DNA of 64,000 nucleotides from the NCBI RefSeq assembly GCF_022662015.1, contig NZ_JAKMCM010000004.1, positions 124,001-188,000 on the forward strand, given 5' to 3'. Positions 1-64,000 of the stretch are shown one piece after another. The translations under genes and the position numbers were made by a program. The stretch is from Aestuariivivens sediminicola (GTDB lineage: Bacteria > Bacteroidota > Bacteroidia > Flavobacteriales > Flavobacteriaceae). Position 1 is the first letter of the stretch. Each line of letters begins with the position of its first letter. Under the pieces are notes generated by a model that was not told where the DNA came from, ran no database searches, and saw only the letters and a program-made list of their open reading frames with translations.

Positions 1-282
1 AAAATCATTACCGGATTTGTCAAAATTTTCTATGGCCTTATCGATATCCTGACTTGAGCCGGCACCTCCAGCATATAATGCCTGTCCTAAGAGGAAATAA
101 TATTTGGCCTTGCTTTTATCGTCCATTTCAGACATCAAGGCCTGTGCTTGATTTAATGCTCCTTTCGCCTCTGCAAAATTATTTGATTTAATAGCTTTTT
201 CTGCATTTCGCAATTCTTTTTTCTGTGCGATACAAAATGTACTTATAGACAACGCAAAGGCTATAATAATTTGTTTTTTCAT
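1..282 (-). CDS. TPR-type exported protein, 3' part outside the window
   Basis: The 94 visible codons begin with a signal peptide (MKKQIIIAFALSISTFCIAQ) and continue with a helical pattern (KAIKSNNFAEAKGAL, then KYYFLLGQALY) typical of tetratricopeptide repeats. The reading frame is open to the window edge, so the C-terminal part is missing. It starts 19 bp downstream of the gyrA stop on the same strand, so it is probably co-transcribed with gyrA. TPR proteins usually act as protein-protein scaffolds; its partner cannot be inferred. The export signal is seen; the TPR assignment rests on two partial repeats. Confidence 0.75.
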   Translation of the reverse strand, partial: MKKQIIIAFALSISTFCIAQKKELRNAEKAIKSNNFAEAKGALNQAQALMSEMDDKSKAKYYFLLGQALYAGGAGSSQDIDKAIENFDKSGNDF

Positions 283-300
283 TTTACTTTTATTTGGTTT

Positions 301-2838
301 TTATTGTTCTGAATTATTTTCATCATCACTGGTATCAAGAGTTGTGCCATCCTGATTTTCATTACTGCCCGTCGAGGCTTCTGTTTCTTCCACTTCATCT
401 TCATCGTGTCTCACTTTTGCAACCGCAGCAATTGAGTCACCATTCTTCAGATTTATCAACTTCACGCCTTGAGTCGCTCGTCCCATGACCCGTAAATCCT
501 CCACGGCCATACGTATGGCAATTCCGGATTTATTGATGATCATGAGGTCATCGGCATCAGTTACATTCTTTATAGCTACTAAATTACCAGTTTTTTCTGT
601 AATAGAAATGGTTTTTACACCTTTTCCTCCTCTATTGGTAATTCTGTAATCCTCTAAATCTGATCGTTTACCAAAACCGTTTTCAGAAACAACCAAAATA
701 TTGCTCTCCATATCATCAACCGCTATCATTCCAATGACTTCATCTTTATCATTGGCCAGGGTAATACCACGAACTCCTGACGCGTTACGGCCCATGGGTC
801 TGGTTTTAGCTTCTTCAAATCGAATGGCTTTCCCCGACTTAAGCGCCAGCATGACCTGACTGTTCCCGGTGGTCAGTTTAGCCTCAAGTAATTCATCATC
901 TTCTCTGATGGTTATGGCATTAATACCATTGGTTCGCGGACGAGAATATTGCTCCAAAGAGGTCTTTTTAACCTGTCCATTTTTAGTGGCCATAATAACA
1001 TAGTGATTATTGATATAATCTTCATCCTTCAAATCCTGAGTGCATATGAAGGCCATCACCTTATCATCCTGTTCAATGTTTATAAGATTCTGGATCGCTC
1101 TCCCTTTGGATGTTTTACTGCCCTCCGGAATTTCATATACCCGCATCCAAAAACATTTACCTTTTTGAGTAAAGAACAACATGTACTGGTGGTTTGTACC
1201 AACGAACAAGTGTTCCAGAAAGTCTTCGTTTCGTGTGGTGGATGCCTTCTGACCAACGCCTCCCCTGTTCTGAGTTCTGTATTCTGTGAGCGATGTTCGT
1301 TTGATGTACCCGGCATGCGAAATCGTTATCACCACTTTTTCGTCGGGAATCATGTCCTCAATACTCAAATCGCCACCTGCATATTCAATCACTGAACGAC
1401 GGTCGTCTCCATACTTTTCCTTGACCTGAAGCAATTCCTCCTTGATGATCGCCATACGACGTTCCTTCTTATCAAGTATATCTTTAAGATCTTCGATGGT
1501 CTTTTTAAGTTCATCATACTCTGTTCGAAGCTTATCTTGCTCTAAACCAGTAAGCTGACGTAATCGCATTTCAACTATTGCTTTAGCTTGAATTTCCGTC
1601 AGTTTAAAGCGTTCCATTAACTTTTCTCTTGCTTCATCTGCATTTGAAGAAGCACGGATCAAAGCAATGACTTCATCGATATTATCAGAGGCTATAATTA
1701 AGCCTTCCAGGATATGAGCACGTTCCTCTGCCTTCCGTAATTCGTATTTTGTTCGTCTTACGACGACATCGTGCCTGTGTTCGACGAAATAATGAATCAG
1801 GTCCTTCAGGTTGAGCAATTGCGGACGTCCATTGACCAGGGCGATATTGTTGACACTAAAGGAAGATTGCAGCGCGGTATACTTATAGAGCTTATTCAAG
1901 ACAATGTTTGGAATGGCATCACGTTTAAGGACATAAACTATGCGCATACCCTTTCTATCGGACTCATCTCGAATGGTTGAAATGCCTTCAAGTTTTTTTT
2001 CATTCACCAAATCGGCCGTCTTTTTAATCATGTCCGCCTTATTGATCTGATAAGGAATCTCAGTAACAATTATACACTCCCTGCCATTTACTTCCTCAAT
2101 ATTGGCCTTCCCGCGAAGTACTATTCTCCCGCGACCCGTCTGAAATGCCTCTTTCACACCATCGTAACCATAAATGGTTCCTCCGGTAGGGAAATCAGGG
2201 GCCTTGATATATTTTATAAGGTCGTCTACTTCTATCTCGTTGTTATCAATATAGGCTATCGTACCATCCACAATTTCCGATAAGTTATGCGGAGGCATGT
2301 TTGTAGCCATCCCAACGGCAATACCCGATGCACCATTCACCAAAAGACCTGGAATACGCGTAGGCAACACTGTGGGTTCCTGTAAAGTGTCGTCGAAATT
2401 TAATTTATGATCTACCGTCTCTTTATCAATATCAGCCAGCATATCTTCAGATATCTTACGCATACGCGCCTCAGTATAACGCATTGCTGCCGGACTGTCT
2501 CCATCCACTGAGCCAAAATTCCCCTGCCCGTCAACAAGCATATATCGTAAGCTCCATTCCTGGGCCATTCGCACCATGGCATCATAAACCGAGGTGTCGC
2601 CATGGGGATGGTATTTACCTAAAACCTCACCAACTATTCTTGCGGATTTTTTATGAGCTGAATTGGCCCTTACTCCTAATTCGTACATGCCATAAAGCAC
2701 GCGTCTGTGAACCGGTTTTAACCCGTCTCTGACATCCGGTAAGGCACGTGACACAATGACGGACATTGAATAATCAATGTAAGCCGATTTCATTTCATCC
2801 TCAATATTAATAGGGATTAGTTTTTCTCCTTCTGCCAT
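301..2838 (-). CDS. gyrA: DNA gyrase subunit A
   Basis: Catalytic and DNA-wrapping subunit of gyrase, which introduces negative supercoils using ATP with GyrB. The 845-residue product has the breakage-reunion domain with catalytic Tyr121 ([10 protein letters not shown]), a central coiled-coil tower, and the C-terminal beta-pinwheel. The quinolone-determining region reads HGDTSVYDA, with Thr82 and Asp86 at the positions of E. coli Ser83 and Asp87. The GyrA box (QRRGGKG in E. coli), which is needed for wrapping, is present as QNRGGVG at 523-529. The tail after about residue 810 is acidic and disordered. The start at [12 protein letters not shown] fits the family. It is divergent from clpC; no clear promoter was found upstream. 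Confidence 0.98.
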
Positions 2839-3036
2839 ATATTATTTAATTAGAATTTTCAATTTTTTCAAAACATGCTAATATACGTATTTCATTAGTT
2901 ACAGTAAGCCTTTGAAGCGGATTTTTTAGTGGTTTTTATTAACAATTTGACGGGGTTTTTCGGTTAATAAGTATCTGCCAAAATACTTTGATTTTTTAAA
3001 GATTTTTTCGTCAATTAGCAATTTAAGGTACAGTTT

Positions 3037-3068
3037 TTGACTTTAGTAAACTATTATTAGTATTTTTA
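3037..3068 (+). promoter_or_regulatory. possible clpC promoter
   Basis: TTG at 3037-3039 is followed, 21 bp later, by TATTTTTA at 3061-3068, one mismatch from the Bacteroidota -7 element TAnnTTTG. The predicted transcript would start just at the AAAGGAGA ribosome-binding site (3075-3082), which is tight. Weak call. Confidence 0.35.
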
Positions 3069-3087
3069 ATGCAGAAAGGAGACCATT

Positions 3088-5637
3088 ATGGACGATAATT
3101 TTTCACCCAGAGTAAAAGATGTCATTGCATTTAGCAAGGAAGAAGCGCTTAGGCTGGGTCATGATTTTATTGGTACCGAACATTTAATGCTTGGACTTTT
3201 AAGAGATGGCAATGGCAAGGCCATAAATATTCTTAACGCTTTGAATATAGATCTTAATCACCTGAGACGTAAGGTTGAAATTTTAAGCCCTGCTAATCCA
3301 AACATCTCATCTACTTCTAATGAGAAAAAGAATTTACATTTAACAAGACAGGCAGAACGTGCTTTAAAAACGACCTTTTTGGAAGCTAAACTATTTCAAA
3401 GTACCTCAATTAATACCGCACATCTGCTGTTGTGCATCTTGAGAAATGAGAATGACCCAACTACCAAACTTTTGAATAAATTGAAAGTGGATTACGACAA
3501 CGTTAAAGAACAATTCAAACTTATGATTACAAACGATAGCGATTACATAGAACCAAAATCGGAATCATTTCAAGATGATGATACCAATACGGATGATGAT
3601 GGATCTAAGGAAAATATATTTAATTCGCCTACCAGTAAGTCCAGTAAGAAATCGAAAACCCCTGTTCTGGACAATTTTGGACGCGATTTAACCGCTTTAG
3701 CCGAAGAAGGCAAGTTAGACCCTGTTGTAGGTCGAGAAAAGGAAATAGAGCGCGTCTCACAAATATTGAGCAGACGCAAAAAGAATAATCCCCTACTCAT
3801 TGGAGAACCAGGTGTTGGTAAATCAGCCATTGCAGAGGGACTGGCTTTGCGCATCACCAAAAGAAAGGTATCTCGAATTCTATTCAATAAACGTGTTGTT
3901 ACCTTGGATTTGGCAAGTTTAGTTGCGGGCACAAAATATCGCGGACAATTTGAAGAGCGTATGAAGGCGGTCATGAACGAGCTTGAGAAAAATGATGATG
4001 TGATTTTATTCATTGATGAAATCCACACTATTGTTGGTGCTGGTGGTGCCACAGGAAGTTTAGATGCTTCCAATATGTTCAAACCCGCACTGGCACGTGG
4101 TGAAATTCAATGTATAGGTGCGACCACATTAGATGAATACAGGCAGTATATTGAGAAGGATGGCGCTTTAGAAAGACGTTTTCAAAAAGTTATTATTCAG
4201 CCTACCACCGTTGAAGAAACAATCGAAATACTCAACAATATCAAGGGAAGGTATGAAGAACATCATAATGTTGATTTTACCCCGGAAGCCATTGAGGCCT
4301 GCGTAAAATTGACAAACCGATATATGACTGAACGCTTTTTACCCGACAAGGCTATTGACGCATTGGATGAAGCGGGTTCCCGGGTACACATTACCAATAT
4401 CCAAGTTCCAAAGCAAATCCTCGAATTGGAAAAGAAATTGGAAGAAGTAAGAGAAACCAAGAACTCAGTTGTTAGAAAACAAAAATATGAGGAAGCTGCA
4501 AAGCTGAGAGATGATGAAAAGCGTCTTGAGAAGGAATTGTCGACAGCTCAGGAAAAATGGGAGGAAGAAACCAAACAACACCGGGAAATTGTAACCGAAG
4601 ACAATGTAGCCGATGTGGTCTCAATGATGACAGGTATACCGGTGAATAGAATTGCTCAAACAGAGATTAACAAGCTCGCGCAACTACCCGATCTTATCAA
4701 AGGTAAGGTTATTGGTCAGGATGAGGCCGTAGCTAAAGTGGTCAAGGCGATTCAGCGTAACCGGGCAGGTCTAAAAGACCCCAATAAACCGATTGGTTCA
4801 TTCATATTCTTAGGTCAGACAGGTGTGGGTAAAACCCAGTTGGCCAAAGTGCTGTCAAGAGAATTATTCGACAGTGAGGATGCACTTGTTCGAATTGACA
4901 TGAGTGAGTATATGGAAAAGTTCGCCATATCCAGATTAATCGGAGCACCTCCTGGGTATGTAGGTTATGAAGAAGGCGGTCAATTAACGGAAAAAGTGAG
5001 ACGCAAACCCTATGCTGTCATTTTATTGGATGAAATTGAAAAGGCGCATCCGGATGTTTTTAATATGCTTTTGCAGGTTTTGGATGATGGCTATTTAACG
5101 GACAGCCTTGGTAGAAAAATAGACTTCAGAAATACAATCATCATAATGACCTCCAATATTGGGGCAAGAAAATTGAAGGATTTTGGTACCGGTATTGGAT
5201 TTGGTACATCGGCGCAGAAAGCTCAGGAAGATGCCAATGCAAGAAGTATTATTGAAAATGCCTTGAAGAAATCATTTGCACCTGAATTTTTAAACCGGAT
5301 TGATGATGTGGTCGTGTTCAATACCCTGGAGAAAGAAGATATCAATAAAATTATTGATATTGAACTTCAAAAACTATTGGCTCGAATCAAGGGATTAGGT
5401 TATAATCTGACTTTAACCAAGAGTGCGAAGGACTTTATTGCTGAAAAAGGATTCGATAAACAATATGGGGCAAGACCATTAAAACGGGCTATTCAAAAAT
5501 ATGTCGAAGATGCCCTGGCAGAAGAAATTGTGGCTTCACATCTTCAAGAGGGAGACAGCATTAAAATAGACTTGGATAAAAAATCAAATGAGTTGAAAAT
5601 ATCTATTGAAAAGGCGGAAAAGCCCACAGAATCTTAA
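3088..5637 (+). CDS. clpC: ATP-dependent Clp protease ATP-binding subunit ClpC
   Basis: Hsp100/AAA+ unfoldase that feeds substrates to ClpP and disaggregates proteins. The order is: double Clp-N repeat (about 1-145), an acidic linker, AAA module 1 with Walker A GEPGVGKS (239-246) and Walker B LFIDEIH, a UVR-type middle segment (YEEAAKLRDDEKRL) that marks ClpC rather than ClpB, AAA module 2 with GQTGVGKT, and a ClpB-D2-small C-terminal domain. The 849-residue length is normal for ClpC. The start is set by an unusually good ribosome-binding site, AGGAG, 6 bases before ATG. It stands alone between gyrA (divergent) and an ECF operon, with its own terminator. Confidence 0.96.
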   Translation: MDDNFSPRVKDVIAFSKEEALRLGHDFIGTEHLMLGLLRDGNGKAINILNALNIDLNHLRRKVEILSPANPNISSTSNEKKNLHLTRQAERALKTTFLEAKLFQSTSINTAHLLLCILRNENDPTTKLLNKLKVDYDNVKEQFKLMITNDSDYIEPKSESFQDDDTNTDDDGSKENIFNSPTSKSSKKSKTPVLDNFGRDLTALAEEGKLDPVVGREKEIERVSQILSRRKKNNPLLIGEPGVGKSAIAEGLALRITKRKVSRILFNKRVVTLDLASLVAGTKYRGQFEERMKAVMNELEKNDDVILFIDEIHTIVGAGGATGSLDASNMFKPALARGEIQCIGATTLDEYRQYIEKDGALERRFQKVIIQPTTVEETIEILNNIKGRYEEHHNVDFTPEAIEACVKLTNRYMTERFLPDKAIDALDEAGSRVHITNIQVPKQILELEKKLEEVRETKNSVVRKQKYEEAAKLRDDEKRLEKELSTAQEKWEEETKQHREIVTEDNVADVVSMMTGIPVNRIAQTEINKLAQLPDLIKGKVIGQDEAVAKVVKAIQRNRAGLKDPNKPIGSFIFLGQTGVGKTQLAKVLSRELFDSEDALVRIDMSEYMEKFAISRLIGAPPGYVGYEEGGQLTEKVRRKPYAVILLDEIEKAHPDVFNMLLQVLDDGYLTDSLGRKIDFRNTIIIMTSNIGARKLKDFGTGIGFGTSAQKAQEDANARSIIENALKKSFAPEFLNRIDDVVVFNTLEKEDINKIIDIELQKLLARIKGLGYNLTLTKSAKDFIAEKGFDKQYGARPLKRAIQKYVEDALAEEIVASHLQEGDSIKIDLDKKSNELKISIEKAEKPTES

Positions 5638-5663
5638 ATTACCGATCATTTCTTTACAACTAT

Positions 5664-5698
5664 ATCCTACTTTCTATCAGATAGTAGGATTTTTTTTT
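5664..5698 (+). terminator. clpC intrinsic terminator
   Basis: An 8-bp stem, ATCCTACT / AGTAGGAT, with an 11-base loop, directly followed by eight T residues, 26 bases after the clpC stop. Confidence 0.9.
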
Positions 5699-5753
5699 GA
5701 AAAACTGTAACAATAGAAAAATTTAATCATCCTTAAAGAAACGATTTGTTTAG

Positions 5754-6317
5754 TTGAAATCGACCCAATTAAATACTGAAGCACTCGTTGAACTCTGTAA
5801 ATCTGGAGACCGGGCTGCGCAATTAGAATTATATAGGAGATATTACAAAGTGATGTACAATGCTTCATTTCGAATCGTTAAAAACAGCGATGATGCTGAA
5901 GATATTATGCAAGATGCATTTCTTATGGCTTTTACCAAACTCAATACACTAAACAACAACACTGTTTTCGGATCATGGTTAAAGCGCATCGTAATTAATA
6001 ATAGCTTCCAGCATTTTAATAAGAATAAAAAAAACATTCGCGTACCTATAGAGGATGCTTTAAATGAAACGAAAGAAACAACCAACGTTACAGATATTGG
6101 CGAGGAGAATTCAGATCTCCAAGTGAGGCAGGTATTGAAGACGATACATACGCTAAAGGACAATTATCGGATTGCTTTGACCTTAAATCTAATTGATGGA
6201 TATGATTATGAAGAGATCAGTGAGATCATGGGTATGTCCTATGGGAATTGCCGGACAACCATATCTAGAGCTAAGGAACGTCTGAGACAAAAGCTAAAGA
6301 AGGTAATGACCTATTAA
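5754..6317 (+). CDS. RNA polymerase ECF-type sigma factor
   Basis: Sigma-70 family protein of 187 residues with region 2 (about 25-90, core-binding and -10 recognition; DDAEDIMQDAFL motif) and region 4 (about 125-185, HTH with YEEISEIMGMSYGNCRTTISRAK), and no region 1.1 or 3, which is the ECF layout. The start codon is TTG at 5754: conserved region-2 sequence runs right back to this codon and no ATG is available before residue 34. It is followed closely by a membrane-anchored protein and an exported repeat protein, suggesting a cell-envelope sensing operon in which the next gene is the anti-sigma factor. The inducing signal is unknown. Confidence 0.9.
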   Translation: MKSTQLNTEALVELCKSGDRAAQLELYRRYYKVMYNASFRIVKNSDDAEDIMQDAFLMAFTKLNTLNNNTVFGSWLKRIVINNSFQHFNKNKKNIRVPIEDALNETKETTNVTDIGEENSDLQVRQVLKTIHTLKDNYRIALTLNLIDGYDYEEISEIMGMSYGNCRTTISRAKERLRQKLKKVMTY

Positions 6318-6336
6318 CCTAATAACAAAGCGTAAA

Positions 6337-6897
6337 ATGGCATTAGAAGAACTATTTAAAAATTTAGAAGAAGGGTTTGACATAATGGAGCCTGAAACAG
6401 GTCATGAACGTCGTTTTCTTAAAAAGTTGAATAGGCAAAATAAAGGGACCGTAATACAATTAAAACGAACGCGAAATGGAAGAAGGTCTCTGAGTATATC
6501 GATCGCGGCTTCCATTGCCTTACTCCTGGCCTTAGCAGTACATTTTTCGCAGCTCCCCGATACAGGTGAATTGGCTGATGTGTCGCCGGAAATGGCCGAA
6601 ACGCAGGCCTTTTTTATGATGACGCTCAACGAAGAAATGAATAACCTGAAAGCCGAACAACGGCCGGAATTTGAAAAGTTGATTCAGGATGCATTCCGTC
6701 AGATTGCGATATTGGAAACATCCTATGACAGCTTAAAAGTGGATTTATTGGAAAGCGGAGATGACCATCGCGTCATTTATGCCATGATTTCCAATTTTCA
6801 AAAACGTCTGGATATTTTAAAACAAACCATCGATCACATAGAAACCATAAAATCAATCAATGAAACTATAGCGGAGGAAGATCGATCCTTCACATAA
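6337..6897 (+). CDS. membrane-anchored putative anti-sigma factor
   Basis: 186 residues: a basic cytoplasmic N-terminus (1-50, ends RTRNGRR), one transmembrane segment (about 52-69), and a periplasmic helical domain with heptad character (about 85-180, Leu/Ile-rich with EMNNLKAEQRPEFEKLI). Sitting 19 bp after an ECF sigma gene in the same orientation, with this one-TM topology, it is likely the cognate anti-sigma factor that holds the sigma factor at the membrane. No zinc-type HxxxCxxC anti-sigma motif is present, so the sigma-binding mode would differ from ZAS proteins. The function is inferred from position and topology, not from a recognised domain. Confidence 0.65.
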   Translation: MALEELFKNLEEGFDIMEPETGHERRFLKKLNRQNKGTVIQLKRTRNGRRSLSISIAASIALLLALAVHFSQLPDTGELADVSPEMAETQAFFMMTLNEEMNNLKAEQRPEFEKLIQDAFRQIAILETSYDSLKVDLLESGDDHRVIYAMISNFQKRLDILKQTIDHIETIKSINETIAEEDRSFT

Positions 6898-6932
6898 ACA
6901 TTATGTATTAAATCAATTAAAAATCAGAACAG

Positions 6933-8021
6933 ATGAAACAATTACAGCTTACAACCATTATGACCTATTTATTGCTTCCCCTTTTTATTTCTGCGACAAC
7001 CTCGGAAATAAAAGATAAGCATACCAAGACAAAAACCATCAGCAAGGAATTTGCCGTGAATGCCGATGCCACAATGAAAATTGATAACAGTTACGGCAAT
7101 ATTGACATTGTTACCTGGCAGGAAAATAGGATTGCATTTGAAATTACCATAACCACCTCAGGTAAAAATGAGGAAAAAGTGATTGAGAAATTAAATCAAA
7201 TTGATGTTGTATTTACATCCGCAAAAGATCTTGTGACCGCTGAAACTAAATTTAATAAAAAAGGATCAAAGTCCTGGTGGAATCGGGGTGACAAGAATAA
7301 AGTGAATATGAAAATCAACTATGTGGTCAAAATGCCCATTACCAATCATGTGACACTTAAAAATAATTATGGAAATATCAACCTGGATAAATTGGAAGGT
7401 AAAGCAGTACTGAAGTGCGATTACGGTAAAATTACGACTAAGGAATTATTGGCGGACGATAATATCTTAAAATTTGATTATAGCAATGGCTGTTATTTTG
7501 AGTATGTCAAAAGCGCTAGTATCAATGCCAATTATAGTGAATTTACGATTTCGAAAGCTCAAAAATTAGCTATCAATGCAGATTATACGAATTCAAAAAT
7601 TGAGGTTGCCGAGGATGTCGATTTCAAATGCAACTATGGGAATATGACTATTGACAGTGCGAATAACATAACCGGAAATGGGGACTATGTCACCATGCAC
7701 TTCGGTGATATTTACAAAAACGTCACACTCAAGTCAGACTATGGATCCATTAAAATTAACAGGATGAATGACACGGCAGGGAATGTAACCATTCAATCGG
7801 ATTACACCGGTATAGATTTAGGATATGCTCCTAATTATAATTTCAGGTTTAATTTGAACATGAACTATGCCTCTTTAAAGAATAATGATGAATTAACGAT
7901 TACCCGGGAAACAAAAAATTCCCGAAAATTAAACTATGAAGGCTATCGCGGTAATGCGTCATCAGCAAATAGGATTACCATCGATACGAATTATGGGAAT
8001 GTAAAACTATTTGAAAATTAA
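6933..8021 (+). CDS. exported DUF4097-like beta-repeat protein
   Basis: 362 residues with a signal peptide (1-22). The body is built of about eleven short repeats of roughly 20 residues with the pattern hydrophobic-x-x-x-Y-G/S-x-I-x-I (for example IDNSYGNIDIV, LKNNYGNINLD, LKCDYGKITT, FKCNYGNMTID, LKSDYGSIKIN, IDTNYGNVKLF). This periodicity predicts a right-handed beta-helix, as in DUF4097 putative adhesin proteins. It is the third gene of the ECF sigma / anti-sigma operon (35 bp gap), so it may be the sensed or regulated envelope component. No catalytic residues are evident. A bidirectional hairpin terminator follows. Confidence 0.75.
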   Translation: MKQLQLTTIMTYLLLPLFISATTSEIKDKHTKTKTISKEFAVNADATMKIDNSYGNIDIVTWQENRIAFEITITTSGKNEEKVIEKLNQIDVVFTSAKDLVTAETKFNKKGSKSWWNRGDKNKVNMKINYVVKMPITNHVTLKNNYGNINLDKLEGKAVLKCDYGKITTKELLADDNILKFDYSNGCYFEYVKSASINANYSEFTISKAQKLAINADYTNSKIEVAEDVDFKCNYGNMTIDSANNITGNGDYVTMHFGDIYKNVTLKSDYGSIKINRMNDTAGNVTIQSDYTGIDLGYAPNYNFRFNLNMNYASLKNNDELTITRETKNSRKLNYEGYRGNASSANRITIDTNYGNVKLFEN

Positions 8022-8053
8022 ATTGCGCATCAAATTCCGAACAGTTATTATAA

Positions 8054-8086
8054 AACCACTCTCGAGTATAAAAGGGTGGTTTTTTT
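8054..8086 (+). terminator. terminator after the ECF operon, probably bidirectional
   Basis: AACCACTC / GGGTGGTT forms an 8-bp stem (one G-T pair) with a 12-base loop, followed by TTTTT. The stop codon of the convergent MFS gene lies immediately after. On the minus strand the stem is followed by TTTTA, so it may serve both sides. Confidence 0.8.
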
Positions 8087-9387
8087 CATGTTTCGATATG
8101 ATTCTTTGGTACCCTGAACAATAATAGGATACCCACAAAAAAGAAAACAACTAAAAACAAGATGGCATTCCTCATACTTCCCGTAAATTGATCTATGGCT
8201 CCATAAATGATCATTCCAATAACAATACCTATTTTCTCGGCAACATCATAAAAGCTAAAATAGGATGTCGTGTCTTCCGTAGGAGGCAAAAACTTAGAGT
8301 AGGTGGATCTTGCTAGTGATTGGATGCCTCCCATAACCAGACCCACAATACCGGCCGCGATATAGAAGTCCATCGGGGTAAACATATAAAAAGCATAGAC
8401 ACACAGGATCATCCAAATGACATTTACGCCAATAAGTGTTGGAATGTTTCCAAATGTCTTTGAGGCAAATGACGTTAGTGTAGCACCAACCACGGCCACC
8501 AATTGTATGACCAGGATACTTACTATCAGGCCCGATGTCTTTTCAGCATTGTCGCTCCATGCAATTTCCTCTTCACCAAAATATACAGCGACGAGCATGA
8601 TGGTCTGAACGGCCATACTAAAAACGAAAAAGGCGTATAAATAACGTTTCAGTCTCAGGTTTTCCTTTAATTCCCTCCAAACGGATTGTAGTTCCCTGAA
8701 ACCATTAAGTAAAATGGTCCGTGTTATTTTATGGCGCTCAGAAACCCCTTTGGGTAACCAATAAAAGGTATATTGACTGAACAGGGCCCACCATATACCT
8801 ACAGTAACAAATGAAATTCGCATCATTTGCATTTTTGCTTCCCCGTCCTCCTGGCTCATCACCATGCCTAAATTTATGAGCAGTAAAATCACACTTCCGA
8901 TATAACCCATAGAAAAGCCCTTGGCACTTATACTGTCCTGCTGTTCCGAATAAGCAATGTCAGGTAAATAGGAGTTATAAAATACCAAACTTCCCCAGTA
9001 GCCGATAAGCCCCATAAAATAAAATAGTAAACTCAGATGAATACGGTCTAGACTAAACCAGTAAAGTCCAATACAACCCGCACTTCCCAAATAGCAAAAA
9101 AACTTTAAAAAAGTCTTCTTGTTACCGATATAATCTGCAACACCAGACAGTATTGGTGACATAAACGCCACGACTAAGAATGTGAAAGCCGTAACGAATG
9201 TAATTAAGGCCGTACTCTTGAACTCAAAAGCAAAAGCATGAATTTTTTTAACTTCTGAAAGGAATAAAGCTGAATAAAAAATAGGAAAAATGGAAGATGC
9301 TATGGTAAGCGTATAGACAGAATTTGCCCAATCATAGAACGCCCATGCGTTCAGTAGTTTTTTGCTTCCTTTTTCCAGTTTTCTCAT
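8086..9387 (-). CDS. MFS transporter, UMF1/Atg22-like
   Basis: 433-residue integral membrane protein with about 12 hydrophobic segments. The N-terminus (LLNAWAFYDWANSVYTLTI) carries the WAFYDWANS signature of the UMF1 / Atg22-like branch of the major facilitator superfamily. In yeast, Atg22 exports amino acids from the vacuole; bacterial substrates are unknown. It is monocistronic as far as visible, with terminators on both sides. The substrate cannot be read from the sequence. Confidence 0.88.
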   Translation of the reverse strand: MRKLEKGSKKLLNAWAFYDWANSVYTLTIASSIFPIFYSALFLSEVKKIHAFAFEFKSTALITFVTAFTFLVVAFMSPILSGVADYIGNKKTFLKFFCYLGSAGCIGLYWFSLDRIHLSLLFYFMGLIGYWGSLVFYNSYLPDIAYSEQQDSISAKGFSMGYIGSVILLLINLGMVMSQEDGEAKMQMMRISFVTVGIWWALFSQYTFYWLPKGVSERHKITRTILLNGFRELQSVWRELKENLRLKRYLYAFFVFSMAVQTIMLVAVYFGEEEIAWSDNAEKTSGLIVSILVIQLVAVVGATLTSFASKTFGNIPTLIGVNVIWMILCVYAFYMFTPMDFYIAAGIVGLVMGGIQSLARSTYSKFLPPTEDTTSYFSFYDVAEKIGIVIGMIIYGAIDQFTGSMRNAILFLVVFFFVGILLLFRVPKNHIET

Positions 9388-9473
9388 AAACTAAAAAATT
9401 CTATATAAAAATATAACACCTGAAATTCAAAAGTGCTCTTAAGTTTAAATTCGAATAATGAAATGCTTTATAT

Positions 9474-9499
9474 AAAAAAGCTGTCATTATTGACAGCTT
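9474..9499 (-). terminator. terminator of the M48 peptidase gene
   Basis: On the minus strand, a 9-bp stem AAGCTGTCA / TGACAGCTT with a 4-base loop is followed by six T residues. It lies about 40 bases after the stop of the upstream M48 gene. Confidence 0.85.
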
Positions 9500-9538
9500 C
9501 TAAAGTAAACAAATATTTTAATCTAAAGCGCAGAACTA

Positions 9539-10354
9539 TTATCTAAAAGAGGTCACTCCAAATTTTCTTGCCTCGTCTTTGGCCCTGGGCGCCCATTTTG
9601 TGAGGTTACTGATACGTGTATCATTCGAGGGATGCGTACTTAAGAATTCCGGTGGGGCCTGACCTCCACTGTTTGCTTTCATACGCTCCCATAAGGCCGC
9701 AGCCTCGTCTGGATTATAACCCGCGACGGCCATCAAATAGAGCCCTATTTGATCAGCTTCTGTTTCATGACTTCTACTAAACGGCAGCATAACACCCACT
9801 GTCGAACCGACACCATAAGCCTGATTAAATATATTTCTTTTTTCCTCATCCTTTATGGCTACATTTCCCGCCACAGCCCCTATTTGTTGTAACATACCGG
9901 CACTCATTCGCTGTTGTCCATGATTGGCCAGGGCATGTGCTACTTCATGACCCATAATAGCTGCCACCCCGGTCTCATTCTTCGCAATAGGCAATATTCC
10001 CGTGTAAAACACGATTTTTCCCCCAGGCATACACCATGCATTAACGGTTTTGTCCTCAACCAAATGATACTCCCATTTATAATCTTTCAAATAGCCTTGA
10101 TGACCATTGGCATTCAGCCAACGCTCTGCTGCAACAGCAATTCGCTGCCCTACCCGCGAAATCATAGCGGCATCTTTGGTACCCTCTACAACCTTATTTT
10201 CACTTAAAAACTGATTGTACTGGGCGAAAGATGTCGGGAATAACTGAGAATTCGGTACTAAGGCCATGGTCTTTTTACCTGTAAACGGATTCGTGGCGCA
10301 AGACAGGATAAGACCAACTATACCTATAAAGAATACTACTTTTTTAATTTTCAT
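9539..10354 (-). CDS. M48-family metallopeptidase lipoprotein
   Basis: 271 residues. The N-terminus is a lipoprotein signal with lipobox ending LILSC (Cys19 lipidated). The zinc site is HEVAH at 136-140 with the downstream glutamate motif SHETEAD near 195-201, and the context resembles BepA/LoiP/YcaL-type periplasmic M48 proteases, which clear misfolded outer-membrane proteins. There is no TPR domain, unlike BepA, so it is of the compact LoiP type. Location: inner leaflet of the outer membrane or the periplasmic face. It is divergent from the msrB gene; both act in periplasmic protein quality control. Confidence 0.92.
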   Translation of the reverse strand: MKIKKVVFFIGIVGLILSCATNPFTGKKTMALVPNSQLFPTSFAQYNQFLSENKVVEGTKDAAMISRVGQRIAVAAERWLNANGHQGYLKDYKWEYHLVEDKTVNAWCMPGGKIVFYTGILPIAKNETGVAAIMGHEVAHALANHGQQRMSAGMLQQIGAVAGNVAIKDEEKRNIFNQAYGVGSTVGVMLPFSRSHETEADQIGLYLMAVAGYNPDEAAALWERMKANSGGQAPPEFLSTHPSNDTRISNLTKWAPRAKDEARKFGVTSFR

Positions 10355-10572
10355 ATTGTCAATTTTTATTCAGGTTAAAAATACAAACTATCATTCAATG
10401 ATCTCACTATAGAACAGCATAAGTTTTTAAAAATTGCCATTTTTATTGAAATTATCCTGATTGATCAAACAAACGTGCTTCTGACATGTTTAAAATATTA
10501 AGTATCTTGTTTAAAAAATAAATTGTTAGTTAAAACGACCCTATACGACTTAGGATAAACAAAATCTGTACC

Positions 10573-11052
10573 ATGAAAAATATCACAGTCCTTCTGGCAC
10601 TTCTACTGGTTGTAAGTTGTAACACCAGTGCGCAAAAGCAAAGTAAAAAAAAGACATTTAAAGTTTCTAAATCAGATAGCGAATGGAAAAACCAGTTATC
10701 TGATATGGCGTATTATGTCTTAAGAAAAGGAGGAACAGAACGTGCTTTTTCCAGTGAACTGAATGCTAATTACAAGGACGGTATTTATGTTTGTAGAGCA
10801 TGTGAAACACCGCTGTTTAAGAGTGAGCATAAATTTAACTCGGGAACAGGATGGCCGAGTTTCGACAGGGAGATAAAAGGTAATGTGGCTTATGCAAGTG
10901 GTGATCCAGAAGGTTTTTATGGAATAGAAGAACATTGTGCGACCTGTGGAGGCCATCTGGGCCATATATTCAATGACGGACCGGAACATACGACCGGAAA
11001 GCGGCATTGTATTAATGGTGTGGCTCTGAAGTTCATTCCAAAAGAGCAGTAG
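10573..11052 (+). CDS. msrB: peptide-methionine (R)-S-oxide reductase, exported lipoprotein
   Basis: Reduces methionine-R-sulfoxide in oxidised proteins. The MsrB fold is complete: zinc ligands C74xxC77 and C122xxC125, GTGWPSF substrate loop, GGHLGHIFNDGP, and the catalytic cysteine in RHCINGVAL (Cys146). Unlike cytosolic MsrB it has a lipoprotein signal (VVSC, Cys16), so it should act in the periplasm on oxidised envelope proteins, and it would need a periplasmic thiol reductant. A second, resolving cysteine near position 60 (as in some MsrB) is not present. It is divergent from the M48 protease. Confidence 0.95.
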   Translation: MKNITVLLALLLVVSCNTSAQKQSKKKTFKVSKSDSEWKNQLSDMAYYVLRKGGTERAFSSELNANYKDGIYVCRACETPLFKSEHKFNSGTGWPSFDREIKGNVAYASGDPEGFYGIEEHCATCGGHLGHIFNDGPEHTTGKRHCINGVALKFIPKEQ

Positions 11053-11212
11053 CCTCCCTGATAATAGTTATTTAGACTCCCCTCTAACCTGAGAAGTTAT
11101 TTCCTGACGGTTTCATTTTCAAGTCAGTCATTTTTTTGTATCTTCAATTGGTTTTATTACAGTTTGATTTCTAAGTGAATAACACCAATTATTTTATCTA
11201 AAACCTTCCCTC

Positions 11213-13378
11213 ATGAAAATACGTTTTTTTCTTTTATTGTTCATCATATCACTGAGTGCCCTGCCACAGGGTACATTGCAACCAGATGTCTTTCCACAGC
11301 GTATAGTAACTGATACCTTTTATGGGATACCTCTGGAAGACCCTTACAGGCAATTGGAAAATTTAAATGATCCTAATGTGATTACATGGATGAAAAACAA
11401 TGCCAATCATGCGAAGACTTTATTGAATAGTATTTCAGGTAAGAAAGCCATATTTAATTACATGAAAGAATTGGTTAACAGACGTGCGGCTGCCATATCG
11501 AATGTCAACATAACAGATAACAATACCTATTATTATATCAAGCGGATTCCCGGAGAAGAGATTGGTAGAATGTACAAGCGAAATGGCTATGACGGTGAAG
11601 AAGTTCTGTTTTTCGATCCCAATACGTATAAAATTGATGACGGCAAGACCTATACCATTAGTTCAATTGTACCTAATATACAAGGCGATAAAATAGCAGT
11701 GAGCGTGGCAGCCAATGGTTCGGAAAATCCGGAACTCCTCATTTTCAATAGCCAAGGTGAACAATTTCCTGAAGTGCTGGAATTGGCAAGAGCTGTATCC
11801 TGGCTTAAGGGAGGAGATGCTTTTTATTACAATAAATTCAATTCTTTTGATGTCACTGATGTAGACAGAAAATTATATACTTCTGTTTATTTGCATAAAG
11901 TCGGTACAGATCAGTCGTTGGATACAGTCTGTTTTTCCAAGGATGATTATTCGAATACGGGCATTTCCAAACTAGAAATCCCAGTTATTCTATATTCAAA
12001 AGAAGTCAATAAAAATGTTCTTTATGCAAGTTCGGTAGATAAAAATATCAAGGCTTATATTGCATCCACTGAGGGTGATTTGGTGCATTGGACGCCTCTT
12101 TTAAAAAGAGAGGATAAAGTTACCGGGGTGGCTTTGGATAGCAGCCATGCCTATTATTTAACCTATCATAACGCTCCAAATTTTAAAATTGTAAAAGTGC
12201 CTCTGGACAATCCGGAATTTAAAAATGCGCAGACTCTTGTAGCCCATTCCGATTCTGAAATCATCACTAATGTTGTGGTAACCAGAGATGGATTATACTA
12301 TACTACCGTCGAAAATGGTGTTGAAGCTAAAGTCTATTTCCTTCCTTATGGAAAAGAATCACCTATTCAGTTAGAACTGCCATTTACTGCAGGTCAAGCC
12401 GGTATTTCAAGCAAAGGACATGCCTTTAGTGAGGTTTGGATAACAATTTCAGGATGGACCTCACCGAATAAAAGATTTCTCTATGATCCGAAACAAAATA
12501 CCTTCACACATCAACCACTTTCTACTCCAGTAGCCTATCCAGAATTAGACAACCTCATTGCCAAAGAAGTTTTAGTAAAGTCACATGATGGTGTTATGGT
12601 ACCCGTGTCTATTGTGCATAACAAGGATATTGAAATGAATGGACAAAATCCCTCCGTTCTCTACAGTTATGGGGCCTATGGGAATTCTACCGGACCGTTT
12701 TTTAGTCCCATCATTTTGGCGTTTACCATGTATAATGGTATTTTGGTGGTTCCCCATGTGCGTGGTGGAGGTGAACTTGGAGATGCATGGCATAAGGCTG
12801 GACAAAAATTAAATAAACCCAATACATGGAAAGATGCTATAGCCACTGCCGAATATCTGATTAATGAGGGCTATACCAATCCCAAAAAAATGTCCATTTT
12901 TGGGGGAAGTGCCGGTGGTATCCTAGTTGGTAGAGCTATCACGGAGCGACCTGATTTATTTGTTGCAGGGGCACCAATGGTTGGCGCTATGAATACTGTG
13001 AGAATGGAAGAAACACCAAACGGACCTGTAAACACACCTGAGTTTGGAACCGTGAAAAATCCGGAAGAATTTAAGGGTTTATTGGAAATGGATTCCTATC
13101 ATCATTTAAAGCCCGGTACCGATTATCCGGCTATGCTCATAACTGCAGGTATGAATGATCCTCGTGTTATTGCATGGCAACCAGCTAAATTCGCTGCAAA
13201 AATGCAACACGACAATTCCGGTGATTCACCAATTCTCTTTCTGACCAATTTTGAGGGGGGCCATGGTGGTAGAACGACCTTAACTCAGACCCTGGACGAA
13301 TTTTCCAATCTATTCGCCTTCTTATATTGGCAGTCTGGTCATCCGGAATTTAAATTAAATAAACCGATAAAAGATTGA
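11213..13378 (+). CDS. prolyl oligopeptidase family serine peptidase (S9A), exported
   Basis: 721 residues with a signal peptide (about 1-19). An N-terminal seven-bladed propeller precedes the alpha/beta hydrolase. The catalytic triad is visible: Ser in GGSAGG (about 565), Asp in GMNDPRV (about 648) and His in EGGHGG (about 684). It cleaves short proline-containing peptides after Pro, here likely in the periplasm. It lacks the usual cytosolic length of about 680 residues only because of the added signal. Standalone gene; no hairpin terminator was seen after it. Confidence 0.94.
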   Translation: MKIRFFLLLFIISLSALPQGTLQPDVFPQRIVTDTFYGIPLEDPYRQLENLNDPNVITWMKNNANHAKTLLNSISGKKAIFNYMKELVNRRAAAISNVNITDNNTYYYIKRIPGEEIGRMYKRNGYDGEEVLFFDPNTYKIDDGKTYTISSIVPNIQGDKIAVSVAANGSENPELLIFNSQGEQFPEVLELARAVSWLKGGDAFYYNKFNSFDVTDVDRKLYTSVYLHKVGTDQSLDTVCFSKDDYSNTGISKLEIPVILYSKEVNKNVLYASSVDKNIKAYIASTEGDLVHWTPLLKREDKVTGVALDSSHAYYLTYHNAPNFKIVKVPLDNPEFKNAQTLVAHSDSEIITNVVVTRDGLYYTTVENGVEAKVYFLPYGKESPIQLELPFTAGQAGISSKGHAFSEVWITISGWTSPNKRFLYDPKQNTFTHQPLSTPVAYPELDNLIAKEVLVKSHDGVMVPVSIVHNKDIEMNGQNPSVLYSYGAYGNSTGPFFSPIILAFTMYNGILVVPHVRGGGELGDAWHKAGQKLNKPNTWKDAIATAEYLINEGYTNPKKMSIFGGSAGGILVGRAITERPDLFVAGAPMVGAMNTVRMEETPNGPVNTPEFGTVKNPEEFKGLLEMDSYHHLKPGTDYPAMLITAGMNDPRVIAWQPAKFAAKMQHDNSGDSPILFLTNFEGGHGGRTTLTQTLDEFSNLFAFLYWQSGHPEFKLNKPIKD

Positions 13379-13482
13379 ATCTTGTGAAACCATTGGTTCA
13401 CTGAAATTAAAATTAGTGATCATAATAGTTTCACCTCAAAGATCTATTTTTTTAAAAGAGGTGTGTATACCTTGATAATTTT

Positions 13483-14034
13483 ATGGAAAGCTATCTTTCA
13501 AGTGTCATAAAACAATTTCAATATTATAAGCAGTTAGGCGATAAAACCTTTGAGCAACTCAGTTTTGAAGACCTCCAGAATGACATTTCGAAAGATGCCA
13601 ATTCCATTGCGATTATAACAAAACACCTGGCTGGGAATATGTTGAGCAGATGGACCAATTTTCTCAGTGAAGATGGCGAGAAAGACTGGAGACGAAGGGA
13701 CCTTGAATTTATAGACACCTACACGTCCAGGGAAGAGCTAGTGATGCATTGGGAAAAAGGTTGGCAGTGTTTATTTGACGCCATCGCATCTTTACATGTT
13801 ACCGATTTAAATAAAATCATTTATATACGGAACCAGGGACATACGGTATTAGAGGCTATTAATCGCCAATTGGCCCATTACGCTTATCATGTTGGACAAA
13901 TTGTATTTCTCGGGAAAGTTTTAAGAGGCGCGGATTGGCAGTCACTGTCGATTCCCAAGGGAGGTTCAACAACCTATAATGATGAAAAATTTAGTAAAGA
14001 AAAAAAACGTCAGCACTTTACGGATGATTTATAA
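13483..14034 (+). CDS. DUF1572 family protein (DinB-like four-helix fold)
   Basis: 183 residues, cytosolic, with spaced histidines typical of the DinB/YfiT superfamily metal site: KHLAGNM (His47), then NRQLAHYAYHVGQIV (two His near 130 and 134). Members of this superfamily include bacillithiol-linked transferases and many stress proteins of unknown role; DUF1572 itself has no assigned reaction. It follows the S9 peptidase by about 100 bp and ends at a strong bidirectional terminator. Confidence 0.85.
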   Translation: MESYLSSVIKQFQYYKQLGDKTFEQLSFEDLQNDISKDANSIAIITKHLAGNMLSRWTNFLSEDGEKDWRRRDLEFIDTYTSREELVMHWEKGWQCLFDAIASLHVTDLNKIIYIRNQGHTVLEAINRQLAHYAYHVGQIVFLGKVLRGADWQSLSIPKGGSTTYNDEKFSKEKKRQHFTDDL

Positions 14035-14038
14035 AACA

Positions 14039-14071
14039 AAAAACCTTCAAAATTATTTTTGAAGGTTTTTT
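14039..14071 (+). terminator. bidirectional terminator
   Basis: A 12-13 bp stem, AAAACCTTC... / ...GAAGGTTTT, with a short ATT-type loop and T tracts on both strands, lying between the convergent DUF1572 gene and the NTF2-like gene. Confidence 0.9.
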
Positions 14072-14086
14072 ATTAAATCTCTTTTA

Positions 14087-15016
14087 TTACTTAGCCATCA
14101 TCGCTTGAGCCGTATAATATCCAGCTTCCCGGGTAATCTTACCTTCATCATTGAAATCATGGATTAGCATTACTGGAATGTTAAGTTTTTTCCCATCTGA
14201 TTTTCTCTTCACTCTGAAATCCCACCAGGATTGAACCACTTTGGCATTTCTAATTTCATATTCTAAATAATCCGGATATCCTCTTACATCAATACTTTCT
14301 ATATCCCAAGTTTCTAACATATTTGAAAAAGCTTCTTTTTCTTCGCTAACAGAATTAGATTCACCTCTAGGCATATCTAAGTTCGTGAATTCTGCATCTT
14401 CTGTAAAATAACTAAATGCTTTATCCACATCTCCGAACTCTAAGGCGGCGACCATTCTCCTTACTGTATTGATATTAGGATGTTCATTGTAAATGGTACC
14501 ATTTGTTCTCGTGGCATAGGCATCCCATATGTCTCTTCCTACAGGATAATTATAATAAATAGCCAAATCAATTTTACCTTCGTCATTTAGTCGGTATAAA
14601 TTATGCACCGGCATTTCTACTTTAACACCAGTGGCATCATGTACTCCTTTTAGGTAGTCCCAGGTCTGTACCCAGGTTCTTCCGTCTTTGTATTCTATGG
14701 CATCGGGATAAGCTTCACCATGCCTGGTTAGACTCCTGTAGACCGTCCATTTGCTCCGGTTCTCTACCCATTTTAAAAAATCTTCCTTGTTTGTTCCTTC
14801 AGCATTTTTATTTCTCGTAGTACCGCTGTACGACATGAAATCATCCGCCAAATAGGAAGCCACTGTCTCTACATCTCCTTTAATGTCAGCTTGCTGCATG
14901 GCTTCAACGGCCACGATAGCAGGATGCTCCTTATAAACAGTACCATTTTTTTCTTTTTTTTGGGGATACATTACAGCTACTGTAAGTAGCATGATTGCTA
15001 AAGCATGTTTTCTCAT
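14087..15016 (-). CDS. exported protein with two tandem SnoaL/NTF2-like domains
   Basis: 309 residues with a short signal-like N-terminus (about 1-20). Two NTF2/SnoaL-like domains follow, each opening with nearly the same motif: NGTVYKEHP at 24-32 and NGTIYNEHP at 172-180, then a helix with GD-V-E/D and a DD-F or ED-A-E strand. The fold is an alpha+beta cone used as a small-molecule binding or isomerase pocket; no catalytic pair can be assigned. Monocistronic between terminators. The exact role is unknown. Confidence 0.8.
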   Translation of the reverse strand: MRKHALAIMLLTVAVMYPQKKEKNGTVYKEHPAIVAVEAMQQADIKGDVETVASYLADDFMSYSGTTRNKNAEGTNKEDFLKWVENRSKWTVYRSLTRHGEAYPDAIEYKDGRTWVQTWDYLKGVHDATGVKVEMPVHNLYRLNDEGKIDLAIYYNYPVGRDIWDAYATRTNGTIYNEHPNINTVRRMVAALEFGDVDKAFSYFTEDAEFTNLDMPRGESNSVSEEKEAFSNMLETWDIESIDVRGYPDYLEYEIRNAKVVQSWWDFRVKRKSDGKKLNIPVMLIHDFNDEGKITREAGYYTAQAMMAK

Positions 15017-15106
15017 ATTGAATAAAATTTAATTAGTTAGTTTCTAAATGTAATCAAAAAATACAGTTAAATCATATTTTTAATAATTAATTTAAAGAAG
15101 CTATCT

Positions 15107-16396
15107 TCACTGCTTTAGTTTTGATCGCTTTTTAAAGGGCCTGATAATTAATCGTGCTTCTCTATCGAAGCGTACATAATTATACACCCAATTCACAAAG
15201 ACGACCATACGGTTTCTAAAACCAATTAGAAAGAACAAATGAACAAACATCCAGACATACCATGCAAATACGCCCTGAAATTTAAAGCGTTTAAGGTCTA
15301 CAACAGCCTTATTTCTGCCAATAGTGGCCATAGTTCCTTTATCCTTATATGTAAAGGGTAGCATGGCATCATTCTTTAATAATCGCAAGATATTTTTCCC
15401 CAATTGTTCTCCTTGCTGAATAGCAGGCTGCGCCATCATCGGCAATCCTTCGGGGAATTGAGCAGATTGCATACAGGCGATATCACCAATGGCGAAGATA
15501 TTCTTAAATCCATGCACCTGACTGAATTCATTCACCACCATTCTATGACCACGCGTCATGAACTGCTTAGCATCCAAACCATGTATAGCGGCTCCTTTTA
15601 CTCCGGCAGCCCAAATTAAGGTGGCTGTTTCAAAAGTTAAATCGGTGTTGGTAACAGCAGTTTTACCATCGTAGTTCGTTACCCTTACATTTTTCCAAAT
15701 GTTAACGCCTAATTTTTCTAAAAATTTCTCAGCCTTTTCGGAAGCCTGTTCGCTCATCCCCTTCAAGATGCAATCTGCAGATTGCACGATGTGGATTTGA
15801 GCCATTCGTGTATCCAGATCGGGATAGTCCTTCGGGAGAATCCCTTTTTTAATTTCCGCCAATGCTCCGGCTAACTCGACACCGGTAGGCCCGCCACCAA
15901 CAATCACAAAATTCATCAAAGCGTTGCGTTCATGTAAATCAGATGTCAGAAGTGCATCTTCAAAATTCTCAAGAATTAAACTACGTAAATTGAGGGATTG
16001 GGGTATGGTTTTCATCGCCATACTGTGCTTCTCGATCTCAATATTTCCAAAATAATTGGTCTTTGAACCTGTTGCTACCACCAAATAATCGAATTTTAGG
16101 GTTCCTATATCAGTGATCACAGCATTCTTATCGACATCAACAGATTGAACGTTCGCTAATCTAAAATAAAAGTTGGGAAAATTTTTAAGGATCTTTCTTA
16201 TGGGATAGGCTATGGAATCCGGTTCCAGACCACCAGTGGAAACTTGATAAAGCAAAGGTTGGAAGGTGTGGTAATTATTTTTATCCAATAAGACGACCTG
16301 TACCTCTTGTTTAGATAATTTTTTTGCAAGGGCAATCCCGGCAAAACCGCCACCAATGATTACGATACGCGGATGACTGGTTTTAGGTATGTTCAT
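15107..16396 (-). CDS. ndh: type II NADH dehydrogenase (NDH-2)
   Basis: Single-subunit, non-proton-pumping NADH:quinone oxidoreductase on the inner face of the membrane. FAD-binding GGGFAG near residues 15-20 and the NADH-binding IVGGGPTGVELAG define two Rossmann units; the AIGDIA motif contacts FAD. The C-terminus has hydrophobic/amphipathic helices (WYVWMFVHLFFLIGF) for membrane attachment. I chose ATG 16396 (429 residues) over a possible TTG at 16417, because that TTG lies inside a perfect -7 promoter element and the family begins near the dinucleotide-binding strand. Confidence 0.92.
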   Translation of the reverse strand: MNIPKTSHPRIVIIGGGFAGIALAKKLSKQEVQVVLLDKNNYHTFQPLLYQVSTGGLEPDSIAYPIRKILKNFPNFYFRLANVQSVDVDKNAVITDIGTLKFDYLVVATGSKTNYFGNIEIEKHSMAMKTIPQSLNLRSLILENFEDALLTSDLHERNALMNFVIVGGGPTGVELAGALAEIKKGILPKDYPDLDTRMAQIHIVQSADCILKGMSEQASEKAEKFLEKLGVNIWKNVRVTNYDGKTAVTNTDLTFETATLIWAAGVKGAAIHGLDAKQFMTRGHRMVVNEFSQVHGFKNIFAIGDIACMQSAQFPEGLPMMAQPAIQQGEQLGKNILRLLKNDAMLPFTYKDKGTMATIGRNKAVVDLKRFKFQGVFAWYVWMFVHLFFLIGFRNRMVVFVNWVYNYVRFDREARLIIRPFKKRSKLKQ

Positions 16397-16414
16397 AAAG
16401 AAAAGATTGGTGTA

Positions 16415-16422
16415 CAAAGGTA
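16415..16422 (-). promoter_or_regulatory. -7 promoter element of the NDH-2 gene
   Basis: Minus-strand TACCTTTG matches the Bacteroidota -7 consensus TAnnTTTG exactly, about 19 bases before ATG 16396. No TTG is found at the expected -33 spacing, so only half of the promoter is convincing. Confidence 0.5.
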
Positions 16423-16502
16423 GTATAAAGATAGAAATTTAGCGTATTCTTAATTCTTTATTCGAATTCGATTTTGTAAATTCGTAGCCTAAAATTTAGC
16501 AA

Positions 16503-17879
16503 ATGGGTAAATACGATATTATTGTTCTTGGAAGTGGTCCCGGCGGTTATGTTACGGCTATAAGGGCATCGCAATTAGGATTTAAAACTGCAATTATTGA
16601 AAAAGAAAATCTTGGAGGGGTCTGTTTAAATTGGGGATGTATTCCCACAAAAGCCTTGTTAAAATCTGCTCAGGTTTTTGAATATCTAAAACATGCTGAG
16701 GATTATGGTTTGAAGGTAAAAGACGCCGAACACGATTTCGGGGCAGTAGTAAAACGGAGTCGTGGAGTTGCCGAAGGTATGAGTAAAGGCGTTCAGTTTT
16801 TAATGAAGAAGAACAAAATCGACGTTATCGATGGTTTTGGAAAATTAAAACCGGGTAAGAAGATCGACGTTGATGGCACAGAATACAGTGCAGATCATAT
16901 TATAATCGCTACCGGAGCACGTTCAAGAGAATTACCAAGTTTACCCCAGGATGGTAAAAAAGTTATCGGATACAGGGAAGCCATGAGCTTAGACAAACAA
17001 CCTGAGAAGATGATTGTGGTAGGTTCAGGGGCCATTGGTGTAGAATTTGCCTATTTCTATAATTCCATGGGTACCGAAGTAACCATTGTAGAATATTTAC
17101 CAAATGTTGTTCCCGTTGAAGATGAAGATGTATCCAAACAGCTGGAACGTTCGTTTAAGAAGAACGGTATAAAGATTTTGACCTCTGCCGAGGTGACCTC
17201 AGTTGATACTTCAGGTAAGGGCGTTACTGCTACAGTAAAGACCTCAAAAGGGGAAGAAACCCTCGAGGCCGATATTATTTTAAGCGCTGTTGGTATCAAG
17301 ACCAATATTGAGAACATCGGGTTGGAAGATGTTGGTATTGTTGTGGATAGGGATAAGATTTTAGTCAATGATTTTTATCAAACGAATATTCCGGGTTATT
17401 ATGCTATTGGTGATGTAACTCCCGGTCAGGCTTTGGCCCATGTCGCATCCGCCGAAGGTATTCTTTGCGTTGAGAAGATTGCAGGTCAGCATGTGGAACC
17501 CATAGATTATGGAAATATTCCTGGCTGCACCTATTGCTCCCCGGAAATTGCAAGTGTAGGCCTTACAGAGAAGCAGGCCAAAGAGAAGGGCTTTGATATA
17601 AAAGTCGGTAAATTCCCGTTTTCCGCATCGGGTAAAGCCAGTGCAGGAGGGAATAAAGAAGGGTTCGTCAAAGTTATTTTCGATGCCAAATACGGTGAAT
17701 GGTTAGGTTGCCATATGATTGGTGCCGGCGTTACTGATATGATCGCAGAAGCGGTTTTAGGCAGAAAACTCGAAACTACGGGCCATGAAGTTTTAAAAGC
17801 AGTGCATCCGCACCCCACCATGAGTGAAGCAGTTATGGAAGCGGTTGCCGCCGCCTATGATGAAGTCATTCATATTTAA
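16503..17879 (+). CDS. lpdA: dihydrolipoyl dehydrogenase (E3)
   Basis: Flavoprotein disulfide reductase that reoxidises dihydrolipoamide in pyruvate, 2-oxoglutarate and branched-chain dehydrogenase complexes and the glycine cleavage system. FAD-binding GSGPGG (11-15), redox pair C41-x4-C46 in GGVCLNWGCIPT, NAD-binding GSGAIGVEF, AIGDVT, and the C-terminal HPHPTMSE active-site His-Glu dyad are present. 458 residues, normal length. It is not next to E1/E2 genes, so it may serve several complexes. Divergent from ndh, ends at a bidirectional terminator. Confidence 0.97.
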   Translation: MGKYDIIVLGSGPGGYVTAIRASQLGFKTAIIEKENLGGVCLNWGCIPTKALLKSAQVFEYLKHAEDYGLKVKDAEHDFGAVVKRSRGVAEGMSKGVQFLMKKNKIDVIDGFGKLKPGKKIDVDGTEYSADHIIIATGARSRELPSLPQDGKKVIGYREAMSLDKQPEKMIVVGSGAIGVEFAYFYNSMGTEVTIVEYLPNVVPVEDEDVSKQLERSFKKNGIKILTSAEVTSVDTSGKGVTATVKTSKGEETLEADIILSAVGIKTNIENIGLEDVGIVVDRDKILVNDFYQTNIPGYYAIGDVTPGQALAHVASAEGILCVEKIAGQHVEPIDYGNIPGCTYCSPEIASVGLTEKQAKEKGFDIKVGKFPFSASGKASAGGNKEGFVKVIFDAKYGEWLGCHMIGAGVTDMIAEAVLGRKLETTGHEVLKAVHPHPTMSEAVMEAVAAAYDEVIHI

Positions 17880-17910
17880 AATATAAGATTGAAGCAGATC
17901 ATATAACGAA

Positions 17911-17937
17911 AAAGTTCCGTTTTCATGGAACTTTTTT
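17911..17937 (+). terminator. bidirectional terminator between lpdA and aroQ
   Basis: AAAGTTCC / GGAACTTT, 8-bp stem, 8-base loop, followed by TTTT on the plus strand and by TTTTCG on the minus strand. Confidence 0.88.
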
Positions 17938-17956
17938 ATGTTTTAGATGGATGTGT

Positions 17957-18376
17957 TTATTCCAAAAAGCTTTGAATGGCCAACTCATAGCTCTGTAAAC
18001 CAAAACCCAGAATAACCCCTCTGGCATTTGGCGAAACGTAGGACTGATGTCTAAACTCTTCCCGACCAAAGGTGTTGGAGATGTGCACTTCTACTACAGG
18101 GGTATCAATGGCCTTAATGGCATCCCCTATTCCAACAGAGGTATGGGTATAGGCCGCTGCGTTAAGAATGATACCATCATAACTAAATCCAACTTCCTGT
18201 AATTTATCAATAATCTCTCCTTCGATATTCGATTGAAAATAATCTATGGATGCCGTTATGTATTTGCCTTTAATTTTTTCCAAAAATTCGGTAAAGGTGA
18301 GACTGCCATATATGTTGGGTTCTCTTTTACCAAGCAGATTCAAGTTAGGTCCGTTGATGATGATTAGGTTTTTCAT
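17957..18376 (-). CDS. aroQ: type II 3-dehydroquinate dehydratase
   Basis: Third step of the shikimate pathway (3-dehydroquinate to 3-dehydroshikimate). The 139-residue protein has NGPNLN at 8-13, REP with Arg18, catalytic Tyr23 in NIYG, NAAAYTHTS and EVHISN with His98, all hallmarks of the dodecameric type II enzyme. It starts 20 bp after the end of the upstream exported-protein gene on the same strand, so it may be transcribed with it. Confidence 0.96.
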   Translation of the reverse strand: MKNLIIINGPNLNLLGKREPNIYGSLTFTEFLEKIKGKYITASIDYFQSNIEGEIIDKLQEVGFSYDGIILNAAAYTHTSVGIGDAIKAIDTPVVEVHISNTFGREEFRHQSYVSPNARGVILGFGLQSYELAIQSFLE

Positions 18377-18396
18377 ACCGTAAATATATTTAAAAA

Positions 18397-19281
18397 TTAA
18401 TTCCTAACTTTTAAAATATCTATTTGGGTTTTTTCTCCTGCCTTTAAATTAGAAAGTGCCTGTATATTATTATGGCTATCTTTAATTTCTACAATTACAG
18501 TATTAGGGGCTATGGTTCCCTCGTTAACGGCCTCAATGGTAATGGATGTTGTATCGTCACTCACATCAAGAACTATGGATCGTTTCTCCTTCTTTGCCTC
18601 ATAATTTTTGAGTAAAGTCTTAGAGTTCGCAGAGACCGTAATTTTATCCCCGTCTTCTTTTCCCCCATCATAAATAATGAGATGCACCTGGCTGCTTTTG
18701 GAAAATACACTTAAGGTTTGTTCTTTCCTCAAAATATTCATATTCAAAGAATCCATCATTTTTAATGGTTTAAATCTCTGTTTAATACTATCGGGAACTT
18801 TCTTCATTCTATTTATTTTTTTCGTCACCCTTGTCATTCGGGACTCAATAATGTCCACAGAACTAATAAACAACTCACCGTCAATGCATCTTGTATTATC
18901 CGAAAACAAACCAATAAACTTTACCTTCGCATCCTTTGTTCTGCCCAATGTAAAATTCTTTAGTGTGGTATTGATGTAGCAAAATTCATAATCAGGTTCT
19001 AAGGGCGTCTTGGTATAAACCGTCTGTGTTTCTCTAAAGCTCAATTCTTTATTTATGTCGTCATATTCTCCAAAAACAGTTGATTTAGTTTCATAGGTCC
19101 CTCCTATATCTGATATTGAAAAGCCACTAATGGCCCCATTGTTTTCTTTTAAATGGAGTCTGTAGGTTATTGTTAATGTGTCGTTTAATACAATTCCTCC
19201 CATGTATTCATATTCTTTTTGGGCAAACACATGACCGGTAATTAATGAACAAAAAAAATACAGCAAGATTTGACTGTTCAT
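18397..19281 (-). CDS. exported protein of unknown function
   Basis: 294 residues starting at ATG 19281, with a signal peptide (MNSQILLYFFCSLITGHVFA). After it come beta-rich segments, a basic helical linker (VTKKINRMKKVPDSIKQRF, about 165-183) and a second beta-rich part resembling an Ig or sandwich domain ending DILKVRN. I do not recognise a family. The TTG at 19308 that would extend the frame sits in a -7 promoter element, so it is not the start. Located upstream of aroQ on the same strand; the functional link is doubtful. Confidence 0.75.
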   Translation of the reverse strand: MNSQILLYFFCSLITGHVFAQKEYEYMGGIVLNDTLTITYRLHLKENNGAISGFSISDIGGTYETKSTVFGEYDDINKELSFRETQTVYTKTPLEPDYEFCYINTTLKNFTLGRTKDAKVKFIGLFSDNTRCIDGELFISSVDIIESRMTRVTKKINRMKKVPDSIKQRFKPLKMMDSLNMNILRKEQTLSVFSKSSQVHLIIYDGGKEDGDKITVSANSKTLLKNYEAKKEKRSIVLDVSDDTTSITIEAVNEGTIAPNTVIVEIKDSHNNIQALSNLKAGEKTQIDILKVRN

Positions 19282-19305
19282 AATTTGTTTTTTTATAAAT
19301 TTAGA

Positions 19306-19313
19306 CAAACATA
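19306..19313 (-). promoter_or_regulatory. -7 promoter element of the 18397-19281 gene
   Basis: Minus-strand TATGTTTG, a perfect TAnnTTTG match, 25 bases upstream of ATG 19281. No TTG at the -33 position. Confidence 0.45.
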
Positions 19314-19325
19314 AATTAATTAATT

Positions 19326-19658
19326 ATGAAAACTAAATTATTATTGACCTAGTTAGTCACTTTATTCATGTTTAGTGCCAGTTATGCTTCCTTTCCTGTG
19401 AAAAGGACGGTCACCACAGCAACACATACGGAGTTAACCACCTCTGAAACTGAGGTTGTTGAGCCAGTCGCTGTTCAAGCGCCGAGAGACAAATGGGTTG
19501 GTGTCGCCTTGTGGTTCTTTTTGGGATGGCCATTTGCCGCCCATAGATGGTATTACAACAAGCCGGTTGGATGGAACATTTTGTTTATCGTGACCATAGG
19601 TGGTTTAGGCATTTGGGCAATAGTTGATTTAATAAATATTCTGACGGATAATTTCTAA
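19326..19658 (+). pseudogene. TM2-domain protein with an in-frame amber codon in the signal peptide
   Basis: From ATG 19326 the frame reads MKTKLLLT, then TAG (19350-19352), then LVTLFMFSASYA, which together make a normal signal peptide. After it the frame is intact: a Thr/Glu/Val-rich linker, then a TM2 domain (about the last 60 residues) with WVGVALWFFLGWPFAAHRWYY and a second hydrophobic hairpin with GIWAIVDLINIL. TM2 proteins are small membrane proteins of unknown role. Reinitiation at ATG 19368 would give 96 residues with only the end of the signal. It could be a recent loss, a sequencing error at one base, or a product made by reinitiation. The gene has its own strong terminator. Confidence 0.7.
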
Positions 19659-19693
19659 AGGTGCGTTTAGAAAGTATTTGAATTAAAAGACAA

Positions 19694-19726
19694 AAAACCG
19701 AAGACATTGTGCTTCGGTTTTTTTTT
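19694..19726 (+). terminator. bidirectional terminator
   Basis: AAAACCGAAG / CTTCGGTTTT, 10-bp stem with an 8-base loop, then a T run; A residues before the stem give a T tract on the minus strand for the convergent gene. Confidence 0.92.
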
Positions 19727-19740
19727 GTGTTGAAAGATAA

Positions 19741-20286
19741 TTAAAAGTATAGTGCAAAACCTATACGGAATTCAAAAATGCCTTCATCCGAAAAATCTTC
19801 ATTTAGGGAAACATTATATCTCAGGCCAGGTTCAATACTAACGTGTTCAGTAATAAACCACGCGTATCCGCCTTGAAGACCCAACCATAATGGATTTTCA
19901 TCTGAACCTTCCCATGAAGCGCCTGTGATATCGACCTGAAATGGGATCACACCGGTTAAATAGTATTTGACTCCAAGTTTATAAGAAGTCATACTTTCAC
20001 CAGCAAGATCTGAATAACCGAGACCAAATTTAATAGCCAAATCATCTACGATGAAATAACCGGCCTCAGCTCCGATAGACCAAATAGTTTCGCCATCTAC
20101 AGACGACAGACCAAAGCCCGTGTTTGCAGAATGTCCAACAAGCCCCATAATACCACCACCAAAACCAGTATTAGCTTCAATGAGCCATTTCCCTTGTGTT
20201 GTAGATGTACTTGAATCGTCTTCCTGCCCATTTACATGATGAAATGTAAAAAGTAATAATGCGATAAAAAGAACTAAGTTTTTCAT
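19741..20286 (-). CDS. outer-membrane beta-barrel protein (OmpA/porin-like)
   Basis: 181 residues with a cleavable signal (1-20, ends VNGQ). The mature part alternates hydrophobic and polar residues in eight or so strands (GYFIVDDLAIKFGLGY, YKLGVKYYLTG, GGYAWFITEHVSIEPGLRYNVSL) and ends in FALYF, the aromatic C-terminal residue used by the BAM machinery. This is the general small-barrel family seen throughout Bacteroidota; function unknown. Confidence 0.85.
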   Translation of the reverse strand: MKNLVLFIALLLFTFHHVNGQEDDSSTSTTQGKWLIEANTGFGGGIMGLVGHSANTGFGLSSVDGETIWSIGAEAGYFIVDDLAIKFGLGYSDLAGESMTSYKLGVKYYLTGVIPFQVDITGASWEGSDENPLWLGLQGGYAWFITEHVSIEPGLRYNVSLNEDFSDEGIFEFRIGFALYF

Positions 20287-20427
20287 AATGTGTAGTGTTA
20301 ATTAAAAAAATATTTTTATTTCGGTAATGCTAGAGATTAATGTCCAGACACACAATGATGAATATCAGTTTCGTAAGACGAGCAATCCCATTACAAGGCA
20401 TTTATTTATTTATATTACTTTTATGTT

Positions 20428-21324
20428 ATGAAATGGGAACATGCCCTTAAGGACTATCAATTATACCTTAGGATTGAACGCGGTCTATCCGATAATTCCA
20501 TCGCTGGTTATTCTCGTGATATTAAAAAGCTGATGGACTATCTGGAGGCTCATAACATAAGTGTCTCCCCCATTTCCATAGAAACCGACACCATACAGGT
20601 ATTTATCTATCAGGCTGCCAAAAGTTTAAATGCCCGTTCTCAGGCCCGATTGATTTCAGGGCTAAGAGGGTTCTTTACATATTTGGTCTTTGAAGATTAC
20701 CGAACCTCTAATCCTTTAGAACTTATTGAATCCCCTAAAATTGGGCGAAAATTACCGGATACACTTGAAGAGGAAGAGATCGATGCGTTAATCGCGGCCA
20801 TAGATTTAAGTAAACCCGAAGGGGAACGCAATCGCGCCATCCTGGAGACTTTATACGGATGTGGTTTACGTGTTAGCGAATTAACCAATTTGAAGATCTC
20901 GGATTTATTTTTCGATGAAGGTTTTATTAAAGTCACCGGTAAGGGTGATAAACAACGCTTTGTACCCATCGTTCCTGCGACCCAAAAATATATTACTATT
21001 TATATGAATGAAATACGATCTCATATGACTATTCAATCAGGACATGAGGATACCTTATTCTTAAATCGCCGCGGGAAACAGCTCACTCGCGCCATGATCT
21101 TCACCATCATCAGGCAACTGGCAGAAAAAATCGGATTGAAAAAACAGATTTCGCCTCATACGTTTCGACATTCATTTGCCACACATTTGCTTAAGAACGA
21201 AGCCGATCTCAGGTCCATCCAGCTCATGCTGGGTCATGAAAGCATCACCACAACTGAAATTTATGTCCATTTGGATAAGAGCCATCTGGCTAAAGTAATA
21301 CGACAATATCATCCGAGAGGATAA
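20428..21324 (+). CDS. xerD: site-specific tyrosine recombinase XerD
   Basis: 298 residues. N-terminal SAM-like core-binding domain (1-100) and C-terminal catalytic domain with the full set of active residues: Arg148 (GLRVSEL), Lys172, His244 and Arg247 (HTFRHSF), His270 (LGHES) and nucleophile Tyr279 (EIYVHLD). With a partner recombinase it resolves chromosome dimers at dif. The length and the lack of nearby mobile genes favour the chromosomal Xer protein over a phage integrase. No dif site was recognised here. Convergent with rny. Confidence 0.93.
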   Translation: MKWEHALKDYQLYLRIERGLSDNSIAGYSRDIKKLMDYLEAHNISVSPISIETDTIQVFIYQAAKSLNARSQARLISGLRGFFTYLVFEDYRTSNPLELIESPKIGRKLPDTLEEEEIDALIAAIDLSKPEGERNRAILETLYGCGLRVSELTNLKISDLFFDEGFIKVTGKGDKQRFVPIVPATQKYITIYMNEIRSHMTIQSGHEDTLFLNRRGKQLTRAMIFTIIRQLAEKIGLKKQISPHTFRHSFATHLLKNEADLRSIQLMLGHESITTTEIYVHLDKSHLAKVIRQYHPRG

Positions 21325-21362
21325 TCCCTTTAAACAGAATTAGCCATGAAATTACAAAGCCA

Positions 21363-22937
21363 TTATTTGGCAATATTCACAGCTCGAGTTTCTCTTATGA
21401 CCGTTATTTTAACCTGACCGGGATAGGTCATATCCGTTTGAATCTTTTGTGAAATATTAAAGGACAGTTCTGCGGCTTTTTGATCGTCTACCTTTTCACT
21501 TTCAACAATCACACGCAATTCGCGTCCGGCCTGAATGGCATAAGCCTTCTTGACACCCTGAAAACCGAAGGCGATATCTTCCAAATCCTTTAAGCGCTGT
21601 ATGTAACTGTCCAGTACCTGGCGTCGTGCTCCTGGTCGTGCACCGGAAATGGCATCACATACCTGAACAATAGGAGCCAAAAGCGATTTCATTTCTATTT
21701 CATCATGGTGTGCACCTATGGCATTGCAAACCTCTGTTTTCTCTCCATATTTTTCGGCCCATTGCATACCTAGAATGGCATGCGGTGTCTCCATATCGGT
21801 TTCAGCATCAGGCACCTTGCCTATATCGTGTAACAGCCCCGCGCGTTTCGCTAATTTTGGGTTGAGACCCAATTCAGCGGCCATAACGCCACATAGCTTG
21901 GCTACCTCACGTGAGTGCTGTAAAAGGTTTTGACCATAGGAGGAACGGTATTTCATTCTTCCTACCATTTTAATCAGTTCAGGATTTAAATTATGAATTC
22001 CCAGATCGATCACCGTTCTTTTACCCACTTCTATAATCTCCTGATCGATTTGCTTCTGTGTTTTCTTCACTATTTCTTCGATACGAGCCGGGTGAATGCG
22101 CCCGTCGGTCACTAATTTATGCAATGACAATCGGGCCACCTCTCTGCGTACCGAATCAAAACATGACAAAATTATAGCCTCCGGGGTATCATCAACAATA
22201 ATCTCAACGCCTGTCGCAGATTCGAGCGCGCGGATGTTCCGCCCTTCACGACCAATAATTCTACCCTTGACATCATCGGATTCTATATTAAAAACAGATA
22301 CACAGTTATCTACAGCTTCCTCTGTTCCTATACGCTGAATCGTATTGATTATTACTTTTTTAGCATCCTGTTCCGCTGTTAATTTGGCTTCTTCCAAAGC
22401 ACTCTGGATATAGGCCATGGCATCGTTTTTTGCCTCACCCTTTAAGGATTCAATTAACTGGGCTTTGGCATCTTCAGCAGAAAGGCTCGATATCACTTCC
22501 AGTTGCTCTACCTGACTCTTATGCAATTTATCTAATTCCTGTTGCCTTTTCTCCAGTAATTCGTGCATATGCTCATAATCACTAATTTTAGTTTCAACTT
22601 GAGCATTTAATTTTTTGTTTTTCGCGAGCTCACTCGATACCTGGGATTCTTTATCTCGTGTCCGTTTTTCAGCCTCGGCCATTTTCTTGTCACGAGCCAA
22701 AATTACTTTTTCGTGTTCTGCTTTCAGTTCAATGAACTTTTCTTTGGCTTGAAGAATTTTATCCTTTTTTATCGCTTCGCCCTCAGTACGGGCCTCTTTT
22801 AATATAGATGAGGCACTTCTTTTGGCGTCTTTAATCAATTTGGAGGCATTGCCTTTTTCTATCATCTTGGCGATAATAAAGCCTAATACAAGACCTATTA
22901 CGACACCTCCAACAGTTAGTATAATTGTGTTGTCCAT
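21363..22937 (-). CDS. rny: ribonuclease Y
   Basis: Membrane-anchored endoribonuclease that starts mRNA decay. The 524-residue protein has an N-terminal transmembrane helix (about 4-22), a long coiled coil (about 30-200), a KH RNA-binding domain with [11 protein letters not shown], and an HD metal-dependent phosphodiesterase domain ([16 protein letters not shown]). It is the last gene of a leftward unit: coiled-coil protein, zapA, 6S RNA, rny. Confidence 0.97.
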
Positions 22938-22961
22938 TATGTTTAGTTAATTTGAATATAT

Positions 22962-23147
22962 AAAAAAGCCTACACCGGTTTAAAATTTTGTATAAACTCC
23001 TTAAAAACAAGTTTAGGGCTACCAAGCTGATCAAGGATCTGTATGGTATTGAATAGCATTCAATACTGCAGCATGCTTTTACAACTTCAACTCACCCTTT
23101 TTAAAGAATTAATGTTGAGTTTATCAAAAAAACTAACCAATGTAGGC
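22962..23147 (-). ncRNA. ssrS: 6S RNA (predicted)
   Basis: About 186 nt between zapA and rny fold into one long rod. Closing helix: GCCTACATTGGTT with AACCGGTGTAGGC (13 pairs, two G-U), then TTTTG.ATAAACTC with GAGTTTAT.ACAAAA, then CTTTAAAAA with TTTTTAAGG (one G-U). An internal unpaired region follows, and an apical hairpin GTATTGAAT-GCT-ATTCAATAC. The 3' end runs into TTTTTT, an intrinsic terminator. Length, rod shape and central bubble match 6S RNA, which mimics an open promoter and sequesters the housekeeping RNA polymerase. The position beside zapA recalls E. coli zapA-ssrS. No coding frame explains the region. Confidence 0.85.
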
Positions 23148-23160
23148 AGTAACTGTTATT

Positions 23161-23469
23161 TTATTTTAAAGAACGCTCAGAGACCAAATAAGATTTTAAC
23201 ACATCATCAAGGGCATTTAACCTCTCCTCTAAATGCACACTCACTTGATCTTTATCAATTGACTTCTGCTCCAACTGAGATGCAAATTGCAGTGCACACA
23301 TTGCCAATACATCTTGCTTATCCCGAACAGAATAACTTCGCTCAAATTGTTGTATCATAGCTTCGATGTTTTTGGCTGCTTTGCGGAGTCCTTCCTCCTG
23401 TTGGGCCTCTATAGTCAAAGGGTACACCCTATTCGCTATGGATAGCTTTATTTTAAGCTTTTCTGCCAT
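23161..23469 (-). CDS. zapA: cell division protein ZapA
   Basis: 102-residue FtsZ-ring-associated protein that bundles FtsZ filaments. The N-terminal beta-alpha part (KLKIKLSIANRVYPLTIEAQQEEGLRKAA, seen in segments) and the C-terminal helix for dimer coiled-coil (about 45-95) match ZapA, as do the SDVLAMCALQ-type residues around 55-62. It begins 16 bp after the preceding coiled-coil gene and shares its promoter. Confidence 0.93.
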   Translation of the reverse strand: MAEKLKIKLSIANRVYPLTIEAQQEEGLRKAAKNIEAMIQQFERSYSVRDKQDVLAMCALQFASQLEQKSIDKDQVSVHLEERLNALDDVLKSYLVSERSLK

Positions 23470-23485
23470 CTAACATGATACTGCA

Positions 23486-23776
23486 CTATTCCGACAATTG
23501 CGCGATACAATGGTCAATATCTCGTATTAGTGCATTTATTTTAAGCTTCGTTTCTCTTTTATTATCGTCACTACCAAGCATTGAATTTGCAAGTTTTAGA
23601 GCGTCATACTTTTCTTCACATAGTGCAACTTGCTTTTTTTGGTTTTCAAGTTCTTGTCTGGAAGATGCCAGGGCGTCACTCAAAGATGCATTTTCAAGAC
23701 GTAATTGCTCCAGTCTGTGTAATACCTTACTAATTTTGTTTTCTAATGAATCAACAATTTCTTCAATATTACCCAT
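23486..23776 (-). CDS. small coiled-coil protein upstream of zapA
   Basis: 96 residues, almost entirely a coiled coil (about 1-70, regular Leu/Ile/Val heptads: IVDSLENKI, VLHRLEQLRLENASL) with a short C-terminal helix. First gene of the zapA-ssrS-rny unit, directly after a strong promoter. Size, composition and place resemble ZapB, which works with ZapA in E. coli, but sequence identity to ZapB cannot be claimed. Most likely a division-associated protein, by context. Confidence 0.75.
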   Translation of the reverse strand: MGNIEEIVDSLENKISKVLHRLEQLRLENASLSDALASSRQELENQKKQVALCEEKYDALKLANSMLGSDDNKRETKLKINALIRDIDHCIAQLSE

Positions 23777-23800
23777 TTACATTTTTCAATACTTATCTCA

Positions 23801-23831
23801 CAAAGTTAACATACCTCACCATAAATAACAA
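23801..23831 (-). promoter_or_regulatory. promoter of the zapA-6S RNA-rny operon
   Basis: On the minus strand TTG (23831-23829), a 20-bp spacer, then TAACTTTG (23808-23801), a perfect -7 match, ending 25 bases before the first ATG. Confidence 0.8.
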
Positions 23832-23907
23832 TTGTTTTTAGATAAAATTTTTCTGGATTAAATAAGATCGCGGTATGCTCCTTGAGATCAATTAATCAGA
23901 TAAACTT

Positions 23908-23937
23908 TTGTGCATTCATTTCAAATTAATATTTTAG
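23908..23937 (+). promoter_or_regulatory. promoter of the M23 peptidase operon
   Basis: TTG (23908-23910), 19-bp spacer, TATTTTAG (23930-23937; one mismatch to TAnnTTTG). Predicted transcription start is just before ATG 23955, which supports that start over GTG 23910 and ATG 23943. Confidence 0.6.
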
Positions 23938-23954
23938 CTTTAATGCCAATATCT

Positions 23955-25640
23955 ATGAAATTAGTCCTATTTAGTTGTTTCATTTATTCATTTTTCATTC
24001 ACGCTCAAAGCCAATATCCACAGGATTATTTTAGTAGTCCGCTCGAGATTCCAATAGCGCTTTCAGGGACCTTTGCAGAGTTGAGATCTAATCATTTTCA
24101 CTCCGGATTGGATATTAAAACACAGCAACGTGTCGGTCTTAAAATTTTAGCGGCTGCCGAAGGTTATGTCAGCCGTATTAAAGTTTCATTCTTTGGCTAT
24201 GGAAAAGCGCTTTATGTTACCCATCCGAATGGCTATACTACGGTTTATGCACATTTACAAAAATTTGCTCCAGCCATAGAGGCCTATGTGAAAAAAAGAC
24301 AGTACAGTAAGGAATCTTACCAATTAGAGCTATTCCCCCAGCCTGAAGATCTTGTGATTTCTAAAGGGGAGTTGGTGGCTTACAGTGGAAACAGTGGCGG
24401 TTCACTTGCGCCGCATTTACATTTTGAAATTAGGGATAACCAGGAACGCCCCTTAAACCCCATGCTATTTGGTTTTGATGTTAAGGATACGACACCACCA
24501 TTCGTGTCGGCTGTTTATGCTTACCCGATTGGTGAAGATGCTCACGTTAATCATGCAACGACCAAACAACGACTGCGACTTATTCCTTCACAATATGGCG
24601 ATTATACCACTGAAAAAATCAATGCTTACGGTAAGATAGGTATTGCTATAGCCACAAATGACAGGCAGGATCATGCACCAAATAAAAATGGTGTGTATAA
24701 TATCCAAACCTTTTTAAATGGCACTAAATCGTATGAACTTGATTTTAAACAATTTTCATTCGATGAAACCCGACACATTAACCGCCTGATCGATTACAAA
24801 CACTATAAGGAAAAAAAACAATACCTGCAGAAATTGTTTAATGATACTAATCCTTTAAGTATAATAAAGCCCTATTCAAATGACGGATATATCAGCATTA
24901 AGGATAGTACCTCCTATGTGTACAAGATAAAAATAAATGACTTTAAGAACAATCCTTCATGGATCACGCTTGACATTAACGGAATAAGGAATGATTCCCT
25001 CGAACCTCCAACGATTCCTGTCACCCCCTATTTTATTGCGTCCAACCAAACTACCGAATTGCGAGAGGGGTCTGTTTCTGTTAACATTTATAAGAATACC
25101 TTTTATGATGATGTCTACTTGGATTTTGAAGTACAGGGAGACACCCTCATGTTACACGATGACATTATTCCCCTAAAAAAGAATATGACCTTATCTTTTG
25201 ATATCAGTCATTATCCTGCACCCATCAGAGACAAATTGTACATTGCAAATCTTGTAGGTCGCAAGAAATACCCGGTATACACATCGACAAAAAGGGAAGG
25301 ACAAGTGCTGACAGCCAGAACGAAAAAATTAGGTGCCTATACCATAGCCATGGATACGCTATCTCCAACAATACAACCGAGAAACTTTAAGGATAAACAG
25401 TGGTTGAGCAATTACCGCTTTTTAAAAATAAGAATTAATGACTCGGAAAGTGGTATATCGAATTACAGGGCTACAGTCAATGGAAAATGGATTTTGATGG
25501 AGTACGATTATAAGACCAAAACCTTAACCCATGATTTTAGTGATGGTATTGTTTCAGAAACGAAAAATAATTTAAAACTAATTGTTACGGATAATGTTGG
25601 AAATAGTTCTACATTTGAAACACTGTTTTATCGCAAATAA
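23955..25640 (+). CDS. M23 family metallopeptidase, exported
   Basis: 561 residues from ATG 23955 with a signal peptide (MKLVLFSCFIYSFFIHAQ). The LytM-like zinc endopeptidase domain lies near the N-terminus: HFHSGLD with His49 and Asp53, and HLHFEIR near 154-158, with YGKALYVTHPNGYTTVYAHL between. It probably cuts peptidoglycan cross-links in the periplasm. The long C-terminal part (about 180-561) is beta-rich without a known motif. First gene of a tight operon: 9 bp before the TonB receptor. Confidence 0.9.
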   Translation: MKLVLFSCFIYSFFIHAQSQYPQDYFSSPLEIPIALSGTFAELRSNHFHSGLDIKTQQRVGLKILAAAEGYVSRIKVSFFGYGKALYVTHPNGYTTVYAHLQKFAPAIEAYVKKRQYSKESYQLELFPQPEDLVISKGELVAYSGNSGGSLAPHLHFEIRDNQERPLNPMLFGFDVKDTTPPFVSAVYAYPIGEDAHVNHATTKQRLRLIPSQYGDYTTEKINAYGKIGIAIATNDRQDHAPNKNGVYNIQTFLNGTKSYELDFKQFSFDETRHINRLIDYKHYKEKKQYLQKLFNDTNPLSIIKPYSNDGYISIKDSTSYVYKIKINDFKNNPSWITLDINGIRNDSLEPPTIPVTPYFIASNQTTELREGSVSVNIYKNTFYDDVYLDFEVQGDTLMLHDDIIPLKKNMTLSFDISHYPAPIRDKLYIANLVGRKKYPVYTSTKREGQVLTARTKKLGAYTIAMDTLSPTIQPRNFKDKQWLSNYRFLKIRINDSESGISNYRATVNGKWILMEYDYKTKTLTHDFSDGIVSETKNNLKLIVTDNVGNSSTFETLFYRK

Positions 25641-25649
25641 GTTTAGCTT

Positions 25650-28127
25650 TTGATTAAGAAGTACATACTAAGCACTACTTTGTTATTCCTTTTGGCCGTT
25701 ATGGGCAATGCGCAGACGGCCACGATCAAAGGGGTCATTCTGGATGATAAAGAAAACCCGATCTCTAATGTCAATATCATCTCAGAGACCGATGGAACAC
25801 AGACGGATGAGACGGGATTTTACAGCCTTAAAATTCCTTCAAATCAAGATATTACAGTTGAATTTTCGCATATTTCCTTTAAGAAGGTGGTCAGTACGTT
25901 TAATTTAAAAAATGGAGAGGAATATGAATTCAACCCTGTTATGAGTGTCGCGGTAGAACAAATTGCCACTGTGATCATCTCCGGAAACAGGCGTCAGAAT
26001 ATAGATGGTGTGACGGTCTTGGAGCCCGAAACGATTCGAAAGATCCCCAGTGCCAATGCGGGTGTTGAAAATTTGTTACTCACCCTACCCGGCGTAAGTA
26101 ATAACAACGAGTTAAGTACACAATATGCGGTTCGTGGTGGTAATTTTGATGAGAACTTGGTCTATGTCAATGAAATACAAGTCTATCGCCCTTTTTTAAT
26201 TCGATCCGGACAACAGGAAGGTTTAAGTTTTGTGAATACCGATTTAGTTCAGAATGTGGATTTTTCTTCGGGTGGATTTCAGGCCAAATATGGTGATAAG
26301 TTATCCTCTGTTTTGGACATCACCTATAAAACACCATATCAGTTTGAAGTCAATGCAGATCTAAGTCTTTTGGGTGGCAGTCTATCCGTTGAGAACATAA
26401 GTAAGGACTCTAAATTTACGAGTGTTATTGGTTTGCGCTACAGGGATAACGCACTTTTGGTGGAAGCAAAAGAAACCGAAACGAACTATGACGCTGCGTT
26501 TGCCGATGCCCAAACATTTTTAACCTATAAGTTTACCGATCGGTTTCAGTTGAGCTTTTTGGGTAATGCGTCATTGAACAAATACAATTATGCACCCCAG
26601 GCGCGTCAGACCAATTTTGGCACCCTGGCGGATCCCGTGGCCCTGGTTGTTGTTTATGACGGACAGGAGAAAGACCGCTATCAGACCCTGTTCGGGGCAT
26701 TAAAGGGTACTTTTTTGGTGAATGACAATTTCAATTTAAAACTTATCACCTCTACTTACCATACCACAGAAGAGGAATATTTTGATATTCTGGCCCAATA
26801 CAATCTCGGGGAGGTCAATACGAATATTGGTGATGATGAACTTGGTGAAGTTGAGTTTACGGAGGGTATTGGAAGTCAGTTAAATCATGGTAGAAATGAT
26901 CTGGATGCCCTCATATCTACAATTGAGCATAAGGGCGATTTGAAAATTGATGACCACCGTTTCGAATGGTCTGTAAAATATAACAATGAAGACATCAGAG
27001 ACCGTTTGGTCGAATGGGAGGTTATCGATTCCGCAGGTTTTTCTATAAGGCCTCCGTTTTTACCGGGCAATGAGGAACCCTATGTGCCATTTAATGGTCC
27101 TTTAGAACCTTTTCAGAATGTGAGGTCGACCAATAAGGTCAAAATAGACAGGGTACAGGCCTATTTACAATGGAGCAAACGTTCCAACCTCGGAACATCC
27201 GAAATATGGTATAATGCAGGTTTACGGCTTCATAATTGGTCCGTCAGGCAAACGGATTCGGGTACTTCGAACGCAGCTGATAAGACGAATCAAATCGTGG
27301 TTAGTCCTCGAGCACAAATAGCTCTGAAGCCCAAATGGAAAAAAGACATGCTGTTTCGATTGGCAACGGGATTGTATTATCAACCTCCTTTTTACCGAGA
27401 ATTACGGGACTCATTAGGTACCGTACAGCCCGGAGTTAAAGCCCAGCGTTCATTTCATCTGGTCTTCGGAAATGATTACAGTTTTAAGATGTGGGACAGG
27501 CCATTTAAATTAACGACAGAAGCCTATTATAAAAGTTTAGACGACGTGAATCCCTATACCTTAGAAAATGTGCGTATACGGTATCGGGCTAAAAACAATG
27601 CCAAAGCCTATGCATATGGGCTCGATATGCGCTTAAACGGGCAATTTGTGCCTGGAACAGAGTCCTGGTTTAGTTTTGGTTACCTAAAAACGGAAGAAAA
27701 CATTGATGATCGTGGTTTTATTTCGAGACCTACAGATCAGCGGCTAAAATTTGCAGCCCTGTTCCAGGATTATGTACCGAATATCCCGAGTATGAAGATG
27801 TATCTGAACCTCGTTTATAATACAGGTTTACCGGGAGGCTCACCGAGTTATGCCGATCCTTACAATTACCAAACCCGATTACCCGACTATAAACGGGCCG
27901 ATGTCGGGTTTCAATTTGTTCTGGTTGACGATGAAAAGCAATTTAACAGCGGCTGGAAAAAACCGTTTAAAGCACTCTCTTTTGGCGTCGAAATCTTTAA
28001 TGTTTTCGATGTTCAGAATTCCATTACCAATACCTGGGTGAGAGATGTATACAGTAAGCGTCAGTTTGCAGTCCCCAATTACCTGACCCCTCGTGTGTTT
28101 AACATTCGAACCACAATGAAGTTTTAA
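25650..28127 (+). CDS. TonB-dependent receptor with N-terminal carboxypeptidase-like domain
   Basis: 825 residues. The start is TTG at 25650; a signal peptide (IKKYILSTTLLFLLAVMGNAQ, shown in part) runs from it, and no ATG precedes residue 19. Then a CarboxypepD-regulatory-like domain (about 24-110), a plug domain with IPSANAGVENLLLTLPGV and the AVRGGNFDENLVYVNEI segment, and a large barrel ending in TTMKF. Imports an unknown substrate across the outer membrane with TonB energy. No SusD partner follows, so it is not a standard glycan-uptake pair. Placed between a peptidoglycan peptidase and an aspartic protease. Confidence 0.93.
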   Translation: MIKKYILSTTLLFLLAVMGNAQTATIKGVILDDKENPISNVNIISETDGTQTDETGFYSLKIPSNQDITVEFSHISFKKVVSTFNLKNGEEYEFNPVMSVAVEQIATVIISGNRRQNIDGVTVLEPETIRKIPSANAGVENLLLTLPGVSNNNELSTQYAVRGGNFDENLVYVNEIQVYRPFLIRSGQQEGLSFVNTDLVQNVDFSSGGFQAKYGDKLSSVLDITYKTPYQFEVNADLSLLGGSLSVENISKDSKFTSVIGLRYRDNALLVEAKETETNYDAAFADAQTFLTYKFTDRFQLSFLGNASLNKYNYAPQARQTNFGTLADPVALVVVYDGQEKDRYQTLFGALKGTFLVNDNFNLKLITSTYHTTEEEYFDILAQYNLGEVNTNIGDDELGEVEFTEGIGSQLNHGRNDLDALISTIEHKGDLKIDDHRFEWSVKYNNEDIRDRLVEWEVIDSAGFSIRPPFLPGNEEPYVPFNGPLEPFQNVRSTNKVKIDRVQAYLQWSKRSNLGTSEIWYNAGLRLHNWSVRQTDSGTSNAADKTNQIVVSPRAQIALKPKWKKDMLFRLATGLYYQPPFYRELRDSLGTVQPGVKAQRSFHLVFGNDYSFKMWDRPFKLTTEAYYKSLDDVNPYTLENVRIRYRAKNNAKAYAYGLDMRLNGQFVPGTESWFSFGYLKTEENIDDRGFISRPTDQRLKFAALFQDYVPNIPSMKMYLNLVYNTGLPGGSPSYADPYNYQTRLPDYKRADVGFQFVLVDDEKQFNSGWKKPFKALSFGVEIFNVFDVQNSITNTWVRDVYSKRQFAVPNYLTPRVFNIRTTMKF

Positions 28128-28136
28128 TAAATCATC

Positions 28137-29324
28137 ATGGTTAGACAGGTCCTTAGTTCTATTTTTTTACTCGTATGTTTCAATTTCGTTCTGGGGCAAA
28201 AAACGACCTTTAAGACCGGTAAACCCACAGATCGTACCTATTACACTCAAATAGCCTATGAGAATATTGGGGGAAAGTTAATCGTACCCGTTGTTATCAA
28301 TGATAAAATGTATAAATTCCTGTTTGATACCGGTGCGCCCAACTTAATATCCACGGCCATTGCATCCGATATCGTCCTTAAGGATAGTAAGTCCATTTCA
28401 GTTTCGGATGCCAACCAAAAAAAACAACTTATGAATTTGGCCACTATTCCCTTTTTAACTATCGGGAATGTAACCTTTAAAAATACCAGTGCACTGGTCT
28501 TTATGGATACCAATAATCTGGTTTTCGACTGTTATGAGGTCGATGGTATCATCGGAAGTAATCTTTTACGAAAGTCCATTGTGCAGATAAGGCCCAAAGA
28601 GCGAATCATTATTTTAACAAATGATAGAAAAAAAATAGAAATAGATACAAACAAAGGCGTGGACCTCATGCTCAGAGGCAATCAAAGTAGCCCGTATATT
28701 TCCATAAAATTGAAATCCAAGAAATCAGCCAAGGAAGACGTGCTTATTGATACCGGTGCCAGCGGATTCTATGATATGTGTAAAGCGAATTACCGTGTTC
28801 TGGAACGACATGAGGTATTACAACCAGTTGCCTCCGGTCTGGGGACTTCCAGTATCGGGTTATTTGGTAATTCAGATCAGGATACACAATATCAGGTAAA
28901 GATACCTGAAATAGAAATTGATGGCCATACCTTTAAAAATATCGCAACAATAACTTCGGGAGACGATAACTCCAGACTGGGTTCTGATATTTTTGAATAT
29001 GGTGATTTAACCTTAGATTTTATTCGCAAAAGGGTTTATTTTCATCCTTTTGCTTCAGAAAGTAATTTGATGGAACGGCATTTGGGACTGACTCCCACAA
29101 TAGAAAACAATAAACTGGTTGTTGGCATGATATGGGATGATAGCTTATTGGAAACTGTAAATCTCGGAGATGAGATTGTCAAAGTGAATGCTATCGATGT
29201 AACTCAACTGAATATATGTAAGTTATTGACTGAGCACTCCCCTTTCAAAACCTCGGAAATTTTGGATATCACGTTGATAAACAAATCCGGTAACACGTAT
29301 TCGCTAACTCTAAAAAAATATTAA
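28137..29324 (+). CDS. exported retropepsin-like aspartic protease with PDZ domain
   Basis: 395 residues with a signal peptide (about 1-20). It has two aspartyl-protease half-sites, LFDTGAP (Asp64) and LIDTGAS (about 204), so one chain could form a complete pepsin-like site. A C-terminal PDZ-like domain (about 310-395, with LGDEIVKVNAIDV) would bind peptide ends. This layout matches bacterial PDZ aspartyl proteases of unknown substrate. It lies 9 bp after the TonB receptor, in the same operon. Confidence 0.87.
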   Translation: MVRQVLSSIFLLVCFNFVLGQKTTFKTGKPTDRTYYTQIAYENIGGKLIVPVVINDKMYKFLFDTGAPNLISTAIASDIVLKDSKSISVSDANQKKQLMNLATIPFLTIGNVTFKNTSALVFMDTNNLVFDCYEVDGIIGSNLLRKSIVQIRPKERIIILTNDRKKIEIDTNKGVDLMLRGNQSSPYISIKLKSKKSAKEDVLIDTGASGFYDMCKANYRVLERHEVLQPVASGLGTSSIGLFGNSDQDTQYQVKIPEIEIDGHTFKNIATITSGDDNSRLGSDIFEYGDLTLDFIRKRVYFHPFASESNLMERHLGLTPTIENNKLVVGMIWDDSLLETVNLGDEIVKVNAIDVTQLNICKLLTEHSPFKTSEILDITLINKSGNTYSLTLKKY

Positions 29325-29334
29325 TTCGATTCGT

Positions 29335-29868
29335 ATGTCTTCACAAAACACCATCATAAAAGAAGCGCAGTTCAGTCCTAAAATAAAGACTTATATTCTG
29401 CTGGCAGTAGCATTCTTTTGCACCATCAGTATTATTGGTATTCCTTTTTTAATTGTTTGGCTCTTAGGTTTGGGGCAGTATATAGGGCGACGTTATTATG
29501 AAAATATTCATTGCAGATTAACGAACAAACATCTCGAATTTAAAAAGGGTGTCTTTTTTAAGGTTGAAAAAACCATACCCTTAGAAAACATCCAGGATAT
29601 CACCTTCATTGAAAATCCGTTTCTCAACTATTTGGATCTCAGGATTCTCAAAATAGAAACCGCTGGACATAGCAATCCCGGAGGCAGCGACATGAAGCTC
29701 ATCGGCATTATGGATACACAGGGGTTTAAGCAGGCCGTGCTGGATCAGCGCGAAGTTTTACTTTCTAATTCAAAACCAGATAACAAGGGTTATCAGGGTG
29801 TCGAAAAAACAAATCTCTTATTGGAAAACATAAGAGATTTGCTTGAAATTATAAAAGATAAGTCCTAG
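29335..29868 (+). CDS. bacterial PH-domain (bPH2, YdbS-like) membrane protein
   Basis: 177 residues: one or two hydrophobic segments (about 18-52: LLAVAFFCTISIIGIPFLIV) then a bPH2 domain (CRLTNKHLEFKKGVFFKVEKTIPLENIQDI, in segments; DLRILKIETAG). The IPL-x-NIQD pattern is typical of YdbS/YdbT proteins. Last gene of the M23-TonB receptor-protease operon (10 bp gap). Function of the family is unclear; a role in membrane homeostasis is likely only by location. Confidence 0.85.
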   Translation: MSSQNTIIKEAQFSPKIKTYILLAVAFFCTISIIGIPFLIVWLLGLGQYIGRRYYENIHCRLTNKHLEFKKGVFFKVEKTIPLENIQDITFIENPFLNYLDLRILKIETAGHSNPGGSDMKLIGIMDTQGFKQAVLDQREVLLSNSKPDNKGYQGVEKTNLLLENIRDLLEIIKDKS

Positions 29869-29913
29869 GATCAGCCCGGTGTATACCTTGTCTTTGCAAT
29901 TATGGCCAATTAT

Positions 29914-30660
29914 TTACCTGGCCTTATGAGTTCGTGTAATAACATATCTGATATCGTAAATTTCTGCACTGGCATCCGAAACGATTTTAACTGTACCACC
30001 ATTCGCTTCCCAGGTATCTAAGGTATAGGCACTGAAAGAACTCAAATAGTAATGTTCTACCCCGTTACCTTTGGACATGATAAAATCCCGAATGTAAATT
30101 TCACCAACAGCACCTCCAATATCAATTGCAACAGTTAATTTGGTTACTGCCGCAGTCGTAGGTCGTGCTTTGAACTCTATATTTACATTAATTCCATCTC
30201 CGTTCCTTCCTGTTATCGTAGAATTTGAAGCATTGTAAAATGTTGTAATATCTGTTGGTTTTTGACTATCTCTAATGGTCATTGCATTATTTGGCAGGGT
30301 AACCTTATTAGAAGCCGTTAGCGCTAATGGACTGGCGGAATTATAAACACCATCCCTATAATCGGCCCAGCCGGTGTAATCGTTAAGGCTATTTTCATTA
30401 ATAAGTTTTAACCATTCGGCTCCGGTATAATGAAAAAAGGCATTTTCATCGGTATCGTAAACAACCAATCCAGAAGCAGGGTTAGCAATGGCAAGACGCT
30501 GTACTTCGGTCATTCTGGGGGTAAGCATACCCTGTGTGGTGGACGACAGGTCCAGGATCGAAGACGCATCAGGCGAATTCGTCCCAATTCCAACCTGGGC
30601 ATACACCAGGGCATTCAATAAAATAGCAATTAAAACAAATTGAGGTTTAAAATAATTCAT
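29914..30660 (-). CDS. exported tail-fibre-like protein of unknown function
   Basis: 248 residues with a signal peptide ending VYAQ. The N-terminal part reads VGIGTNSPDASSILDLSS, then MLTPRMT and ANPASGLVVYDT, a motif set common in Bacteroidota exported proteins and related to phage tail-fibre neck segments. The C-terminal half is beta-rich and may form a jelly-roll trimer. No chaperone (S74) or sorting domain is visible. Divergent from a T9SS cargo gene, with a shared control region. Confidence 0.8.
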   Translation of the reverse strand: MNYFKPQFVLIAILLNALVYAQVGIGTNSPDASSILDLSSTTQGMLTPRMTEVQRLAIANPASGLVVYDTDENAFFHYTGAEWLKLINENSLNDYTGWADYRDGVYNSASPLALTASNKVTLPNNAMTIRDSQKPTDITTFYNASNSTITGRNGDGINVNIEFKARPTTAAVTKLTVAIDIGGAVGEIYIRDFIMSKGNGVEHYYLSSFSAYTLDTWEANGGTVKIVSDASAEIYDIRYVITRTHKAR

Positions 30661-30685
30661 GATTTGGGTTTTTATTTGAGAGGGA

Positions 30686-30716
30686 CAAACATAGATAAAA
30701 AATCGATTAAATGCAA
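30686..30716 (-). promoter_or_regulatory. promoter of the tail-fibre-like gene
   Basis: Minus strand: TTG (30716-30714), 20-bp spacer, TATGTTTG (30693-30686), a perfect -7 match, 25 bases before ATG 30660. Confidence 0.75.
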
Positions 30717-30736
30717 TATATTATCGTTTAAATGCA
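30702..30736. repeat. 14-bp tandem direct repeat in the divergent promoter region
   Basis: ATCGATTAAATGCA at 30702-30715 and ATCGTTTAAATGCA at 30723-30736 agree at 13 of 14 bases with a 21-bp period, two turns of the helix. The left copy covers the -33 of the leftward promoter, the right copy ends 8 bp before the -33 of the rightward promoter. This is the geometry of a shared operator for a regulator that binds as a tandem dimer. The regulator is unknown. Confidence 0.6.
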
Positions 30737-30744
30737 TTTTTTTC

Positions 30745-30774
30745 TTGTTTTTTTAAAATTTAATTCTACTTTTG
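30745..30774 (+). promoter_or_regulatory. promoter of the T9SS cargo gene
   Basis: TTG (30745-30747), exactly 19-bp spacer, TACTTTTG (30767-30774): full match to the Bacteroidota primary sigma consensus, 22 bases before ATG 30797. Confidence 0.85.
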
Positions 30775-30796
30775 AGACCGCTAAACCCCAAACATT

Positions 30797-31495
30797 ATGA
30801 AGTTAAATGCTACATTTTTAATCTGTATATTCAGTATTTTAAGTCTTTCAGGTAATGCTCAGGACCTATACCTATCTAGTGGTTATGCCTTGGACATAAT
30901 GAGCGCGACCCAGATCTATTTTAATGGGTTAGAACTGGTTCCTAGTACTGATTTTCAAATAAATGGGGCAAATGCCCTAACAAAGACCAATACCCCAATA
31001 AATGCTGAAAGTATTAACAGGGTGTTTAGTTTTGACAATACTATCACTAACTTCGAAGGAGACCTCGTCTTGTACTATGAGGATGCCGAACTGAATGGCA
31101 TTCTAGAAAGTAATCTGGTACTCCAATTGGAGGACGATATAAACGTCTGGCATCCGTATACGTCCAGTATAGATGCAAACAACAATACCATTACTTACAA
31201 TTTTATTAGTCCCGTAAGTTTTATTTCTGTAACAGCTTCAGATGGAACCACATTGACAACAGATGAATTCGAAAGCACCAATATACAGGTGTATCCCAAT
31301 CCTACAGTAGAACGCGTAGATATCACAACGCCACTAAATGTGGAATCATGTTTATTTGATGCAACCGGAAAACAATTACTTAAAACGCGGAATACTACTT
31401 TAGATGTCTCCAGTTTACCTTCAGGCATGTACTTGCTCGTCATTGAAAATCTGCAGAGCCAACACCTGAAGACCTATAAAATTATCAAAGGTTAG
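30797..31495 (+). CDS. small exported protein with T9SS type A sorting domain
   Basis: 232 residues: signal peptide (1-21), a beta-rich cargo part of about 135 residues with no known domain, and a C-terminal type A sorting domain (about 155-232) with IQVYPNPTVERV, LFDATGKQL, LPSGMYLLVI and a final KTYKIIKG. The sorting domain sends the protein through the type IX system to the cell surface or medium. The T9SS machinery is not in this window. A terminator follows. Confidence 0.88.
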   Translation: MKLNATFLICIFSILSLSGNAQDLYLSSGYALDIMSATQIYFNGLELVPSTDFQINGANALTKTNTPINAESINRVFSFDNTITNFEGDLVLYYEDAELNGILESNLVLQLEDDINVWHPYTSSIDANNNTITYNFISPVSFISVTASDGTTLTTDEFESTNIQVYPNPTVERVDITTPLNVESCLFDATGKQLLKTRNTTLDVSSLPSGMYLLVIENLQSQHLKTYKIIKG

Positions 31496-31534
31496 CACTT
31501 CAGGCGCAATTTGAAAATAAATGTTTTACTTTTG

Positions 31535-31560
31535 GGCTTATTATCACAATAAGCCTTTTT
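31535..31560 (+). terminator. terminator after the T9SS cargo gene
   Basis: GGCTTATT / AATAAGCC, 8-bp stem, 5-base loop, then TTTTTG and TTTT. A TACTTTTG at 31527-31534 just before the stem matches the -7 element and could instead be the promoter of the sulfatase gene, but it has no -33 partner. Confidence 0.75.
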
Positions 31561-31596
31561 GTTTTATTATTTCCTGACTGAATTATCTTGAATATC

Positions 31597-33189
31597 ATGA
31601 CTGTTAAATCCTTACTGCTTTTCACCTTTACTCTTGGTGCCATGATCTCATGCCGGACCAAGTTTGAAAAAAAAGAGCCTAATAAGCGACCTAATGTCGT
31701 ATTCATTTTGGTTGATGATTTAGGTTATCACGACCTTAGTTTCACTGGAAGTCCCTTTTATGAGACACCCAACATTGATCGCCTTGCTCAGGAAAGTATG
31801 GTTTTTACTCAGGGTTATGCAGCCAGTCGCGTCTGCAGCCCTTCCAGGGCAAGTATTATGACCGGTAAGTTTACAGCACGGCATGGAATAACCGATTGGA
31901 TTGGTGCCGCATATGGTGAAGATTGGCGTAAAACCAACAGACATGATAAATTACTTCCGGCAGATTATGAACATGCACTACCCGACAGTGAGATGACCCT
32001 GGCTGAGGCACTAAAAAACGAGGGATACAAAACCTTCTTTGGAGGAAAGTGGCACCTGGGAAGTAAAGGATCCTATCCGGAGGACCATGGTTTTGATATT
32101 AATGTAGGCGGGTGGGAATCTGGAAGCCCGAAAGGAGGTTATTTCTCTCCCTGGAAAAATCCGAATCTTGACAACAGATTTGATGGTGAAAACCTTTCCA
32201 TGCGATTGGCCACGGAGACGGCCGATTTTATCCGAAAGCATAAGGACAGCTCCTTTTTTGCCTTTCTATCATTCTATGCCGTTCATGGTCCCATTCAAAC
32301 CGCACAGAACAAATGGGAAAAGTACAGGTCCAAAGCGAGTGAATTGGGAATAAAGGATAGAGGCTACAAAATGGAACGTGTGCTTCCCATCAGGCAAGTA
32401 CAGGACAACCCCATTTATGCGGGACTGGTAGAACATATGGATGATGCGGTTGGTTATCTGCTAAATACCCTAGATGAATTGGGTCTGGATGATAATACAA
32501 TTATACTATTTACATCAGACAATGGTGGTGTGGCATCAGGAGACAACTATTCAACGTCCAATTTACCTTTACGGGGTGGCAAAGGGTACCAATGGGAAGG
32601 GGGTATCCGTGAACCCTACTTTATAAAAGCACCATGGTTGAATACCAAGGGAATGACTCATGATTATCCTGTTATTGGAACCGATTTTTATCCGACGATT
32701 CTCGATTTGGCTGAAATAGAATTGATCCCTGATCAGCATACAGATGGTGCAAGTCTAAAACCGCTGCTGGAAGGTCAACAAAACCTTCCTGAAAGACCTC
32801 TGTATTGGCATTACCCGCATTACGGAAATCAAGGCGGTGAGCCTTCATCCATTATTAGAGAAGGTCAATGGAAGTTAATTCATTACTGGGAGGATAACAG
32901 AAATGAATTATACGATTTACAAAAGGATCCCGAAGAAAATCAGGATGTATCCAACCTGAATACCGAAATCACCAAGACCTTGCAATTGAAATTAATGGAA
33001 TGGTTGAAATCGGTCGATGCCAAACAACCCGTAAAGGATACGCTTTACAACGATAGCTTATCACAAAAACGTAAAGCATATATGACATCGACGCTTTTAC
33101 CACGATTGGAGCAGGAGCGCCTAAACGTATTATCGATAGATTTTGAGCCAAATCCAGATTGGTGGAACAGCAAAGTCACAACAGACTAA
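31597..33189 (+). CDS. formylglycine-dependent sulfatase, lipoprotein
   Basis: 530 residues from ATG 31597 with a lipoprotein signal (AMISC, Cys19). The S1-family sulfatase core has metal ligands in VDDLGY (Asp40, Asp41), the catalytic-site signature CSPSR at 80-84 whose Cys is converted to formylglycine, GKWHLG, and TSDNGG. It hydrolyses a sulfate ester, probably on a sulfated glycan outside the inner membrane. There are no glycoside hydrolases or SusCD genes around it, so the substrate is not predictable. It needs a formylglycine-generating enzyme elsewhere. Confidence 0.93.
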   Translation: MTVKSLLLFTFTLGAMISCRTKFEKKEPNKRPNVVFILVDDLGYHDLSFTGSPFYETPNIDRLAQESMVFTQGYAASRVCSPSRASIMTGKFTARHGITDWIGAAYGEDWRKTNRHDKLLPADYEHALPDSEMTLAEALKNEGYKTFFGGKWHLGSKGSYPEDHGFDINVGGWESGSPKGGYFSPWKNPNLDNRFDGENLSMRLATETADFIRKHKDSSFFAFLSFYAVHGPIQTAQNKWEKYRSKASELGIKDRGYKMERVLPIRQVQDNPIYAGLVEHMDDAVGYLLNTLDELGLDDNTIILFTSDNGGVASGDNYSTSNLPLRGGKGYQWEGGIREPYFIKAPWLNTKGMTHDYPVIGTDFYPTILDLAEIELIPDQHTDGASLKPLLEGQQNLPERPLYWHYPHYGNQGGEPSSIIREGQWKLIHYWEDNRNELYDLQKDPEENQDVSNLNTEITKTLQLKLMEWLKSVDAKQPVKDTLYNDSLSQKRKAYMTSTLLPRLEQERLNVLSIDFEPNPDWWNSKVTTD

Positions 33190-33204
33190 AACCATTCATC
33201 ATAC

Positions 33205-34344
33205 TCAAATAAAGGTTTTTAGCTCTTTTATGAGATAGTCAATCTCCTCTTTGGTATTATAGATGCTGAACGAAAACCGAACAGACGGTTTTTTTAAATC
33301 GTCATGATCCAGTAGTTCTGACAAAACATGTGAGTTCTGTTTACTTCCGCTTTGGCATGCACTGCCCTTTGAACAGGCTATTCCCTTCAGATCAAGCTGA
33401 AATAAAAACAGAGAAGCCTTATCAAAAGCAATCGGGAGACAGACATTTACAAGTGTATATGTACTTTTGTCCATATCTCCCGAATGACCGTTGAATTTAG
33501 CCCCGGGAATTTCTGATGTTAGTTTTGAAATAAAATAGCGCTTTAAACTTCTGATGTATTCACGCTCTGTTTCCAAATTTGAATACGCCATAGTCATGGC
33601 TTTTTCCAATCCAACAATATTATGAATACACTCTGTCCCAGCACGCAAACCGCGTTCCTGTTCGCCTCCAAAAATTAAGGGTTTCAAGCCTGAATCCTTT
33701 CGAACAAAGGCGAACCCCACCCCTTTAGGACCGTGAAATTTATGAGCACTTGCCACCAGAAAGTCAATAGGGATGTCATCTAATGGTAATTCATAATGAC
33801 CCACAGACTGCACCGTATCACTGTGGAAAAGTGCATTATGTGCTTTGCAGAGCAATGCTACTTTTTTTAAATCAATAATATTCCCGATCTCATTGTTAAT
33901 GTGCATAAGACTCACCAGAATATGCTCCGAACCGGAAAGCAATGTTTCTAGATGCTGAAAATCAATTGCGCCGTGGGCATTTAATTCTACATAATCGACC
34001 TGCAAATCATATTCAATCTGTAATTGCTCTATGCAATGTAAAACCGCATGGTGTTCTGTTCTTGCCGTAATGATATGCTTAACACCCAGATCTCTCACAG
34101 CGCTTCTGAGCACCAAGTTATCTGCTTCAGTCCCTCCGGAAGTGAAGAAAATTTCACCGGCCGAAACATGAAATTGTTTGGCAATTGCCTTCCTGCATTT
34201 TTCAACGAGCGTTTTGGCAGAACGACCAAAACCATGAGAGGAAGAGGGATTCCCATAGGTGTTTTTCATGGTCCCCGCCATCGCTTCAATAACCTCATTT
34301 CTCATGGGTGTTGTAGCCGCATTATCAAAATAAATGGTCCTCAT
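33205..34344 (-). CDS. cysteine desulfurase (IscS/NifS-like)
   Basis: PLP enzyme that takes sulfur from cysteine to form a persulfide for Fe-S clusters and thio-modified tRNA. From ATG 34344: 379 residues, YFDNAATTP at the N-terminus, PLP lysine in SAHKFHGPKG (Lys202), and the mobile loop ACSKGSACQSGS with catalytic Cys330. ATG 34344 fits the family; ATG 34356 (adds MSHI) lies only about 8 bases from the predicted transcript start. A full promoter lies upstream. No isc or suf partner is adjacent. Confidence 0.94.
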   Translation of the reverse strand: MRTIYFDNAATTPMRNEVIEAMAGTMKNTYGNPSSSHGFGRSAKTLVEKCRKAIAKQFHVSAGEIFFTSGGTEADNLVLRSAVRDLGVKHIITARTEHHAVLHCIEQLQIEYDLQVDYVELNAHGAIDFQHLETLLSGSEHILVSLMHINNEIGNIIDLKKVALLCKAHNALFHSDTVQSVGHYELPLDDIPIDFLVASAHKFHGPKGVGFAFVRKDSGLKPLIFGGEQERGLRAGTECIHNIVGLEKAMTMAYSNLETEREYIRSLKRYFISKLTSEIPGAKFNGHSGDMDKSTYTLVNVCLPIAFDKASLFLFQLDLKGIACSKGSACQSGSKQNSHVLSELLDHDDLKKPSVRFSFSIYNTKEEIDYLIKELKTFI

Positions 34345-34370
34345 AATATGTGACATTTCCTTATCTGAGC

Positions 34371-34400
34371 CAAAAATACTTGAAATAAAATTATTATCAA
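34371..34400 (-). promoter_or_regulatory. promoter of the cysteine desulfurase gene
   Basis: Minus strand: TTG (34400-34398), 19-bp spacer, TATTTTTG (34378-34371); full consensus match. Confidence 0.8.
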
Positions 34401-34428
34401 TATCACGCGTTATAAAATACAATTCTAT

Positions 34429-34436
34429 TATTTTTG
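34429..34436 (+). promoter_or_regulatory. -7 element of the TSP3-repeat lipoprotein gene
   Basis: TATTTTTG, a perfect TAnnTTTG match, 15 bases before ATG 34452. No TTG at the -33 position. It contains the TTG that would otherwise extend the coding frame, so ATG 34452 is the start. Confidence 0.5.
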
Positions 34437-34451
34437 CCTAAAACCCAAACC

Positions 34452-35348
34452 ATGCGAAAGGTATTATTTGCTGTACTGACCTTAGGTCTTTTTTTTCAAA
34501 GCTCCTGTGACGATGGAGATATCTTAACCATCGAATTTGATTTTGATGATACCTATAGAAGTTGTGGCGACCTGGTCTTTTACAAAATTAAAAACGACCC
34601 GGCAGAATCGTTGTCCCTGGAGGTCAATGATGTGGATTTTGAGGATCTATTCGATCTTTCGGCCGGAGAGACCCTGGAGCTAAGGTCCAATTCAAATACA
34701 TTCAATTACCGAACCTACAGTAATACCAATTTACCCTCCAACTTATTTTGCAATGCCATTCCCCCCTCCGAGATCACTATAACCGGAGATCGAGAAAGTT
34801 CAAATGATACTGCTATTTTCACGGTCGACCTGGAAGAAGATGACAATGACGGCATACCTGCTGAATTTGAAGATCTGAACGGCAATGGGAACTATGAAGA
34901 TGACGACACCGATGGTGATGGAATTCCAAATTATTTAGATCAGGACGATGATGGGGACAATGTATTTACGACTACGGAGAAGCCCAATTTTTCGGATGAA
35001 GATGGTTTAGCCAATGCTCAAGATACCGATGGCGATGGTACTCCGGATTATCTGGATACCGATGATGATGACGATGGTATTCCTACACGGGATGAGGAAA
35101 GTGTTGAACAGGATAACAACCCTACAAATGACATTAAAGATCCCAATGTGGGAGCTGACTATTTAAATAAAGATGTGAACCTGAGTGTTCCGGCGGTAGC
35201 GTACCGTGAGCACACCATATTTCAGACATTTTCCATTGCCCTCTATATTGAAGATGTGAATTTAGAGATTATAACACAAGATTTTGATTTCGGAATTTTG
35301 GAAGACGGTGCCACTTCCAAAACCAGAAAATTGACTCCTGATTTTTAA
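34452..35348 (+). CDS. lipoprotein with thrombospondin type 3-like calcium repeats
   Basis: 298 residues with lipoprotein signal (FFQSSC). After an N-terminal beta domain (about 25-125) comes a run of Asp-rich repeats (about 130-225): DDNDGIPAEFED, DTDGDGIPNYLDQDDDGD, DTDGDGTPDYLDTDDDDDG, spaced as in thrombospondin type 3 repeats, which bind calcium and stiffen extracellular proteins. A last beta domain follows. Its final four bases overlap the end of the convergent Smr gene. Likely exposed on the surface; function unknown. Confidence 0.87.
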   Translation: MRKVLFAVLTLGLFFQSSCDDGDILTIEFDFDDTYRSCGDLVFYKIKNDPAESLSLEVNDVDFEDLFDLSAGETLELRSNSNTFNYRTYSNTNLPSNLFCNAIPPSEITITGDRESSNDTAIFTVDLEEDDNDGIPAEFEDLNGNGNYEDDDTDGDGIPNYLDQDDDGDNVFTTTEKPNFSDEDGLANAQDTDGDGTPDYLDTDDDDDGIPTRDEESVEQDNNPTNDIKDPNVGADYLNKDVNLSVPAVAYREHTIFQTFSIALYIEDVNLEIITQDFDFGILEDGATSKTRKLTPDF

Positions 35349-35914
35349 TTTTTAGGATTTGCATTTTGGTAAATATAAACTTCTGTGGCCCCGGATCCGT
35401 ATTTCTGATAGTTGGCATCATAAAACCTTAGATTATCGTAGCGCTTAAACAGATACTCCAGTTCCAGTCTTAATACACCCTCTCCTACCCCGTGAATAAA
35501 GACGATTCGTTGAATGCGTTTATTCATAGCAAATTCCAATTTGCGTTTTGCGGTATCCAGTTGTAGGTTCAACATGTCATGCTTAGACATACCTTTGGTA
35601 GAATCTATCAATTGATGAATATGAAGGTCCACTTCCATGGCAGGAGCGCTACCTTGCTTCGTCTTTTTTACAGGCCGTTTTCTTATGGGATGTTCCGCTT
35701 TTTGAGCTATGACGTCAGCCACTTCATCTGATGACATCAGGTCACTATGAAAGGCCTTGTCCTTTGGTTTTAGAATTAGAGCAGCATACGGAAAATCCAA
35801 TACAAATCCATCTTTTGTTTCTATAGAGACATGCGTATCATGAACGGCTCTTACCACACCGGTTAAATCCTCATCTAATACGACCACTATATCTCCCAAT
35901 TTAAAGGACATCAT
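35345..35914 (-). CDS. Smr-domain protein (DUF2027/MutS2-related)
   Basis: 189 residues: an N-terminal SH3/Tudor-like domain (1-50, FKLGDIVVVLDEDLTGVV), a basic linker, and a C-terminal Smr domain (about 95-185) with EVDLHIHQL, IVFIHGVGEGVLR and the GSGATEVYI end. The DxHxH and HGxGxG motifs mark nuclease-type Smr domains; possible targets are branched DNA or mRNA on stalled ribosomes. Convergent, 4-bp overlap with the TSP3 lipoprotein gene. MutS2 ATPase parts are absent. Confidence 0.88.
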   Translation of the reverse strand: MMSFKLGDIVVVLDEDLTGVVRAVHDTHVSIETKDGFVLDFPYAALILKPKDKAFHSDLMSSDEVADVIAQKAEHPIRKRPVKKTKQGSAPAMEVDLHIHQLIDSTKGMSKHDMLNLQLDTAKRKLEFAMNKRIQRIVFIHGVGEGVLRLELEYLFKRYDNLRFYDANYQKYGSGATEVYIYQNANPKN

Positions 35915-36018
35915 CTAAAATTTATCTCTAAAAGTGAATAAAAGAAGCGTTTTACATGTGTAAAATTCAATTATCATCACCTTTATCACATGCATTTAAA
36001 CCAACGATCTTATTCGAA

Positions 36019-36216
36019 TTATACATCCTTTTCATCAATCTGATCATCCGCATCGCGATCTCGCCGACTCGGAATGGTCCTCGAAATTCGATAAACACCA
36101 ATCATTAAAATGCAAATACCGCCAATTAAAACATATACATTCTGATGCGCTCCAGCCTCGGCATAAATCGCCACAATGGCGCCAATAAGAATCAGCAGGT
36201 AATTTAAATATGTCAT
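36019..36216 (-). CDS. small two-helix membrane protein
   Basis: 65 residues with two transmembrane segments (about 4-20, LNYLLILIGAIVAIYAEAG, and 27-45, VYVLIGGICILMIGVYRI) and a strongly charged C-terminus (RRDRDADDQIDEKD). No known domain. Coding is supported by composition and sensible topology; function unknown. Confidence 0.65.
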   Translation of the reverse strand: MTYLNYLLILIGAIVAIYAEAGAHQNVYVLIGGICILMIGVYRISRTIPSRRDRDADDQIDEKDV

Positions 36217-36318
36217 GTTCTATTAAGGTATTTAGTTGAAAGAGCGGAATGGATTAAATGATCAAATCTTTTACTCATAAGACAAATTTAATATATTAGC
36301 CCTACAATTTTACAATTT

Positions 36319-36603
36319 ATGTCGGGTATTGACGATTACATGTTACCATGCTTGAATAAGAAACTCCTCGGATTTGAATGCCTGGGATGTGGTATGCAGC
36401 GATCGGCATCTTTAGTTCTGAAAGGTGAATTCACAGAGGCCTTTTACATGTATCCCGCTATCTATACACTCATATTATTATTTGTAATAATTGCGATTAA
36501 TCATTTTAATAATTTTAAATATGCCTCCAAAGTAATCACTGTATTGGTCATATTAAATGTTATTATTATAGTTGGAAACTTCGCTATTAAACTAACCCAT
36601 TAA
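36319..36603 (+). CDS. DUF2752 family membrane protein
   Basis: 94 residues. The motif FECLGCGMQRSASLVLKGEF is the DUF2752 signature (GxGCxxCGxxR type), followed by two hydrophobic segments (about 45-65 and 70-90). Function of the family is unknown. It sits 9 bp before the CCC-motif membrane protein, the usual partner in flavobacteria. Confidence 0.88.
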   Translation: MSGIDDYMLPCLNKKLLGFECLGCGMQRSASLVLKGEFTEAFYMYPAIYTLILLFVIIAINHFNNFKYASKVITVLVILNVIIIVGNFAIKLTH

Positions 36604-36612
36604 ACATACATT

Positions 36613-36939
36613 ATGGAACAACAAAAACTCAACACGACTCTAGTTTACGTCCTCGCTATCTTCGGCCTCTTATGCTGCTGTTTTGGTGGATTGGGGTTCA
36701 TCTTATCCGGTATTGCATTTTACATCGCCCACAGCAAATTGAAATCGGTTGAAGACGCCCCGGAAAATTTCGATCCTTCCAGCGTCAAGGCCATGCAAAC
36801 GGCAAAGATTGTAGCGATGGTCATCTTAATAATTAACATCTTATATTTAGTGATGACCATATACAGAATTGCAACAGTCGGATGGGATGAAATCATGAGT
36901 CAATCTCAGGAGATCATGGAGCAAATGCAAAATCAATAA
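36613..36939 (+). CDS. CCC-motif membrane protein
   Basis: 108 residues with two transmembrane segments (about 10-38 and 64-85); the first holds the LLCCCFGGLGFILSGIAF run of three consecutive cysteines that names this small family. C-terminal charged helix. Likely co-transcribed with DUF2752. Function unknown. Confidence 0.82.
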   Translation: MEQQKLNTTLVYVLAIFGLLCCCFGGLGFILSGIAFYIAHSKLKSVEDAPENFDPSSVKAMQTAKIVAMVILIINILYLVMTIYRIATVGWDEIMSQSQEIMEQMQNQ

Positions 36940-36951
36940 ATAGTATATATC

Positions 36952-36990
36952 GGGCTATCTTTAAAATAAGTGCAATTTTACAGATAGCCC
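36952..36990. terminator. hairpin between convergent genes
   Basis: GGGCTATCT / AGATAGCCC, 9-bp stem with a 21-base loop. T tracts are poor on both sides, so it is a terminator-like hairpin rather than a textbook one. Confidence 0.5.
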
Positions 36991-36998
36991 TATCTTAT

Positions 36999-38240
36999 TT
37001 AAGTTCTGAAGGCTTTCAATGTATTTCCAATAATAGCAATGCATTCCATTAACTGATCCTGGGTCATTACCAAAGGAGGTGCAAAACGGATTATATTGCC
37101 ATGCGTTGGTTTGGCCAACAAGCCATTGTCCCTAAGTTTCATGCATATATCCCATGCGGTTGAACTGTCTTCAGAATCGTTTATAACAATAGCATTTAAA
37201 AGCCCTTTGCCCCTAACGAGTCTCACCAGGTCCGTTGTATCCACAAGATCCTGCATGGCAGCTCTGAAGAGTTCACCCAATCGTTCAGCATTTTCGGCCA
37301 AATGTTCTTCTTCTACGACCTTCAAAGCGGCCTTTGCCACTGCACATGCCAATGGATTGCCACCAAAGGTAGACCCGTGATTTCCGGGTCTGATGACGGT
37401 CATGATCTCATTATCAGCCAATACAGCTGATACCGGAATAACACCACCCGAAAGAGCCTTCCCCAAAATAAGAATATCAGGTTTGATACCGCAATGGTCT
37501 ACAGCGAGTAATTTACCGGTTCGCGCAACACCGGTCTGCACTTCATCTGCCACAAAGAGCACATTATTTTCTTTACAGAGTGTATAGGCCTCCTTAATAT
37601 AATTTTTATCTGGCACATAAACCCCGGCTTCACCTTGTATGGGTTCAACCAGAAAAGCTGCAATGTTTTCATCTTCCAAAACGTCTCTAAGAGCGTCGAT
37701 ATCGTTATATCTAATCGATAGGATTCCCGGTGTAAAAGGTCCAAAATTTTCCGTGGCAACCGGGTCATTGGACGCTGAAATTATGGTCACGGTTCTTCCG
37801 TGAAAATTATTTTGACAAACCACAATTTTAGCATGATTTGCAGGAATTCCCTTCTTTTCATAGCCCCATTTACGGGCCAGTTTAATTGCCGTTTCTACAG
37901 CTTCGGCCCCCGTATTCATTGGCAGTACCTTATCAAAACCAAAGTATTGCGTAATGTATTTTTCATACATACCCAGTTGGTCATTGTAAAAAGCCCTTGA
38001 GGTCAGGGTTAAACGTTCCGCCTGCTGCCTCAAGGCACTGATGATTTTCGGGTGACAGTGGCCCTGGTTTACTGCAGAATAGGCAGACAAAAAATCGTAA
38101 TACCGTTTGCCTTCCACATCCCAAACATACACGCCCTCTCCCCGTGTTAAAACAACCGGGAGCGGATGATAATTTTGGGCACCATACCTGTTCTCTAATG
38201 CAATTGCGTGTTGTGATGTCATGTTTTCTAAAACAGCCAT
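36999..38240 (-). CDS. rocD: ornithine aminotransferase
   Basis: PLP enzyme that converts ornithine and 2-oxoglutarate to glutamate semialdehyde and glutamate, linking arginine and proline metabolism. 413 residues, class III aminotransferase: [26 protein letters not shown] and the PLP lysine in ILGKALSGG (Lys261). High similarity of pattern to RocD rather than ArgD, including the N-terminal [16 protein letters not shown]. Two palindromes lie just upstream. Monocistronic. Confidence 0.95.
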
Positions 38241-38261
38241 TTTATAATCATTTAAAGTTTA

Positions 38262-38300
38262 TGTCTTTGTAAAAGACACCATTTGACACTAATATTAGTG
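38262..38300. promoter_or_regulatory. pair of palindromes upstream of rocD
   Basis: A perfect 14-bp palindrome CACTAATATTAGTG at 38287-38300 (extended by near-symmetric ATTTG / CAAAT flanks) and a 7-bp inverted repeat TGTCTTT / AAAGACA at 38262-38278. They lie 47 and 22 bases before the rocD start codon. They look like an operator plus a leader hairpin. No regulator gene is adjacent. Confidence 0.5.
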
Positions 38301-38466
38301 CAAATACGACTCATTAATTCTCGCTAAGCGAGTAAAATAACCATTCCTACTATACCTTTATCCTTTCGAGAATCCCAATAGTCATCGGGACGAAAATTCA
38401 GCGTGGGAGAGAAATCATCCTTAGATAGGTATGCAAGTTAGTAAATATGCCTTGTATTATAAAATC

Positions 38467-38853
38467 TTACTCAATTATTCTACCTGAAAGTGAAGAAATT
38501 TGTAATTCCATTCTTTTCATTTCTCTCATAAGCGCATTTCTGTGCATTTGCATCCACATATATAGTTTCAACATGCTTATCATGAAAAAGCACAGGATCA
38601 CACCTCCCACCCATATTATGAGGTCGTTTGTATTATTGGTATCAAAGGTTTTTATGATACAATAAATCAATAATCCAAATACAATGGCGATTATAATGTT
38701 TAGCACCAGGGCCAGCCAGGAATTTTTGCCTTTAAACAGACCCCCGAGCATTTGAAATAAATTCTGTTCATCCAGTGCGTCATAAAATTTGGCTTCTTCT
38801 TCGTTTAATGTGTCTTTAATTAATTGGTCAATGTCTTCCATTTTATGCTTCAT
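38467..38853 (-). CDS. DUF6768 family membrane protein
   Basis: 128 residues: an acidic N-terminal segment (DIDQLIKDTLNEEEAKFYDAL), two transmembrane helices (about 46-66 and 79-99) and a C-terminal helix (MREMKRMELQISSL). Matches the DUF6768 family, which in flavobacteria is encoded directly after an ECF sigma gene. It begins 19 bp after the sigma gene here; a regulatory role on that sigma factor is likely but inferred. An alternative start lies 12 bases inside. Confidence 0.8.
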   Translation of the reverse strand: MKHKMEDIDQLIKDTLNEEEAKFYDALDEQNLFQMLGGLFKGKNSWLALVLNIIIAIVFGLLIYCIIKTFDTNNTNDLIIWVGGVILCFFMISMLKLYMWMQMHRNALMREMKRMELQISSLSGRIIE

Positions 38854-38872
38854 AATTCCTAAATTTTATAAG

Positions 38873-39406
38873 TTATTTTAATTTTTCTCTGGCATGATAT
38901 AATCTGGATTTGGCTGTCCCTACCGATATGTCCAGTATCGTACTGATGTCCTTTAGGGAATACTCCTGAACATAGAACAATCTTATAACCTGTTGTTGCC
39001 GATGGGGTAATCGGTAAACAGCGTCTAAGATGTGCTGTTTAATATTATCGTTATCAGCACTTTCAGATCCATCTTTTTCGTTGGTGTCTATTTGCTGTCG
39101 CAATTGATTCTGCATGGTCTCAATCTTGTTCATGGCCTTTAGGGCATCAATGGACTTGGTATAAACGATTCGAGAAGCCCATGAACCAAAACTATAGGGA
39201 TCCTTGAGCTTGCTTATGTTATTTATTATGGTATGCCAGGAGTCTTGTGCAATATCCTTTGCCAGATCGGCATCTTTCACTACCCAATAGGCCTTATCAC
39301 AGAAGGTTCTATGCCAACGTCGTACTAATTTTATTAAAGCCCCTTGTTGACCTGACTGCCATTCTAAAACCAATTTACCATCAATTATACGATCGTTCTT
39401 ACCCAT
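38873..39406 (-). CDS. RNA polymerase ECF-type sigma factor
   Basis: 177 residues with region 2 (about 20-85; ADLAKDIAQDSWHTII, SFGSWASRIVYTKSID) and region 4 (about 120-177; LPHRQQQVIRLFYVQEYSLKDIS and SVGTAKSRLYHAREKL). ECF layout without regions 1.1 and 3. Unrelated in detail to the other ECF factor at 5.8 kb. Paired with DUF6768. Confidence 0.9.
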   Translation of the reverse strand: MGKNDRIIDGKLVLEWQSGQQGALIKLVRRWHRTFCDKAYWVVKDADLAKDIAQDSWHTIINNISKLKDPYSFGSWASRIVYTKSIDALKAMNKIETMQNQLRQQIDTNEKDGSESADNDNIKQHILDAVYRLPHRQQQVIRLFYVQEYSLKDISTILDISVGTAKSRLYHAREKLK

Positions 39407-39558
39407 TTAAAAAGCGCTTAGCTTAACTACCAGCATTTACAGTGTGACTCCATATTATAGACTTCAAAAAATAAAATAGGTTCAATTATTTTTTCATATT
39501 CGACTCAAAATCATTTAAAGTTAATAGTTTTATTTAACGCGATTAGTATTTTTGCAGC

Positions 39559-40983
39559 ATGCCACGAAGAAAAAGCGGAAAACAACATTTTGAAAACATC
39601 GAAGTACTTGACGCAGGAGCAAAAGGGAAAAGCATTGCAAAGGCGCCGGATGGGAAAGTCATATTTTTGCCCAATGCCGTTCCCGGAGATGTTGTGGACG
39701 TGCAGACCTTTAAAAAACGTAAGGCGTATTATGAAGGTAAGGCCATTAATTTCCATACCCTCTCGCAAAAGCGTACCGAACCGGAATGCCGGCATTTTGG
39801 AGTTTGTGGTGGATGTAAATGGCAAAACATGGCCTATGAATATCAGTTGTTTTATAAGCAAAAGGAGGTGATTAACAATTTAACCCGTATTGGTCATATC
39901 ACCTTACCCGAGGTCTTACCCATTATTGGTTCGAAGAAACACTATTACTACCGAAACAAGATGGAATTTTCCTTTAGTGACAGCCGTTGGTTATCCCAGG
40001 AGGAAATTGAATCTCAGGCAGCGATAGACAATAAAAATGCACTCGGCTTTCATATCCCCGGAATGTGGGACAAAATACTGGATATTGAGCACTGTCACCT
40101 GCAAGCCGATCCGTCAAATGCCATTAGGAATGCCGTAAAACAGTTTGCCATCAAAAACGATTTGGAATTCTTTAATACGCGTCATCAGACCGGGTTTCTT
40201 CGAACTATGATGATTCGAACATCAAGCACAGGTGAACTCATGGTATTAATTCAGTTCTTTAAGGATCATGTTGCCAAACGCGAATTGCTGCTTGATTATA
40301 TCAGTGGAGCATTTCCTGAGATCACCTCCTTACTCTATGTCATTAATACAAAAGCAAACGATACCATCTATGATCAGGACATATTTTGCTATAAAGGAAA
40401 AGATCATATTAATGAAGAAATGGAGGGTTTACGATTTAAGATCAATGCAAAATCCTTTTATCAGACCAACTCAGAACAGGCTTATGCCTTATATAAATTA
40501 GTACGCGATTTTGCCGGATTGTCAGGATCGGAATTGGTATACGATTTGTATACCGGTACAGGAACCATAGCACAGTTTATTGCCAATAGGGCGAAGAAGG
40601 TCATTGGTATTGAATCGGTTCCGGATGCCATAAGCGCTGCCAAGGAAAATGCACAACAGAATAAAATTGATAATGCGGACTTTTTCGTTGGAGATATGAA
40701 ACACCTGTTTAACGACCAATTTATAAGTATTCATGGGCGTCCGGATGTTATTATTACCGATCCTCCACGTGATGGCATGCATAAAGATGTCGTACAGCAA
40801 ATACTGAATATTAGTCCTAAAAAAGTCGTTTACGTAAGTTGTAACAGTGCTACTCAGGCCAGGGATCTGGCATTGATGAATGCTATTTACAAGGTTACAA
40901 AGACTCAGGCTGTCGATATGTTTCCACAGACATATCATGTCGAAAATGTCGTACTTTTGGAACGTCGAGAAACTGATAATTAA
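39559..40983 (+). CDS. rlmD: 23S rRNA (uracil-1939-C5)-methyltransferase
   Basis: 474 residues. N-terminal TRAM domain (about 1-60), an Fe-S cluster cysteine set (ECRHFGVCGGCKWQ), then the SAM-dependent methyltransferase domain with LYTGTGTIAQF, ITDPPRDGM and the catalytic-cysteine motif VYVSCNSATQARDL. It modifies U1939 of 23S rRNA. A -7-like TATTTTTG lies at 39547-39554 immediately before ATG. Followed by DUF6452 and DUF6048 genes in the usual flavobacterial order. Confidence 0.94.
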   Translation: MPRRKSGKQHFENIEVLDAGAKGKSIAKAPDGKVIFLPNAVPGDVVDVQTFKKRKAYYEGKAINFHTLSQKRTEPECRHFGVCGGCKWQNMAYEYQLFYKQKEVINNLTRIGHITLPEVLPIIGSKKHYYYRNKMEFSFSDSRWLSQEEIESQAAIDNKNALGFHIPGMWDKILDIEHCHLQADPSNAIRNAVKQFAIKNDLEFFNTRHQTGFLRTMMIRTSSTGELMVLIQFFKDHVAKRELLLDYISGAFPEITSLLYVINTKANDTIYDQDIFCYKGKDHINEEMEGLRFKINAKSFYQTNSEQAYALYKLVRDFAGLSGSELVYDLYTGTGTIAQFIANRAKKVIGIESVPDAISAAKENAQQNKIDNADFFVGDMKHLFNDQFISIHGRPDVIITDPPRDGMHKDVVQQILNISPKKVVYVSCNSATQARDLALMNAIYKVTKTQAVDMFPQTYHVENVVLLERRETDN

Positions 40984-40987
40984 CCTT

Positions 40988-41527
40988 ATGAAAAGCATAC
41001 GCCTCCTTCTGTTCGTATTGATTGGTCTTAGTCATTTTGGTTGTGAACGAGATGATATCTGCCCAGAAAATACGCCTACCACCCCACGGTTAATCATTGA
41101 CTTATATGATTTTGCCATTCAGGAAGAACAAAAAAATGTATTTGACTTTCGTGTACAGGGCATAGATAATGATGCCGTATTACCGGGGTATAACGTTATA
41201 GGGGCAACGAATAAGATCGTTTTGCCCTTACGAACAGATGCGAACGTGACGGCATACCGGCTTCATATCAACTACAGCATAAACGATAACGGAACTCCGG
41301 ATAATCCAGATGATGACTTTACAGAAGGTAACGAGGATATCATTTCAATAAGCTATTCTACCGAATCGATTTATGTCTCTCGAGCTTGCGGTTATAAGAC
41401 CGTATTCAGGAATGTGACCCTTACTGTAAATAATGATGCTGATAATTGGATAAAATTGAAAGAATCGCTAACCGACAATCAATCTATTGAAGATGAAACG
41501 ACGACACACTTTAATTTATACCATTAA
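40988..41527 (+). CDS. DUF6452 family exported lipoprotein
   Basis: 179 residues from ATG 40988, with a lipoprotein signal (LIGLSHFGC). The rest is beta-rich with conserved Cys (ERDDICPEN, RACGYKT). It begins 4 bp after the rlmD stop and its end overlaps the start of the DUF6048 gene by 35 bp, so the three genes form one transcription unit. No biochemical function known. Confidence 0.85.
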   Translation: MKSIRLLLFVLIGLSHFGCERDDICPENTPTTPRLIIDLYDFAIQEEQKNVFDFRVQGIDNDAVLPGYNVIGATNKIVLPLRTDANVTAYRLHINYSINDNGTPDNPDDDFTEGNEDIISISYSTESIYVSRACGYKTVFRNVTLTVNNDADNWIKLKESLTDNQSIEDETTTHFNLYH

Positions 41528-42230
41528 GACGGGACTCATGGTTCTGCTGTTTTGTGTGTCCTCCCAAGCACAGAATGATAGTTTACCCGCTATACCCCAG
41601 GATTCGGTTACCTATAAATTAAAATATGGTCTGCGTTTAGGTGGTGACCTGGGCAAACTCATTCGCTCATTTGTCGATGATGATTACAGCGGCTTCGAGG
41701 TGGTTGCAGATTATCGCCTGAAGAACAGACTTTATGTTGCAGGTGAACTCGGTGTTGAAGAAAAAAGTACCATCACAGATTATCTCAACGTTACGACCTC
41801 AGGTAGTTATTTAAAGGGTGGTATTGATTATAATTTATACCAGAACTGGTTGGACATGGATAATATGATTTATTCGGGGTTCCGACTTGGTGCCAGTACC
41901 TTTAGCCATACGAGAAATTCATTTCAAATTTACAGTACCGACCAGTATTGGGCACCGCAGTTCAGTTCTTCGGAAAGTGAGAAGTTTAGTGGGCTAACGG
42001 CCATGTGGATTGAAATAATCATCGGTATAAAGGCGGAACTTTTCAACAATTTATACCTGGGCTTAAATGTGCAACTCAAAGGGCTTATCAGTGAAACCGA
42101 ACCAACCGGATTTGAAAATCTCTACATTCCGGGTTTCAATAAAACTTACGATACCAGCGGTATAGGTGTGGGATATGGCTATACCCTATCCTACCGTATT
42201 CCATTGTACAGTAAAAATAAATCGAATTAA
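41493..42230 (+). CDS. DUF6048 family outer-membrane barrel protein
   Basis: 245 residues from ATG 41493, signal peptide to about residue 24 (SSQAQ). Alternating strands (YGLRLGGDLGKLI, YVAGELGVEE, YSGFRLGASTF, LYLGLNVQLKG) and a C-terminal YRIPLYSK suggest an outer-membrane beta barrel. It overlaps the DUF6452 gene and is probably a partner of it in the envelope. Function unknown. Confidence 0.83.
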   Translation: MKRRHTLIYTIKTGLMVLLFCVSSQAQNDSLPAIPQDSVTYKLKYGLRLGGDLGKLIRSFVDDDYSGFEVVADYRLKNRLYVAGELGVEEKSTITDYLNVTTSGSYLKGGIDYNLYQNWLDMDNMIYSGFRLGASTFSHTRNSFQIYSTDQYWAPQFSSSESEKFSGLTAMWIEIIIGIKAELFNNLYLGLNVQLKGLISETEPTGFENLYIPGFNKTYDTSGIGVGYGYTLSYRIPLYSKNKSN

Positions 42231-42376
42231 GTTTTAGGTAAGTAATGGAAAAAGTTTAAACCCTTTTGAGATAAGCGGTTTAAAAGGCAGGAATTGCTGT
42301 TATCAATTTTAGAACACCCCACTGGGCGAATAGCAAATCATAAAAAAGAGGGAACTGAACTGTAATTCATTAAAAA

Positions 42377-43471
42377 TTAGACATTAAAAAGGAAGTGCAT
42401 CACGTCACCATCCTTAACGACATAGTTCTTTCCTTCAACACGCATTTTACCCGCCTCTTTCACTTTGGCCTCACTCCCATAGTGAACGTAATCATTATAG
42501 GCTATAACTTCAGCCCGAATGAATCCTTTTTCAAAATCGGTATGTATAACCCCGGCTGCCTGGGGTGCTGTTGCCCCGACTGTAACCGTCCAGGCACGAA
42601 CCTCCTTAACACCCGCAGTAAAATACGTCTGCTGATTTAGCAGTTTGTATGCGCCGCGAATGAGTTTGGAAGAACCGGGTTCTTCAAGACCCATATCCTC
42701 CAAAAATAATTGACGCTCGTCATAATCGTCCAATTCGTTAATGTCGGCCTCTGTTCCTACCGCCAAAACCAAAACTTCGGCCCGTTCTCCCTTAACCGCT
42801 TCTTTAATCAAATCGACATACCGATTTCCAGTCACTGCAGAGGCTTCATCGACATTGCATATGTACATCACCGGTTTATCTGTTAGGCATTGCAAAGGCT
42901 TTACATAATCATTATAATCATCTTCGCTAAACGCTAAGGCACGAACTGAGGTACCCGTTTCCAAACCTGATTTTAGCTTGTCGAGGACGGCCTCTTCCTT
43001 TTGCGCCTCTTTATTACCTGTTTTTGCCGCCCTTCGCACCTTATCCAGCTTTTTTTCGACAGTTTCCAGATCTTTGAGTTGTAATTCCATATCGATGGTC
43101 TCCTTGTCCCGAATAGGATCAATACTTCCGTCTACATGTACAATATTATCGTTGTCAAAGCAGCGCAACACGTGCAAAATAGCATCAGTCTCTCTGATAT
43201 TTCCCAGGAATTGATTACCCAGACCTTCACCTTTACTGGCCCCTTTTACTAAACCCGCTATATCGACGATCTCAACGGTTGCTGGCACAACACGCTCCGG
43301 TTTTACAAGAGATTCCAATGTTTGAAGTCGCTGATCCGGAACATTTACAACACCAATATTCGGTTCGATTGTACAAAATGGAAAATTTGCACTTTGTGCT
43401 TTGGCGTTGGACAGACAATTAAACAAAGTCGATTTTCCCACATTTGGTAATCCTACAATACCTGCTTTCAT
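42377..43471 (-). CDS. ychF: redox-regulated ATPase YchF
   Basis: Obg-family P-loop protein that prefers ATP and binds ribosomes; involved in oxidative-stress responses. 364 residues: P-loop GLPNVGKST (7-15), switch [13 protein letters not shown]-type recognition motif (YICNVDEAS), a helical insertion with coiled coil, and the C-terminal TGS domain ending DVMHFLFNV. Full length. A promoter-like -7 lies upstream. Confidence 0.96.
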
Positions 43472-43515
43472 AACATTACATATATTTTATTTGGGCCCGA
43501 TTTCACAAGCAGGTG

Positions 43516-43545
43516 CAAAGATATATTATATTAAATGTTTTTCAG
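43516..43545 (-). promoter_or_regulatory. likely ychF promoter
   Basis: Minus strand: TATCTTTG (43523-43516) is a perfect -7; with a 19-bp spacer the -33 triplet is CTG instead of TTG. Confidence 0.5.
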
Positions 43546-43676
43546 TAATTTTTTATACACCGAATAATATATAAATGATTTACAGAACATTTTAAAAACA
43601 GAAAAAAAGATACGCTGTTTAGTCTCAAACAAAAGTTTAAACTATATTAGTGTAACTAACTCAAAAATATGTACTT

Positions 43677-46364
43677 ATGAAACACTGCTATTTTTATTTG
43701 CTTCTACTGAGCACCTTTTGGTTAACGGCTCAGCAAAACGTTACCGGAGTTGTAATTGATGCCAACGGAACACCGCTCCCTGGGGTTAATATTACCGAAG
43801 ATGGAACATCGAAGGGAGCAACCACAGATTTTGATGGTAATTATTCCATTACTGTGGGAGAGAATGCCACATTGATCTTTAGCTATGTGGGTTATAATAC
43901 GGTAAGAATTGCCGTAGGTGATCAATCTATTTTAAATATTACCTTAGAAGAAGGTGTCAGCTTAGACGAAGTTATTTTAGTAGGTTCGCGCAGTCCTCGA
44001 AGAACAGCGACGGATACCCCGGTTCCTGTAGATGTGCTGGATGTTTCTGGAATAGCTTCAACTACAGGAAAAGTTGAGGTGAATGATATTCTGCAATATG
44101 CAGCACCGTCCTTTAATGCTACAAGACAGTCCGGATCAGATGGAGCAGACCATATTGTTCCTGCCTCACTGCGTGGTTTAGGACCTGACCAAACCTTAGT
44201 ATTAATCAATGGAAAACGCAGACACCAGTCATCATTGGTCAATATTTTTGGAACTCGCGGTCGGGGTAATTCAGGGACCGACTTAAATGCCATACCTGCC
44301 TTCGCTATAAAGCGTATTGAAGTATTGAGAGATGGTGCCTCTGCCCAATACGGATCTGATGCTATAGCCGGTGTTATAAATATTGTCTTAAAGGATAATA
44401 CTGATGGGTTCTCAGGAGGAATAACTTATGGTGCCTACAGTACGGCTATTGGTGATGGTTGGGAGGAAGCCACTGGAGAGACCCTCTACAACGTCGAAGG
44501 TAAGAATCGGCTGGATGGAAAGGACAAAAGTTTTGATGGGGCTACAGTTAAAATAGATGCCAATTATGGAGTGCCTCTCAATGATCTAGGCGGATATATT
44601 AATTTCACAACCGAATTTCTATCGAAGGACCGAACATTAAGACCGGGGTTTGTATGGCGAAAAGGATATGGCAGTGCTGGGGTAGATGGATTTAATTTTA
44701 TGGTGAACGGTTCCTTACCGGTAAACGACAAGACTGAAGTATATGCGTTTGGAGGCAGAAACTATAGAGATACTGATGCCTTTGCTTTTTCCAGAGACAG
44801 TTTTGATGATGGTGATAATCGTTCGGTACCCAGCCTATACCCAAATGGATTTACGCCCAGAATTACATCAAATATTACCGATGTCTCCGTTTCTGTGGGG
44901 GTAAGACATCAATTGGATAATGGATGGAATGTGGACTTCAATAATACGTTTGGAAAAAATAATTTTCATTATTATATCAAAGGCAGCAATAATGCCTCCA
45001 TGCAAGATGCCTCTCCAACAGATTTTGATGCTGGTGGACATTATTTGTCGCAAAATACCACCGGTCTGGATTTTAACAAGTACATCGACGACGTGGCGTC
45101 TGGTTTGAGCTTAGCATTCGGTTTTGAATATAGAACTGAAAATTTTGGCATCTTCGCCGGTGAGGCACCTTCCTACGGTTTATATGATACCAATGGAGTG
45201 ATTATTACCAATCCTGCAGATCAGACTGTGGCCTTCGATTCCAATGGCGATGATTTACCTGGAGGTTCACAAGGATTTCCCGGGTATAGCCCAGCCAATG
45301 AAGTGGACAGAAGTCGAACTAATTATGGAATCTATTTTGATACTGAGCTTAATGCCAGTGAAACTTTTATGATAGGTGCCGCTGTACGATTTGAAGACTA
45401 CAGCGATTTTGGGAATACCTTTAACGTTAAGTTGGCCAGCAGACTTAAACTTGGTGATGATTTTGCATTAAGAGGATCCATTTCAACCGGATTTAGAGCG
45501 CCTTCTTTGGCTCAACTTTATTACAACCTCATATTCAATAATATTGTAGCGGGAGAATCGGTGCCTTCTCTGTTGTCCGCCAATAACAGCACGGTTACCA
45601 AAGCTTTTGGTATTGGACAGTTAAATGAGGAAAAGGCGGTTAATGCCAGCATAGGTTTTACGTTTAAAACAGGAAACTTTACAGCCACCGTGGATGCTTA
45701 TTCCATAACTGTCGACGATCGTATTATTCTAACTGATAATTTTACTGATCAAAACGTTCTTGGACCTTTAAATGTCGATGCCGCCCAGTTTTTTGCCAAT
45801 GGTGTCGACACGAGAACCAGCGGAGTGGATATTGTTTTGGGATATGAAACGGGTATCGGAACTGAAGGCAACCTGAAATTAGGCTTGATTGGAAATATCA
45901 ATGATTTGAAAATAAAAGACATTAAAAATGGTAACTTAAATGAATTTACCTTCTTTGGTCCATTCTCACAAGCCTACTTGGAAGCTGCCGCACCCGATTA
46001 TAAATTTGGATTAAACTTGGGCTATACTAATAATAAATTCGATGCCTCGGTATCCCTGACTCAATTTAGTGAGGTCACGTTGCAGGATTTCCAGTGGGTA
46101 GATTCACCGGCAACAACCCAGGCCGAGGCCAATGCACTTTATGATGTAGCGACAGATATATATAAGGCCGCAATGGTTGTAGATGTGAGTCTTGGATATC
46201 AAATTTTTGATAATGTCAAATTAAGTATTGGAGCCAATAACTTATTTAACAAATATCCGACGCCTCAATTTGATGGTTGGACTGATCAGGGTGGTCTCGC
46301 TGATTCCGTGCAAATGGGGTCTGACGGTACCTATGTCTTTGGTCGCCTAAATTTTAACTTTTAA
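43677..46364 (+). CDS. TonB-dependent receptor with carboxypeptidase-like N-domain
   Basis: 895 residues: signal peptide (1-18), CarboxypepD-regulatory-like domain (about 20-95, VTGVVIDANGTPLPGVN), a TonB-box region, plug domain (about 105-235: PASLRGLGPDQTLVLINGKRRH, ending VINIVLKDN) and a 22-strand barrel with the FRAPSLAQLYYN turn and terminal YVFGRLNFNF. Usual for siderophore- or small-molecule-type receptors. No SusD follows. Substrate unknown. Confidence 0.94.
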   Translation: MKHCYFYLLLLSTFWLTAQQNVTGVVIDANGTPLPGVNITEDGTSKGATTDFDGNYSITVGENATLIFSYVGYNTVRIAVGDQSILNITLEEGVSLDEVILVGSRSPRRTATDTPVPVDVLDVSGIASTTGKVEVNDILQYAAPSFNATRQSGSDGADHIVPASLRGLGPDQTLVLINGKRRHQSSLVNIFGTRGRGNSGTDLNAIPAFAIKRIEVLRDGASAQYGSDAIAGVINIVLKDNTDGFSGGITYGAYSTAIGDGWEEATGETLYNVEGKNRLDGKDKSFDGATVKIDANYGVPLNDLGGYINFTTEFLSKDRTLRPGFVWRKGYGSAGVDGFNFMVNGSLPVNDKTEVYAFGGRNYRDTDAFAFSRDSFDDGDNRSVPSLYPNGFTPRITSNITDVSVSVGVRHQLDNGWNVDFNNTFGKNNFHYYIKGSNNASMQDASPTDFDAGGHYLSQNTTGLDFNKYIDDVASGLSLAFGFEYRTENFGIFAGEAPSYGLYDTNGVIITNPADQTVAFDSNGDDLPGGSQGFPGYSPANEVDRSRTNYGIYFDTELNASETFMIGAAVRFEDYSDFGNTFNVKLASRLKLGDDFALRGSISTGFRAPSLAQLYYNLIFNNIVAGESVPSLLSANNSTVTKAFGIGQLNEEKAVNASIGFTFKTGNFTATVDAYSITVDDRIILTDNFTDQNVLGPLNVDAAQFFANGVDTRTSGVDIVLGYETGIGTEGNLKLGLIGNINDLKIKDIKNGNLNEFTFFGPFSQAYLEAAAPDYKFGLNLGYTNNKFDASVSLTQFSEVTLQDFQWVDSPATTQAEANALYDVATDIYKAAMVVDVSLGYQIFDNVKLSIGANNLFNKYPTPQFDGWTDQGGLADSVQMGSDGTYVFGRLNFNF

Positions 46365-46372
46365 AATTTTAT

Positions 46373-46443
46373 AAAACAAAGCAAGGATTTATAAGAGGTA
46401 ATGTTCATCGCATTGCTCCTTGCTTTGTTTTTCTATCTTGAAT
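46373..46443 (+). terminator. bidirectional terminator
   Basis: A 15-bp stem, AAAACAAAGCAAGGA / TCCTTGCTTTGTTTT, encloses a 39-base loop; a TTTTT tract follows on the plus strand. It separates the TonB receptor from the convergent ACT gene. Confidence 0.8.
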
Positions 46444-46454
46444 GACCATAAGAT

Positions 46455-46856
46455 TCATTCATAAGTGTCTGACAGGTGTTTAAGGACTTTCAAGGCCTTT
46501 TCAGCATCTTCCTTTGGTATAAAAATATGGTCATGGTAATACCCGGAAATGACGTTGCAACTCAAATGATGTTCCGCTAAAGCTGAAGAAAATACAGCTG
46601 TTAACCCCACGGCTTCTAATGACGAATGAACATGTAATGTGATCCATGACATAACGTAATTGTATGAAAGTCCTAACTGGTCTGCGATGTCTTTCAGCAA
46701 AACAATTGTTCTTCCTTCCATTTCCTTAAATTCGAATAGGGTTTTGGATCGTTCGATAGTTTGTGAATCGTCAGCAACAACAAATACATACTCTCCATCA
46801 TTTAATCTGGGATTCATGAATTTCACCAAAGTCCTTAAATCTTTTTCGCCACTCAT
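46455..46856 (-). CDS. ACT domain-containing protein
   Basis: 133 residues with two ACT-like halves (about 10-60 and 65-130; the second has SLEAVGLTAVFSSALAEHHLSCNVISGYYHDHIFI). Proteins of this kind bind amino acids as regulators, often in stand-alone form. No partner enzyme is adjacent. Confidence 0.85.
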   Translation of the reverse strand: MSGEKDLRTLVKFMNPRLNDGEYVFVVADDSQTIERSKTLFEFKEMEGRTIVLLKDIADQLGLSYNYVMSWITLHVHSSLEAVGLTAVFSSALAEHHLSCNVISGYYHDHIFIPKEDAEKALKVLKHLSDTYE

Positions 46857-46919
46857 AACTATTTTTTAAACTATGTAACAATATAGTATATAATTCGTCA
46901 TCCTAACAAACCATAGTTA

Positions 46920-48395
46920 ATGAGAAACTTTATTCTGGGTATTCTTACATTAAGCCTTTCAGTATCATTAAACGCACAAAGTATCACTGCCAAACTTATC
47001 GACAAAGAAAATGGTAGCCCCATAGCCTATGCTACCATAAAAACCGGGATGCATACCGGTGTTATTTCCAATGAAGAAGGTGTTTTTACCCTGAATACCA
47101 ATAACAGGGAGACCACCACGATTACCATTTCATGCATGGGGTATCAAACCATTCAACTCGATACAGAGGCCATAAAATCCAATAATGGTATCATCTACCT
47201 AGAAGCTGCCGTGAATCAACTTGAAACCGTGTATTTAAGTAATAAAAGACCATCTGTGGATTCGATCATGGCTCGCGTACGACGTCTAGTGCCTACGAAT
47301 TATAATATTGATCTGAACAACTATAAGCTCTTTTATCGCAGGACCGAACATGTCGATTTCGAGCATCTGGACTTTGAAATTGAAAAAGCCTCGCACGTAT
47401 CTTCGAAAAACCTGGATCTTGCCAACAAGGAATTTACCCAACTTTCAAATGACATTATTAGTAGTAATATTGTTCATTTTACGGATCTTACTGGACATCT
47501 TCACACCTTAAATAGAGACACGAGTAAATTAGAGGTTGGAAAAGTGACCAAATTATTGGATCACAAGTCGGATTTTTCATTAGAAACAGTCGAAGAGAAG
47601 GCAAAGTCCCTTGTTTTAAAATATCTGGATACGACAAAGACCTATAAAGTAAAAACAGGCATTTTTAAGGTAGAAGATTCCATGTCAATTAAAGAAGAAG
47701 AGCTGAAAAGTGATAAGCCCACCACCTACCAGGTTAACGATTTAAAATATAGCACCTTTGGTCTGGTAAAAAAAGCCACCTTTACGCAGAGTTCATTTTT
47801 AAATACACTTATCGATCCCAAGCGCTATGAATATACCTTGGAGGATATTAATTATAACAATGATGAACTTGTTTATATCATCCGTTTTAAACCGCGACGC
47901 GCTAAATCCAAGCTCACCGGTACGATGGTTGTTAATCAGAGTGATTTTGCAATTACACGAGTGGATTACACGTATTACAAATCGCGTCACGGCTCCAAGT
48001 TTAACTTGCGTTTAATATTGGGGGTAAAATATGTTGAAAACCTGAGTGAAGGGACGTATATTTTTGAAAAGCAGGAGGATAACACCTATCAACCGAAATA
48101 TATTAAGCGTATTAAAGGGAGTTATTTTTACGTGAATCGTGATTTTAAATTGATCGAAAACAGTGCTCAAAAAAACAAAATAGGATTTAGTTTTAAAATA
48201 GAAGGTGACAATCGTAGCAAAGAAGAATTTCTCCTTACGGGCTTCAACAATGAGGATCTGGAAAGTTTCAAAACAATAGACCAAAAAAAGGAAGTCCCGT
48301 TTCTTCAATTAAATGCCTTCGATAAATCAGCTTGGGAAAATGAAGCCATCATCGAACCATTGGAAGAAATGAAACGTTTTGGACGTGAAGAATAA
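46920..48395 (+). CDS. exported carboxypeptidase-like regulatory domain protein
   Basis: 491 residues, signal peptide (1-19). N-terminal CarboxypepD-regulatory-like fold (about 20-100: ITAKLIDKENGSPIAYATI, TISCMGYQTIQ). The remainder (about 120-460) is beta-rich with an outer-membrane lipid-barrel-like pattern (LVYIIRFKPRRAKSKLTG) seen in DUF5686-like flavobacterial proteins. The function is unknown; it may assist outer-membrane biogenesis. Confidence 0.78.
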   Translation: MRNFILGILTLSLSVSLNAQSITAKLIDKENGSPIAYATIKTGMHTGVISNEEGVFTLNTNNRETTTITISCMGYQTIQLDTEAIKSNNGIIYLEAAVNQLETVYLSNKRPSVDSIMARVRRLVPTNYNIDLNNYKLFYRRTEHVDFEHLDFEIEKASHVSSKNLDLANKEFTQLSNDIISSNIVHFTDLTGHLHTLNRDTSKLEVGKVTKLLDHKSDFSLETVEEKAKSLVLKYLDTTKTYKVKTGIFKVEDSMSIKEEELKSDKPTTYQVNDLKYSTFGLVKKATFTQSSFLNTLIDPKRYEYTLEDINYNNDELVYIIRFKPRRAKSKLTGTMVVNQSDFAITRVDYTYYKSRHGSKFNLRLILGVKYVENLSEGTYIFEKQEDNTYQPKYIKRIKGSYFYVNRDFKLIENSAQKNKIGFSFKIEGDNRSKEEFLLTGFNNEDLESFKTIDQKKEVPFLQLNAFDKSAWENEAIIEPLEEMKRFGREE

Positions 48396-48689
48396 GATAA
48401 ACGCTATCTCTTGTGGCAATCAATTCATTATGGCCCACACCCATCCAATTACGGCCAATCACTTGTAATACCTTACTCTAGCCAGTCTTGTGGGACAGCC
48501 CAAAGAAGCGACATGGTTACTCATTATTTTTATTTGAAATAACAAATGTGATGGTCAAGATATTCTATTCATAAAACATTAGTACATCACTATAATATGG
48601 ACATTGACTGATAAAAATCATAGTTTTTATCATAAAAAATAATAACATTCATGATTTGAACAGCGACTAACCTCTTAATTTTCAATTTC
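48396..48689. other. intergenic region before the cytochrome gene
   Basis: 294 bases, AT-rich. No coding frame of useful length, no tRNA-like fold and no full promoter match were found. Possible promoter of the downstream cytochrome gene cannot be placed. Confidence 0.5.
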
Positions 48690-50648
48690 ATGAAACGCTT
48701 TGACCGAAAACTTGTTGTACTTATTGTACTTATTTTTGCATTGATGGGTTGGATGAGTAGAACGGAAATGTCTTATTATGTTTCAACGACCATAGCCGAT
48801 TTCTTTCTCCCGGGGTCTCAACCCACTGAATCAGGAACATTTGCTACACCGGACCAATGTGCTAATTGTCATGGTGGTTATGATAGCGCTGTAGAACCTG
48901 CATTCACCTATAACGGCAGTATGATGTCACACAGTATGCGGGATCCGCTCTTTGAAGCCACTTTAACCATTGCCAATCAGGACGCTATATTTTCCGGCGA
49001 CCTCTGTTTGCGATGTCATACACCAAGAGGATGGCTCGAAGGTCGCAGTGAACCCACTGATGGTTCGGCTTTGACCAGCGCAGATCGCGAAGGTGTACAA
49101 TGTCATTTTTGTCATAAACTGGTCGACCCCTTGAGCACGGCGCCTGAGGACCTGGCATATATGAATACACTCCCTGCGGCAAATATACCGACACAATACG
49201 GCAATGGTATGTATGTGGTTGATTCTGATGATAATACAAGACGCGGTCCCTACGATGATGCCAATGCCAATCATCCCACACTCTACTCACCATTTCACTC
49301 CTCCTCCGAATTATGTGGTACCTGTCATGATGTAAGTAATCCGGCGTTTAGTAAAGCGCCCGATGGTACCTACCAGCCAAATAGCATTGGCACAGCGGCA
49401 CCATCGTTTAATTCCTATGAGATGTTTCCTGTTGAACGCACCTACAGCGAATGGAAAATGAGTGCTTACAACACGCCTGAGGGGATACCCTCCTCTGTAT
49501 TTGGTGGCAACAAGGGAAGTGTATCGACCTGCACCGATTGTCATATGAAGGATGTTACCGGTAAAGGATGTAACAAAAGCTTTGCATCTGTGCGAGACGA
49601 CTTGCCCATGCACGATATAACCGGAGGCAATACCTTTGTGCCCCTGCTCATTAAAGACCAATTTGGGAATGCGGTTGATCCCGATGCCATTGATGCGGGA
49701 ATCCTGAGAGCAAAATACATGTTACAAAATGCTGCTACTCTCAACCTATATGCGGCAAGATCTTCGGACGGTTATGATCTAGATGTTGAGGTGATCAACG
49801 AAACAGGACATAAATTGCCATCGGGTTATCCGGAAGGGCGTCGCATGTGGTTAAATGTAGAAGCCTATGATAGTAATGAAAATCTCGTTTATGAATCCGG
49901 TGCATATGATGAAAACACGGGTGTGCTAACCAAAGATGGGACAAAAATATATGAAGCTAAATTAGGTATGAGTGAGGACGTTGCGGCTTTGGCCAATGCC
50001 AATAGTCCCGGAACCTATACCGCGGGCGAATCCTTTCATTTTGCCCTGAACAATGTTATTGTAAAAGATAATCGCATTCCGCCGAGAGGATTTACCAATG
50101 CCAATTTTCAAGCCATTCAAGCTGCTCCGGTAGGGTATTCCTATGCCGATGGAGCCTATTCGGATCTCACCTCTTATACGATTCCTGAAAACACTTATAA
50201 AATTGAAGTCAAATTATTATATCAGACCACCTCTAAGGAATATATAGAATTTCTAAGAGATAAGAACATAACGGATGCAAAAGGACAAATCCTTTATGAT
50301 CTCTGGTTAGCTCACGGCAAATCAGCACCGGAGGTCATGCAGGTGGCCGAATTTTATACCTCTACACTGGGAACGGATCAGTTAGAGAATTTGGCTGAGG
50401 CCATAAATATGTATCCCAATCCTGCTGAGGATGTGCTGAATATCGCTTTTAATTTCACATCCCAAGAACCGGTTTCATTAGATGTCTATGCCTTGAATGG
50501 CATAAAAATTCAGTCCATTCTAAATGGAGAGGATATTATGCCGAATACTATAGTTCAGTTTAAAACCAAGGGTTTATCCGGTGGCATATACATTATGAAG
50601 GTTAAGGTGAATACTAAGGTTATTTCTAAGTTATTCGTTGTAAAATAA
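48690..50648 (+). CDS. five-heme c-type cytochrome with T9SS type A sorting domain
   Basis: 652 residues. After an N-terminal signal (about 1-25), five heme-binding CxxCH motifs: CANCH (57-61), CLRCH (106-110), CHFCH (138-142), CGTCH (209-213), CTDCH (281-285). Many single His residues could serve as distal ligands. Residues about 330-560 are a beta-rich part, and the end (about 575-652) is a type A sorting domain with INMYPNPAEDVLNI, LDVYALNGIKI and LSGGIYIMKVKV. The protein would be exported by T9SS and is probably surface-attached. Heme attachment requires a Ccm/Ccs system elsewhere. Role unknown: extracellular electron transfer or an oxidoreductase on a small substrate. Confidence 0.88.
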   Translation: MKRFDRKLVVLIVLIFALMGWMSRTEMSYYVSTTIADFFLPGSQPTESGTFATPDQCANCHGGYDSAVEPAFTYNGSMMSHSMRDPLFEATLTIANQDAIFSGDLCLRCHTPRGWLEGRSEPTDGSALTSADREGVQCHFCHKLVDPLSTAPEDLAYMNTLPAANIPTQYGNGMYVVDSDDNTRRGPYDDANANHPTLYSPFHSSSELCGTCHDVSNPAFSKAPDGTYQPNSIGTAAPSFNSYEMFPVERTYSEWKMSAYNTPEGIPSSVFGGNKGSVSTCTDCHMKDVTGKGCNKSFASVRDDLPMHDITGGNTFVPLLIKDQFGNAVDPDAIDAGILRAKYMLQNAATLNLYAARSSDGYDLDVEVINETGHKLPSGYPEGRRMWLNVEAYDSNENLVYESGAYDENTGVLTKDGTKIYEAKLGMSEDVAALANANSPGTYTAGESFHFALNNVIVKDNRIPPRGFTNANFQAIQAAPVGYSYADGAYSDLTSYTIPENTYKIEVKLLYQTTSKEYIEFLRDKNITDAKGQILYDLWLAHGKSAPEVMQVAEFYTSTLGTDQLENLAEAINMYPNPAEDVLNIAFNFTSQEPVSLDVYALNGIKIQSILNGEDIMPNTIVQFKTKGLSGGIYIMKVKVNTKVISKLFVVK

Positions 50649-50937
50649 GGGATTGGGTGGTCCCTGGTGTTTAGTCAATAGTCTTTAGACCGTAGTCGGG
50701 AGTGCTTCTGTTTGGGGATTTAACACATTACATCATTTAACACAGAACTGCAGTTGTATGATGCAATTGAGTGGTGCTAACTATTAGCGCATCATAATCC
50801 TTTCCAGCGTGTGTGATGTAGCTTCGCTGAACCTAAAGGTTTCTCCCCCTCCCAAATCCTCGGGATCGGGGTCGAAATGACTGTAAACCATAAATTAGAC
50901 CATAGTGATTATATTCAGAGTTAAATACCATGCCCTG
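50649..50937. other. intergenic region with possible dispersed-repeat remnant
   Basis: 289 bases with no gene. The part near 50843-50880 reads (minus) GTCATTTCGACC, then GAGGATTTGGGAGGGGGAG, similar in style to short dispersed repeats common between flavobacterial genes. Only a loose second likeness (38380-38430) is in this window, so it is a low-confidence call. Confidence 0.3.
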
Positions 50938-51930
50938 TTACTTCACGTCTAAGGATTTTAAATAGTTCGTTCGGGCTATTTTAGCCGTTTTGTGATCCCC
51001 CTCATGATGCCATCCCGGGGGCATGACCATGTACAAAAGCTTATTTTTCAATCCTGGTGCCTTGTAAACATCTTTTGCCAGTGCGATGATTTCCCCGAAA
51101 TAGACGTCCAGAAAACTCCCGGAATCCATATGACGCGTAATTCCGTATTCAACAGCAACCTGGTCGTCCTCCTCCTGATAGGTTCCAAAAACTCGATCCC
51201 AGATATTGAGAAGATTACAGAAATTGGTGTCCATGTATAGCGGGTTTCGGGCATGATGCACCCTGTGATGCGATGGGGTTAAGATCCATTTGTTCAATAC
51301 ACCAAATTTCCCATTCTTAATTAGGTTTTCTCCAACATGGATAAAAGCACCGTAAGTACCATCTATGAACATGATCAAAAAAAGCATTTCCGGCTGTACA
51401 CCGAGTAAAATGCAAACTGTGGTTCGAATCACGTCAGCATAGGGAGCCTCCAGAAAAAAGTGTGCGTAGGTCACAGAAAGGTTCATGTTTTCAGGGGCAT
51501 GGTGCGTAGAATGCAAACACCATAAAAGACGTACCTTGTGACCCCAGTAATGGTACAAAAAATGTCCGAATTCCCAAATAATATAACCATAGAGGAACCA
51601 GTACCATGTGAAACTGGTCTCAATAACAGCATAGCTTTGAAACAGGCCAATACAATACGTCACCATTGCAATAGCAATAAAACGACCTACAAACCGATTA
51701 AAAACATAAATTAAAAAATTAACCTTATAGACCTTGGTCTGAGGCTTCTTGTAAATAAGTCCTAAAAGCAATTCGAGCAGGACGAGCAAAGGTATGATGG
51801 GATAAATTAAGGCTGTAACGCCTTCATAGGTCCTGAAGGCGTCAAAATTCCCAGCGTTCAATAGGTCCAAAGCTTGTCCGATACCAAGAAATCCTATGAT
51901 TTCCTTCCAAAGAATTTCAAAAATTTCCAT
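50938..51930 (-). CDS. sterol desaturase / fatty acid hydroxylase family protein
   Basis: 330-residue membrane enzyme with the di-iron histidine clusters: HFLYHYWGH (123-131), HSTHH (140-144) and HHRVHH (221-226), between four or so hydrophobic segments. Members hydroxylate or desaturate lipids, using oxygen and an electron donor; a ferredoxin is encoded just upstream on the same strand. The substrate may be a fatty acid, carotenoid or hopanoid and is not determined. Confidence 0.92.
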   Translation of the reverse strand: MEIFEILWKEIIGFLGIGQALDLLNAGNFDAFRTYEGVTALIYPIIPLLVLLELLLGLIYKKPQTKVYKVNFLIYVFNRFVGRFIAIAMVTYCIGLFQSYAVIETSFTWYWFLYGYIIWEFGHFLYHYWGHKVRLLWCLHSTHHAPENMNLSVTYAHFFLEAPYADVIRTTVCILLGVQPEMLFLIMFIDGTYGAFIHVGENLIKNGKFGVLNKWILTPSHHRVHHARNPLYMDTNFCNLLNIWDRVFGTYQEEDDQVAVEYGITRHMDSGSFLDVYFGEIIALAKDVYKAPGLKNKLLYMVMPPGWHHEGDHKTAKIARTNYLKSLDVK

Positions 51931-51978
51931 TTCTATTAGGTTTAACTTCCTTCGTGAAATGTATGTTATTTTAGGAAC

Positions 51979-52009
51979 AAAAAAAAATCCCTTGATTTCA
52001 CAAGGGATT
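51979..52009 (-). terminator. ferredoxin gene terminator
   Basis: On the minus strand AATCCCTTG / CAAGGGATT, 9-bp stem, 6-base loop, then a T run of nine, about 25 bases after the ferredoxin stop. It separates the ferredoxin from the hydroxylase gene. Confidence 0.88.
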
Positions 52010-52032
52010 CCTACTGGTATTTTATTCGGTAT

Positions 52033-52386
52033 CTATCCATCAGGATGCATGAATCGTTGTTTCGCCAGGAGTTCATCTTCGGTTTCAACATGATCTTCAT
52101 CCGGAACGCAACAATCTACGGGGCAAACTGCTGCACACTGCGGTTCATCATGAAAACCTTTACATTCCGTACACTTGTCAGGAACGATATAATAGAATTC
52201 ATCACTTATCGGTTCCTGAGGTTCATCGGCTTCGACTTCTCTGCCATTGGTAAGCACCACTGTTCCATTTAAACTTGTTCCATCCTTGTAGCGCCAATCA
52301 TCAGCGCCCTCATAAATAGCTGTATTGGGACATTCCGGTTCACATGCACCACAGTTAATGCATTCGTCTGTTATAATAATTGCCAT
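52033..52386 (-). CDS. 2[4Fe-4S] ferredoxin, Allochromatium type
   Basis: 117 residues. Cluster 1: C9-x2-C12-x2-C15-x3-C19P. Cluster 2: C72-x2-C75-x8-C84-x3-C88P with the eight-residue insertion of Allochromatium vinosum-type ferredoxins. An insert of about 40 residues between clusters and an acidic C-terminal tail are present. It is a low-potential electron carrier; possible users include the adjacent hydroxylase. Its promoter region lies next to the divergent acyl-CoA reductase gene. Confidence 0.92.
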
Positions 52387-52410
52387 AGCATTTTTTTCTT
52401 TCTAAATTTG
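52380..52410 (+). promoter_or_regulatory. promoter of the acyl-CoA reductase gene
   Basis: TTG (52380-52382), 20-bp spacer, TAAATTTG (52403-52410), perfect -7. The -33 overlaps the start of the divergent ferredoxin gene. Confidence 0.75.
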
Positions 52411-52454
52411 CAAGTGCTAAAATAAAACCAAAACCATTTATAACCAAATTAAGC

Positions 52455-53513
52455 ATGGAATTACAAAATAGAATTAATGCTTTTGTAAAATTAGGTACGT
52501 TTTTAGAACAATTTACTAATAAAGTTCCAGGCAGAAATGAAAATGTGGAATACAATGATGTGTTCTTTGATGGTTTTAAAAAGCAGCTGAAATTGGCTGA
52601 AGAGCACAATGGATGGTTTACTTCAGATACCCTTCGCTTTGCCCTAAATGCATGGGTAGAGGCCTTAAATTTGGAGCATCTGACAGCCTGGTTGCAACCC
52701 TATCATATAACTGCTGATCCCCAGAAGGAAGTCGCTGTCATTATGGCTGGAAATATCCCATTAGTGGGGTTCCATGATTTCTTGTCGGTACTGATTACAG
52801 GGCATAAGGTCTTGGTAAAACAGTCTTCGAATGACAAGCACCTACTGCCTTATTTAACGCGATATCTGGAGCATGTCGAACCACAATTCAAAGGGCTAAT
52901 ACGCTTTACGGATGAGAAGGTCCAGCATTTCGATGCCGTCATCGCCACTGGCAGTAACAATACTTCACGCTATTTCAAATATTATTTCAGGGACAAACCT
53001 GCGATTATTAGAAATAATAGAAATTCTGTAGCAGTACTTGATGGAAATGAATCTCTGGAGGATTTAAAAGCCTTATCGGAAGATGTCTTCAGGTATTTTG
53101 GATTGGGGTGCAGGAATGTATCCAAACTATTTGTGCCTCGAAATTATAAATTCGACCTGTTTTTTGAGGCCATTTACCATTGGCACCCCATTATTGAAAA
53201 GGTGAAATATACGAATAACTACGATTACAACAAAGCCGTCTATTTAATGAGCGAGTTTGATTTTTTAGAAAATGGATTCTTTATGATTAAGGAAGATGCC
53301 GGATACAGTTCCCCTATTGCTACTCTTTTTTACGAATTTTACGATGATCCCGACGAACTCAGAGAAAAATTAGACCGTGATAAAGAACAAATACAATGTG
53401 TTGTGTCGAGAGGATTTATGGAAAATGAAATTTCATATGGCCAAACTCAGCACCCTAAACTTTGGGATTATGCGGATAGTGTTGATTCTATTAAATTTTT
53501 ATTATCAATTTAA
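52455..53513 (+). CDS. acyl-CoA reductase (LuxC-like)
   Basis: 352 residues. LuxC-family fold with an NAD(P)-binding Rossmann part (VAVIMAGNIPLVGFHDFL, about 94-111), and the catalytic cysteine in FGLGCRNVSK (about 219), which forms an acyl-enzyme. Reduces acyl-CoA to aldehyde. No LuxD/E genes are close, so it is not a bioluminescence set. It precedes serC-serA in the order seen in many flavobacteria. Confidence 0.9.
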   Translation: MELQNRINAFVKLGTFLEQFTNKVPGRNENVEYNDVFFDGFKKQLKLAEEHNGWFTSDTLRFALNAWVEALNLEHLTAWLQPYHITADPQKEVAVIMAGNIPLVGFHDFLSVLITGHKVLVKQSSNDKHLLPYLTRYLEHVEPQFKGLIRFTDEKVQHFDAVIATGSNNTSRYFKYYFRDKPAIIRNNRNSVAVLDGNESLEDLKALSEDVFRYFGLGCRNVSKLFVPRNYKFDLFFEAIYHWHPIIEKVKYTNNYDYNKAVYLMSEFDFLENGFFMIKEDAGYSSPIATLFYEFYDDPDELREKLDRDKEQIQCVVSRGFMENEISYGQTQHPKLWDYADSVDSIKFLLSI

Positions 53514-53688
53514 CCAAAAAATTATTGAATTCTTAGCGAAAATTACTCAATAAATTAGGAAATTTGTTCCTTAAATTTTTAAGATTACCATCGACCCCAA
53601 AAAGGTTTAAAATAATTTTCAGATGACACTGAAATTCCTGTTTAAACCGTGACGATGACATCAGAAAGCAAAACATAAAATGCATCAC

Positions 53689-54753
53689 ATGAAAAAACAT
53701 AATTTTAGTGCAGGACCATGTGTTTTACCACAAGAGGTATTGCAAAAGGCCTCCCAGGCGGTATTGGATTTAGACCATAGCGGACTCTCATTAATTGAAA
53801 TATCGCACCGTAGTAAAGCCTTTGTTGATATCATGGAAAAGGCAAGGGCCCTGGCCTTGGAGTTGCTTGGTTTAGAAGGTAAAGGTTATAAAGCTTTATT
53901 TTTGCAAGGAGGTGCAAGCACCCAGTTTTTAATGGTGGCACTAAATCTTCTAGAAAAAAGAGCCGGTTACCTTAATACGGGAACATGGGCCAATAAAGCG
54001 ATCAACGAGGCAAAAATTTACGATGATATTTATGAAGTGGCTTCTTCTAAGGAGGCCAACTACAATTACATTCCAAAAGGATATGATATTCCTGAGGAAT
54101 ACGATTATTTCCACTGCACTTCCAACAATACGATATTCGGAACTCAAATAAAAGCATTTCCGGACTCCCCTATCCCAATGGTTTGCGATATGAGTAGTGA
54201 TATATTTTCGCGCACTCTGGATTTTTCGAAATTCGGGATCATCTATGCCGGAGCACAGAAAAATATGGGGCCTGCAGGAACCACCTTGGTTGTCGTAAAA
54301 GAGGATATTTTAGGTAAAGTATCGCGTAAAATTCCATCGATGATGGATTATAAAAAGCATATTGGGAGTGGCAGCATGTTTAATACGCCCCCTGTTTTTG
54401 CGGTGTATACCTCCATGCTCACCTTAGAATGGCTTAAAAATTTAGGAGGGATTGCGGCCATTGAGGAAGAAAACGAAAAGAAAGCAAGACTCATATATTC
54501 TGAAATTGATCTTAATCCATTGTTTAAAGGCTTTGCCGTCAAAGAAGATCGTTCTATTATGAACGCTACGTTTACATTGGAAAACGAAAACTTGAAGGAA
54601 ACATTCGAAACCATGTTGAAAGAGGCCGGCATCAACGGATTAAATGGTCACAGAAGTGTTGGTGGCTATCGTGCCTCCATGTACAATGCCCTATCACTTG
54701 ATAGTGTAAAGGTATTGGTAGAAGTCATGAGTGAATTGGAAAGTAAAGCCTGA
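53689..54753 (+). CDS. serC: phosphoserine aminotransferase
   Basis: Second enzyme of the phosphorylated serine pathway: phosphohydroxypyruvate and glutamate to phosphoserine. 354 residues from ATG 53689 (KKHNFSAGPCVLP); ATG 53680 would add MHH. Key features: SHRSKAF, PLP lysine in YAGAQKNMGPAG, and GGYRASMYNA near the end. Also acts in pyridoxal phosphate synthesis. serA follows. Confidence 0.94.
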   Translation: MKKHNFSAGPCVLPQEVLQKASQAVLDLDHSGLSLIEISHRSKAFVDIMEKARALALELLGLEGKGYKALFLQGGASTQFLMVALNLLEKRAGYLNTGTWANKAINEAKIYDDIYEVASSKEANYNYIPKGYDIPEEYDYFHCTSNNTIFGTQIKAFPDSPIPMVCDMSSDIFSRTLDFSKFGIIYAGAQKNMGPAGTTLVVVKEDILGKVSRKIPSMMDYKKHIGSGSMFNTPPVFAVYTSMLTLEWLKNLGGIAAIEEENEKKARLIYSEIDLNPLFKGFAVKEDRSIMNATFTLENENLKETFETMLKEAGINGLNGHRSVGGYRASMYNALSLDSVKVLVEVMSELESKA

Positions 54754-54871
54754 TCCGGTATGGCGGAATTCATGATGAATTGTGGTCATAAAACCAAAAA
54801 ATAAATTAGTATTAATTACATACATCTTAAATCCTAACAGACCTCATAATAACAGGTAAGGAAACATAACA

Positions 54872-55822
54872 ATGAAAGTATTAGCTAACGACGGAATTTC
54901 AAAAAGTGGTATTGATGCCTTGGAACAGGCAGGATATGAAGTGATAACTACAACCGTAGCGCAGGAACAGTTGATCAAATATATAAACGAAAACGACATC
55001 ACCGTTTTATTGGTGCGCAGCGCGACAACCGTACGAAAAGATCTTATTGATGCCTGTCCGGGTTTGAAGATCATTGGACGTGGCGGTGTTGGAATGGACA
55101 ATATTGATGTCGCTTATGCCAGAGAAAAAGGACTTCATGTTATCAATACACCTGCTGCCTCCTCGCATTCTGTTGCCGAACTGGTGTTTGGACATTTTTA
55201 TGGATTAGCTCGGTTTTTACATCATTCCAATAGAGAGATGCCTCTTGAAGGGGATTCCAATTTTAAAGGTCTTAAAAAGGCCTATGCAAGAGGAATTGAA
55301 CTAAAGGGTAAGACCCTGGGTGTTTTGGGCTTTGGTCGTATTGGCCAGGCTACGGCTAAGGTAGCTTTGGGCGCCGGCATGAAAGTGGTGGCCTTTGATC
55401 CGTTTTTAGATAAAGCCCGTTTGGAATTGGAATTTTTTGACGGCCAGAAAGTCGCTTTTGATATTGAAACCATATCGAAAGAAGATGTTTTAAAACAGGC
55501 AGATTTTATCACCTTACATGTGCCGGCTCAAAAAGAGTATGTCATTGATGAAGCTGAATTTAAATTGATGAAGGATGGCGTTATATTGGCCAATGCTGCT
55601 CGAGGTGGCGTAGTTAATGAAGTGGCGCTGGTTAAAGCAATTGAATCCGGAAAAGTGGCCGGTGCGGCTTTAGATGTTTTTGAAAAAGAACCTAAACCGG
55701 AAGTTCAGTTATTGATGAATGCCTCCTTATCCTTAACACCGCATACCGGTGCAGCGACAAATGAAGCCCAGGATAGAATAGGAACTGAATTGGCTTCACA
55801 AATTGTAAACCTATTGGGTTAA
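54872..55822 (+). CDS. serA: D-3-phosphoglycerate dehydrogenase, short form
   Basis: First step of serine synthesis (3-phosphoglycerate to phosphohydroxypyruvate). 316 residues: NAD-binding GFGRIG, substrate loop GRGGVGMDNIDV, catalytic ANAARGG, and HTGAAT. There is no regulatory ACT domain at the C-terminus, so feedback by serine is probably absent. Follows serC after 118 bp and ends at a strong terminator. Confidence 0.94.
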   Translation: MKVLANDGISKSGIDALEQAGYEVITTTVAQEQLIKYINENDITVLLVRSATTVRKDLIDACPGLKIIGRGGVGMDNIDVAYAREKGLHVINTPAASSHSVAELVFGHFYGLARFLHHSNREMPLEGDSNFKGLKKAYARGIELKGKTLGVLGFGRIGQATAKVALGAGMKVVAFDPFLDKARLELEFFDGQKVAFDIETISKEDVLKQADFITLHVPAQKEYVIDEAEFKLMKDGVILANAARGGVVNEVALVKAIESGKVAGAALDVFEKEPKPEVQLLMNASLSLTPHTGAATNEAQDRIGTELASQIVNLLG

Positions 55823-55856
55823 CATCCATATAAAACTAAATTAAAACCTGTTTAAT

Positions 55857-55886
55857 AGTCCCGGCGCTCGACCGGGACTTTTTTTG
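55857..55886 (+). terminator. serA terminator
   Basis: AGTCCCGG / CCGGGACT, 8-bp GC-rich stem, 7-base loop, followed by seven T residues. Confidence 0.93.
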
Positions 55887-56051
55887 TTAAATCTTATTTA
55901 AAAACAAAGCGGTACGGAATGATTTTCGTATTTTTAAAATAAAAAAGCAAATACGTTTTGAGACTTCATAAAAATTACTGTTGTTCCTCTACTGTTTTGG
56001 ATGCGCAGAATAGTGGCCTCACTGACTTATTTGATTAAAAAAAAATTGATT

Positions 56052-56495
56052 ATGAAAAATATAATTTTAGCAGTCGTTGCGATAGGCTTTTTAATCGGTT
56101 GTCATTCAAAGAAACCGGTGGTATCTCAAAACAATTTAACGGAAGAACAACTGGCGGCTGCCCAAAATGATACCGTATCCATATCGAACGATGAACTTGA
56201 GTATGAAATCATTATCATCGAACCGGGGTTTAACATTTGGTTAATGACCAATGCCAGGCCGGAAGGATACTATTCACAGAGCTTTTTGGAAAACCGAAAT
56301 TATCAATATGTCGTAGAATGGAACCAAAGGGTAATGCAATCCAGAGGCTTCGATCCGAACCTTTACCAATTGCCAATTGATTATAACCCTCAGATCGATT
56401 ATGGTTATGAGGTGAATTATAAATTGTATAATTACTTTATCTATTTTCAATTGACCTACAATCAGAGATTGGGTCCATTTACCCCCAGAATTTAA
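56052..56495 (+). CDS. DUF6146 family lipoprotein
   Basis: 147 residues from ATG 56052, lipobox FLIGC. Family features: YEIIIIEPGFNIWLMTNARP and the IDYGYEVNYKLYNYF segment near the C-terminus. Unknown function; an outer-membrane lipoprotein of Bacteroidota. Next to DUF6787, as usual. Confidence 0.85.
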   Translation: MKNIILAVVAIGFLIGCHSKKPVVSQNNLTEEQLAAAQNDTVSISNDELEYEIIIIEPGFNIWLMTNARPEGYYSQSFLENRNYQYVVEWNQRVMQSRGFDPNLYQLPIDYNPQIDYGYEVNYKLYNYFIYFQLTYNQRLGPFTPRI

Positions 56496-56533
56496 ATTAC
56501 TTTTCTTATTTTAGCCGCCACATCATAGGGACT

Positions 56534-57031
56534 GTGGAGAAATTGAAAAAACGATGGGAAATCCAGAATAACTGGCAATTTATCGTTCTGTTGTCTGGGA
56601 TTATTGGCTTGGGTTACAGCGCATACAAGTTGGCATTTCTTCTTTTTGAGAAACAATCGATGATCATTGTGCTGTCGGCAAGTGTTATTTTCTTTTTTGT
56701 GCTTTTAAAACTCATTTTAAAAATATTTGACCGGCTTCAAAAAAAATGGAAGGTGAAGTACCGATGGGAGCTCATAACCATTTTCTTTGTTTTTGCCATT
56801 ACCGGTTCGTCATCGGTTTTTATAGGCAAACCTATCATTAAATTCGCAGGGATTACACAGGACAATTTACCGCCCACATTGTATTGGTTCCTATACATCC
56901 TCATTGGCTTTGTATTCTATCAGTTATTACTGGTTGCCATTGGCTGGATTTTTGGCCAGTATCAATTTTTTTGGGACTTTGAGAAGAAAATGCTTTCAAG
57001 AATGGGTTTAAAACGACTTTTTAGCAAGTGA
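56534..57031 (+). CDS. DUF6787 family membrane protein with duplicated N-terminal segment
   Basis: 165 residues starting at GTG 56534 (a TTG nine bases in is the alternative). The C-terminal 100 residues match DUF6787 (WELITIFFVFAITGSSSVF, GWIFGQYQFFWDFEKKML). The N-terminus repeats the start of that unit: KLKKRWEIQNNW (3-14) against RLQKKWKVKYRW (67-78). Four hydrophobic helices. Overlaps the next gene by 4 bp. Function unknown. Confidence 0.8.
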   Translation: MEKLKKRWEIQNNWQFIVLLSGIIGLGYSAYKLAFLLFEKQSMIIVLSASVIFFFVLLKLILKIFDRLQKKWKVKYRWELITIFFVFAITGSSSVFIGKPIIKFAGITQDNLPPTLYWFLYILIGFVFYQLLLVAIGWIFGQYQFFWDFEKKMLSRMGLKRLFSK

Positions 57032-57366
57032 GTGATTTAAAACGACATATTGCTTTTCGGCTGACGACCATAGGTGTGGTTATTCTATTGTTCCTGCCTC
57101 ACGTCGTGAAGATGGTTCATATTTCCGACCATCATGCCCATAACCATTGCACTGGAGAGACCTCGACTCACATTCATAAGGTTGATCTGGATTGTGATTT
57201 CTTAAAATTTCAAATACAAAAGAATGTCACCTTTGAAACAGGTGTATTCGATCTGTTTTCCGAACTGGAACCGCAGGTAAAAGTAATTTTACAATATGGC
57301 TTTTTAAGCGATTATCAACAACTGCAATTTTCGCTTCGCGGTCCGCCCCAGATTAATTTAGTTTAA
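57028..57366 (+). CDS. small histidine-rich exported/membrane protein
   Basis: 112 residues starting at GTG 57028, which overlaps the preceding stop (GTGA). Hydrophobic N-terminal segment (about 12-28) followed by a metal-binding-like stretch HISDHHAHNHCTGETSTHIH (34-53) with eight His and one Cys, then DCDF. It lies directly before a TonB receptor with a histidine-rich loop. Probably periplasmic metal capture or sensing; inferred from composition and place. No family recognised. Confidence 0.72.
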   Translation: MSDLKRHIAFRLTTIGVVILLFLPHVVKMVHISDHHAHNHCTGETSTHIHKVDLDCDFLKFQIQKNVTFETGVFDLFSELEPQVKVILQYGFLSDYQQLQFSLRGPPQINLV

Positions 57367-57373
57367 ACTGAAA

Positions 57374-57390
57374 ATGGGAGTGTCTCCCAT
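57374..57390 (+). promoter_or_regulatory. inverted repeat before the metal-type TonB receptor
   Basis: ATGGGAG / CTCCCAT with a TGT loop, 27 bases before the ATG, with outer AAATG...CATTT symmetry. It could be an operator or leader hairpin; there is no T tract, so it is not a terminator. Confidence 0.4.
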
Positions 57391-57417
57391 AACATTTACT
57401 AAATTAATTTAATTCTA

Positions 57418-59655
57418 ATGAAAAAACTTACATGTATTATATGTTGTCTTTACGGGCTGTTAACGCATGCTCAAAATGAAATAAAAGGACAAATTATCGA
57501 CGCCAGCACGAATCAATCGATTGAAGGCGCCAACGTTTACCTTCCGGAATTGGAAAAGGGCACCACAACGGACGCAGAGGGCATGTTTTACATTAAAAAC
57601 ATACCCAATGGTCCTCAAAATTTCATCATCTCTTTTATAGGCTACGGAACCCGTTCGGTCTATTATGTCTTTCCGGGCAATGACTTTTTTAAAATTGAAT
57701 TAAACCCTACAGTCATTGAAATGGAAGATATCATCATTTCAACCCCCTTTCATAAACTTCAAAGTGAAAATGTGATGAAAGTAGACAAGGAAAGCGTGAT
57801 GGAGTTAAAAAAGCAGGGATCCATAACACTGTCTGAGGGGATTTCAAATCTCACCGGGGTTAATACCATTTCAACAGGTTTAGGTATAGGCAAACCCGTG
57901 ATAAGGGGATTGAGTAGTAACCGGGTATTGGTTTACACTCAAGGCGTTCGACTTGAAAACCAACAATATGGCGGTGAACACGGTCTTGGGCTGAGCAGTA
58001 ATGGTGTCGAAAGCATTGAAGTCATCAAAGGCCCCGCTTCCCTACTCTACGGTAGTGATGCACTTGGAGGTGTACTTTATATTAATCCGGAAAAATTCGC
58101 AGCCAGCAACGCAACAGAAGCTGATGTCTCTACCGCATATTTTAGTAACACGCGTGGTTATAATTCCAATCTCGGGATAAAACAATCCGGAGAGCATTAT
58201 AAATTTATATTTCGGGCCGGTGTTACCGAGCATTCGGATTACCAAACTAAAAATTACCGTGTAACCAATTCAAGATTCAGGGAAGTGGATCTTAAAGGAG
58301 GCATAGGGTATCAAAACAGACATTTTAAAACAGATTTAAGATACAATGTAAACCTGTCGAAGTTGGGCCTTCCTGAAACGATCGGTGAGCAGTCCACTCA
58401 AAGGCGCCCCCTGTTACCTTATCAGGAGGTTGGTAACCACGTGCTAAGTTCAAAATCTACTATTTTCTTTAATTCCTCTAAGTTGGATTTTAATGTTGGT
58501 TTGATTTACAATGATCGGAAGGAGTTTGAGGAGCATCATCATGAAGACGAAGACCATGAGGATGAAGAACATGAAGAACACGAAGGCGAAGATGATGATT
58601 TAGAAACGCTTGAACCTGCCTTACACATGAAATTGAAAACCTTGAATTATGATGTAAAATACCATCTTCCGGAACGTGGTAAATTTGAAACGATTGTTGG
58701 GGTTCAAGGCATGACCCAGTCCAATACAAATTATGGTGAGGAAACATTAATTCCGGATGCTACAACCAATGATATTGGCGTTTTGGCCACCTCACACATC
58801 CATTTCGAGCAGGCTGATTTACAGCTGGGCGTGCGCTACGATCATAGAAGAATCAATGTGTTTTCAGGACTTCAGAAGCACTTTAACAGTTTTAATGCAG
58901 CAATTGGTTTAAAAACCAATCTCTTTAAAACCCTGACAACACGAGTTAATCTCGCCTCCGGATTTAGGGCACCTAACCTGGCGGAATTGGCTTCTGATGG
59001 TTCTCACGAAGGCACCAACAGATACGAAATTGGAAATGCAGACCTGAGCAATGAAAATAACCTTCAGTTCGATCTGTCACTGGAATATAAGAGTGATCAC
59101 CTCGAGTTTTTTGTGAACGGGTTTTATAATGCCGTTTCGAATTATATCTTTTTATCACCTAATGGCGATTTCATTGATGAAGACCCAGTATTTGTGTACC
59201 TTCAGGATGACGCCAGATTGTATGGTGGAGAAATAGGCTTTCATATACACCCGCATCCCCTGGATTGGCTGCATTTCGAAAGCAGTTTTGAAACGGTTAC
59301 CGGCAAACGAAGTCAGAATAATTATTTACCATTAATACCTGCCAATGCCCTCACCAATGTGTTACATGCCGAATTTGAAAATAAATGGTTAACTAATGGC
59401 TATGCCTTCATTAAGAACAATCTTGTATTTAGTCAGAACAATACAAGTCAGTTTGAAACACCCACCGCCTCCTATCAATTATGGAGTACCGGCGCCGGAG
59501 GGACCATAGAAGTCTTTAACAATCCTTTGGACCTCGTGATCTCCATGACCAATATTTTCGATAAGGCCTACATTAGTCATCTATCGCGATTAAAACCGGA
59601 TGGCATTTTTGATATTGGAAGAAATTTCAGTATTGAACTTACCTACAGGCTTTAA
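57418..59655 (+). CDS. TonB-dependent receptor, ZnuD-like (probable metal uptake)
   Basis: 745 residues: signal (1-18), CarboxypepD-like domain (about 22-105), plug (about 115-230, KPVIRGLSSNRVLVYTQGVRLE, VIKGPASLLYGSDALGG) and barrel ending in SIELTYRL. An extracellular loop (about 372-394) contains a run of His, Glu and Asp (HHHEDEDHEDEEHEEHEG), as in ZnuD zinc receptors. Together with the His-rich small protein upstream, zinc, copper or nickel uptake is likely. Which metal cannot be told from sequence. Confidence 0.9.
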   Translation: MKKLTCIICCLYGLLTHAQNEIKGQIIDASTNQSIEGANVYLPELEKGTTTDAEGMFYIKNIPNGPQNFIISFIGYGTRSVYYVFPGNDFFKIELNPTVIEMEDIIISTPFHKLQSENVMKVDKESVMELKKQGSITLSEGISNLTGVNTISTGLGIGKPVIRGLSSNRVLVYTQGVRLENQQYGGEHGLGLSSNGVESIEVIKGPASLLYGSDALGGVLYINPEKFAASNATEADVSTAYFSNTRGYNSNLGIKQSGEHYKFIFRAGVTEHSDYQTKNYRVTNSRFREVDLKGGIGYQNRHFKTDLRYNVNLSKLGLPETIGEQSTQRRPLLPYQEVGNHVLSSKSTIFFNSSKLDFNVGLIYNDRKEFEEHHHEDEDHEDEEHEEHEGEDDDLETLEPALHMKLKTLNYDVKYHLPERGKFETIVGVQGMTQSNTNYGEETLIPDATTNDIGVLATSHIHFEQADLQLGVRYDHRRINVFSGLQKHFNSFNAAIGLKTNLFKTLTTRVNLASGFRAPNLAELASDGSHEGTNRYEIGNADLSNENNLQFDLSLEYKSDHLEFFVNGFYNAVSNYIFLSPNGDFIDEDPVFVYLQDDARLYGGEIGFHIHPHPLDWLHFESSFETVTGKRSQNNYLPLIPANALTNVLHAEFENKWLTNGYAFIKNNLVFSQNNTSQFETPTASYQLWSTGAGGTIEVFNNPLDLVISMTNIFDKAYISHLSRLKPDGIFDIGRNFSIELTYRL

Positions 59656-59782
59656 GGCAGGTTATAAATTGCTATGAGGGATGAATAAAAAAACAGATCG
59701 CGCGGTAGGTACATTAAGGAAGTCATTATAAAGTAACCATGCCCTGCCTATCCCCTTACGATTTTGTAACCAGGAATGGTGA

Positions 59783-59842
59783 AAATTGTCCTGTGAATTT
59801 TGAAAATTCACAGGACAATTTCAAAAATTCACAGGACAATTT
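59783..59842. repeat. triple 19-bp repeat with alternative hairpins
   Basis: The 19-mer AAAATTCACAGGACAATTT occurs three times in about 60 bp: inverted at 59783-59801, and direct at 59803-59821 and 59824-59842 (period 21). Copies 1 and 2 form a near-continuous 19-bp palindrome; copy 1 can pair with copy 2 or copy 3, so two mutually exclusive hairpins are possible. It lies downstream of the TonB receptor in a gene-free stretch. No T tract follows, so a simple terminator is unlikely. No known element is recognised. Confidence 0.6.
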
Positions 59843-59943
59843 TGAACTCCCCTGCTTATAAAACTAGTCCTGAAAAACGATAAACAATAAAAGCTATAAG
59901 CAGTAAAAGAAAAACCTTCCCTGGAAAGGATTACAGAAATAAA

Positions 59944-60210
59944 TTAAGCTTCACTTTTAGAGAAGACATAAGTGTATATCCACATTAAGGTAAAGGTCGG
60001 AATCACATCCAGCCCGGGCAGTATTTCCTCAATAAACGAAATGACACCTGCTATTTTACCGGGTTTACCTTTGTAAAGTCTGGTCATGATCCACCCGGAA
60101 AGTGGTGCCCATATAATATCCGTAAATTCGCCTATGCCCGGTATTGCAAAAGATACGTATCCTATGGCGTCACATAAAATACTTATTGCCAATATTTTAT
60201 ATTTGTTCAT
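59944..60210 (-). CDS. small hydrophobic membrane protein next to folE
   Basis: 88 residues from ATG 60210, with three hydrophobic helices (about 5-25, 29-50, 68-86) and PGIGEFTDIIWAPLSGWIM. A TTG start at 60240 would add ten residues and overlap the folE end, but ATG fits better. Co-directional with folE and probably co-transcribed. Not recognised; function unknown. Confidence 0.7.
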   Translation of the reverse strand: MNKYKILAISILCDAIGYVSFAIPGIGEFTDIIWAPLSGWIMTRLYKGKPGKIAGVISFIEEILPGLDVIPTFTLMWIYTYVFSKSEA

Positions 60211-60229
60211 ATCAGGTGAAAGCAAGCCC

Positions 60230-60817
60230 TTATTTTCCAATAAGTTTTAAGAATTCATTCCGCGTTTCAATTTTCTCAAACTGACCTCGAAATCCCGAAG
60301 TTGTGGTAATTGAGTTTTGCTTCTGTACACCGCGCATCATCATGCACATATGAGAGGCTTCAATGACCACAGCCACACCTTGTGGTTTTAAGGTATTGTT
60401 TATACAGTCCAAAATTTGTTCATTGAGTCGTTCCTGAACCTGCAAGCGTCTGGCAAAGATATCGACCACCCTGGGAAGTTTGCTCAGCCCGACAATGTGA
60501 CCGTCAGGGATGTATGCAATATGTACTTTTCCAAAGAAGGGTAGTATATGATGCTCGCATAAAGAATACAATTCGATATCCTTAACGATGACCATTTCAT
60601 TATAGGACTCCTTAAACATGGCACTCGTAAGCACTTCAACAGGATCCTGGTGATAGCCCTGTGTTAAAAACTGCATGGCTTTGGCAGCACGTTCAGGTGT
60701 TTTTAAAAGACCATCCCGTAAGCTGTCTTCACCCAAATCTTCAATGATGTTCTTGTAACGCTCCTTAACATCGTCGGTTACCTGCATATTGTATTCTTCA
60801 AAACTTCTGTATGGCAT
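60230..60817 (-). CDS. folE: GTP cyclohydrolase I
   Basis: First step of folate/tetrahydrobiopterin synthesis: GTP to dihydroneopterin triphosphate. 195 residues with zinc ligands Cys87, His90 (LCEHH) and Cys158 (HMCMMMRGV), and catalytic His region [10 protein letters not shown]. Typical type I decamer-forming enzyme. Length and start are normal. Confidence 0.96.
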
Positions 60818-60978
60818 ATCTATATATTTAGCAATGGTAAGATATACAATTTTAAGCTTTTAAATGCGTATTTACAGGCCAAAAAAAATCTGTAATTCCC
60901 CTTTTATGCAATCTTGTCTGATCTGAATTGTACATACCAGGTTAAAGTGTTAAATTCACCATCTATTTTTACTTGGAT

Positions 60979-61638
60979 ATGATCATTGCAAAAAACATCC
61001 ATAAATACTATGGTAATTTACATGTATTAAAAGGGGTTAACATTCAGATCGAAAAAGGGGAAATTGTATCTATTGTCGGTGCCTCGGGCGCAGGTAAAAC
61101 CACCCTATTACAAATATTAGGTACCTTGGATGTGGCCTCATCAAAGGAAGACTATACCCTAGAAATTAATGCGACCGATATCAGGTCGCTTGGCGATAAA
61201 AGTATGGCCAGGTTCAGGAACGAACATATCGGTTTTATTTTTCAATTTCACCAACTATTACCTGAATTCACAGCTCTTGAAAACGTTTGCATCCCGGCGT
61301 TTATAAAGGGAGCCAAAAAAACGGATGCCGAGAAGCGAGCCCAGGAGATACTAGATTTTTTGGGACTTAAAGAGCGTTATCATCATAAACCCAATGCACT
61401 CTCCGGGGGTGAACAGCAACGTGTGGCTGTAGCCCGGGCATTAATCAATAGCCCGGATCTTATTTTTGCCGATGAGCCTTCCGGTAATTTGGATAGTGAA
61501 TCGGCAGAAAACCTGCATCAGTTATTCTTTAAACTAAGAGAAGAATTTGGTCAAACCTTTGTTATTGTTACCCATAATGAAGAATTGGCCAATATGGCAG
61601 ATAGAAAGTTGGTTATGGTCGATGGTAATTTTGTTTAA
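60979..61638 (+). CDS. lolD: LolD-like ABC transporter ATP-binding protein
   Basis: 219 residues from ATG 60979 (a TTG two codons earlier is possible). Walker [10 protein letters not shown] (about 36-44), Q-loop FQFHQL, signature [15 protein letters not shown], Walker [15 protein letters not shown] and the H-loop VTHNEE. The subfamily is MacB/LolD type, which drives lipoprotein release from the inner membrane. No LolCE permease is nearby, so the exact partner is unknown. A TIGR02757 gene follows after 8 bp. Confidence 0.87.
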
Positions 61639-61646
61639 TAGTGAAC

Positions 61647-62411
61647 ATGACCACTACCGAATTACAGGAATTTTTAGATGCCAAGGTAGCCCAATACAAT
61701 CATCCCAGGTTCATTGAAACCGATCCCATTCAGATCCCACATTCATTTAGTAAAAAGGAGGACATTGAAATAGCGGGTTTTTTAACGGCAACCATTGCCT
61801 GGGGTAACAGGAAAAGTATCATCAACAATGCAGGGGGTTTAATGGCCTTACTTGATCATGCACCTCATGATTTCGTTCTAAACCATTCCAAACAGGATTT
61901 AAAAAGCCTGACACACTTCGTACACAGGACATTTAATGGGGAAGATTGCAAGCAGTTCGTGCGATCCCTGCAACACATCTATAAATTTCACGGTGGTCTG
62001 GAATCCGTGTTCGCCAAGCACGCTGAAAAGACGTCACTCCAAGGCGCCATTTCTCGTTTCAAATCACTTTTTTTTGAAATTGAGCATTTACCCAGAAGCA
62101 AAAAGCACATCAGTGATCCATTGAAAAATTCTGCCGCTAAGCGCCTAAACATGATGCTCAGATGGTTCGTGAGAAAGGATAATTCTGGAGTAGATTTTGG
62201 CATCTGGAAAAGCTTGTCCCCTTCCCAGTTATCTTGTCCTTTGGATGTACATTCAGGAAATGTGGCACGCAAATTAGGATTATTAAATCGTAAACAAAAT
62301 GATGCAAAAGCTCTTGAAGAACTGGATAATAATCTTAGAAATCTGGACCCTTCGGACCCTGTAAAATATGACTTTGCATTATTTGGATTGGGTGTGTTTG
62401 AAGGATTCTAA
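61647..62411 (+). CDS. TIGR02757 family protein
   Basis: 254 residues from ATG 61647 (a GTG two codons earlier is possible). Helical protein with the FLTATIAWGNRKSI, KRLNMMLRWFVRKD, LDVHSGNVAR and DPVKYDFALFGLG motifs of TIGR02757, a family of unknown role with a helix-hairpin-helix DNA-glycosylase-like fold. Directly follows lolD; the link is not understood. Confidence 0.87.
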   Translation: MTTTELQEFLDAKVAQYNHPRFIETDPIQIPHSFSKKEDIEIAGFLTATIAWGNRKSIINNAGGLMALLDHAPHDFVLNHSKQDLKSLTHFVHRTFNGEDCKQFVRSLQHIYKFHGGLESVFAKHAEKTSLQGAISRFKSLFFEIEHLPRSKKHISDPLKNSAAKRLNMMLRWFVRKDNSGVDFGIWKSLSPSQLSCPLDVHSGNVARKLGLLNRKQNDAKALEELDNNLRNLDPSDPVKYDFALFGLGVFEGF

Positions 62412-62515
62412 CAGCTATTCACCCTTAATTAGATGCGCAATTATTAATGTGTAGAGATAATAAATCAGCGAATAGAATAGAATGATTAATACGGCAAAGG
62501 TCGACTCTAATAGGT

Positions 62516-63553
62516 TCACATATTATATTTCTTCTTTAACCAAAAGGAAACCTTGACTAACATAATCAGGGCAGGCACTTCCACCAAAGGCCCTATAACA
62601 CCCGCAAAGGCCTGTCCTGAATTCAGACCAAAAACAGCTATGGCCACTGCAATAGCCAGTTCAAAATTATTACCTGCTGCTGTAAAAGCTACTGACGCAG
62701 TTTTATCATATTCACCACCCATGCCCTTGGTGAAAAAGAAACCGATGATAAACATTACAGTGAAGTAAACCAACAATGGAATGGCAATAATCAAAACATC
62801 CATCGGAATTCGGACAATCAGTTCCCCTTTAAGTGAGAACATCACCACAATGGTAAATAGCAATGCAATCAATGTAAGTGGTGAAATTGTTGGAATGAAT
62901 GTTTTGGTGTACCATTCTTCACCTTTTAGTTTTACCAAACCCCATCTGCTTAAAATACCCATTAGAAATGGAATGCCGAGATAGATGGCGACACTTTCAG
63001 CAATAGTGGCAATTGAAATATCTACTATGGCGCCTTCGAAGCCCAATAAAGGTGGTAATTTCGTAATGAACAACCAGGCATAAAAGCTGTAAGCAAAAAC
63101 CTGAAAGATGCTATTTAAAGCTACAAGTCCAGCTCCGTATTCAGCACTTCCTTCTGCCAAGTCGTTCCAAACCAATACCATTGCAATACATCTTGCCAAT
63201 CCTATCAGGATTAATCCGACCATATATTCAGGATAGTCTTTTAAAAATATAATCGCCAATACAAACATAAGTACAGGACCAACAACCCAGTTTAGTAGTA
63301 ATGAAATGGAAAGGATCTTAACATTTTTGAATACCTTGGGCAATAAGGCATAATTCACTTTTGCCAGCGGTGGGTACATCATTATGATCAAACCGATGGC
63401 TATAGGGATGTTTGTTGAACCTTTACTAAATGCATTTATGACATTTGGAATGGATGGGAATAAATACCCTAATCCTACACCAATGGCCATTGCGAGGAAT
63501 ATCCAAAGCGTAAGATTTTTATCTAGGAAACTTAATTTTTTAATTGCTGTCAT
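62516..63553 (-). CDS. acr3: ACR3 family arsenite efflux transporter
   Basis: 345 residues, ten transmembrane helices. The conserved cysteine in [15 protein letters not shown] (Cys122) and the glutamate in [10 protein letters not shown] are the catalytic pair of Acr3 arsenite/H+ antiporters. It pumps As(III) from the cytosol. Overlaps the arsenate reductase stop by 4 bp (ATGA), so they are translationally coupled. Confidence 0.94.
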
Positions 63554-64000
63554 TTTTTTGATTCGATTTGCGAAAAAACATAATAGAGTTCTGTCGCAAT
63601 TTGAATACTGCGCTCCAAATATTTTTGAGCCTGTTGAGGGGTATTGTCAAAAGCCTTTGGGTCCTCAAATGTAACGGGAACGCGTTGTTCCGCACCTGGC
63701 ACAAAAGGACATGCTTCGTTGGCGGAATCGCAGGTCATGATTGCGGCAAATTCTGATTTTGGGTTAAACTCATGGTCCATCTTTTTTGAAAATCCAATGA
63801 TTGGGTGTTCATTTTCTGCAAATTTTATGGCATAAACAGGATTGTTCGTCTCTGAAAGCTTTTGTATCGCATACCCTTGATTACCCAGAGTTTCTGCTAC
63901 CATTGGAAAAAGTGCTGTAGCCTCTGTGCCACCGGAATAACAGAATACAGTATTTATTTTAAAATAATAGGCCAAAGTTTGCGCCCATACTTGAGAAAAA
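63550..64000 (-). CDS. arsC: thioredoxin-coupled arsenate reductase, N-terminus outside the window
   Basis: The visible 150 codons read through the window edge without a start: [13 protein letters not shown] precedes the [14 protein letters not shown] part, so a TTG at 63975 is not the true start. The protein belongs to the low-molecular-weight phosphatase-like ArsC class: [19 protein letters not shown], a cysteine pair in [12 protein letters not shown] spaced by seven residues as Cys82-Cys89 of the pI258 enzyme, and [10 protein letters not shown]. The N-terminal P-loop Cys lies outside. It reduces arsenate to arsenite for Acr3. Confidence 0.9.

Follow-up and report, generated by a model that had tools for sequence, protein, structure and literature searches.

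A pentaheme cytochrome with a type IX secretion sorting domain in a flavobacterium: a candidate for electron transfer at the cell surface

To our knowledge, the exchange of electrons between Bacteroidota and their surroundings is poorly known. A locus of Aestuariivivens sediminicola raises the question of whether heme proteins of these bacteria may be sent to the cell exterior through the type IX secretion system (T9SS). We refer to the whole stretch of DNA analysed, 64,000 nucleotides of contig NZ_JAKMCM010000004.1, as the window. One gene of the window (Table 1) had been predicted to encode five CxxCH heme motifs and a C-terminal type A sorting domain within one intact chain of 652 residues, a combination believed not to be described functionally, and its product was thought to place a heme wire on the surface or outside of the cell. 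Here, we address what kind of protein this is, by which route it might leave the cell, and what its hemes could do there.

Table 1. Features of the pentaheme cytochrome gene (positions within the window; aa, residues of the protein)
Feature	Residues (aa)	Positions	Strand	Evidence or conservation
T9SS-tailed pentaheme c-type cytochrome gene		48690..50648	+	whole gene, 652 aa plus stop
N-terminal hydrophobic segment, presumed Sec signal	1-31	48690..48782	+	sequence; AF2 helix 2-25
Heme motif 1, CANCH	57-61	48858..48872	+	invariant in 85/85 rows
Met79, candidate distal heme ligand	79	48924..48926	+	85/85 rows; His in T. tepidum c552
Heme motif 2, CLRCH	106-110	49005..49019	+	sequence; conserved in alignment
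Heme motif 3, CHFCH	138-142	49101..49115	+	sequence; conserved in alignment
His195, candidate distal heme ligand	195	49272..49274	+	85/85 rows; lost in three distant relatives
Heme motif 4, CGTCH	209-213	49314..49328	+	sequence; conserved in alignment
Heme motif 5, CTDCH	281-285	49530..49544	+	sequence; conserved in alignment
His308, candidate distal heme ligand	308	49611..49613	+	85/85 rows; 8/8 rows of A4 alignment
Ig-like domain	348-556	49731..50357	+	AF2 strands 349 to 556; 5ze8 and other Ig-like matches
His374, candidate distal ligand on Ig-like domain	374	49809..49811	+	85/85 rows; 8/8 rows of A4 alignment; His in 5ze8
His450, candidate distal ligand on Ig-like domain	450	50037..50039	+	84/85 rows, remaining row a gap
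Type A T9SS C-terminal sorting domain	574-652	50409..50645	+	TIGR04183 and PF18962 above cut-off

Fold and sorting domain of the pentaheme protein

The reading frame is intact, with an ATG start and zero internal stops, and the five heme motifs begin exactly at the residues foreseen (57, 106, 138, 209 and 281). These motifs contain 10 of the 11 cysteines of the protein, and when its residues were shuffled 20,000 times, one CxxCH appeared in 64 of the shuffles and two in none. The predicted sorting domain was also recognised in profile searches. TIGR04183 matched residues 574-652, up to the last residue of the protein, with 31.8 bits (curated cut-off 23), and PF18962 matched residues 574-650 with 39.1 bits (E 9.4e-10, curated cut-off 27). 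We assign the tail as a T9SS C-terminal domain (CTD) because both profiles score over their cut-offs; its modelled fold, a beta-sandwich, is compatible with this assignment. In VIA, this region matched the T9SS CTDs of mirolase (8qb1, Z 9.5, rmsd 1.6), NucA (8glk, Z 8.9), and RemA (8gl6, Z 8.5), as well as the DUF3244 proteins 3sd2 and 4g5a (Z 9.9 and 9.8), so that the fold match is not specific to T9SS.

The export and heme loading machineries are represented in the same genome, which encodes SprA (two SprA_N matches, frame of 2421 aa, best E 6.5e-114) and two Cytochrom_C_asm proteins (frames of 1081 and 1088 aa). In its sorting domain and in the presence of SprA, the protein resembles the T9SS type A cargo proteins named above, from which it differs in that its cargo part is a multiheme cytochrome. 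At the other end of the chain, the N-terminus is non-canonical and shows, by eye, no clear AxA cleavage motif, with the modelled helix followed by residues of low confidence (26-28). The N-terminal ends of homologues such as L030 appear, again by eye, more similar to signal peptides.

An AF2 model built from a 55-row alignment (pLDDT 89.4, pTM 0.80) arranges the chain as a hydrophobic N-terminus, a pentaheme domain, an Ig-like domain, and the T9SS CTD. The best PDB match of the full-length model was 5ze8, the penta-heme cytochrome c552 of Thermochromatium tepidum (Foldseek E 3e-13). VIA aligned model residues 47-557 with this structure (Z 23.1, rmsd 2.7, 335 of 385 residues, about 23% identity), and the next match had a Z of 10.0. 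Further VIA matches were to Ig-like domains (model residues about 347-560) and to small beta-sandwiches on the tail (about 556-652). When the family profile was compared with PDB sequences, 5ze8 was the sole match at E ≤0.01 (E 3.7e-5). Modelled alone, the heme domain reached a pLDDT of 85.1; Foldseek returned no match for it at E ≤0.001 and missed 5ze8 too, which means that this search was insensitive, and its single VIA match at Z of at least 2 was hydroxylamine oxidoreductase (1fgj, Z 2.1). As judged from the full-length model, the protein has the pentaheme cytochrome (PHC) fold, in which a pentaheme domain is joined to an Ig-like domain as in c552. Within the Ig-like domain, the stretches NxTGHKLxSGYPEGRRxW and FHFxLNN...DNRIPP are strongly conserved. 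The protein differs from c552 in that the match ends at residue 557, leaving the T9SS domain as an extra part, and in that the profile alignment sets the invariant Met79 of the family on a His of 5ze8.

The name PHC dates from 2025 and was given to a family of proteins in cable bacteria and Geobacter; as described there, the Geobacter members ExtKL and Gsu2801 also combine a pentaheme with an Ig-like domain (PMC11976967). The ExtKL model NF040886 matches 32 of 55 family members at E ≤0.001. The window protein was rejected as an ExtKL equivalog, with 31.4 bits against a cut-off of 250 (best stretch residues 275-513), and it differs from ExtKL in carrying a sorting tail and in having no ext-like gene cluster around it. 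Membership in the decaheme OmcA/MtrC family was also discarded (TIGR03507, 16.5 against 209.3 bits; five hemes, not ten), as was membership in the DmsE family by its score. An assignment as nitrite reductase was not retained either: of the matches at E ≤1 (11 in Pfam, 8 in NCBIfam), only NapC/NirT (10.3 bits, cut-off 24.1) and NrfH (17 bits, cut-off 134.2) pointed that way, both weakly. Among open-licence papers, we found none that pairs T9SS or type IX secretion with a multiheme cytochrome, in agreement with the original prediction; in passages of PMC9765461, type IX secretion is mentioned solely within the title of a cited work. The PHC core with a T9SS tail is, as far as we found, an undescribed variant inside a modular family that is wider than described.

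A widespread core with changing tails

Scanning genome contigs with a six-row profile yielded 106 relatives, many of them from metagenome bins, of which 80 were kept. They come from Bacteroidota, Zixiibacteriota, Latescibacterota, Calditrichota, Planctomycetota, Myxococcota, and Pseudomonadota (two Shewanella), as well as Thermodesulfobacteriota, Acidobacteriota, Chloroflexota, Methanosarcina, Thermoplasmata, and others, and the tree of the pentaheme core carries 18 phylum labels. The main alignment comprised 85 rows: the window protein, 79 of the 80 kept loci, and five additional rows. Three pairs among them (L006/L011, L007/L012, and L009/L014) are near-duplicates, each apparently one genome present two times. 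Locus L054 was excluded before counting, its extracted frame having no CxxCH. The set of five heme motifs is complete in 85 of the 85 rows, including L088, for which the extraction had counted four motifs and the alignment five. Further alignments held 55 sequences (A2), 70 sequences (A3), and 8 rows (A4). The tree omits one member of each duplicate pair together with L033, L057, L062, L086, and L089, and adds L094-L096; its long branches are L096 and the pair L037/L038. No relatives were found on viral contigs, in which the search pattern hit three stretches, and there was no match in PHROGs at E ≤0.01. Distant relatives (23-26% identity) occur in six plasmid records; gene contexts were compared for four of the six and differ (the Aeromonas record has no listed genes there). 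The family appears to extend far beyond cable bacteria and Geobacter, and to vary between Met and His at a position that is probably a heme ligand.

The tails of these proteins vary far faster than their core. A profile derived from the tails of nine Bacteroidota proteins found a T9SS-like tail in 24 of 79 tree rows (E <1e-5); 7 of the 24 are seeds of this profile and 2 more share the tail of a seed. These rows belong to Bacteroidota (18), Zixiibacteriota (3), Latescibacterota (2), and Calditrichota (1), and none to other phyla. Another tail is present in 5 Bacteroidota and 3 Zixiibacteriota rows, and the tree needs 7 changes. Locus L055, which had a weak tail score (E 9e-4), was counted as other, and L023 was left out since its contig ends inside the tail. 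The more divergent L094, L095, and L096, none of them a seed, keep the T9SS tail. Pfam and NCBIfam, each separately, recognised a T9SS tail in 21 of 55 members, and so the pairing of hemes and sorting domain in one chain, as had been predicted for the window protein, is conserved among homologues. The other tails included dockerin type I in 3 of 55 and fn3 in 5 of 55 members according to Pfam, while two NCBIfam PEP-CTERM models matched one member each.

The distribution of SprA is in line with these tails. Across 46 genomes or records, SprA was detected in 18 of the 19 with T9SS-tailed proteins, the sole miss being L021, a 1.4-Mb bin. In genomes from other phyla, whose proteins have different tails, it was detected in 1 of 17 (Fisher p 6e-8 with kinship ignored; the contrast is strong but follows phylogeny). 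It was also detected in 9 of the 10 remaining genomes on the Bacteroidota-Zixiibacteriota side of the tree. From these sequence patterns, we read the family as one redox core that would be aimed at the cell exterior by whichever tag the host uses. Such cores with lineage-specific tags, the T9SS tag being used where T9SS exists, are direct candidates for the electron exchange of Bacteroidota with the outside.

Gene neighbours and electron conduits

The pentaheme gene is solitary in the window. Upstream lies a gene for a carboxypeptidase-regulatory-like protein, and downstream, on the opposite strand, lie sterol-desaturase-like and ferredoxin-like genes, all named by reading of their sequences. 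The flanks of the 80 loci held no general operon partner, although 27 of them have less than 2 kb on one side, where partners can be missed. The largest recurring cluster of neighbours, found at 10 loci, is heme-free. A neighbour with two or more CxxCH motifs occurs at 10 of the 80 loci, among them the Shewanella pair, in which the neighbour is a multiheme protein about 7 kb away. The only recurring heme neighbour is a MauG-like di-heme cluster, present at 5 of the 80 loci (L018, L027, L037, L038, and L039). At two of these, both from Bacteroidales (L027 and L039), the MauG-like gene is located immediately upstream of the PHC gene on the same strand, and its product ends in a T9SS tail (27.7 and 34.4 bits with Pfam, cut-off 27; 35.5 and 38.6 bits with NCBIfam, cut-off 23). 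No T9SS match was obtained for the PHC proteins of these two loci. This arrangement suggests that the T9SS-tailed MauG-like protein is possibly a surface redox partner in these two cases, which would fit a relay of electrons and an enzymatic role alike. As a general partner, the MauG-like protein was rejected, since CCP_MauG was detected in 1 of 5 whole genomes with PHC versus 3 of 5 without it.

Porin-cytochrome conduits (Mtr, Pcc, OmcA/MtrC) provide another point of comparison, as their surface multiheme cytochromes would perform the same last step. The locus differs from such systems in that the window has no second CxxCH frame among stop-to-stop frames of at least 60 aa on both strands. 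About 109 kb downstream on the same contig there is a multiheme cluster (L101 and L102) with a candidate outer-membrane barrel, the gene order of which is kept in another genome of the family. We rejected this porin-cytochrome-like cluster as the electron source of the PHC because it does not track the PHC in two samples. Among 299 genomes of the bacterial family, the barrel was found in 4 and the PHC in 5 (E ≤1e-30), with only the window's genome having both (Fisher p 0.066); among 395 genomes of the phylum, the barrel was found in 2 and the PHC in 5 (E ≤1e-40), again with only the window's genome having both. These counts, which include this genome in both samples, also show that the PHC is rare near home.

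Proteins matching Paired_CXXCH were present in 4 of 8 genomes with PHC and 4 of 12 without it, in a set of 20 chosen genomes, and were not detected in the PHC genomes G154, G278, G062, and G048. Of these, G154 is a complete genome. Judging from these distributions and the barrel counts, the PHC seems not to need a porin-cytochrome conduit. The heme wire of the original prediction fits these results poorly: five hemes in one soluble domain would make a short relay, the nearest solved relative is a penta-heme protein with an Ig-like domain, and there is neither a general electron partner at the 80 loci nor a Paired_CXXCH protein in the complete genome G154.

Candidate heme ligands and possible roles

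Outside the CxxCH motifs, five Met or His columns are conserved (M79, H195, H308, H374, and H450), the same number as that of the hemes, and we take them as candidate distal ligands, read from conservation and not from coordinates. Met79 is also present in L094-L096, and in three distant plasmid relatives its position is occupied by His in one and Met in two. An axial heme ligand would tolerate this exchange of His and Met, seen also in the His of 5ze8, suggesting that Met79 may ligate a heme. Based on these columns, one heme is probably His/Met-ligated, through Met79, and the others His/His-ligated. The same three plasmid relatives keep H308 and H374, but not H195 and H450; H450 is missing in L096 as well.

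We propose that, on balance, this PHC-fold protein is brought to the cell surface by type IX secretion and transfers electrons there with its five hemes, an account that we consider reasonably probable and far from assured. The chain would enter the periplasm via Sec, where its five hemes would be attached by the cytochrome c assembly proteins of the genome. The heme domain would then pack on the Ig-like domain, which in the modelled fold bears two of the five candidate distal ligands, and all five hemes would be six-coordinate, one of them His/Met. T9SS exports folded cargo, and PorU-type sortases remove the CTD and anchor the protein on the surface. The folded and hemylated protein would thus leave through SprA by means of its CTD, to be cleaved and anchored by such a sortase. 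On the surface, the protein might connect other redox proteins located there with an acceptor or donor of electrons outside the cell. If true, this would mean that T9SS moves large electron carriers already loaded with their cofactors.

Published hints on related proteins, which link them to extracellular electron transfer, agree with this account. ExtKL was reported at higher abundance on Fe(III) and proposed to act on selenite (PMC5877670), Gsu2801 was reported as elevated in a gsu1771 mutant on a graphite electrode (PMC10599522) and twofold up in a coculture (PMC8691401), and sulfate reducers in partnership with methane-oxidising archaea were reported to express an ExtKL homologue at a high level (PMC10553843). 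It is plausible that the window protein would perform either electron transfer to outside acceptors or catalysis.

A broader and more tentative idea, which we consider possible and somewhat doubtful, is that T9SS-tailed PHCs constitute a separate route for outside electron transfer in Bacteroidota and their relatives. In this route, hemes would be loaded in the periplasm, the whole protein would be exported via the T9SS pore with no porin-cytochrome conduit, and it would act together with further redox proteins that are secreted, for example the MauG-like protein with a T9SS tail at the two loci above. In other phyla, dockerin-like, PEP-CTERM-like, or Ig-type tails would direct the same core to different surfaces, so that it would be a portable redox module for use outside the cell.

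Among the alternatives to a surface electron-transfer protein, the one that survives best, although we regard it as rather unlikely, is that the protein is a secreted redox enzyme or a part of one. One heme, perhaps next to Met78/Met79, would have an open or labile sixth site and act on a small extracellular substrate (an oxyanion, peroxide, O2, or NO), while the remaining four would feed this heme. PMC11976967 counts the classes sPHC and lPHC as possible catalysts that have a pentacoordinate heme. Many charged residues that are not ligand candidates are invariant, among others D85, E249/R250, E254, R302, and E382/R384/R385. The rarity of recurring partners at the loci and the adjoining MauG-like di-heme protein in two relatives would likewise agree with an enzyme. 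Against these observations, the match in number between the (near-)invariant Met/His columns and the hemes suggests that all five are six-coordinate, and no known heme reductase family of Pfam or NCBIfam matched over its cut-off.

It is quite improbable that surface PHC units stack into a conductive filament or array in the manner of the archaeal AvECN nanowire. PMC11976967 describes sPHCs as similar to AvECN in the layout of their hemes and refers to Baquero et al. 2023 on the connection between c552 and AvECN, and our AF2 model matches c552. AvECN was not among the matches listed in the structure searches with the full-length model and the heme domain, a result that neither shows nor excludes kinship, as the heme-domain search also missed 5ze8. 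The Ig-like and sorting domains are by themselves not features of filaments, and with five ligand candidates for five hemes within the chain, none need come from a neighbouring subunit. Least probable of all is a periplasmic or vesicle-borne cytochrome with a vestigial or inefficient CTD, of which little or none would reach the outside: the non-canonical signal peptide of the flavobacterial copies and the fast change of the tail would agree with it, but the tail scores over the curated cut-offs and is retained in the divergent L094, L095, and L096, none of which seeded the tail profile.

The surface electron-transfer protein proposed here would not be the only one of its kind in this bacterium, as the genome holds a second copy of 757 aa with five hemes and a T9SS tail (64% identity over residues 31-556). 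A promoter scan found 10 candidates against 8.3 expected, and a scan for terminator-like sequences found 8 against 2.0 expected, one of which lies directly after the stop codon of the pentaheme gene.

Multiheme genes of the A. sediminicola genome and heme-protein neighbours in relatives

A locus rich in multiheme genes lies on the contig that carries the T9SS-tailed pentaheme cytochrome (C16). The first half of this cluster encodes an NHL protein, an 11-heme protein, a 4-heme protein, another NHL protein and a 9-heme protein, followed by a candidate barrel of 656 aa for which no Pfam match was found. After the barrel come a 9-heme protein, a cytochrome c assembly protein, a 12-heme protein of 1632 aa and a T9SS-tailed NHL protein. 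The cluster looks like a porin-cytochrome conduit. Its gene order is retained in another genome of the same family (G025), and the candidate barrel is present in 4 of the 299 family genomes sampled.

Heme proteins also accompany the pentaheme gene in some relatives. In two Bacteroidales bins, a gene for a MauG-like di-heme protein is located directly upstream of it. In both Shewanella loci, about 7 kb separate it from a gene for a 9-heme protein.

Coordinates of the features discussed
Feature	Location	Remark
Multiheme cluster	L101:4397-19000 and L102:3-8450	C16, 283.4-305.9 kb; outside the window
Second T9SS-tailed pentaheme cytochrome, own genome	L103:10321-12591	
283-aa protein, one CxxCH and T9SS tail	L103:9080-9928	Divergent from the second pentaheme gene
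MauG-like di-heme proteins	L027:6693-8231; L039:6744-8264	Two Bacteroidales bins; T9SS tail above cut-off
9-heme protein	L080:1322-3085; L075:2-766	Shewanella; L075 copy cut by locus end
Cys294 of the 652-aa cytochrome	window 49569-49571	Eleventh Cys, outside all heme motifs
Distant pentaheme relative	L112:5821-7371	Shinella plasmid
1003-aa protein containing pentaheme relative	L113:4879-7890	Paracoccus plasmid

Sequence variation and distant homologues

In the alignment of 85 homologues, window protein included, the Cys294 column holds Cys in 54 rows and Ala in 29. In the tree, two planctomycete copies occupy a long branch nested among the Bacteroidota and were perhaps acquired by transfer.

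The Shinella plasmid relative adjoins FTR1, with imelysin iron-transport and nitrous oxide reductase genes nearby. The Paracoccus protein joins its pentaheme part to a long N-terminal extension bearing one more CxxCH, and Nqr genes are found close to it.

By eye, the tails of six homologues (L016, L017, L019, L037, L038 and L078) are dockerin-like or PEP-CTERM-like, with no T9SS domain.
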